Of a stretch of DNA of 26,278 nt, positions 1-26,278 are shown in pieces (the first letter of the stretch is position 1; each line of letters begins with the position of its first letter). Source of the DNA: a virus. The notes below the pieces were generated by a model. It was not told the DNA's origin, ran no database searches, and saw nothing but the letters and a program-made list of their open reading frames with translations. Location of the stretch: positions 1 through 26,278 of IMG/VR virus record IMGVR_UViG_3300010354_000543; one strand, given 5' to 3'. Made by a program: the position numbers and the translations under genes.

Positions 1-1
1 C

Positions 2-58
2 AAGGGCATCTCATCAGGAACCAACACTCTGTACGTTACGTTGGTGGCTACCGAATAA
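2..58 (+). CDS. C-terminal end of an upstream phage gene (partial)
   Basis: An open frame runs from the window edge to a TAA at 56-58 and encodes 18 residues ending LYVTLVATE. The stop is followed at once by an AAGGA ribosome-binding site for the next gene, so this is the 3' end of a gene in the same operon. Its position before the tail fibre suggests a virion structural protein. The fragment is too short to name. Confidence 0.55.
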   Translation, partial: KGISSGTNTLYVTLVATE

Positions 59-67
59 GGATTCACC

Positions 68-2668
68 ATGTCTAACCAGACCGCGAATACCCAAACGACC
101 AACTTTGTACCGGTTCAGGGGACGTTTGAGCCCCTCTACCCGTACAACATAATTTCGTTTATTGGGCCAGCAGGGTTGCCGTTTTACGCCCCCCAAAACC
201 CCAATTTGGACGGGGTGACGATTACCAATAGTACGATTAACAGTACGACTATTGGTCTGACAACCCCTGCGGCGGCGGCTTTTACCTCTGCGTCTGCGAC
301 CAGCCTACCGGTTGGCGGCAACGACCTGACTAACAAGACCTACGTTGATGCGGCATTAGCCGGGATCTCATGGAAGGAACCAGTTAGGGCGGCTACAACA
401 GGGAACATCACCCTTTCAGGCGCTCAAACGATTGATGGTGTGGCGGTTGTTGCTGGCGAAAGGGTTCTGGTCAAGGATCAGGGAACGGCCTCCCAAAACG
501 GTATTTACATCGTTGGGACACCTTGGACGCGAGCCCCTGACGCAAACACATGGGATGAGCTGGTCTCAGCTTTAGTATTCGTTGAGTCTGGCGGTCTAGC
601 TGGCTCGGCTTGGTACTGCTACATCCAACCGGGTGGCACGTTAGGCGTTACGGCGGTCACTTGGTCTAACTTCCAAGTAGCTGGCGCTTACTTTGCCGGT
701 ACGGGTTTAACTCTAGCAGCTAACACGTTTAGCATCACCAACACCGGGGTGTCTGCCGCGACATACGGCTCTGCAACAACCACCCCAGCAATTGCGGTTA
801 ACGCTCAGGGTCAGATTACATCTGCGACTAACACGACAATCACCCCTGCGATAGGTTCAATTACCGGTCTAGGGACGGGCGTAGCGACAGCTTTAGCTAT
901 CAATACCGGTTCTTCTGGCTCTTTCCTTGTAAACGGTGGCCCGCTAGGAACCCCGGCATCGGGAGACTTTAGTACGGGCTCATTTACATGGCCTACGTTT
1001 AACCAGAACACCACAGGAACGGCTGCTGGCCTATCTACTACATTGGCTATCGGTAGCGGTGGAACAGGCCAGACAACGGCCTCTGCTGCGTTTAACGCCC
1101 TATCCCCAATTACAACTACCGGTGATCTGATCATTGGTAACGGGTCAAATAGTGCGACCAGACTAGCAATTGGTTCCAATAACACCGTCTTGACATCTAA
1201 CGGAACGACCGCCTCTTGGACATCAGCCGCTGGTTTTATGGTTTATCCGGGCGCTGGGATACCAAATTCGACCGGTTCTGCGTGGGGTACGAGCTACTCA
1301 ACAACAGGGTCAGGGAATGTCGTACTAGCCACAGGCGCAACCGTAGCTAACCCAACTGTTAGCAATTACGCACAATACACGCCTAGCGCAGCACCCACTT
1401 ACTCAGAAGGTGCGACTTGGTACGACAGCACAGCAAAAGCGTTAGCTTATTACAACGATTCAACCGGAATAAAAGTTCACGTTGGTCAAGACTTGATCAT
1501 CAAGGTCATCAACAACACCGGTTCAAACATTCCTAACGGTAGTGCGGTTTACATTACAAGCACTTCTAGCGGTCAGACGTACCCCAACATTGCGCTGGCT
1601 AGGGCTGACGTTGCGGCAACTGCTACGGTTCTTGGGCTTACAAACGGCGCTATTGCTAACGGAGCAACCGGTTATGTAACAAGCCAAGGCGGTATAGATG
1701 GGGTCAATACAGGCTCATATACGGTAGGACAGGTTTTATATCTAAGCCCCTATTCTGCGGGCCAGCTAATGAACACGATTCCCCCAACAGGAATAACCGT
1801 TCAGGTTGGCGTGGTGACTTATGTAGATTCTTCTGCTGGACGAATCTATGTAAAACAGACCACCCCGTTGGCTGTCCCGGCTTCCATCATTACGGGGACG
1901 TTAGCCGTAGCAAATGGCGGCACAGGGTTATCGTCCGTAGGTTCTAATGGCAACGTATTAACCTCAAACGGAACGGTTTGGGTTAGCCAAGCACTTCCAG
2001 CGACCGGCGTAACGATTACGGACGATACAACGACCAACGCCACGCGGTACATCACGTTCTCAAACGTCACAACCGGCAATGAGACAACTCTAGACGTATC
2101 GTCTACCAAGCTGCAATTTAACCCGTCAAGCGGAATCCTAACCTCAACAGGTTTTTCAGGTGCGTTAAACGGAACCGTTGGAGCTACAACCCCAACCACG
2201 GGTGCTTTCACCACGGTTAACGGCCTGACGATTTCTAATAGTACGGGAACCCTAACGGTTGCTAACGGCAAGACCTTAACCGCAAGTAACTCAATCACCC
2301 TTGCGGGAACGGATAGCACCACGATGACGTTCCCACCAACCAGCTCATCAATTGGCTACTTAAACATTCCGCAGTCAGGATCAGACAAGACAACGTCTTA
2401 CACGCTTGCGCTTGGTGATATTGGTGAGTTTGTAGGCGTTGGTTCAGGTGGATCGATTACGATTCCGAACTCAACCTTTGCGGCTGGCGATGCGGTCTCA
2501 ATCTTCAATAATACGACCGGCAACATCACCATTACTTGCACAATCACAACCGCTTATATTGCGGGAACTGATACAGACAAGGCTACTGTTACCCTTGCGA
2601 CTAGGGGCGTGTGTACCGTGTTGTTTATTTCTGGGACGGTCTGCGTATTGACAGGAAATGTGTCCTAA
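68..2668 (+). CDS. Tail fibre protein, 866 aa
   Basis: This is a probable trimeric tail fibre or receptor-binding protein on the outside of the virion. The protein is rich in Thr, Ser, Gly, Ala and Asn, with few charged residues and short beta-repeat texture throughout. Residues about 100-200 hold a module seen in many phage fibres (motif NGIYIVG near 143). Two copies of a repeat containing GGTG and NVLTSNGT lie at about 328-386 and 610-640, which is typical of fibre shafts. The last 120 residues are less repetitive and could be the host-contact tip. The ATG at 68 has an AAGGA site 7 bases upstream. The stop abuts the ATG of the glycine-rich gene, so the two are probably translated together. 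Fibre identity rests on composition and family resemblance, and the receptor is unknown. The long antisense open frames here are composition artefacts. Confidence 0.8.
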   Translation: MSNQTANTQTTNFVPVQGTFEPLYPYNIISFIGPAGLPFYAPQNPNLDGVTITNSTINSTTIGLTTPAAAAFTSASATSLPVGGNDLTNKTYVDAALAGISWKEPVRAATTGNITLSGAQTIDGVAVVAGERVLVKDQGTASQNGIYIVGTPWTRAPDANTWDELVSALVFVESGGLAGSAWYCYIQPGGTLGVTAVTWSNFQVAGAYFAGTGLTLAANTFSITNTGVSAATYGSATTTPAIAVNAQGQITSATNTTITPAIGSITGLGTGVATALAINTGSSGSFLVNGGPLGTPASGDFSTGSFTWPTFNQNTTGTAAGLSTTLAIGSGGTGQTTASAAFNALSPITTTGDLIIGNGSNSATRLAIGSNNTVLTSNGTTASWTSAAGFMVYPGAGIPNSTGSAWGTSYSTTGSGNVVLATGATVANPTVSNYAQYTPSAAPTYSEGATWYDSTAKALAYYNDSTGIKVHVGQDLIIKVINNTGSNIPNGSAVYITSTSSGQTYPNIALARADVAATATVLGLTNGAIANGATGYVTSQGGIDGVNTGSYTVGQVLYLSPYSAGQLMNTIPPTGITVQVGVVTYVDSSAGRIYVKQTTPLAVPASIITGTLAVANGGTGLSSVGSNGNVLTSNGTVWVSQALPATGVTITDDTTTNATRYITFSNVTTGNETTLDVSSTKLQFNPSSGILTSTGFSGALNGTVGATTPTTGAFTTVNGLTISNSTGTLTVANGKTLTASNSITLAGTDSTTMTFPPTSSSIGYLNIPQSGSDKTTSYTLALGDIGEFVGVGSGGSITIPNSTFAAGDAVSIFNNTTGNITITCTITTAYIAGTDTDKATVTLATRGVCTVLFISGTVCVLTGNVS

Positions 2669-5600
2669 ATGACGGGTATATTCCAAATCCTTTTGGCTGG
2701 CACTCAAGCCGGGCCTACTATCCTTGCTGACTACCTAGTAGTAGCGGGTGGTGGTGGTGGAGGTTCTTATATTGGAGGTGGTGGCGGTGCTGGTGGATAC
2801 CGTGACTTTTCATCTCAAACATTAGCCGTTGGAACTGCATACACCGTAACTGTCGGTGCTGGTGGTGCGGCTGGTGCTGCTACTGGAGTAAGGTCTGGAA
2901 CAGGTAGCAATTCAGTTTTTAGTAGCAATACCGCTAATGGAGGTGGTGGAGGCGCTGGATATTCATCTGGAGCAAGCCCTAGTCAATATGCTCCACAAAC
3001 AGGAGGTTCTGGTGGTGGAGGGGATTACGTTGGAACTAAAACTGGAGCCGCTGGTAACACGCCATCAACATCTCCATCCCAAGGAAACAATGGGGGCAAC
3101 GGTGAAGACACCGGAGTAGCGGGAAATGCTGGTGGAGGCGGCGGTTCTGGTTCGGTAGGTGGAAATGCAAATGATGGCGCTCAAACTGCTGGCAATGGGG
3201 GAAGTGGGACTGCATCTTCTATTACAGGCTCATCTGTTACAAGAGCGGGCGGTGGCGGCGGTGGCTCACAAGGACAAACTGCCGGTACAGGCCAAGGCGG
3301 CGGTGGTAATGGAACAAATAATAATAATACTGCTGGCTCTGGTACTGCCAACACAGGTGGCGGTGGTGGAGGCGGTGGATATGCAAGTGGGAATGGTGGT
3401 TCAGGTGGCGCTGGTGGATCAGGTATTGTCATCATCAAAATTCCATCTACGCACTATGCCTCATTTTCATCTGGTGTAACTTCATCTCTCTCGACTGCTG
3501 TTGCGGGATACAACGTATACACAGTCACGGCTACTTCTACAACGAGTGAGACTGTGACTTTCCTTGCTGGCGCACCTATAAGCGACTTGCTTGTGGTTGC
3601 TGGCGGCGGGGGTGGTGGCGTGATTGGGGGTGGTGGTGGAGGTGCGGGTGGTTATAGAACTAGCACAACACAATCTATTGCCTTTGGGATTCCCTATACA
3701 GTCACAGTAGGTGCTGGCGGGACTGCGGGAACTAGCGTTAACGGCGGGAATGGCTCTAACTCTGTTTTCAATACCTTTACCTCCACAGGTGGCGGTGGCG
3801 GTGGCGGCGATACTCGGTTTAGTAGCGGAGTAGCCAAATCAGGTGGCTCTGGTGGTGGTGGCGGTGGAGGAAACTGGGGAACGGAAGCCGCTGGCGCTGG
3901 AAACACTCCGTCAACATCTCCATCTCAGGGTAATAACGGTGGAGCAGGAAGCCCATCCTCTCCAAACTGGGGAGGTGCTGGTGGAGGCGGTGCGGGTGCT
4001 ACGGGTGGCAACGGATCATCAACTACTGGTGGTACTGGGGCGGCTGGTACTGCGTCAAGCATTACCGGTTCTAGCGTAACTAGAGCAGGTGGAGGCGGCG
4101 GCGGTACATATAACGGCGGCACAGCGGGTAATGGTGGCTCTGGAGGCGGGGGCAACGGCGGTGTTTATCTAACACCCGGAACAGGTTCCGCTGCTACTAG
4201 TGGAACTGCTAATACCGGAGGTGGAGGTGGTGGCGGTGGAATTTCTGGTGGTTCCGCACAGTCTGGCGGCGGTGGTTCTGGAATTGTCATTATTAAAATA
4301 CCTGACAACATTGGCGCAACATTTTCTAGCGGTGTTACATCTAGCCTGTCCACATCCGGTGGGTTCAACATCTACTCTGTAACCGCTACGTCTACTACAT
4401 CTGAGACTGTGACGTTTGCAAGAGTGTTTACTGTTACTGATCTGTTGGTTGTCGCTGGAGGTGGTGGTGGTGGTGGAGGAGATGGTGGTGGGGGCGGTGG
4501 AGGTGGTGCTGGCGGTTATCGCACATCAACAACAACATTGGTTGCGCTTGAAACTTCGCACACCATTACCGTTGGAGCTGGAGGTGTTGGAGGTACTTTT
4601 TCTACCCCAACAAACTCACAATCCGGAAACAATTCTGTTTTTTCATCCATAACTTCTGCCGGTGGCGGTAGAGGTGGTGCTGGCCCAACTTCTAGCGGTT
4701 TTTTACAGGCTGGCGGCAACGGTGGTTCTGGAGGTGGTTCTGGTAATGCTACTCCGGGCTTTAGCGGGGGAACTGGAAATACACCCTCTACATCTCCAGC
4801 ACAAGGAACAAATGGTGGTAATTCATCAATACTTACGCCGGGATTCAACGGTGGCGGTGGCGGTGGATCAACTTCTGCTGGTGGCAATGGTTCAGGTAGT
4901 GCCGCTGGGGCTGGCGGTGCTGGAACTGCAAACTCAATTACCGGTTCGTCTGTAACCTATGCTGGTGGCGGTGGTGCTGGTTCTGGATACAACAATAACA
5001 ATGGTGGTGGAGCCGGTGGCTCTGGAGGCGGGGGTGCTGGTAGCGCAAGTTCATCTGTGGGTGGTACTGCTGGAACGACAAACCGTGGTGGGGGCGGTGG
5101 AGGTGCAAACAGCGGCGGGTCTGGTGGTAACGGCGGTTCAGGTATCGTAATCTTCAAAATACCTAGCGCATATCGTGCGACATTCTCTGGCGGTGTTACC
5201 TACTCTGTATTGTCTACAAGCACACACCTGATTTACTCAGTCACGGCTACAAGCACGACTAGCGAGACAGTTAGTTTTGTGCAAAACACCGAGACACTTA
5301 CTACGGATTACTTGGTGGTGGCGGGTGGTGGTGGGGGTGGTTCTTATAACGGCGGGGGTGGCGGAGCCGGGGGTTATCGTAACTTTACTTCTCAATCACT
5401 TTCTGCTGGAACCGCATACACCGTAACTGTTGGTGCTGGTGGTACGGCTGGCGGTGCAGGAACAAGCACAAGGTCTGGAACTGGAAGTAATTCAGTTTTT
5501 AGTAGCAATACCGCAAACGGTGGAGGCGGCGGTTCTGGATATTCTGCTTCGACAAGCCCAACATTATATGCATCTCAAACTGGTGGTTCTGGCGGCGGAG

Positions 5601-6136
5601 GTTCTGGTGGAAGTAATTCTGGAGCCGCTGGTAATACTCCATCTACAAGCCCTTCACAAGGTAATAGTGGTGGTAACGGAGAGAGCGTTGGCAATGTAAA
5701 CGCTGGTGGCGGGGGCGGTTCTGGTGGGAATGGTGTAAGTGCAACTGATACTGTTGCTGGTAACGGCGGTGCTGGTACTGCATCTTCAATCACAGGTTCA
5801 TCTGTCACACGGGCTGGTGGTGGTGGCGGTGGTTCTGAAGGGCAAACCGCTGGAACAGGACAAGGTGGTGGCGGTAACGGAACTAATGGAAATACCGCTG
5901 CTACTGCTGGTTCTGCCAACACAGGTGGTGGTGGGGGTGGAGGTGGGTATGCAAGTGGTTCTGGAGGTTCAGGTGGCGCTGGCGGCTCCGGTGTCGTAAT
6001 CATCAAGATTCCCGACACCTACACAGCAGCCTTCTCATCCGGTGTAACTTTTACTGGTGGCTCTGCAAGCGGTGGTTTCAGGGTCTATACCGTGACCGCA
6101 ACATCTACAACTTCAGAAGTCGTAACATTTATTTAA
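2669..6136 (+). CDS. Glycine-rich repeat protein (putative adhesin/fibre tip), 1155 aa
   Basis: After about 20 N-terminal residues the protein consists of four homologous units starting near residues 21, 306, 591 and 880. Each opens with D-(Y/L)-LVVAGGGGGG, continues through long Gly-rich runs with GGAGGYR, the TVTVGAGG motif, NTPSTSP and SSITGSSVT, and closes with GSGIVI(I/F)KIP. A Ser/Thr beta segment then leads to TATSTTSE before the next unit. Such glycine-rich domains occur in many environmental phages. In adhesins such as Salmonella phage S16 gp38, glycine-rich strands pack as a polyglycine-II sandwich that presents receptor-binding loops. I infer a similar role here because the gene follows a tail fibre with TAA and ATG directly adjacent. 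A scaffold or surface decoration role is possible. An AGGAAA site lies about 10 bases before the ATG. Confidence 0.75.
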   Translation: MTGIFQILLAGTQAGPTILADYLVVAGGGGGGSYIGGGGGAGGYRDFSSQTLAVGTAYTVTVGAGGAAGAATGVRSGTGSNSVFSSNTANGGGGGAGYSSGASPSQYAPQTGGSGGGGDYVGTKTGAAGNTPSTSPSQGNNGGNGEDTGVAGNAGGGGGSGSVGGNANDGAQTAGNGGSGTASSITGSSVTRAGGGGGGSQGQTAGTGQGGGGNGTNNNNTAGSGTANTGGGGGGGGYASGNGGSGGAGGSGIVIIKIPSTHYASFSSGVTSSLSTAVAGYNVYTVTATSTTSETVTFLAGAPISDLLVVAGGGGGGVIGGGGGGAGGYRTSTTQSIAFGIPYTVTVGAGGTAGTSVNGGNGSNSVFNTFTSTGGGGGGGDTRFSSGVAKSGGSGGGGGGGNWGTEAAGAGNTPSTSPSQGNNGGAGSPSSPNWGGAGGGGAGATGGNGSSTTGGTGAAGTASSITGSSVTRAGGGGGGTYNGGTAGNGGSGGGGNGGVYLTPGTGSAATSGTANTGGGGGGGGISGGSAQSGGGGSGIVIIKIPDNIGATFSSGVTSSLSTSGGFNIYSVTATSTTSETVTFARVFTVTDLLVVAGGGGGGGGDGGGGGGGGAGGYRTSTTTLVALETSHTITVGAGGVGGTFSTPTNSQSGNNSVFSSITSAGGGRGGAGPTSSGFLQAGGNGGSGGGSGNATPGFSGGTGNTPSTSPAQGTNGGNSSILTPGFNGGGGGGSTSAGGNGSGSAAGAGGAGTANSITGSSVTYAGGGGAGSGYNNNNGGGAGGSGGGGAGSASSSVGGTAGTTNRGGGGGGANSGGSGGNGGSGIVIFKIPSAYRATFSGGVTYSVLSTSTHLIYSVTATSTTSETVSFVQNTETLTTDYLVVAGGGGGGSYNGGGGGAGGYRNFTSQSLSAGTAYTVTVGAGGTAGGAGTSTRSGTGSNSVFSSNTANGGGGGSGYSASTSPTLYASQTGGSGGGGSGGSNSGAAGNTPSTSPSQGNSGGNGESVGNVNAGGGGGSGGNGVSATDTVAGNGGAGTASSITGSSVTRAGGGGGGSEGQTAGTGQGGGGNGTNGNTAATAGSANTGGGGGGGGYASGSGGSGGAGGSGVVIIKIPDTYTAAFSSGVTFTGGSASGGFRVYTVTATSTTSEVVTFI
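2729..6136 (+). repeat. Four tandem ~850-bp coding repeats
   Basis: Unit starts are at 2729, 3584, 4439 and 5306, giving spacings of 855, 855 and 867 bases and a final unit of about 830. Units 1 and 4 are the most alike: both contain SGTGSNSVFSSNTANGGGGG, and they share an identical stretch of over 20 bases inside that segment. The order of similarity (1 with 4, not 1 with 2) suggests shuffling or gene conversion after the first duplications. Confidence 0.85.
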
Positions 6137-6146
6137 GGAGAACTAA

Positions 6147-6518
6147 GTGGCACACTTTGCAAAACTTGACTCAAATAACATCGTAATCTTCGTCACGGTA
6201 GGTCGGGATGAGGACAACGGCAAAGAGGCAGAGCTGTCTGCGCGAACAGGCGATGTTTATAAGCAGACCAGCTACAACACCCACGGCGGGGTACACGCAT
6301 TAGGTGGAACGCCTCTGCGTAAGAACTACGCCGGTCTGGGCTACACATACGATGCGGGCCGGGACGCTTTTATTCCTCCCAAGCCCTATTCCTCATGGGT
6401 GCTAAACGAGACAACCTGCCTATGGGACGCACCTGTTGCCTACCCAGATGACGGAAAGCGTTACTCATGGGATGAGGCCACAACTTCGTGGGTTGAAATT
6501 GAAGGGGTTGCTGCGTGA
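6147..6518 (+). CDS. Conserved small phage protein, 123 aa
   Basis: The protein starts MAHFAKLD and contains RKNYAGLGYTYD, the segment AFIPPKPY, and a Trp-rich C-terminal half ending DDGKRYSWDEATTSW. This pattern is shared by a family of short uncharacterised proteins common in marine and freshwater phages, usually near tail genes. The start is a GTG at 6147 with a clear AAGGAG 6 bases upstream. No catalytic motif or membrane segment is visible. Its place after the fibre genes suggests a structural or assembly role, but no function is known to me. The stop overlaps the next gene by 4 bases (GTGA). Confidence 0.7.
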   Translation: MAHFAKLDSNNIVIFVTVGRDEDNGKEAELSARTGDVYKQTSYNTHGGVHALGGTPLRKNYAGLGYTYDAGRDAFIPPKPYSSWVLNETTCLWDAPVAYPDDGKRYSWDEATTSWVEIEGVAA

Positions 6519-6718
6519 AACTTATCAAACTAACTAACGCCGCCAAGGGCCGCATGGGTGAGGGTCTGATCCTTAATACAGACCTGATTGCGTCAATCTT
6601 TGAACATACTCAAGAAGATGGGTCAAAGGTGCGGGTTGCCTACGGTATGAACGGCAACTCTTGGGAGGTGGCAGAAAGTTTTGATGAGATTATGGAGAAA
6701 ATAAGTGCCGACCTTTAA
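6515..6718 (+). CDS. FlbD/SwrD-like small protein, 67 aa
   Basis: The pattern MKLIKLTN, then ILNTDLIASI, a short beta segment, and a C-terminal VAESFDEIMEKI resembles the FlbD/SwrD fold of bacterial flagellar operons (MIxLTRLNG, NxDLIexI, VxESxdEvxxxI). In bacteria SwrD affects flagellar torque. In a phage the role is unknown, and the similarity may reflect only a common small beta fold. The GTG start at 6515 overlaps the previous stop as GTGA, so translation is coupled. The gene extends 14 bases into the next one. Confidence 0.6.
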   Translation: MKLIKLTNAAKGRMGEGLILNTDLIASIFEHTQEDGSKVRVAYGMNGNSWEVAESFDEIMEKISADL

Positions 6719-7016
6719 TTGGAAAATTACCGAATTAAAAGTCGATGACGGTTTGGTTTGCCAAGTCAAATACCATTGCGAGGCTTCCAATAACGGCAAA
6801 TCTGTATCCACAGAGGGCTACTGGAAGTTTCGTAAACCGTACCAAATAGAAGATAATTTGTCCGAGCATCAGGTGTCCCATTGGGTTGATATGGATGCCC
6901 AAGAAGGTGACCGCCACCTCATTAAAGACAGGCTTGCCGAACAACTCAAGGCACTAGACAATACCGAGAGCTGCGATCCACCGTGGAAAGTAGAGACATT
7001 TAAGGTGAAGTTATGA
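6705..7016 (+). CDS. Small phage protein of unknown function, 103 aa
   Basis: The protein begins [13 protein letters not shown] and is rich in charged and aromatic residues, with alternating beta-like segments followed by a helix near residues 70-90 ([11 protein letters not shown]). Short proteins opening with this W-x-I-x-x-L pattern occur widely in environmental phages, where they are uncharacterised. The GTG start at 6705 is preceded by GGAG and lies inside the end of the previous gene. The stop overlaps the ATG of the gp4-like gene as ATGA. Expression is therefore tied to both neighbours. Confidence 0.6.
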
Positions 7017-7981
7017 CTCAGCCAATAGACATCATTAGCCGCGCCATGAAGGACATTGGGGCGCTGGCTGCGGGCGAGACCCCGGCCCCTGCGGAAGCCC
7101 AAGACGCGTTTGATATGTTGAACGACATGATCGACCAATGGTCAAACGAGCAGATGATGGTCTACTACAAGACCGAGATCATCTTCACCCTGACTGCGGG
7201 ACAGACCCAGTACACGGTTGGCCCAACGGGTCAGGTCAACTCCACCTTTACCGGCTCAATATCAGGGAATACCCTAACGGTCACTAACATTACCGAGGGC
7301 GGGATTGCGCTTGGGATGGTGATAACAGGATCAGGAATTACGGCTGGAACCAAGATCACAGGCTTTGGAACCGGAGCTGGCGGGAACGTAAACTACACCG
7401 GGACGTACACGGTTAACAACACCCAGACCGTAGCCTCGACCACAATAACCGCTTATTACGAGCGCCCCCTGTCGGTGAACTCAGCCTTTGTGCGGGTGAA
7501 CACTAATTCTAACGGTCAGCCTATCGTCAACGGCGGTCTGGACTACCCGGTAGCTATTCTAAACCTTGAGAACTATGAGCTGATTGGCCTAAAGACCCAA
7601 AACGGCCCGTGGCCCAAGGCGGTCTACTACCAGCCCTCTGAGGTTATGGGTACGTTCTACTTTTGGCCCAACCCGTCACAGGGCGAGATGCACATATTCT
7701 GCGACACCATATTCCAGCGTTTTAATAGCATCAACGACACCATCGTGATCCCGCAGGGCTACATCATGTGCTTGCGCTGGTGCTTGGCTGAAAGACTTAT
7801 GCCCATGTACGGCAAGTCCAACCCCCAGCAGCTCGCCATGATCAACGGGCTTGCGTCTCAGGCCAAGGCAACGATCAAACGCACGAACATGAAGCCCATG
7901 CAGTCCGCTAGGTACGATGACGTTCTGGTGGTTGGTAAGCGTGCGGACGCTGGTTGGATTCTGACCGGGGGCTTTCAGTAA
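7013..7981 (+). CDS. P22 gp4-like tail accessory / head-completion protein, 322 aa
   Basis: In P22 this protein binds the portal after packaging and begins tail assembly. The helical N-terminus ([16 protein letters not shown], then [15 protein letters not shown]), the [10 protein letters not shown] segment, and a C-terminal domain with [14 protein letters not shown] and a helix near residues 240-285 match the gp4-like family found before gp10-like genes. Residues about 79-147 are an inserted Gly/Thr-rich beta module that also occurs twice in the next gene. Without it the protein would be about 253 aa, compared with 166 for P22 gp4 itself. The ATG overlaps the preceding stop (ATGA). The identification rests on remembered family pattern and gene order. 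Confidence 0.75.
7247..7453 (+). repeat. Inserted beta module, copy 1 (in gp4-like gene)
   Basis: This copy encodes 69 residues opening [13 protein letters not shown], then [15 protein letters not shown], and closing with [12 protein letters not shown]. The same pattern appears in copies 2 and 3 in the next gene. Modules of this type are scattered in virion proteins of many environmental phages. Confidence 0.8.
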
Positions 7982-9852
7982 TGCCTGACTTTGGATTCGT
8001 AGGCGCGGCTTACGAGGCTCCCTCAATCACTCAAGACGCTCAAGAGTGCATCAACTTCTACCCTGAGATGGACCCGACCAAGGCTCAAGGCGAGCGCGGT
8101 ATCGTTGCGCTCTACCCAACTCCGGGGCTTGAGACCGTGGCTATTTTTCCCAATCAGGAAGAAGTCCGAGGTCTTAGAACCCTGTCTGGGGGACAACAAG
8201 TAGTCGCGGTCTGCGGTGACTTTGTGTATGTCTTGGAAAGCGATTTGACCCCCGTAATGATTGGTCAGATGAACACCTCAACCGGTCAGGTAGGCATAGT
8301 TGATAACGGGGTGAACGTCTACATCGTGGACGATTCCTACCGCTACACATGGTTTATCAGCGCCCCGTCATCAGCCATTTTTACCGGATCAATTACTGGA
8401 ACTACCTTGACCGTGACCGTGATGCAAAGCGGGACTATTGCGGTTGGACAGGCCATTTTTGGTCAGGGCATAGCTCAAAATTCCGTGATTACGGCACTAG
8501 GAACTGGATCAGGAGGCGTTGGAACCTATACGGTTAGCGACTCCCAAACCGTTGCAAGTACCGCAATCAACTCTGTCGCATCACCCGCTATTGTGACCGG
8601 AGCTATATCTGGCACAACTTTGACCGTTAGCGCGGTGACCAGCGGCACTCTGAAGATAGGCCAAACGATTGAAGGCTCCGGGGTGACCGATGGAACTATT
8701 ATCACGGCGTTTGGAACAGGCTCTGGAGGCGCGGGAACGTACACCGTCAGCGCCTCCCAGACGGTCTCTAGCACCACGATATACGCGCTTAACTGGACGG
8801 TGCTTCCATCTACAGACGGAGCCTTTGAGGGCGGTGGAACGGTAGATATTTCGGACAACTACTTTGTCTACAATAAGCCCAATAGCCAGCAATGGGCTGC
8901 GTCCGACCTTTTATCCCCCATTACAGACCCTTTGTCGTTTGCGTCTAAGGATGGCTCACCAGATGACCTAGTGGCTATCATCGTTGACCGCCGCGAGGTC
9001 TACCTACTAGGTGAAATGAGTTCAGAGGCTTGGCTTGACGTTGGTTCCGTCCCCTTTCCATTTCAGAGGATTCAAGGATCAAGCACCCAGCAGGGTATTG
9101 CTGCGGCCTACTCCTGTGCGCGGGTAGGTAATTCCTTTGCTTATGTATCCAAGAACAACCGGGGCGAGGCCACCATCGTCCAAATGAACGGCTACATCCC
9201 CCAGAGGATCTCGACCCACGCGGTTGAGACCACCTTAGTCGGTCAAGACGTATCTGACGCGATTGCGTGGACGTACCAGCTAGAGGGCCATGAGACCTAC
9301 GTTGTGACGTTCCCCTCAATCGGGACTAACGGCCTGACTTGGGCCTATGACATCACCACAGGACTTTGGCACAAGTGGCTCTACACCAATAACCAAAACG
9401 AGTACGAGCGCCACCGGGGTAACTGCTGTGCATTTTTTAACCAGCAAGTATTGCTTGGTGACTATGAGAACGGCAAACTTTATAGACTGTCTCTATCACA
9501 GTACACCGATGACGGTCAGCTAATACGCCGTGTCAGAAGGTGTCCCCACATAACCACAGACCTCCAGCGTCAGTATTTTGCCGAGCTTCAGATCCAGTTC
9601 CAGCCCGGAGTAGGTTTATCCACCGGTCAGGGTCAAGACCCACAGGCGATGCTCCGCTGGTCGGATGACGGGGGCTTTACTTGGTCTAACGAGAACTGGG
9701 TCACCATAGGCAAGCAGGGTCAGTATTTCACGCGAGCCATGTGGAGGCGGCTAGGGTTTGCGCGGGACAGGATATTTGAGGTGGTGATCACCGACCCAAT
9801 CAAGGCGGTCATTGTGTCTGCGAACCTAAAAGCGGAAGCAGGGGATAACTGA
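7981..9852 (+). CDS. P22 gp10-like packaged-DNA stabilization / tail protein, 623 aa
   Basis: gp10 of P22 joins gp4 to the tail needle and plugs the filled head. The start [15 protein letters not shown] with ECINFYPE is characteristic of this family. The middle contains [17 protein letters not shown] and [17 protein letters not shown], and the C-terminus has the beta-propeller-like pattern [15 protein letters not shown] and [14 protein letters not shown]22 gp10 is 472 aa. The excess here is largely explained by two tandem modules at residues about 134-197 and 205-269, the same module as in the gp4-like protein. I chose ATG 7981, which overlaps the previous TAA, over an upstream TTG at 7954. 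A G-rich site lies about 10 bases before it. Confidence 0.8.
8380..8571 (+). repeat. Inserted beta module, copy 2 (in gp10-like gene)
   Basis: This copy encodes 64 residues opening [13 protein letters not shown], with GTYTV and QTVASTAI at the end. It is the direct counterpart of copy 1 in the preceding gene and of copy 3, which follows 21 bases later. Confidence 0.8.
8593..8787 (+). repeat. Inserted beta module, copy 3 (in gp10-like gene)
   Basis: This copy encodes 65 residues opening [13 protein letters not shown], then [16 protein letters not shown], and closing with [13 protein letters not shown]. The residue match with copy 2 is obvious, while the codons differ at many positions, so the duplication is not very recent. 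Confidence 0.8.
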
Positions 9853-10073
9853 TGGCCCAACTACCCCAAAATCAGGTAATCCCAACCTCACAGTTAGTCA
9901 ACGATGCGGGCAGACCGACCCCGGCGTGGCAGCTATTCTTTTTGAACTTGCTCAACTTTTCTAGCAGCTCTACGGCTACGGCTGGCTCTGCGACCCTACC
10001 GGCAAACCCACGGGGGTTCATTAACATAACCGTTAACGGTGAATCTAAAAAGGTTCCTTACTACGATGTCTGA
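9852..10073 (+). CDS. Small conserved virion-region protein, 73 aa
   Basis: The protein reads [16 protein letters not shown], then a hydrophobic helix (WQLFFLNLLNF, residues 27-37), a Ser/Thr/Ala stretch, and the ending FINITVNG...KKVPYYDV. Short proteins with this N- and C-terminal pattern follow gp10-like genes in several phages and have no known function. The C-terminal strand-like motif is often seen in small structural proteins. The ATG overlaps the previous TGA by one base (TGATG), so it is probably translated by re-initiation. The next gene starts inside its last codons. Confidence 0.65.
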   Translation: MAQLPQNQVIPTSQLVNDAGRPTPAWQLFFLNLLNFSSSSTATAGSATLPANPRGFINITVNGESKKVPYYDV

Positions 10074-10545
10074 GGTCATAGAACAATTTACCCCAACGCG
10101 AGAACAGATAGATACCTTGCAAAAGGAAATGTCTGCTTTGCCTCCGGTAGAGCTACCAACGGATCACTACTTTCACGCTGGGATGTATTGCAGAAAGTTA
10201 TTTAGACCGGCGGGTACGTTGATTGTTGGAAAAGTGCATAAGCAAGACCACTTTTTTATGTGTGCGGTTGGAGAAATTATTGCTTGGTCAGAAAAAGGAA
10301 TGGTTACTTTACGCCCCGGCGATATAATTGAGTCCAAAGCTGGAACCAAGCGGGTGACGCTGGCGGTGACTGACTCAGTAGGGGTTACGTTCCACCGAAC
10401 TGATAAGACCACGTTGGAAGAAGTGGAAGAAGAATTAGTCGAGCCAGACGAAACGTCATTGTACGGAATAGGTAATAAACTCAAAGATGGTGTAACCAGT
10501 TTAGACGAGGTGGAAAAATGTCTTTTATCGCAGCAGCAGCAATAG
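10066..10545 (+). CDS. Cupin-like phage protein, 159 aa
   Basis: Residues about 35-110 show the two-motif shape of a small cupin barrel: HYFHAGMYCRKLFRPAG, GKVHKQDHFFMCAVGEI, then LRPGDIIESKAGTKR and a closing strand GVTFHRT. His residues at the usual metal positions are partly present (the H of GKVHKQDHF). The acidic C-terminus (EEVEEELVEPDE) is probably disordered. Cupin-like proteins of this size sit among tail genes in several environmental phages, where their role is unknown. They may bind a small molecule or act as a capsid or tail component. I prefer ATG 10066, overlapping the previous stop, over GTG 10039. The gene runs 28 bases into the next one. Confidence 0.65.
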   Translation: MSEVIEQFTPTREQIDTLQKEMSALPPVELPTDHYFHAGMYCRKLFRPAGTLIVGKVHKQDHFFMCAVGEIIAWSEKGMVTLRPGDIIESKAGTKRVTLAVTDSVGVTFHRTDKTTLEEVEEELVEPDETSLYGIGNKLKDGVTSLDEVEKCLLSQQQQ

Positions 10546-11180
10546 TTGGTGGTGCTAGTTTAGTTAGTGCTTACACGGGGGCAAAAGCCGCCAAGTCTGC
10601 GGCTAGTAAAATAGCCGACAGCACCGCTTATGCGGCTGACATTCAAAAGGAAATGTACGAGCAAGGCCGTGAGGATCTTGCCCCATACCGAGAGCTAGGA
10701 TATGAGTCATTAAAAGACATTGGCGCAAGAAAAGCGTTTTTGACAGGGCAGTTTGAAGATTATAAAGATCAGTACCTAGACCCGTCTATGGCTTTTCGTA
10801 TGAAGTACGGAACTCAAGCCACAGAACGGTTAGGGAACGTAGGCGGTGGAGCAATATCTGGAAACACTTTAAGAGGGCTCACGGAATTTGGTCAGGGTCT
10901 TGCTTCAACCGAGTATTCAAACGCATTTAATCGGTTTCAGACCGAGCGCGGAAATATCTATAACACCCTAGCCAATATAGCTGGTATGGGTCAGGGCGCG
11001 GTTAATACAGGAGTTCAAGCGGGTCAAGCAACCGCCCAAAGCCAAGGTCAATTAGCAGTTGGTGGGGCTCAAGCTCAAGCCGCTGGAACCATTGGAGCTG
11101 CAAACGCATATTCAAACGCTTTGGGTAACGTAAGCGATTTTGCAACACTAGCTGCCCTAAAATCGTACAAACCGGCATAA
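10518..11180 (+). CDS. Internal virion / DNA-ejection protein, 220 aa
   Basis: An Ala/Gly-rich hydrophobic N-terminus (AAAAIVGGASLVSAYTG) could insert in a membrane. It is followed by helical sequence with YEQGREDLAPYRELGYESL, DPSMAFRMKYGTQATERLG and LRGLTEFGQGLASTEYSNAFNRF. This is the signature of a family often annotated as DNA transfer protein, encoded next to gp10-like genes. Such proteins leave the capsid ahead of the DNA and help build a channel across the envelope. The C-terminal 70 residues are Ala/Gln/Gly repeats (AGQATAQSQGQ, GGAQAQAAG), consistent with a flexible or channel-forming region. The start has GAGGTGG upstream and lies within the cupin gene. Confidence 0.75.
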   Translation: MSFIAAAAIVGGASLVSAYTGAKAAKSAASKIADSTAYAADIQKEMYEQGREDLAPYRELGYESLKDIGARKAFLTGQFEDYKDQYLDPSMAFRMKYGTQATERLGNVGGGAISGNTLRGLTEFGQGLASTEYSNAFNRFQTERGNIYNTLANIAGMGQGAVNTGVQAGQATAQSQGQLAVGGAQAQAAGTIGAANAYSNALGNVSDFATLAALKSYKPA

Positions 11181-11189
11181 GGATTGATC

Positions 11190-12632
11190 ATGGCTGACTT
11201 TGGAATAAACCCACAGATTCCGCTTGGCGCTCAAGGCCCAAAGCGTACATCTCTTGGAGAGCTATTAGGAACCGCTACTAAGGCGATGGAGTTTGAAAAA
11301 TTATCTGAACTCTATCCAAGTTTAATTAAAAAAACACAAGCAGAAGCAGATACTTCTGAACTTGCGCTGCAACAAAAAAGAGTTCAAGCAGTAACAAATA
11401 ATTTAACTGCGGCTATCAATGAACCGCTATTAGTTAAATTAGAACAAGACCCAAATTCTGTGCCTCAGCAAGAGGTAATGTCATTTCTAAAACGATATGG
11501 AAATCAACAGGCAGAAATTTCCGGAGTCCCTAAAGACAAAGCAGAACAAATGCTTGCCCCGTACTATCAGATTGCACAAAATGATCCGGGTCAATTAAGA
11601 CAGTATTTTAAGACTCGATTGCTTGCGGGCTTAGATGATTCAAGCCGTGTATCTACATTGGGTGGAACTAACCCAATGGGCTTGTCTACAATTCCTCCAA
11701 ATCAACCAGCTTTTACAAGGCCGGGAGTTACCCCAGAAGCAATGACCGCACCTTTGCGCGGCCCTGTACAAGGCCAAAATCTAACGGTTGCTCCGGTCAC
11801 CGAAAATCGAGTTGGCATTTCTGCTATTCCGGGTGGCGCACCAACAACAGCACCAACAACAGCTCCAACTCCGATGGCAGCTCCAGCCCCAATGGGGGCA
11901 GGGCAGATGGTTCAGCCAGAAGTATCCAACTTTCCATTGATGTTCGAGCCACCAGCAAGGGCTGGCATCCAACGGCCTAAACGTGAAGGCGAAGATAGCG
12001 CAATTAAATTTGGCGAAGAAGCAAGGAACTCCTTAACCAAGCGCCAGCTATCCATGACCAAATCAAGGGATGATCTTGATCAGGTAATTCGCACCGCATC
12101 AAAAATTTTAAGTGAAAAAGTATTACCTGAAACCGGCCCGATAGGTGGATTTAAACGTAAAATTTACGAGCTTGCTGGTGACCCAACGTACCAAAAACTG
12201 CAAAAAGATATTGCAAATGTTCAACAATCTAACTTGCAAGCCTTGTCTGCGGGTGGAAATAGTGTTGCAGGATTAGAACTTAACCGCGATGCTATGGGTA
12301 ATGTCTCTTACGACCCAGAAGTAATTGTTGATATTGCGCGCCGCACCAAAGCAGACTTAACTAATTTGGACATGATGGCAACCGGTATGCAAAAGCACTA
12401 CCAAAAATACGGAGATGCTAACGGTAGTCGTTATATGCAAATGTGGTCTGCAAACGCTGATAGCAAGATATTTCAATTAATGGACATTAACAGAGACATA
12501 CCTGATCCCAAGATGCGTCAGGCTGCTGCGGCTAAAGTTCTTGAAGGCATGAGCGCAGAACAACGAAATATTCTTAATCAAAAGTATCAGCGGATCGTTA
12601 GATTGACCAATACCGGAGACATAGCGCAATGA
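11190..12632 (+). CDS. Putative internal virion (ejection) protein, 480 aa
   Basis: The order and size fit the second member of a three-gene ejection set. The N-terminal half is helical and Gln-rich. A disordered linker of Thr/Ala/Pro repeats (TTAPTTAPTPMAAP) lies near residues 213-235. The C-terminal 230 residues are helical with ETGPIGGFKRKIYELAGD and a segment NVQQSNLQALSAGGNSVAG. No enzyme motif was recognised. I chose ATG 11190 (MADFGINPQ), with AAGG about 8 bases upstream, over TTG 11184. The stop overlaps the next ATG (ATGA). Codon usage is richer in AT-ending codons than in the tail-completion genes, as also in the next gene. Confidence 0.6.
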   Translation: MADFGINPQIPLGAQGPKRTSLGELLGTATKAMEFEKLSELYPSLIKKTQAEADTSELALQQKRVQAVTNNLTAAINEPLLVKLEQDPNSVPQQEVMSFLKRYGNQQAEISGVPKDKAEQMLAPYYQIAQNDPGQLRQYFKTRLLAGLDDSSRVSTLGGTNPMGLSTIPPNQPAFTRPGVTPEAMTAPLRGPVQGQNLTVAPVTENRVGISAIPGGAPTTAPTTAPTPMAAPAPMGAGQMVQPEVSNFPLMFEPPARAGIQRPKREGEDSAIKFGEEARNSLTKRQLSMTKSRDDLDQVIRTASKILSEKVLPETGPIGGFKRKIYELAGDPTYQKLQKDIANVQQSNLQALSAGGNSVAGLELNRDAMGNVSYDPEVIVDIARRTKADLTNLDMMATGMQKHYQKYGDANGSRYMQMWSANADSKIFQLMDINRDIPDPKMRQAAAAKVLEGMSAEQRNILNQKYQRIVRLTNTGDIAQ

Positions 12633-15001
12633 ATGCCCGCGATCCGTATCTCCATCAAAATCTGACACCAGATCAGATAGCTTTGATCGAACAAGGTATG
12701 AGAAATACCGTAATAGATGGTATTCCTTTAGACCCGCGTGATACGGTAAGCAACCCAGAAAAATTTAATGCGTACCCGTTGGCATTACGGAAACGGGCAT
12801 TTGAAATGTTGCCCAAGCTGGCCTCTGGTAATGATCAGTATGTGGACATGGCTACCGGTCAAAATGTAGGAACTACCCGTCAGGTCTCCATGCAAGGCGG
12901 CGATCCAATAAGTAGCATGATCTTGGGCGCTGGAACTCAACAGGCAGCTCCACAGGCAACGCCACAAGCCCCAGCAGATCCAATTAGCAGCCTAATTCTA
13001 GGAACGCAAGCACCGGAAGCCGCCCCACAAGCCGCCCCACAAGCTACCCCACAAGCTACCCCAGCAGAACCTAAGAAGCCACGATCACTTGCTAGTTACG
13101 TTGGCAAGCCATCTGACATTGGCCCTGCGGCTGCAAGTTTGGCAGACGTAACTTTGGGAAATGTAGTACCCGGAGCAGTTGGGGCTGTGACATACGCTGG
13201 CGCTCGCGCATTTGGTAAGAGCCCACAGGAAGCCACCGCGCTACAAGAAAAGGTAACAAAACCGTTTTTAGACCCGTTTGGTAGGGCGTTTAAAGTTACT
13301 GAAAGCCCAGCCTACAAGGGCGAAGCTGGTCGGCAACTAATGGATTTTGTTAGTGAAAATAGTTCTAAAGGTTCAGAGTGGATTGCGGAAAAAACTGGTC
13401 TACCAAAGTCAGACGTTGACAATATGCTTGGAACTATTGCTGCCGGAGCTGGTGTTAAGGCCGGTCAGGTAATTAGCGCAAAGACCGCCCGCCCGTTTGA
13501 TACCGGAGCCCCAGCAGTCATAGAGGGTGCAGCGCCAAAGGTTGAGCCGATGATTGGTAAGCCAAAGGTTAGCTACGCTGAGTTTCAAGCAGCTCTACAA
13601 GAAAAGCGTAGGGGTGGTGGCACTTCAACAATGCCCACCGGCACAATTTACCAGCCGTATAGAGAGATTCAATTTTCTAGTAAAGGCCCGGTTGCCTTGA
13701 CCGAACAACAGGAACGGGCAAACGTATTGCAGAGGGTAGGGTTTGAAGAAGCCCGCCAAAGTGCAATTACCGGTAACAAGTTTGACGCTGGAAGCGAATT
13801 CCAAACTAGTCAGTTAGACGTTCCGGTTGGCAAGTTATTCAGAGATTCGTTTGAGTTAGAAAAAAATAAGTTATTAGATTTTGGTAACCAACTGATCAAT
13901 CGTACTGGTGGTTCAGTAGGTCTTGACGAGGCAACATTACGATTAAGAGGCGAAAAAATTGTTGCTCCATTTGATGCGTTTAAGCAAGAACTTCAAGGCC
14001 AAATGGCTAACGCTTATAACCAAGCCAAGCAAGTAGCGGCTGGTCAACCAGCAGTAAACCCAACAAGTTTACAAAAGTTTCTTAATACAGAATCAAACTT
14101 TACGGTTAACGACAAGTTTATGACGTTGCGTAATGGCATTCAATCTCATTTAAAAGAAAGTGGATTGCTAGATAAAGATGGGCGCATTTTGCCTATGACT
14201 GTAGAACAGGCTGAAAACTTACGTCAATACATCAACTCCAATTGGGACAACGAGCGTTCGCGGCTGATTGGTCGATTAAAAGACAAAATTGATAATGACG
14301 TTACAAGAGTAGCTGGCGAAGATATTTACAAGGGCGCAAGAGAAATTAGAACAAAAATTGGACGTTTACTAGACGATCCAAAAGGCGTAGCCAAAATTAT
14401 GGATTACGATCCTCAAAATCCAATGAATCGTGCGGTTCCTTTTGAAAAGATTGCTTCTTCAGTTGAAAGCATGAGCGTAGACCAAGCTCGCCATTTAATT
14501 AAGTTGCTTAACGATATGCCAGACAACTTAAAACCAATGGCTCAACAAGCAATTAACGAAATTAAAGGCCATTTTGCCAATCGCATATTAGAGCAAGGCG
14601 CTAAGAACAAAGGTCAATGGAACGCCAAAGGTGTTACTAAATATCTAAACGATCACAACGACAAGTTAAGAATACTTACTGAGGACAAAGAGCTTGGTCA
14701 GATGGTTCGAGACCTAAATGATGCCGGTCACATATTGCATTACGAATCAGGATACCCCGGTGCAGCAGTCCAAGCTCATAATTTGATTAGGTTGGGCGCA
14801 GCTCCATTGCTGGGAACGCTTGGTGCATCGGGCGGTGCAGCAATTGGCGGCTCTATGTTTGGCGCTGGCGGTGCGGCTTTAGGTGGAACCGTTGGTGGAA
14901 CAATGGGAGCAAAACGCGGTATCCGCATGGCTGAACAATCTGCGTTAAAGCGAGGCCAAAAGAAAATAATTAAGTTAAAAGACATTGGTAAAGGACAATA
15001 A
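12629..15001 (+). CDS. Large internal virion / ejection protein, 790 aa
   Basis: This is the last and largest of the three presumed ejection proteins. Residues 100-150 hold a Pro/Gln/Ala repeat (PQAAPQATPQAP-like), also present as a DPISS(M/L)ILG pair at about 92 and 117. A possible membrane-active stretch follows near 165-185 (DVTLGNVVPGAVGAVTYAG). Residues 390-700 are mostly helical. The tail at about 718-765 is a Gly/Ala-rich hydrophobic segment (APLLGTLGASGGAAIGGSMF) that could insert in the host membrane, followed by a basic end. No lytic transglycosylase motif was found. The ATG overlaps the previous stop as ATGA. The role is inferred from position, size and composition. Confidence 0.6.
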   Translation: MNARDPYLHQNLTPDQIALIEQGMRNTVIDGIPLDPRDTVSNPEKFNAYPLALRKRAFEMLPKLASGNDQYVDMATGQNVGTTRQVSMQGGDPISSMILGAGTQQAAPQATPQAPADPISSLILGTQAPEAAPQAAPQATPQATPAEPKKPRSLASYVGKPSDIGPAAASLADVTLGNVVPGAVGAVTYAGARAFGKSPQEATALQEKVTKPFLDPFGRAFKVTESPAYKGEAGRQLMDFVSENSSKGSEWIAEKTGLPKSDVDNMLGTIAAGAGVKAGQVISAKTARPFDTGAPAVIEGAAPKVEPMIGKPKVSYAEFQAALQEKRRGGGTSTMPTGTIYQPYREIQFSSKGPVALTEQQERANVLQRVGFEEARQSAITGNKFDAGSEFQTSQLDVPVGKLFRDSFELEKNKLLDFGNQLINRTGGSVGLDEATLRLRGEKIVAPFDAFKQELQGQMANAYNQAKQVAAGQPAVNPTSLQKFLNTESNFTVNDKFMTLRNGIQSHLKESGLLDKDGRILPMTVEQAENLRQYINSNWDNERSRLIGRLKDKIDNDVTRVAGEDIYKGAREIRTKIGRLLDDPKGVAKIMDYDPQNPMNRAVPFEKIASSVESMSVDQARHLIKLLNDMPDNLKPMAQQAINEIKGHFANRILEQGAKNKGQWNAKGVTKYLNDHNDKLRILTEDKELGQMVRDLNDAGHILHYESGYPGAAVQAHNLIRLGAAPLLGTLGASGGAAIGGSMFGAGGAALGGTVGGTMGAKRGIRMAEQSALKRGQKKIIKLKDIGKGQ

Positions 15002-15003
15002 CT

Positions 15004-15747
15004 ATGGCAGTCAATCTTTCGCCAATTGGCAACGGATTTCAGTTTTTTGATAACAACGGTGCGCCGCTTAACGCCGGTAAGATTTATACCTATCAGGCCG
15101 GGTCAAGCACGCCCTTGGCTACTTACACTAGCAGTTCAGGGCTAACGGCTAACGCCAACCCTATCATTTTAGGGACAAGCGGCAGACCGCCAAACGACAT
15201 CTGGTTGACTGAAGGGTTCTTCTACAAGTTCATCCTAAAGGACTCGGCAGACGTAACCATCCAGACCTACGACAACCTGTACGGGATTATTGGAGCAACC
15301 CCGCCACCGGCAACGCCAATCCCTGCGGGCGGTATTTTCCTCTGGTCTGGGTCAATTGGATCTATTCCTGCGGGCTACGTTTTGTGTAACGGATCTAACG
15401 GAACCCCTGACCTAAGAGACAGGTTTGTGGTTGGCGCTGGATCAACCTACGCGGTTGACGGAACTGGCGGCTCGGCTAACGCTATAGTTGTAAGCCACAC
15501 GCATACAGCTACCAGCACATCAACGGTAACCGATCCGGGCCACAACCATACCTTTACACGGTATAACTCGCTAACCGGTACTGCTGGCGCAAACCCAATT
15601 TGGGCTGACACATCAACCCAAAACACTTCAACGGCAACGACCGGTATTACGGTAGCAACTGCAACCACCGTTGCAACTGCTGGTACTTCAGGCACAAATG
15701 CAAATCTGCCCCCGTACTACGCTCTGTGCTACATCATGAAAACCTAA
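15004..15747 (+). CDS. Tail fibre with tail-collar domain, 247 aa
   Basis: The N-terminal 90 residues (NGAPLNAGKIYTYQAGSSTP, ATYT, NPIILG, GFFYKFILKDS) form the virion-attachment module found on many phage tailspikes. Residues about 105-155 are a phage tail-collar domain: PAGGIFLWSGSIGSIPAGYV, CNGSNGTPDLRDRFVVGAG. The rest has His clusters (SHTHTATS, DPGHNHTF) that in long tail fibres can bind metal along the trimer axis, and the protein ends LPPYYALCYIMKT, the usual closing strand of collar fibres. It probably trimerises as a second, shorter fibre next to the 866-aa fibre. The ATG is 2 bases after the previous stop. Confidence 0.85.
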   Translation: MAVNLSPIGNGFQFFDNNGAPLNAGKIYTYQAGSSTPLATYTSSSGLTANANPIILGTSGRPPNDIWLTEGFFYKFILKDSADVTIQTYDNLYGIIGATPPPATPIPAGGIFLWSGSIGSIPAGYVLCNGSNGTPDLRDRFVVGAGSTYAVDGTGGSANAIVVSHTHTATSTSTVTDPGHNHTFTRYNSLTGTAGANPIWADTSTQNTSTATTGITVATATTVATAGTSGTNANLPPYYALCYIMKT

Positions 15748-15748
15748 C

Positions 15749-16003
15749 ATGGATTGGCAAACTGTCATAAATATTGGGTTAAGTAGCGTCTTGGCTGCGC
15801 TAGGATGGTTTGCCCGTGAGATATGGGATTCCCTAAAAGAGCTGCGTAGGGACACTCACCAGATAGAAAAAGACTTGCGGGAGATGTATGTCCGCAGGGA
15901 TGACCTAAAAGAAGTAAGGATTGAGATGAGCGCAAGGTTTGACAAGCTAGAGAGCTTGATTGGATCTCTGTACGAGCGTCTCCATGACAAGGCAGACAAA
16001 TGA
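15749..16003 (+). CDS. Small membrane-anchored coiled-coil protein, 84 aa
   Basis: One transmembrane helix lies at residues about 6-22 (VINIGLSSVLAALGWFA), followed by a highly charged helix to the end with heptad-like spacing (LREMYVRRDDLKEVRIEM, FDKLESLIGSLYERL). Similar short TM-plus-coiled-coil proteins ending in KADK occur near lysis genes in other phages. It could be an inner-membrane spanin-like protein or a holin accessory, but the charged region is short for a spanin and there is no partner next to it. The ATG follows the previous TAA after one base. Confidence 0.6.
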   Translation: MDWQTVINIGLSSVLAALGWFAREIWDSLKELRRDTHQIEKDLREMYVRRDDLKEVRIEMSARFDKLESLIGSLYERLHDKADK

Positions 16004-16444
16004 ATGGCAGATCCAGCCTCGACTGCCAGAGCAGCTTTAGAAGGAATTAAAGAAGCCGTCAAAGTTGGTCGCGAGATCAAACAGACCGGGGCAGAGGTCT
16101 CATCGTTCCTTGATGAGGAAGCCAAGGCTAGGGTAGCGTGGAAAAAAAAGCAGCTCCAGCTAGAGAGGCGTGGAGACCTAGTATTTATTGACGCTGCCAA
16201 CGAATACCGTGAAGTCCGCAAGATCCGAGCCGCCGAGCAGGGTATGTACGAGGACATGGAACGAGAGTTTGGCAAGACCGCTGTCACAGAAGTGCAATCT
16301 TTAATTGCTCAAATGCGAAAAGAACGCAAGGTTCTTGATCATGATTTTCAGCGTTTTCGGGCTGAAGAACGGATTATTTGGATAACAATTTTTGCGGTAT
16401 CGGCTATCTTTTATGGGGTGCTTAAAGCAACAGGGGCTTGGTAA
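16004..16444 (+). CDS. Tail-anchored membrane protein of unknown function, 146 aa
   Basis: Residues 1-110 are long charged helices (KARVAWKKKQLQLERRGDL, REVRKIRAAEQGMYEDMERE) with coiled-coil character. A single hydrophobic helix lies at about 124-142 (IIWITIFAVSAIFYGVLKA) and the protein ends GAW. No signal peptide is visible, so it is probably a C-terminally anchored protein facing the cytoplasm. It starts immediately after the preceding stop (TGAATG) and its own stop overlaps the next ATG. Neighbours on both sides suggest a lysis or membrane-remodelling context, but I do not recognise the family. Confidence 0.55.
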   Translation: MADPASTARAALEGIKEAVKVGREIKQTGAEVSSFLDEEAKARVAWKKKQLQLERRGDLVFIDAANEYREVRKIRAAEQGMYEDMEREFGKTAVTEVQSLIAQMRKERKVLDHDFQRFRAEERIIWITIFAVSAIFYGVLKATGAW

Positions 16445-16887
16445 TGACCACGATTGCCGCTAAATTTTCTACTCTTGAGATTGCCAGCGATAGCATGATT
16501 AGCGGCGATGACTCGTTTTACCTTTCTGAAAAGTTACGCCGTGGAAAGGATTGCATATACGGCGCTTGCGGTGATTGGGACAAGATTTTAAAGTTTTATC
16601 AAGTAATGGAATTAGGTGGAGAGTTAGATTCTGATATTGACGTTACAGTTCTTGAACTCAGGCACGATGGTATTTGGATATACGAAAGTACCATCATTCC
16701 TGCGCGAATTAAGAACCCGTTTTGGTCAATCGGAACCGGAGCCAACTTTGCCATCGCTGCGCTCCATTTGGGAGCATCGCCAAAAGAAGCTGTTGAGATT
16801 GCTTGTATGTATGACTCAAGTTCTCATGGCCCAATTGACGAAATGAAATTGCAAAGGAAACCCCGTGGCACTAAAAAGAGTATCTGA
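16444..16887 (+). CDS. HslV-like Ntn-hydrolase peptidase, 147 aa
   Basis: The protein looks like a compact proteasome-type beta subunit. After Met removal it starts TTIAAKF, matching the HslV N-terminal TTI in which Thr1 is the nucleophile. IASDSMISG aligns with the HslV segment IAGDGQ (catalytic-site Asp), and the Lys of SEKLRRG with the active-site Lys. IYGACGD aligns with IAGFAGG, and SIGTGANFAIAAL with the IGSGG...ALAAA helix. Thr2, Asp16 and Lys30 are the expected key residues. HslV is about 175 aa, so this version is about 30 residues shorter. HslV needs the HslU ATPase, and none is encoded here. It could work alone, use host HslU, or process virion proteins. ATG 16444 overlaps the previous TAA, and an upstream TTG at 16438 would mask the Thr. 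Confidence 0.7.
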   Translation: MTTIAAKFSTLEIASDSMISGDDSFYLSEKLRRGKDCIYGACGDWDKILKFYQVMELGGELDSDIDVTVLELRHDGIWIYESTIIPARIKNPFWSIGTGANFAIAALHLGASPKEAVEIACMYDSSSHGPIDEMKLQRKPRGTKKSI

Positions 16888-17806
16888 CGAAGAAATTATT
16901 ACCGCAATGAAACGGTTTGGCAGCACCAAGCTGGCTGCTGAATTCGTTGGTATGTCTGTGCGTGGTTTTGGTCAGCGCAAGGCTAAGATCCAAATGGATC
17001 GCGGAATACCTCTACCGGCCTACTGTGCGCCACAAGAAAGCAAGCGCAATACATACATACCTGAGAACCGCAGGGTGATAGAACACACAGTAGAAAACGG
17101 TCACGTTTTTATTGCTAGTGACTGTCATTACTGGCCCGAAGAATCAACCACAGCACACAAGGCGTTTGTTTCCCTGCTAACTGAATTTAAGCCTAAAACA
17201 ATTGTGCTTAACGGGGATGTCTTTGATGGGGCTAGAATCAGCCGTCACGCCTCCCTGATGGGAACGAACCCCCCAACACCAAAACAAGAAATAGAAGCCT
17301 GTCAAGACCGGCTAGATGAGATTGCGAAGGCATCAAAGAACGCAGTCAAACTGTGGACTTACGGCAACCACGATGTGCGCCTCTTTAACTACATTGCTCA
17401 GAACGCACCAGAACTATCAGAGTTCAGCGACCTGTTTGCGTACTTTCCGGGTTGGCACACGGGGTGGCGAATTGATGTGAATGGCTCGGTAATTATCAAG
17501 CATCGCTATCACAACGGGATACACAGCACTTGGAATAATGCCCTGAAATCGGGGCGGTCGATAATTACGGGTCACTTACACCAGCTCAAAATCACACCCT
17601 TTAGTGATTACGATGGTCGTAGGTGGGGGGTCGATGCCGGGACGCTTGCGGAGCCATATTCAGACCAATTCACTTACACCGAAATGAACCCCGTCAACTG
17701 GTGTTCAGGGTTTTGTGTATTAACTTTTGAGAATGGTAAGTTACTGCCGCCAGAGCTTTGCGAGGTTATTAACGGGGTGGCTTACTTCCGTGGTCAGCGC
17801 GTATGA
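16865..17806 (+). CDS. Calcineurin-like metallophosphoesterase with N-terminal HTH, 313 aa
   Basis: The metal-binding motifs of the family are all present in order: D86-C-H88, G117-D-V-F-D121, G167-N-H-D170, H213 (IKHRYH) and G236-H-L-H239. These coordinate two metal ions for phosphoester hydrolysis, as in MPP/Mre11-type enzymes. Residues 1-45 form a helix-turn-helix-like unit (ITAMKRFGSTKLAAEFVGMS) that may bind DNA, which would suggest a nucleic acid substrate. The start is GTG 16865 with AAGGAAA about 5 bases upstream, 23 bases inside the peptidase gene. The substrate is unknown. Similar phage proteins are usually annotated only as metallophosphatase. Confidence 0.85.
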   Translation: MALKRVSDEEIITAMKRFGSTKLAAEFVGMSVRGFGQRKAKIQMDRGIPLPAYCAPQESKRNTYIPENRRVIEHTVENGHVFIASDCHYWPEESTTAHKAFVSLLTEFKPKTIVLNGDVFDGARISRHASLMGTNPPTPKQEIEACQDRLDEIAKASKNAVKLWTYGNHDVRLFNYIAQNAPELSEFSDLFAYFPGWHTGWRIDVNGSVIIKHRYHNGIHSTWNNALKSGRSIITGHLHQLKITPFSDYDGRRWGVDAGTLAEPYSDQFTYTEMNPVNWCSGFCVLTFENGKLLPPELCEVINGVAYFRGQRV

Positions 17807-17949
17807 GCCCGTGGCTGATCATTCTGGTTGGGTGTGTATATGCATACATAGGTTTTGAACAGGGAGCAAAAGGGAACCTAGGAATGGCTATTGTTTTTGC
17901 CGGTTACGCTTTTAGCAATATCGGTCTCTATTTAGCAACGAAAGGATAA
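17803..17949 (+). CDS. 48-aa two-helix membrane protein
   Basis: A short frame opens MSPWLIILVGCVYAYIGFE, then a polar turn QGAKGNLG, and a second hydrophobic helix (AIVFAGYAFSNIGLYLA). The KGN-G-AI-FA-YA--N-GLY pattern resembles tiny conserved membrane proteins found upstream of holin/endolysin genes in other environmental phages. The ATG overlaps the phosphoesterase stop as ATGA, and the next ATG follows its TAA by 2 bases. Tight packing and clean two-helix hydropathy support a real gene. It may be a holin accessory or antiholin; this is inference from position. Confidence 0.65.
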   Translation: MSPWLIILVGCVYAYIGFEQGAKGNLGMAIVFAGYAFSNIGLYLATKG

Positions 17950-17951
17950 AA

Positions 17952-18392
17952 ATGTTACCAATCGCAGCTCTGCTATCTATAGGGGAAAAGGTTCTTGACA
18001 AGGTTCTGCCCGACCCAGCCGCCAAAGCGGAAGCACAGGCCAAGCTCATGGAAATGGCTCAGAAGGGTCAGCTTGCAGAACTAGAGGCCCATGTCAAGGA
18101 AATGGACTCAGCCCGTAAGCGCGAGATTGAAATTGCTACCAGCGAGTTTGCGCCAACTATCAATAAAATTATTACGCCAATTTTAGCGTTAGGTACAGTT
18201 TCTTTGACTTTTATACTTTTCTTGGTCATCATTTTTGTAGAGGTCAACACCCAATCAAAAGACATTCTTATTTACGTTCTGGGTGCGCTGACCTCTGCCA
18301 TGACTATGGTTTTGGGTTATTACTTTGGGTCTAGTCAGGGATCTAAAGAAAAGTCCCAGCAGCTCGATGAGATTATGGGCAAGAAGAAATGA
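17952..18392 (+). CDS. Holin of the 3TM superfamily, 146 aa
   Basis: Holins form the inner-membrane lesion that releases or activates the endolysin. Residues 1-65 are amphipathic and charged (KAEAQAKLMEMAQKGQLAEL, KEMDSARKREIEIA), which matches the N-terminal pattern of the 3TM holin family. Two strong transmembrane helices follow at about 72-97 and 105-126, separated by NTQSKD, and the sequence YYFGSSQGS after the last helix is typical of the family. The C-terminus is basic (MGKKK), as in many holins. It sits directly upstream of the M15 peptidase with an ATGA overlap. Confidence 0.85.
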   Translation: MLPIAALLSIGEKVLDKVLPDPAAKAEAQAKLMEMAQKGQLAELEAHVKEMDSARKREIEIATSEFAPTINKIITPILALGTVSLTFILFLVIIFVEVNTQSKDILIYVLGALTSAMTMVLGYYFGSSQGSKEKSQQLDEIMGKKK

Positions 18393-18826
18393 ACCTATCC
18401 GAACACTTTACCTATGATGAGCTGACCCGGTCTGAAACCGCCGAGCGTAACGGCTGGCTCAACATTCCTAGTAACGCGGAAAAAGAGAACCTGATCCGTC
18501 TGGCGGCGCTATTAGAACAGGTCAAGGCTGCGGTCGGGGGCAAACCCGTAATGATCAACTCGGCCTTTCGGTCGAAACAGGTCAATGACGCTGTAGGGTC
18601 TAAGGACACCTCCCAGCACCGTCTAGGTTGTGCGGCTGACCTACGGGTTCCCGGCATGAAGCCTAGAGAGGTTGTAGAGGCTTGTATAGCGGCCTCTGTG
18701 CCGTTCGATCAGATCATCCTAGAGTTTGACTCATGGACGCACATCAGCGTCCCAAACACCCCGGAAACGTCCCCACGCGGTCAGAAGCTAATAATTGACC
18801 GGCAGGGGACTCGGGCTTACAGTTAA
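18389..18826 (+). CDS. Endolysin, peptidase M15A family, 145 aa
   Basis: This is a zinc D-Ala-D-Ala carboxypeptidase-like enzyme that cuts cell-wall peptide cross-links. The motif S75-Q-H77-R-L-G-C-A-A-D84 supplies two zinc ligands and W117-T-H118-I-S the third. NSAFRSKQVN at 57-66 matches the family's upstream conserved loop. The N-terminus LSEHFTYDELTRSETAER is the usual start of single-domain phage M15A lysins, and the length is normal. No signal peptide is present, so export depends on the upstream holin. A strong terminator follows 24 bases after the stop, marking the end of the plus-strand late region. Confidence 0.9.
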   Translation: MNLSEHFTYDELTRSETAERNGWLNIPSNAEKENLIRLAALLEQVKAAVGGKPVMINSAFRSKQVNDAVGSKDTSQHRLGCAADLRVPGMKPREVVEACIAASVPFDQIILEFDSWTHISVPNTPETSPRGQKLIIDRQGTRAYS

Positions 18827-18850
18827 GGCACTCCTCAAGCAGCACCCTTG

Positions 18851-18874
18851 ACCCCCTTTTGGGGGTTCTTTTTT
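18851..18874 (+). terminator. Rho-independent terminator after the lysis genes
   Basis: ACCCCC and GGGGGT form a 6-bp stem with a TTTT loop, followed by TTCTTTTTT. This is a classic intrinsic terminator for plus-strand transcription. The opposite strand has no T-tract after the hairpin, so it should act mainly on the virion/lysis transcript that converges with the minus-strand operon. Confidence 0.85.
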
Positions 18875-19127
18875 AGTACAGCGGGGCGCAAGTTACATCA
18901 ATTACAACGTCCCTAGTCACCCCTCCAACGGCCCTGCGACCGTAGATAACCACAGCCCTAGTGCGAGCCGCCTGACAGTCCTGAATCGCGTTGGCGGTCT
19001 CCAAGCGGGTCATGGCGTGAACCTCTTTATCCACGACCAGCTTTTGAGCTGGAGGGGTAACGCTATAGTCCCCGGGGTTTGTGGTGGCGCACCCGGTCAG
19101 GGCTAAAACTATCAGTAGTCTTTTCAT
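18873..19127 (-). CDS. Small lipoprotein, 84 aa
   Basis: The N-terminus MKRLLIVLALTGCATT is a short signal peptide with lipobox LTGC (Cys13), so the mature 72-residue protein should be lipid-anchored, probably in the outer membrane. The mature part has a Pro-containing linker (SVTPPAQKLVVD), a helix, and two further Cys (IQDCQ and VTCAP) that could form a disulfide. I chose ATG 19127, preceded by AAGG about 10 bases upstream, over an upstream frame extension. It is the last gene of the minus operon and lies opposite the lysis genes. An outer-membrane spanin is possible, but superinfection exclusion or another envelope role is equally open. Confidence 0.7.
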   Translation of the reverse strand: MKRLLIVLALTGCATTNPGDYSVTPPAQKLVVDKEVHAMTRLETANAIQDCQAARTRAVVIYGRRAVGGVTRDVVIDVTCAPLY

Positions 19128-19236
19128 CTTTTTTTTCCTTTTGTGAGCATACAAAGCAGACCATTGCAATCATTGCAATCATCCACAGAATAAAAAACCA
19201 AATATCAGCAGCGACTAAATGAGAAATAAAAGTCAT
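19063..19236 (-). CDS. 57-aa membrane peptide overlapping the lipoprotein gene
   Basis: The frame opens MTFISHLVAADIWFF and has one strong hydrophobic helix at residues about 9-30, then a basic, polar tail of 27 residues. It has a near-perfect ribosome-binding site, AAGGAGGT, 9 bases before the ATG. Its last 65 bases overlap the start of the lipoprotein gene in another frame. The layout of a membrane protein whose 3' end covers the 5' end of a lipoprotein gene recalls nested Rz/Rz1 spanin pairs. The extramembrane tail is much shorter than in known inner-membrane spanins, so I make no firm functional claim. Confidence 0.55.
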   Translation of the reverse strand: MTFISHLVAADIWFFILWMIAMIAMVCFVCSQKEKKDEKTTDSFSPDRVRHHKPRGL

Positions 19237-19330
19237 GGTTTACCTACCTCCTTGATAGTGACAATTACCCGAACGGGAAAAGTCATGGTTCACCTACCTC
19301 TTTTATGTTGACAATTACCTGAACGGGTTT
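19231..19330. repeat. Tandem 50-bp imperfect direct repeat at a gene junction
   Basis: Copies lie at 19231-19280 and 19281-19330 and agree at about 41 of 50 positions. Each carries, on the minus strand, the end of a coding region (V-x-VIV-x-IKEVG-x-P), an internal AGGTAGGT-type ribosome site, and an ATGA stop/start junction. Confidence 0.8.
19233..19286 (-). CDS. 17-codon mini-ORF made by a duplication
   Basis: The frame encodes MTFPVRVIVTIKEVGKP. It starts at an ATGA overlap with the gene at 19283-19495 and ends at a second ATGA overlap with the 57-aa membrane peptide. Its last 14 residues match the last 14 of the preceding gene at 11 positions. It is probably a by-product of the 50-bp duplication and serves as a translation relay. 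Whether the peptide itself has a function is unknown. Confidence 0.35.
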   Translation of the reverse strand: MTFPVRVIVTIKEVGKP

Positions 19331-19495
19331 GGCCTTGTAGTACCAGTACAAATTCCTAGCCAGCCACTCATTAGCTGCTCGCTGAGTTCTAAATGTCAAG
19401 TTCTTAAAGGCTTCTTGCGGCATTGCACCATGTTCTATCTGAACGTAGCGGCCTCGCGAGTCTTTCAGAGCCCAGCACTTAATTCGGTTCGGCAT
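19283..19495 (-). CDS. Small protein of unknown function, 70 aa
   Basis: The sequence begins MPNRIKCWALKDSRGRYVQI, with a central helical segment (AFKNLTFRTQRAANEWLARN) and a C-terminal strand PVQVIVNIKEVGEP. The alternating strand-helix-strand pattern suggests a compact alpha/beta fold. It has no recognised motif. ATG 19495 lies inside the end of the preceding gene. An alternative TTG lies 9 bases upstream at 19504. The last 14 residues are duplicated in the adjoining mini-ORF. Confidence 0.55.
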   Translation of the reverse strand: MPNRIKCWALKDSRGRYVQIEHGAMPQEAFKNLTFRTQRAANEWLARNLYWYYKAKPVQVIVNIKEVGEP

Positions 19496-19655
19496 TTTTA
19501 CCAATCGAAGTTAAGGCTTGCGATAACTGCCAGCGCATATCTAAAACAATCTGCGTAATCTTTTCGTTATCGGCAAACGCCGGGGTTCTAGTCAGACGCT
19601 TTAGTTCCGACAGGTTTAGGTCGAGCTTAATAATGATTGACGAAATATCTTCCAT
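19479..19655 (-). CDS. 58-aa helical protein of unknown function
   Basis: The frame starts MEDISSIIIKLDLNLSELKR and is almost wholly helical, with amphipathic leucine spacing and a second helix ITQIVLDMRWQLSQALTSI. A G-rich site (AGGGGG) lies 5 bases before the ATG. It fills the gap between ssb and the next gene and overlaps that gene by 17 bases, which fits the packing of the operon. The function is unknown. Confidence 0.55.
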   Translation of the reverse strand: MEDISSIIIKLDLNLSELKRLTRTPAFADNEKITQIVLDMRWQLSQALTSIGKNAEPN

Positions 19656-19663
19656 AAGTCCCC

Positions 19664-20038
19664 CTAGAAAGGAATGTCGCTATCTAAATCTTCAATCTTG
19701 GGTTCCTCGCGCACCTTGTCTCGCGGGGCTCCAGCAAACTCCAGCTCATTTAACCTAGCTCTGAGCGATGTGCCAGTAGTCCCGTCCTTGCGCTTGTATT
19801 CCTCAAGGTGTGGCTCAGATAGTGTCACAAAAAGGCTCTGGCCCTTGACTAAGTGAGATTGCAGCTTCTCTACTCGGTCACCCCACATGGTCGCGCTAAC
19901 CCATTGCGTAGGCCGCTTGCCGTCTGCGCCTTTCTTGCCGTAGTCCATAGCCAGCGATAAATCCATCACGGGCTTTCCGTCTGCGGTATGGCGAATTACT
20001 GGGTCTTTACCGATTCTTGCTAATCCAATTAGTAACAT
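19664..20038 (-). CDS. ssb: Single-stranded DNA-binding protein, 124 aa
   Basis: The OB-fold N-terminal domain is recognisable: MLLIGLARIGKDPVIRHTAD-GKPV at the start, WVSATMWGDRVEKLQSHLVKG (46-66) and the strand SLFVTLSEPHLEEYK. The protein ends in the acidic tail DSDIPF, matching the conserved SSB C-terminal peptide (DDDIPF in E. coli) that docks partner replication and repair proteins. It is shorter than E. coli SSB (178 aa) because the linker is brief, which is common in phages. It lies between the exonuclease gene and small unknown genes in the recombination operon. Confidence 0.9.
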   Translation of the reverse strand: MLLIGLARIGKDPVIRHTADGKPVMDLSLAMDYGKKGADGKRPTQWVSATMWGDRVEKLQSHLVKGQSLFVTLSEPHLEEYKRKDGTTGTSLRARLNELEFAGAPRDKVREEPKIEDLDSDIPF

Positions 20039-20040
20039 TT

Positions 20041-20682
20041 TTAATCCTTATCGAAATAAACAGCTTTGTTGTTGTAGAAATCAAACAAGGCCTCGCACTC
20101 AGCCAAGAACTGCTCGGCTGCGTCCTCAACTACTTTTATTTCCTCTGGGGTAGGCTTGAACTTCTTAATGAATAAATCTTTACCCTCACCCATGCGCGGA
20201 TCGTAGGAAACAAACCAAACGGCCTTACCCGTGACCGCGGCCTGTAGGGTCATCTGCGGCTTGTACTCCGCAGGGATTTCCTGATTGGCTATGTACTTCA
20301 TGTGTGTCTTGGTCTTGGGACACTTAATCTCAATTAAGCATCCGTCAGATACAAAGCCATCAGGTGAACAACCGCAAAACGGTATGCGAGGGTGGTCAAT
20401 GAACGGGGTGTCCGTCACGATCAAACCGGTCACGGACTCAAACCGTTCCTTGGCTGCGGCCTCTTGCTCGACCCCCCATTGCATATCAGATGTCGTGTAC
20501 TTATCCGCAAAGGTGTTGGTGATCCTCTCGGCTACGACCTCATAGCGTAGGTTCTCGCGTTCCGTGGACTCCTTACCAGACTTCAAGAAGTTCATAGCCG
20601 CGCTCATACGAGAGGCGGTGAGCTTACCTAGCCGAGCGTTCCACCAGTTCCCATCGAGTTGATATGGATTGGCTTCACGCAT
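20041..20682 (-). CDS. YqaJ/lambda-exo-like recombination exonuclease, 213 aa
   Basis: The PD-(D/E)XK nuclease core is visible: GVEQEAAAKERFE (70-82), CSPDGF with D108, and IEIKCP with E118 and K120, followed by a helix MTLQAAVTG. This is the pattern of YqaJ-type viral recombinases, which resect double-stranded DNA ends 5' to 3' and load a partner annealing protein. The gene lies between ssb and the putative annealing protein, as expected for such a pair. I chose ATG 20682, preceded by GGGGG and overlapping the upstream gene by 8 bases. The longer frame to 20745 has no good start signal. Confidence 0.85.
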   Translation of the reverse strand: MREANPYQLDGNWWNARLGKLTASRMSAAMNFLKSGKESTERENLRYEVVAERITNTFADKYTTSDMQWGVEQEAAAKERFESVTGLIVTDTPFIDHPRIPFCGCSPDGFVSDGCLIEIKCPKTKTHMKYIANQEIPAEYKPQMTLQAAVTGKAVWFVSYDPRMGEGKDLFIKKFKPTPEEIKVVEDAAEQFLAECEALFDFYNNKAVYFDKD

Positions 20683-21193
20683 CTTTGGCCCCCTTAAGTT
20701 CTGCGCCCTTGTGTGCGGCCTCAGTCCTGACCAGCTCGCGCTCATCTGGGGTTAGAGCTTTCCAGAACACCGACAGGATCTCAGAGCTTGATGCCTCATT
20801 GATCAGCTTGACCAGCTCCTCTTTCGTTTTGGTCGCACGTTTTTTGGGCGTGGCTTGCTGGTGGATAGCGTTCTGAACTTCATTGGCAGAACCGAACTCA
20901 GTACCGCCCCAACCAGCCGCAGCTAGACACCGACCAATGGCGCTGGTCTCTGCGTTCTCTAATGCGGATGTTGAGTTGATCTGGCTAGAGGCTCTGAACT
21001 CCTCTGCGTGGCCCGTAGCGATGCACTTGCCCAAATCTGTGTAGATCCGAGCTTGCATGATCACCACGGTATCGTCTGCCTTAATTATTTCTGTAGACAG
21101 CTCCCAATCCGGGTGAGCCTCGCGGAACTTCTGAACCCGCAGGGCCACGGTCATATACTCTTTGCCTCTAATATTTACTATGCCTGTATTCAA
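20675..21193 (-). CDS. Putative single-strand annealing/recombination protein, 172 aa
   Basis: Residues 1-110 follow a family pattern: NIRGKEYMTVALRVQKFREA, PDW, TGHAEEFRAS and SALENAETSAIGRCLAAAGW. Phage proteins of this type are encoded beside SSB and YqaJ exonuclease and have been annotated as recombination or Rad52/Erf-like proteins. I infer an annealing role mainly from that context. The C-terminus has a basic linker (PKKRATKTKEE) and a helical end that may contact partners. The start is a TTG at 21193 with a strong AAGGAG 6 bases upstream, and no ATG fits better. Confidence 0.6.
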   Translation of the reverse strand: MNTGIVNIRGKEYMTVALRVQKFREAHPDWELSTEIIKADDTVVIMQARIYTDLGKCIATGHAEEFRASSQINSTSALENAETSAIGRCLAAAGWGGTEFGSANEVQNAIHQQATPKKRATKTKEELVKLINEASSSEILSVFWKALTPDERELVRTEAAHKGAELKGAKDA

Positions 21194-21203
21194 GTTATTC
21201 TCC

Positions 21204-21281
21204 TTAAATGAACATTCCTAGAACTGCTACGAGTGCAAACAACGCACCAGCGATTAAATCACCAAATTCTTCTTTGGTCAT
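21204..21281 (-). CDS. 25-aa single-helix membrane peptide
   Basis: The frame has a polar start MTKEEFGDL followed by a hydrophobic helix IAGALFALVAVLGMFI that ends the protein. It begins at an ATGA overlap with the HTH gene, with GGGGAAG about 6 bases upstream. Its stop precedes the AAGGAG of the next gene. Clean hydropathy and coupling support translation, but the size leaves doubt. Confidence 0.4.
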   Translation of the reverse strand: MTKEEFGDLIAGALFALVAVLGMFI

Positions 21282-21481
21282 GGTTTCTTCCCCATATAAA
21301 CATAACGAGCGTAGCGTTCTTTATTACGCACACACATTACCGTATTGATTGCCATACCCTTTGAGCGCAGTTGAAAAATAATGTCTGCAAGGCGTGTAGC
21401 GCGATACTTCTGAATTGCTTCCCACGATGTAATGTGGCCTCTGGTTTTCAAGTGCTTAGTTACTAAATCATTTTTGGTCAT
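21278..21481 (-). CDS. Small helix-turn-helix protein, 67 aa
   Basis: The sequence MTKNDLVTKHLKTRGHITSW, then EAIQKYRATRLADIIFQLRSKG and a beta-hairpin-like end (NTVMCVRN, RYARYVYMG), matches the winged-helix domain of short phage proteins in which a first helix, ITSWEAI, and a recognition helix TRLADIIFQLR are followed by a wing. It probably binds DNA and may regulate this operon. ATG 21481 has AAGGAG 9 bases upstream. The gene overlaps both neighbours. Confidence 0.65.
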   Translation of the reverse strand: MTKNDLVTKHLKTRGHITSWEAIQKYRATRLADIIFQLRSKGMAINTVMCVRNKERYARYVYMGKKP

Positions 21482-21698
21482 CGTACTTTCTCCTTGTGGT
21501 TTCAAACTCATTTGCCAGCTCAATCAATCGGGCTTTCATATTTTCAAACGACTGCGGGTCACGCATAAAACTAAGGTCACGAACTGCTTGGGCTACACCC
21601 AGACATTTATAAGCAATTAAGTCTAGGTGCTGGATTGTTATCTTTTCTTCTTGCTCTTGCTGCTCCAACTGCTGTTGGTGGTGTTCTGCATCAGTCAT
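21468..21698 (-). CDS. Gln/Glu-rich helical protein, 76 aa
   Basis: The N-terminus is a His/Gln/Glu-rich helix (MTDAEHHQQQLEQQEQEEK), followed by ITIQHLDLIAYKCLGVAQAV and a C-terminal helix (FENMKARLIELANEFETTRR). The whole chain looks alpha-helical with coiled-coil potential. No family was recognised. ATG 21698 lies 8 bases inside the preceding gene, and an alternative TTG at 21710 adds four residues. It overlaps the HTH gene by 14 bases. Confidence 0.55.
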   Translation of the reverse strand: MTDAEHHQQQLEQQEQEEKITIQHLDLIAYKCLGVAQAVRDLSFMRDPQSFENMKARLIELANEFETTRRKYDDQK

Positions 21699-21876
21699 TT
21701 TTTTTCTCACAATCTGCGTGGGCGTTAATAAAGTTTTCTAGGCAGTCATCGTCAGACGTAAAGATACGACCGGCGCAGTTAGCGCACTTGTAATGTCTGC
21801 CGTGGGTGTTTGTTATGGTGAGGACATGGTCAATAGGATCATCACGATATATTGACCAAGTAATTGAAGTTGTCAT
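21691..21876 (-). CDS. Small Cys/His (zinc-finger-like) protein, 61 aa
   Basis: Residues 1-22 are beta-like (SITWSIYRDDPIDHVLTITN). A CxxC pair (YKCANCAG) is then followed by DDDCLENFINAHADC, giving Cys, His and Cys candidates for a single zinc site. The C-terminus is charged. Such mini zinc proteins in phages often bind nucleic acid or host proteins; no specific role can be assigned. Its start carries the same 15-base ribosome-site cassette as the next two upstream genes. Confidence 0.6.
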   Translation of the reverse strand: MTTSITWSIYRDDPIDHVLTITNTHGRHYKCANCAGRIFTSDDDCLENFINAHADCEKKND

Positions 21877-21888
21877 TTATTCTCTCCG
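21874..21888 (-). promoter_or_regulatory. Repeated translation-start cassette, copy 3
   Basis: The minus strand reads CGGAGAGAATAAATG, identical to copies at 22290-22304 and 22538-22552. GGAG is the ribosome site and ATG the start of the gene at 21691-21876. Confidence 0.75.
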
Positions 21889-21894
21889 AAAGTA

Positions 21895-21913
21895 GGGCTT
21901 GATTATGCAGCCC
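21895..21913 (-). other. Intergenic hairpin GGGCT/AGCCC
   Basis: A 5-bp GC-rich stem with a 9-base loop that includes the TAA stop of the upstream gene. It lies just before the repeated ribosome-site cassette, at the same place as the UUCG hairpin in the next gap upstream. There is no T-tract, so it is not a terminator. Confidence 0.5.
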
Positions 21914-22292
21914 GTAATTTGTTTTTGCTGGCATAACGTAACTCATCACCGAAATGCCATGTATCGCCGTCCATGTCGTGAATTACAAAACCGTTATAAG
22001 AAGTGTCGCTATACAAAATAACCGCTACTACTTGGTCACTTCTGGTTTCGACATACCCGGAAGCCGGGGCGCTTTCCTCAAGACTGTAACCGCTTGGAAC
22101 CCAGCCGGGACGAGTAACTTTAATCCACTCAATCGAGGCATTAATGCGGCCTTTATACTTGCCGCGCTTTTTTAATGGCAAGGAGTCAACGACTACATCG
22201 CCAAACTTTTTGCGAGCATACTGTTCGCCAAACTCGCCACCGACCCAAGCGGTTCGGCGCTCAAATACTGCGTGTTGTTGAAATTTGCCCAT
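21903..22292 (-). CDS. Protein of unknown function, 129 aa
   Basis: The protein has a basic N-terminal half (ERRTAWVGGEFGEQYARKKF, LKKRGKYKGR), a central IEWIKVTRPGWVPSG, and a C-terminal beta-rich part (VVAVILYSDTSYNGFVIHDM, DTWHFGDELR) followed by a basic end. It looks like a soluble mixed alpha/beta protein. I recognise no family. It is the second gene from the left early promoter and carries the repeated start cassette. Early position and strong ribosome sites suggest an early host-interaction role, but that is inference. Confidence 0.6.
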   Translation of the reverse strand: MGKFQQHAVFERRTAWVGGEFGEQYARKKFGDVVVDSLPLKKRGKYKGRINASIEWIKVTRPGWVPSGYSLEESAPASGYVETRSDQVVAVILYSDTSYNGFVIHDMDGDTWHFGDELRYASKNKLRAA

Positions 22293-22304
22293 TTATTCTC
22301 TCCG
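22290..22304 (-). promoter_or_regulatory. Repeated translation-start cassette, copy 2
   Basis: The minus strand reads CGGAGAGAATAAATG. It is identical over 15 bases to copies 1 and 3, and the match with copy 1 extends by a further C. Confidence 0.75.
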
Positions 22305-22308
22305 GTGA

Positions 22309-22322
22309 GGGGCCGAAGCCCC
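22309..22322 (-). other. UUCG tetraloop hairpin between two early genes
   Basis: On the minus-strand RNA, GGGGC and GCCCC form a 5-bp stem around UUCG, closed by C-G, which is an exceptionally stable loop. It lies between the stop of the 70-aa gene and the ribosome site of the 129-aa gene. No U-tract follows. It may protect or stage the transcript, or punctuate RNA decay. Confidence 0.6.
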
Positions 22323-22327
22323 GTTAA

Positions 22328-22540
22328 TTATGCGTTAATTAAAACGTATTGTTCTTGACCGCGACCGTTCAGAATTGCAAGAGCTTGTTCTGAAGTTTTA
22401 GCCGCATAGTCTGGGCAAATTGCAAAACAACCGTTGTCTGAATCACAAATCCATGCGCCAGAAATTGTGGCGCGTAAGTTACGGTTATAACGTTTTGGCT
22501 GAAGATAAATTTCTGTTTTGATTACTGGTGCGTTTGTCAT
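22328..22540 (-). CDS. First gene of the minus operon, unknown function, 70 aa
   Basis: The sequence begins MTNAPVIKTEIYLQPKRYNR, continues with strands LRATISGAWICDSD and GCFAICPDY, then a helix TSEQALAILNGRG, and ends QEQYVLINA. It looks like a small alpha/beta fold with two central Cys. I do not recognise a family. It is the first gene after the left early promoter, with a predicted 35-nt leader containing the repeated ribosome-site cassette, so it should be among the first phage proteins made. Confidence 0.6.
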   Translation of the reverse strand: MTNAPVIKTEIYLQPKRYNRNLRATISGAWICDSDNGCFAICPDYAAKTSEQALAILNGRGQEQYVLINA

Positions 22541-22552
22541 TTATTCTCTCCG
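22538..22552 (-). promoter_or_regulatory. Repeated translation-start cassette, copy 1
   Basis: The minus strand reads CGGAGAGAATAAATG in front of the first gene of the minus operon, the same 15 bases as copies 2 and 3. Confidence 0.75.
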
Positions 22553-22581
22553 GTTAGTACGATCAAGTGACCGTAAAAGTG

Positions 22582-22609
22582 ATTATCCAGATTAGTAAAC
22601 TGTTTGCAA
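22582..22609 (-). promoter_or_regulatory. Early promoter for the minus operon
   Basis: The minus strand reads TTGCAA, a 16-base spacer, then GATAAT, a good sigma70 match. The expected start is near 22575, about 35 nt before the first ATG. The sequence from the -35 box onward (TTGCAAACAGTTTACTAAT) recurs at the opposite edge of the control region in the other direction. Confidence 0.7.
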
Positions 22610-22646
22610 CCCCTTTTTGAATTATTTTGCTATTTCTCTACTATTT

Positions 22647-22663
22647 CCCTACAAAGTGTAGGG
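22647..22663. promoter_or_regulatory. Operator-like dyad
   Basis: CCCTACA-AAG-TGTAGGG is a perfect 7-bp inverted repeat with a 3-base centre, ending 3 bases before the -35 box of the central promoter. It could bind a dimeric regulator or fold as a small hairpin. An 11-bp tandem repeat (CTATTTCTCTA / CTATTTCCCTA, 22630-22651) partly overlaps it. Confidence 0.5.
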
Positions 22664-22666
22664 TTA

Positions 22667-22694
22667 TTGACTATAAACCTAAACTGGATATAAA
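22667..22694 (+). promoter_or_regulatory. Sigma70-like promoter of the structured RNA
   Basis: TTGACT at 22667-22672, a 16-base spacer, and TATAAA at 22689-22694 (TATAAAAT in full). Transcription should begin near 22701. No ribosome-bound gene follows for over 400 bases, which points to a non-coding product. Confidence 0.7.
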
Positions 22695-22700
22695 ATCGAA

Positions 22701-22876
22701 CCGTCAGCAAGGTGGCACTTGTTGGAAAGATGAAGACAGTACGGAACCCTCGGTTGTTTAGGTGGGTATGTGTAGCGCGGGAAATGTGGCTCTCCAGCCG
22801 TACTGTCCGGTCATTTTTCCTCCGCTGCCCATGCCAAGGGCCATACCCACCTAAGTATCCGGGGGTTTTTCTTTTT
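22701..22876 (+). ncRNA. Putative structured non-coding RNA, ~175 nt
   Basis: Two long helices are visible. Helix 1 pairs 22724-22744 with 22798-22820: ten base pairs (GACAGTACGG with CCGTACTGTC), a 1x3 internal loop, then ten more. Helix 2 pairs 22745-22753 (AACCCTCGG) with 22859-22867 and 22758-22770 (TTAGGTGGGTATG) perfectly with 22842-22854, separated by a 4x4 internal loop. The arms interleave in the order 1-2-1'-2', a pseudoknot topology. Smaller hairpins are CAAG/CTTG at 22708-22721 and GCCC/GGGC at 22827-22841. The RNA has its own promoter and ends in TTTTTCTTTTT. It resembles no family I can name (not tRNA, tmRNA, RNase P or 6S by eye). The role is unknown; regulation, host-RNA mimicry and packaging are open options. 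Confidence 0.6.
22842..22876 (+). terminator. Terminator of the structured RNA
   Basis: The 3' arms of helix 2 (22842-22854 and 22859-22867) run straight into TTTTTCTTTTT at 22866-22876. The 5' arms lie about 90 nt upstream, so this is an intrinsic terminator with an unusually large loop. Confidence 0.55.
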
Positions 22877-23061
22877 GGTAGCTGACTGCGCGAAACGCCA
22901 GCAAAGTAGAAGGCGGGGATGGGGCAGAGGCCGTGGAATAAGTAGCCACGGAGCGAGGGACGACACCTGCGATGCCCGTCTAGACGTGGGTTGGGCTACC
23001 TAGAGAAGCCGTGGTTACGGTATACATCTCCCAACAAGATTCGCAAAAATTAGTTTTTGCG
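22877..23061 (+). ncRNA. Second structured non-coding segment
   Basis: This GC-rich stretch between the first RNA's U-tract and the right promoter has no gene. It contains GCTG-ACT-GCG / CGC-CAGC (22881-22902), CCGTGG/CCACGG (22931-22951), a stem of GAT-GGGCA type enclosing it (22918-22926 with 22973-22980), a possible closing pair GGTAGC/GCTACC (22877-22882 with 22995-23000), and a strong CGCAAAAA-TTAG-TTTTTGCG hairpin at 23042-23061 extended by CCAAC/GTTGG. It has no clear promoter of its own, so it may be a read-through extension of the first RNA, an origin or an operator region. Confidence 0.35.
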
Positions 23062-23088
23062 GGTTGGTCGTTCTTTTGTCTTAGGTAC

Positions 23089-23117
23089 TTGCAAACAGTT
23101 TCCTAATGGCCTAGTAT
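23089..23117 (+). promoter_or_regulatory. Early promoter for the right operon
   Basis: TTGCAA, a 17-base spacer and TAGTAT. The predicted start near 23124 leaves a leader of about 12 nt that just includes the GAAAGGAG ribosome site of the first gene. The -35 box and most of the spacer match the left early promoter almost exactly. Confidence 0.6.
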
Positions 23118-23135
23118 TTACCGAAAGGAGCTTAC

Positions 23136-23405
23136 ATGACCCGCGAAGATATAGAACACCTAGCCCTGTCGGTTGGGATGATCCGCACTCAGGGAGACCT
23201 GATTAAACCGCTTTGGACGGCCTCAGATGCCCAGATAGCCAAGATGCTAGAGGTTGTCATCGGGGACGTTAAGCAGAGCGCCTCCGAGATCATGGTCAAG
23301 GCCATCAAGAAGGCCGTCCAGTACGAGCGAGCCGAGTGCGCCAAGCTCGCCAGCTATGTCAGTAAAGAGGCCGCGAAGTCCATCCGGGAGCGTGAAGATG
23401 ACTAA
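23136..23405 (+). CDS. First gene of the right operon, helical protein, 89 aa
   Basis: The protein starts MTREDIEHLALSVGMIRTQG and is almost all alpha-helical, with an Ala/Lys/Glu-rich C-terminal half (EIMVKAIKKAVQYERAECAK). No family-defining motif is seen. GAAAGGAG lies 6 bases before the ATG. As first gene after the right promoter it should be expressed early. A G/C-rich open frame in another phase (from 23254) is a shadow of this gene until 23398, where the next real gene begins. Confidence 0.65.
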   Translation: MTREDIEHLALSVGMIRTQGDLIKPLWTASDAQIAKMLEVVIGDVKQSASEIMVKAIKKAVQYERAECAKLASYVSKEAAKSIREREDD

Positions 23406-23667
23406 GAAAAAAACGGTTAAAAAAGACGAAATAAATAAGCTATTGGGAGATTTGTGGAAAATCAGCAACGAGTTTGATGAGCTGAGTTACCGGTTTGACG
23501 AGGTTTCTACTCTCTTAGAAAACGTGAATTTTGACTTTGATAGCGAAAAGTCTACTTGCTTTTTTTACCTGTCCGAGCGACTACTTAACGAAAACAAATC
23601 AAAGTTTGTTGAACTACAAGAAAGATTAAATAAAGAAATCTTTAACGCGAGGGGATTGGGTAAATGA
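23398..23667 (+). CDS. Coiled-coil protein of unknown function, 89 aa
   Basis: It begins MTKKKTVKKDEINKLLGDL, a basic start, followed by an acidic coiled-coil region with heptad-like repeats (ISNEFDELSYRFDEVSTLLE). After a short FYLSERLL segment a second charged helix (FVELQERLNKEI) ends the protein. ATG 23398 overlaps the preceding gene by 8 bases. GGGAG about 12 bases upstream is a weak ribosome site, so re-initiation is likely. The function is unknown. Confidence 0.6.
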   Translation: MTKKKTVKKDEINKLLGDLWKISNEFDELSYRFDEVSTLLENVNFDFDSEKSTCFFYLSERLLNENKSKFVELQERLNKEIFNARGLGK

Positions 23668-24053
23668 CTGACTTTGAGACATTTTGGAAAGCCTACCCGA
23701 AGAAGAAAAGTAAGCTTCAGGCGCTCCGCACTTGGGAGAAGCTTGCCAAGATCAGGCCACCAATTGAGGAGCTGTTGGCTGCGATTGCGAGGGCTAGGAA
23801 GTCTGACTCTTGGGCCAAGGCTGGGGGCCAGTACATCCCCTACCCAAGCACATGGCTAAACGATGGCGGCTGGATGGACGAGGAGGAAGTTGATTTACCG
23901 GACATCGTGAATGAGAAACCTTGGCATGAGACTTGGCCCGGAATACAGGCTAAAGGCGCGGAGCTGGGGGTCATCGAGAGTAAGTTCACCAGCCCGCAAG
24001 ACTTTAGGGCTGCGGTGATTAAGGCCGCTAAAGAAGGTCTGAAGGTTGCATGA
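23664..24053 (+). CDS. Replication-initiator-like protein, 129 aa
   Basis: The pattern FETFWKAYPKKKSKLQALRT, then W and GGQYIPYPSTWLNDGGWMDE, matches the C-terminal domain of many phage replication initiation or helicase-loading proteins (F-W-x-x-YP-K, then IPYP-TWLN-xx-W). Those proteins usually carry an N-terminal DNA-binding domain; here only the C-terminal unit is present, with an extra 60-residue helical end. The DNA-binding part may be supplied by another gene. I infer a role in loading the host helicase. ATG overlaps the previous stop (ATGA). Confidence 0.65.
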   Translation: MTDFETFWKAYPKKKSKLQALRTWEKLAKIRPPIEELLAAIARARKSDSWAKAGGQYIPYPSTWLNDGGWMDEEEVDLPDIVNEKPWHETWPGIQAKGAELGVIESKFTSPQDFRAAVIKAAKEGLKVA

Positions 24054-24268
24054 CCTGTGAGAAGTGCGAAAAGGGATCGCGGATTTTTAATCTGCAATGC
24101 CTCGGTTGCCGGGATAGGCTGGTCATGGGAATAGATTGCAAGGTCTTGAGGGAAATAGAGGCCAAGTATTTGGACATGAAGTTCGGCTTTTTACCGGACT
24201 ACAAGCGTGAACCTCATTGTGGCTGCAAGACCACCTGTCTGAGAAAGTCTAGGCTGCGTGAACAATAA
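24050..24268 (+). CDS. Cys-rich zinc-ribbon-like protein, 72 aa
   Basis: CxxC pairs occur at residues 3-6 (CEKC) and 17-20 (CLGC), forming a probable zinc ribbon. A second Cys cluster (HCGCKTTC, residues 56-63) lies near the basic C-terminus. The middle is helical (CKVLREIEAKYLDMKFG). Small proteins of this type in phage replication regions often accompany recombination nucleases. The function is unknown. ATGA couples it to the gene before, and it overlaps the next gene by 11 bases. Confidence 0.6.
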   Translation: MTCEKCEKGSRIFNLQCLGCRDRLVMGIDCKVLREIEAKYLDMKFGFLPDYKREPHCGCKTTCLRKSRLREQ

Positions 24269-24515
24269 ACTCACCGCCCCACAGAGACGGCACTTGGCGG
24301 CTGTAAAATCCCTGCCCTGCGGGGTCTGCGGAGCTGCGGAACCCTCTGATGCCCACCACATTGAGCAGGGGCTCCAGTACACCTGTATACCCCTTTGCAA
24401 GGACTGCCACCAAGGGAGCCACAACGGTATCCACGGTCGCAAGTCTATCTGGAACGTATTGAAAAAGACCGAACTAAGCGTACTGAATGACACAATCGAA
24501 AAGCTCACCCGCTAG
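24258..24515 (+). CDS. HNH / Ref-like nuclease, 85 aa
   Basis: The core is C21-G-V-C24, SDAHHI (H33, H34), C47-K-D-C50-H51, then GSHNGIHG with H55 and H59. This is the zinc-bound HNH fold of the phage P1 Ref type, a RecA-dependent endonuclease that cuts at displaced strands. The catalytic His-His and zinc Cys pairs are all present, so the protein should be active. At 85 aa it consists of little but the domain. It neighbours the RusA resolvase, which fits a recombination role. The GTG start at 24258 overlaps the preceding gene. Confidence 0.75.
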   Translation: MNNKLTAPQRRHLAAVKSLPCGVCGAAEPSDAHHIEQGLQYTCIPLCKDCHQGSHNGIHGRKSIWNVLKKTELSVLNDTIEKLTR

Positions 24516-24870
24516 GCTGTCCCTGCCGTGGCCCCCCAAGGAGCTGAGTCCCAACTACTCAGGCCATTGGGCTCCACAGGCATCAGCTAAGAAGAAGTAC
24601 CGGTTTGCGGTCAGGATGCTGGCGCTGCAAGAGAGGTGGGAAATACCCGAGGAAGGCCCGATTTATTTGGAGGTGGAGTTCTACCCCCCAGATAAGAGGC
24701 CACGGGATAAGGACAACATGGTTGGTGCTTTCAAGGCGGGACAAGACGGACTTGCCGATGCTTGGAAAATCAACGATAAGAGGATTGATTGCACATATAA
24801 AGTGAGCGATCAATGTTTGGGTATGGTAAAAGTAAAGCTGGTGGGGGGAGGGACAAATGGAGCATCGTGA
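24487..24870 (+). CDS. rusA: RusA family Holliday junction resolvase, 127 aa
   Basis: RusA is a small dimeric enzyme that cuts four-way junctions during late recombination and packaging. The protein has LPWPPKELSPN at 13-23, then HWA and a helix, FYPPDKRPRDKDNMVG (D74, D76, N77) and GQDGLADAWKINDKRI (D87, D97). The Asp set matches the family's metal-binding residues. The length is typical (E. coli RusA is 120 aa). The gene overlaps the HNH gene by 29 bases, so the two are probably co-translated. It should act on branched DNA made by the recombination genes of the opposite operon. Confidence 0.9.
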   Translation: MTQSKSSPARLSLPWPPKELSPNYSGHWAPQASAKKKYRFAVRMLALQERWEIPEEGPIYLEVEFYPPDKRPRDKDNMVGAFKAGQDGLADAWKINDKRIDCTYKVSDQCLGMVKVKLVGGGTNGAS

Positions 24871-24922
24871 GATCCGGTTGTCGTACACACCGCCTCCCAC
24901 CAAACAGTTTATAATAGCTTGA
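24857..24922 (+). CDS. 21-codon micro-ORF
   Basis: The frame begins MEHREIRLSYTPPPTKQ and ends at a TGATG overlap with the next gene. A purine-rich GGGGGGAGGG ribosome site lies about 5 bases upstream. It may be a translation relay between rusA and the winged-helix gene, or a leftover gene start. A TATAAT at 24910-24915 lies inside it but lacks a -35 partner at normal spacing. Confidence 0.35.
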   Translation: MEHREIRLSYTPPPTKQFIIA

Positions 24923-25188
24923 TGGAACCCAAAAAGCGCACCCGCAGGTCGTTTCTCAGCCGAGACATCCTAAAGGTCTTAACGAAGTATCCGAACCTGA
25001 CAAGGCGAGAGATTTCGATTAAAACCCATGCGAAGAACCATTCGGTCAAGGCGGTGCTATTTAAGCTGGTGGCAACGAACAAGATTCGGTGCGAGAAGGG
25101 TAAGGAAACCAACGCCAAGACAGGCCCACGGTTGGTAAATGTCTATTGCGTGAACCTTGAGGAAAGTGCAGAATCTACCCATGGGTGA
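24922..25188 (+). CDS. Winged-helix-like DNA-binding protein, 88 aa
   Basis: After a very basic start (MEPKKRTRRSFLSRDIL) the sequence KYPNLTRREISIKTHAKNHS, then VKAVLFKLVATNKIRCEKG and a wing-like strand RLVNVYCVNL, gives the helix-turn-helix-wing pattern. It may regulate late genes or bind replication DNA; no family was fixed. ATG 24922 overlaps the micro-ORF stop. The acidic C-terminal tail reaches into the next gene. Confidence 0.6.
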   Translation: MEPKKRTRRSFLSRDILKVLTKYPNLTRREISIKTHAKNHSVKAVLFKLVATNKIRCEKGKETNAKTGPRLVNVYCVNLEESAESTHG

Positions 25189-25543
25189 AATGGAATCTTT
25201 CGCGCTAAACCTCTTGCACTCTGCAAGTTGCGCTCATGTCTATCATTGGCAGACTACTAGCTATTCTGCACATAAAGCATTGGGCAAGTTCTACGAAGCC
25301 ATGCCTGATCTAGTTGACGGTCTGGTTGAGACCTACATGGGTCGCAACGGGATATTCGGAGAGGTCGATAAAGAGCAAGAGGTCTATATGGATAAAGACC
25401 CGCTTGCGTACATGAAGGCTTTGCGGAGCTATGTGGATGACACCCGCAAGGACTTACCACAAGATTCAGAGATTCAGAACCTGATAGACGGGATTACGGA
25501 TCTGATTAACACAACGATTTACAAGCTGGAAAACTTGAAGTGA
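25181..25543 (+). CDS. Ferritin/Dps-like phage protein, 120 aa
   Basis: The N-terminal helix (FALNLLHSASCAHVYHWQT) with a His pair, the second helix (SYSAHKALGKFYEAMPDLVD) and later Glu and Asp clusters look like a four-helix bundle of the Dps/ferritin type. Phages carry an uncharacterised family with this HxxHW and HKALGxFY pattern, which I recall as DUF5856. In Dps, such His/Asp/Glu residues bind iron; here the metal role is unproven. I chose ATG 25181, overlapping the preceding stop. MESF at 25190 is an alternative. It overlaps the next gene by 4 bases. Confidence 0.6.
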   Translation: MGEMESFALNLLHSASCAHVYHWQTTSYSAHKALGKFYEAMPDLVDGLVETYMGRNGIFGEVDKEQEVYMDKDPLAYMKALRSYVDDTRKDLPQDSEIQNLIDGITDLINTTIYKLENLK

Positions 25544-25737
25544 ACTGCGGGACTTGTAGGTTCTTTCTGGCAAACCAGAAGTTTGGAATGTGCCAGCGGT
25601 ATCCTGAGTATGTAATGAAGCAAGACACTCAATGGTGCGGGGAGTATCAGTCCAAGGACACCCCGGAGATCAACCCTAAACCACGCAAAAGAAATGATAA
25701 GACCTCTGAGAGACCGGATTCTAGTCAAGCCGATTGA
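25540..25737 (+). CDS. Small Cys-rich protein, 65 aa
   Basis: The N-terminal 35 residues hold four Cys: CGTC (3-6), GMCQRYP (18) and WCGEY (33), the arrangement of a small zinc-binding or Fe-S-like unit (C-x2-C-R-F...C-x-R-P...W-C). The C-terminal 30 residues are polar, with Lys, Arg, Pro and Asp, and are likely disordered. Such proteins recur in phage replication regions with unknown function. The GTG start overlaps the previous stop as GTGA. It ends 44 bases inside the GroES gene. Confidence 0.6.
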   Translation: MNCGTCRFFLANQKFGMCQRYPEYVMKQDTQWCGEYQSKDTPEINPKPRKRNDKTSERPDSSQAD

Positions 25738-25987
25738 GCGCGAAAAGAGCGCAATCCTTGAAGTAATCATGCGGGAAAACCCGAACATGGGCGAGGTGGT
25801 TGCTGTTGGGCCGGGAGAGTACGACAAGAAGGGTCGGATCATTCCTAACCCCTGCGAGGTAGGTCAGAGGATTCGCTACGGAACAACAGGCGAGTACCTG
25901 ACGTTCCAAGAAGTAGAGCAAGAAGGCCAAAAACTGCTTATGATGTCATGGAAGGATGTGTGTTGGATCGATGAAAACAACCAATAA
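25694..25987 (+). CDS. groES: Phage GroES-like co-chaperonin, 97 aa
   Basis: The Cpn10 signature is clear: MIRPLRDRILVKPIERE at the start, GEVVAVGPGEYDKKG in the middle, VGQRIRYG, and the ending EGQKLLMMSWKDVCWIDE. The segment between 16 and 32 (REKSAILEVIMRENPN) is where the mobile loop that docks on GroEL should be; it differs from bacterial loops. Co-chaperonins such as T4 gp31 replace host GroES to fold phage capsid proteins. The same is likely here, with host GroEL as partner, since no GroEL is encoded in the window. The gene lies ahead of the presumed packaging and capsid genes. Confidence 0.88.
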   Translation: MIRPLRDRILVKPIEREKSAILEVIMRENPNMGEVVAVGPGEYDKKGRIIPNPCEVGQRIRYGTTGEYLTFQEVEQEGQKLLMMSWKDVCWIDENNQ

Positions 25988-26252
25988 ACCCATACCCCGG
26001 ACTACTACTGGCAAGGGCAAGAACTACAAGCCCGTGGAGCAGGGTGCGGGCATGACTGCAAAAGGAAGGGCGGCATACAATGCGAAAAATAATTCAAACC
26101 TTAAAGCTCCAGCTCCAAACCCTAAAACAAAAGCTGACGAAGGCCGTAAAAAGTCTTTTTGTGCGCGGATGAGTGGAGTCCCCGGCCCAATGAAGGACGA
26201 GAAGGGCCGACCAACCCGTAAGGCTGCGGCCTTGAAAAACTGGAACTGTTAA
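25971..26252 (+). CDS. Basic phage protein (DUF6321-like), 93 aa
   Basis: The protein is Lys-, Asn- and Pro-rich, with MTAKGRAAYNAKNNSNLKAP, then KKSFCARMSGVPGPMKDEKG and RPTRKAAALKNW. This matches the conserved end of a small phage family, recalled as DUF6321 (AKGR, NLK-P, RF/RM--, GP-KD-KGRPTR-ALA-W). The charge suggests DNA or RNA binding, possibly in or near the virion, but no role is known. ATG 25971 lies inside the GroES end. An upstream start at 25956 is out of step with the family. Confidence 0.7.
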   Translation: MKTTNKPIPRTTTGKGKNYKPVEQGAGMTAKGRAAYNAKNNSNLKAPAPNPKTKADEGRKKSFCARMSGVPGPMKDEKGRPTRKAAALKNWNC

Positions 26253-26278
26253 TGGATGAGCAATCAATACAAGCAAGA
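26252..26278 (+). CDS. Start of a further gene (partial)
   Basis: An ATG overlaps the preceding TAA as TAATG and opens MDEQSIQAR before the window ends. The start-stop overlap is the same coupling used by its neighbours. In phages with this order a terminase gene often follows the basic protein, so the small terminase is one guess; nine residues cannot show it. Confidence 0.4.

Follow-up and report, generated by a model that had tools for sequence, protein, structure and literature searches.

A PPH-family proteasome-like hydrolase and its overlap with a metallophosphoesterase gene in one phage clade

The PPH gene and its neighbours

The window analysed here is a stretch of viral DNA of 26,278 nucleotides (IMG/VR record IMGVR_UViG_3300010354_000543, positions 1 to 26,278). 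An intact reading frame on its + strand (16444..16887) starts with ATG and encodes a 147-aa PPH-family protein, a proteasome-like Ntn hydrolase, with MTTIAAKFSTLEIASDSM as its first residues. The start of the gene shares one base with the TAA of the upstream gene, and its 3' end runs into the next gene, which starts with GTG at 16865. Use of an alternative in-frame TTG at 16438 would give a protein of 149 aa with Thr2 buried. Since M-T-T is the N-terminus of every aligned relative, the ATG at 16444 is the likely start and the TTG probably is not. All aligned relatives have Thr as the residue next to the initiator Met, and there is no propeptide. A first-pass annotation of this DNA had reported a 147-aa frame with an N-terminal Thr and the Asp and Lys of an active site, and these were confirmed as the conserved residues T2, D16 and K30.

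The + strand block was found to consist, in order, of a tail protein, a small protein, a coiled-coil/TM-like protein, PPH, an HTH-metallophosphoesterase, a 48-aa ORF, a holin and an M15 endolysin, in agreement with the neighbours named in the first-pass annotation. The protein directly upstream of PPH (16004..16444, +) is coiled-coil-like with a C-terminal hydrophobic, TM-like segment; these features were read from its sequence and carry no family assignment. The metallophosphoesterase (16865..17806, +) has an N-terminal HTH-like segment, and its gene shares 23 nt with the 3' end of PPH. Its metal motifs SDCH, GDVFD, GNHD and GHLH are all intact by eye, and its predicted structure (pLDDT 75) gave superfamily-level matches only (PolD, Rv0805, PP5 and SbcD/Mre11; TM 0.3-0.45). 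It is followed by the 48-aa membrane-like ORF (17803..17949, +), the holin (17952..18392, +; GTA_holin_3TM, PF11351, E 5.9e-7; PHROG 3427) and the peptidase M15 endolysin (18389..18826, +). A terminator-like hairpin (18850..18867, +), detected by consensus scan only, closes the block.

Elsewhere in the window, the ORF at 25694-25987, which starts with MIRPLRDRILVKP, resembles, by its sequence, a phage-encoded GroES co-chaperonin. A stretch of about 65 aa rich in glycine and threonine occurs once in a 322-aa protein (7013-7981) and twice in the adjoining head-closure Hc3 protein (7954-9852), and it also matches tail-fibre PHROGs. A 1155-aa protein of long glycine-rich repeats (2669-6136) adjoins a tail-fibre-like ORF (68-2668).

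Family assignment, fold and active site

The window protein matched PHROG 1040, 'peptidase HslV family', with an E value of 1.4e-24. The single sequence gave no significant model in a Pfam search and no match to the curated HslV models TIGR03692 and NF003964 in an NCBIfam search; the curated models matched 2 of 21 relatives weakly. A profile built from 21 relatives matched HslV (E 1.8e-10), 20S beta5 (3e-9) and BPH, the beta-proteobacterial proteasome homologue (1.2e-8), in the PDB. Relatives were found in 505 phage records at E up to 1 and in 380 at E up to 0.05, many of them annotated as HslV-family peptidases. HslV genes without HslU have already been remarked on in a paper on Salmonella jumbo phages (PMC7823757).

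Structure was predicted with AlphaFold2 from 30 sequences, comprising the window and IMG/VR loci, and the resulting model of PPH had a pLDDT of 91 and a pTM of 0.85. The top VIA-align match was E. coli HslV (Z 19.6, 138 residues, rmsd 2.3); in that alignment Thr2, residue 2 of the model, coincides with the nucleophile Thr1 of HslV. Next came 20S beta subunits and BPH with Z about 17.5. Foldseek ranked BPH at the top, with HslV close behind. In the model, the likeness to the HslV fold is far beyond chance. The structure prediction against HslV suggested in the first-pass annotation thus came out in favour of a proteasome fold, and the HslV-like fold called there was right. The model has helices at 45-57, 100-108 and 113-123 only. 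A single helix, H1 (45-57), lies between strands 37-43 and 67-73, and H2 is absent, which accounts for most of the approximately 29 residues by which the protein is shorter than HslV; the earlier estimate of about 30 was correct. The window protein thus shares the fold, the nucleophile position and the catalytic positions with HslV, but it lacks H2 and the pore segment, having one helix in place of the H1/H2 pair that leads into that segment.

PPH has been described as a separate family of proteasome homologues in which H2 is reported to be absent (PMC8665760). The published family consists of proteins of about 140 residues from Caudovirales phages without an AAA+ partner, and the window protein, with 147 aa, resembles it in every respect compared. 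The core Thr1, Asp17, Lys33 and oxyanion Gly47 correspond to T2, D16, K30 and G43. A propeptide is likewise missing, and in the model H1 is present, H2 absent and H3/H4 present. The source also agrees: PPH comes from tailed phages or prophages of bacteria, and the window comes from a virus record in which tail, holin and endolysin genes are present. No difference was found that would separate the protein from PPH; the overlap with an HTH-metallophosphoesterase gene in the window clade is unmentioned in the paper. Because H2 is absent and the protein fits the published description of PPH (PMC8665760), its filing under HslV is not supported. By that description the window protein belongs to the PPH family and the family name HslV is wrong; the kind of protein is thus already known. 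No function of any PPH was shown in the papers that we found; PMC12345140 (on a T7-like kinase), PMC10386132, PMC13299392 and PMC13232217 were unrelated or silent on PPH.

Conservation was determined on an alignment of 100 distinct relatives drawn from IMG/VR and from phage records. Thr2, Thr3, Asp16, Gly97, Gly99, Gly110, Ala116 and Asp124 were invariant (100/100), Lys30 was found in 99 of the 100 and Gly43 in 94%; since the relatives were collected by similarity, with one search seed covering residues 1-8 and seeds of later scans touching 12-19 and 37-45, conservation at the seeded residues was partly selected for. Lys30 and Asp124 are less affected, though in the Jerseyvirus set one seed runs across the region around Asp124. 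Positions 98 and 127, those of the accessory hydroxyls (Thr98 and Ser127 in the window protein), were occupied by Ser or Thr only across the 100 relatives. T2, D16, K30 and G43 are in register with Thr1, Asp17, Lys33 and Gly47 of the proteasome, and T98, D124 and S127, matched by position only, presumably stand for the Ser129/Asp166/Ser169 group. The intact threonine active site proposed from the first reading was therefore supported (T2 and D16 in 100/100, K30 in 99/100). The median pairwise dN/dS of PPH was 0.074 (503 pairs) and that of the neighbour gene 0.073; PPH is under purifying selection.

Other branches of the proteasome fold were compared as well. BPH (5OVS, 5OVT, 5OVU), like the window protein, has neither a propeptide nor an ATPase partner, and it shares similar FW.IG.G and DxSS..PID segments. 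It differs in having both H1 and H2, a long acidic pore loop and a 14-mer assembly, whereas H2 and the long loop are absent from the window model. RPC also lacks H2, but a C-terminal extension is absent from the window protein; longer relatives that carry such extensions (phi92, VnaP, phiA047) look like the RPC family of PMC8665760 and may belong there. Connectase belongs to the same fold family and has lost the helices of the H1/H2 pair, and it is a monomeric ligase with a two-helix insertion over its active site (PMC8665760). PPH could accordingly be a non-protease, that is, a ligase, a transferase or a binding protein on a proteasome fold, in keeping with connectase and with the lack of protease activity of BPH in vitro (PMC5777263). 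We regard this as highly improbable: unlike connectase, the window model retains H1 and has no cap-like insertion above the active site, and the full conservation of the catalytic positions speaks against a purely binding role.

When bacterial genomes were scanned with the window protein, the only relatives to emerge were cyanobacterial (Anabaena, 174 aa, M-S start). These are longer in the H2 region and CPH-like, and were rejected as PPH proper. Locus L099 (4638-5162; also L100 and L101) encodes a 174-aa CPH-like cyanobacterial proteasome homologue with an M-S start, for which a serine nucleophile would be expected; it has 49-51% identity to the window protein across 42 residues.

Gene context among relatives

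The HslU profile TIGR00390 matched in 14 of 14 control genomes and in none of 19 PPH-bearing records (the window, nine IMG/VR relatives and nine complete phages). Because the window is itself a fragment, the lack of HslU there is weak evidence; the complete phages carry more weight. Of the earlier designation 'HslV without HslU', the gene content thus held, and the family name has to be replaced by PPH. The first-pass annotation had also raised the use of host HslU. In such a case PPH would dock on or mix with host HslU/HslV and redirect ATP-dependent degradation. HslV being the strongest fold match in VIA-align and the lack of an own HslU in PPH phages both agree with such borrowing. However, the model lacks both H2 and the segment next to it, and the HslU-contact residues have been lost even in BPH, which keeps H2 (PMC5777263). 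We therefore consider host HslU an improbable partner, made less likely by the absence of H2.

Gene order was compared across distinct loci whose PPH has an identity of 55% or more. Of the 94 with enough flank, 86 have a phosphoesterase gene that overlaps the PPH end. A profile of the coiled-coil family placed it directly upstream of PPH in 33 and directly after the phosphoesterase in 39 of 80 loci, together 72/80. Occupancy of the window position was lower for the other genes: 40/97 loci for the coiled-coil gene, 39/90 for the 48-aa ORF, 29/84 for the holin, 20/79 for the endolysin and 6/90 for the second gene upstream. Against this turnover of the other neighbours, the pair of PPH and phosphoesterase stands out. 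In locus L107, an exception, the gene after PPH likewise overlaps it and encodes another phosphoesterase-class protein, of the PHROG 7339 'DNA repair exonuclease' type (1.9e-46). Since relatives of the phosphoesterase with no more than 40% identity were found without PPH, the pairing is a clade feature, and shared ancestry explains part of the linkage because the loci come from one group of related phages. What is new is the overlap of PPH with the HTH-metallophosphoesterase and the adjoining coiled-coil gene in one phage clade.

In the published survey of proteasome homologues, no gene context was reported as suggestive (PMC8665760), and the lack of a common PPH location among more distant phages agrees with it. 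A single conserved location was rejected, PPH being found near terL, head-tail, PhoH/lysozyme, holin or unknown genes depending on the lineage. A conserved upstream partner across all phages was rejected too, as the upstream proteins, compared by eye, differ between lineages. In phage DSL-LC04 and in two IMG/VR loci, three loci in all (L082 5589-6453, L105, L161), PPH directly follows and overlaps an HNH endonuclease-like gene, away from lysis genes.

PPH adjoins terL in phiM5 and CcrSC and lies among head-tail genes in Gungnir39, BUCT006 and KLPPOU148, positions that would suit a protease that matures head or tail proteins. Its place in Jerseyvirus and in the window clade is instead ahead of holin and endolysin genes. 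The phiM5 record marks portal, scaffold and capsid as present in the particle and leaves PPH unmarked, which is weak evidence because proteases need not stay. Virion maturation, another use put forward in the first reading, received no positive support, with no association with head genes across lineages, and we think it unlikely.

The neighbourhood also invites the idea that PPH, the coiled-coil membrane protein and the metallophosphoesterase form a lysis-linked module that tunes lysis timing by degrading a regulator. The three genes stay together in permuted order in the 72 of 80 loci with other neighbours turning over, PPH of Jerseyvirus directly precedes two holins, and the coiled-coil homologue of DSL-LC04 adjoins a holin and an M15 gene. 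On the other hand, PPH is separated from the coiled-coil gene in DSL-LC04 and lies far from lysis genes in other lineages, the phosphoesterase resembles a nuclease/phosphatase-class enzyme without a known lysis role, and the loci represent one clade, whose shared ancestry accounts for part of the linkage. We hold such a module to be doubtful. Still more speculative, and in our view very unlikely, is that the three proteins form one machine, a membrane-recruited, ATPase-free late mini-proteasome whose task would be to control the timing of lysis or to remove a specific host factor.

Proposed role of PPH in infection

The reading that we favour, with a probability of roughly 60%, is that PPH is a late-expressed, HslU-independent threonine peptidase, a small homo-oligomer acting on unfolded or specific polypeptides. 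In the scheme that we infer, PPH would be made from the late/lysis block along with the HTH-metallophosphoesterase, and host methionine aminopeptidase would strip Met1 to expose the Thr as the N-terminal nucleophile, which Lys30 and Asp16 would activate. In the model the beta-sandwich is kept together with the H3/H4 face, which joins two rings in relatives, and H2, the helix leading into the pore segment in HslV, is lost. Given this loss of H2, PPH most likely works without HslU. The small homo-oligomer would then cut polypeptides of the phage or the host, either unfolded or specific ones, at a late stage of infection.

Removal of Met before Thr1 has been shown for the propeptide-less BPH (PMC5777263), and by analogy the Met-Thr start suggests the same for PPH. 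An altered pore motif in HslV can yield unregulated activity, as reported in PMC8665760, and among the three uses proposed in the first-pass annotation, unregulated action, here read as independence from HslU, appears the best. Late expression is suggested by the position of PPH between tail and holin/endolysin genes, with the terminator-like hairpin after the endolysin; it may not hold across the family because the location of PPH differs between phage lineages. The main warning comes from BPH, which is inert in standard assays despite an intact site (PMC5777263), so that an intact site does not guarantee activity. The loss of H2 might also block ring assembly.

The family itself has already been described, and the novelty is limited to the gene context in one clade. 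Relatives occur in about 500 phage records, most of them from Salmonella Jerseyvirus and from phi92-like phages of E. coli and Klebsiella. The neighbourhood of PPH, phosphoesterase and coiled-coil gene and the pre-holin position in Jerseyvirus offer concrete deletion targets in phages of laboratory strains.
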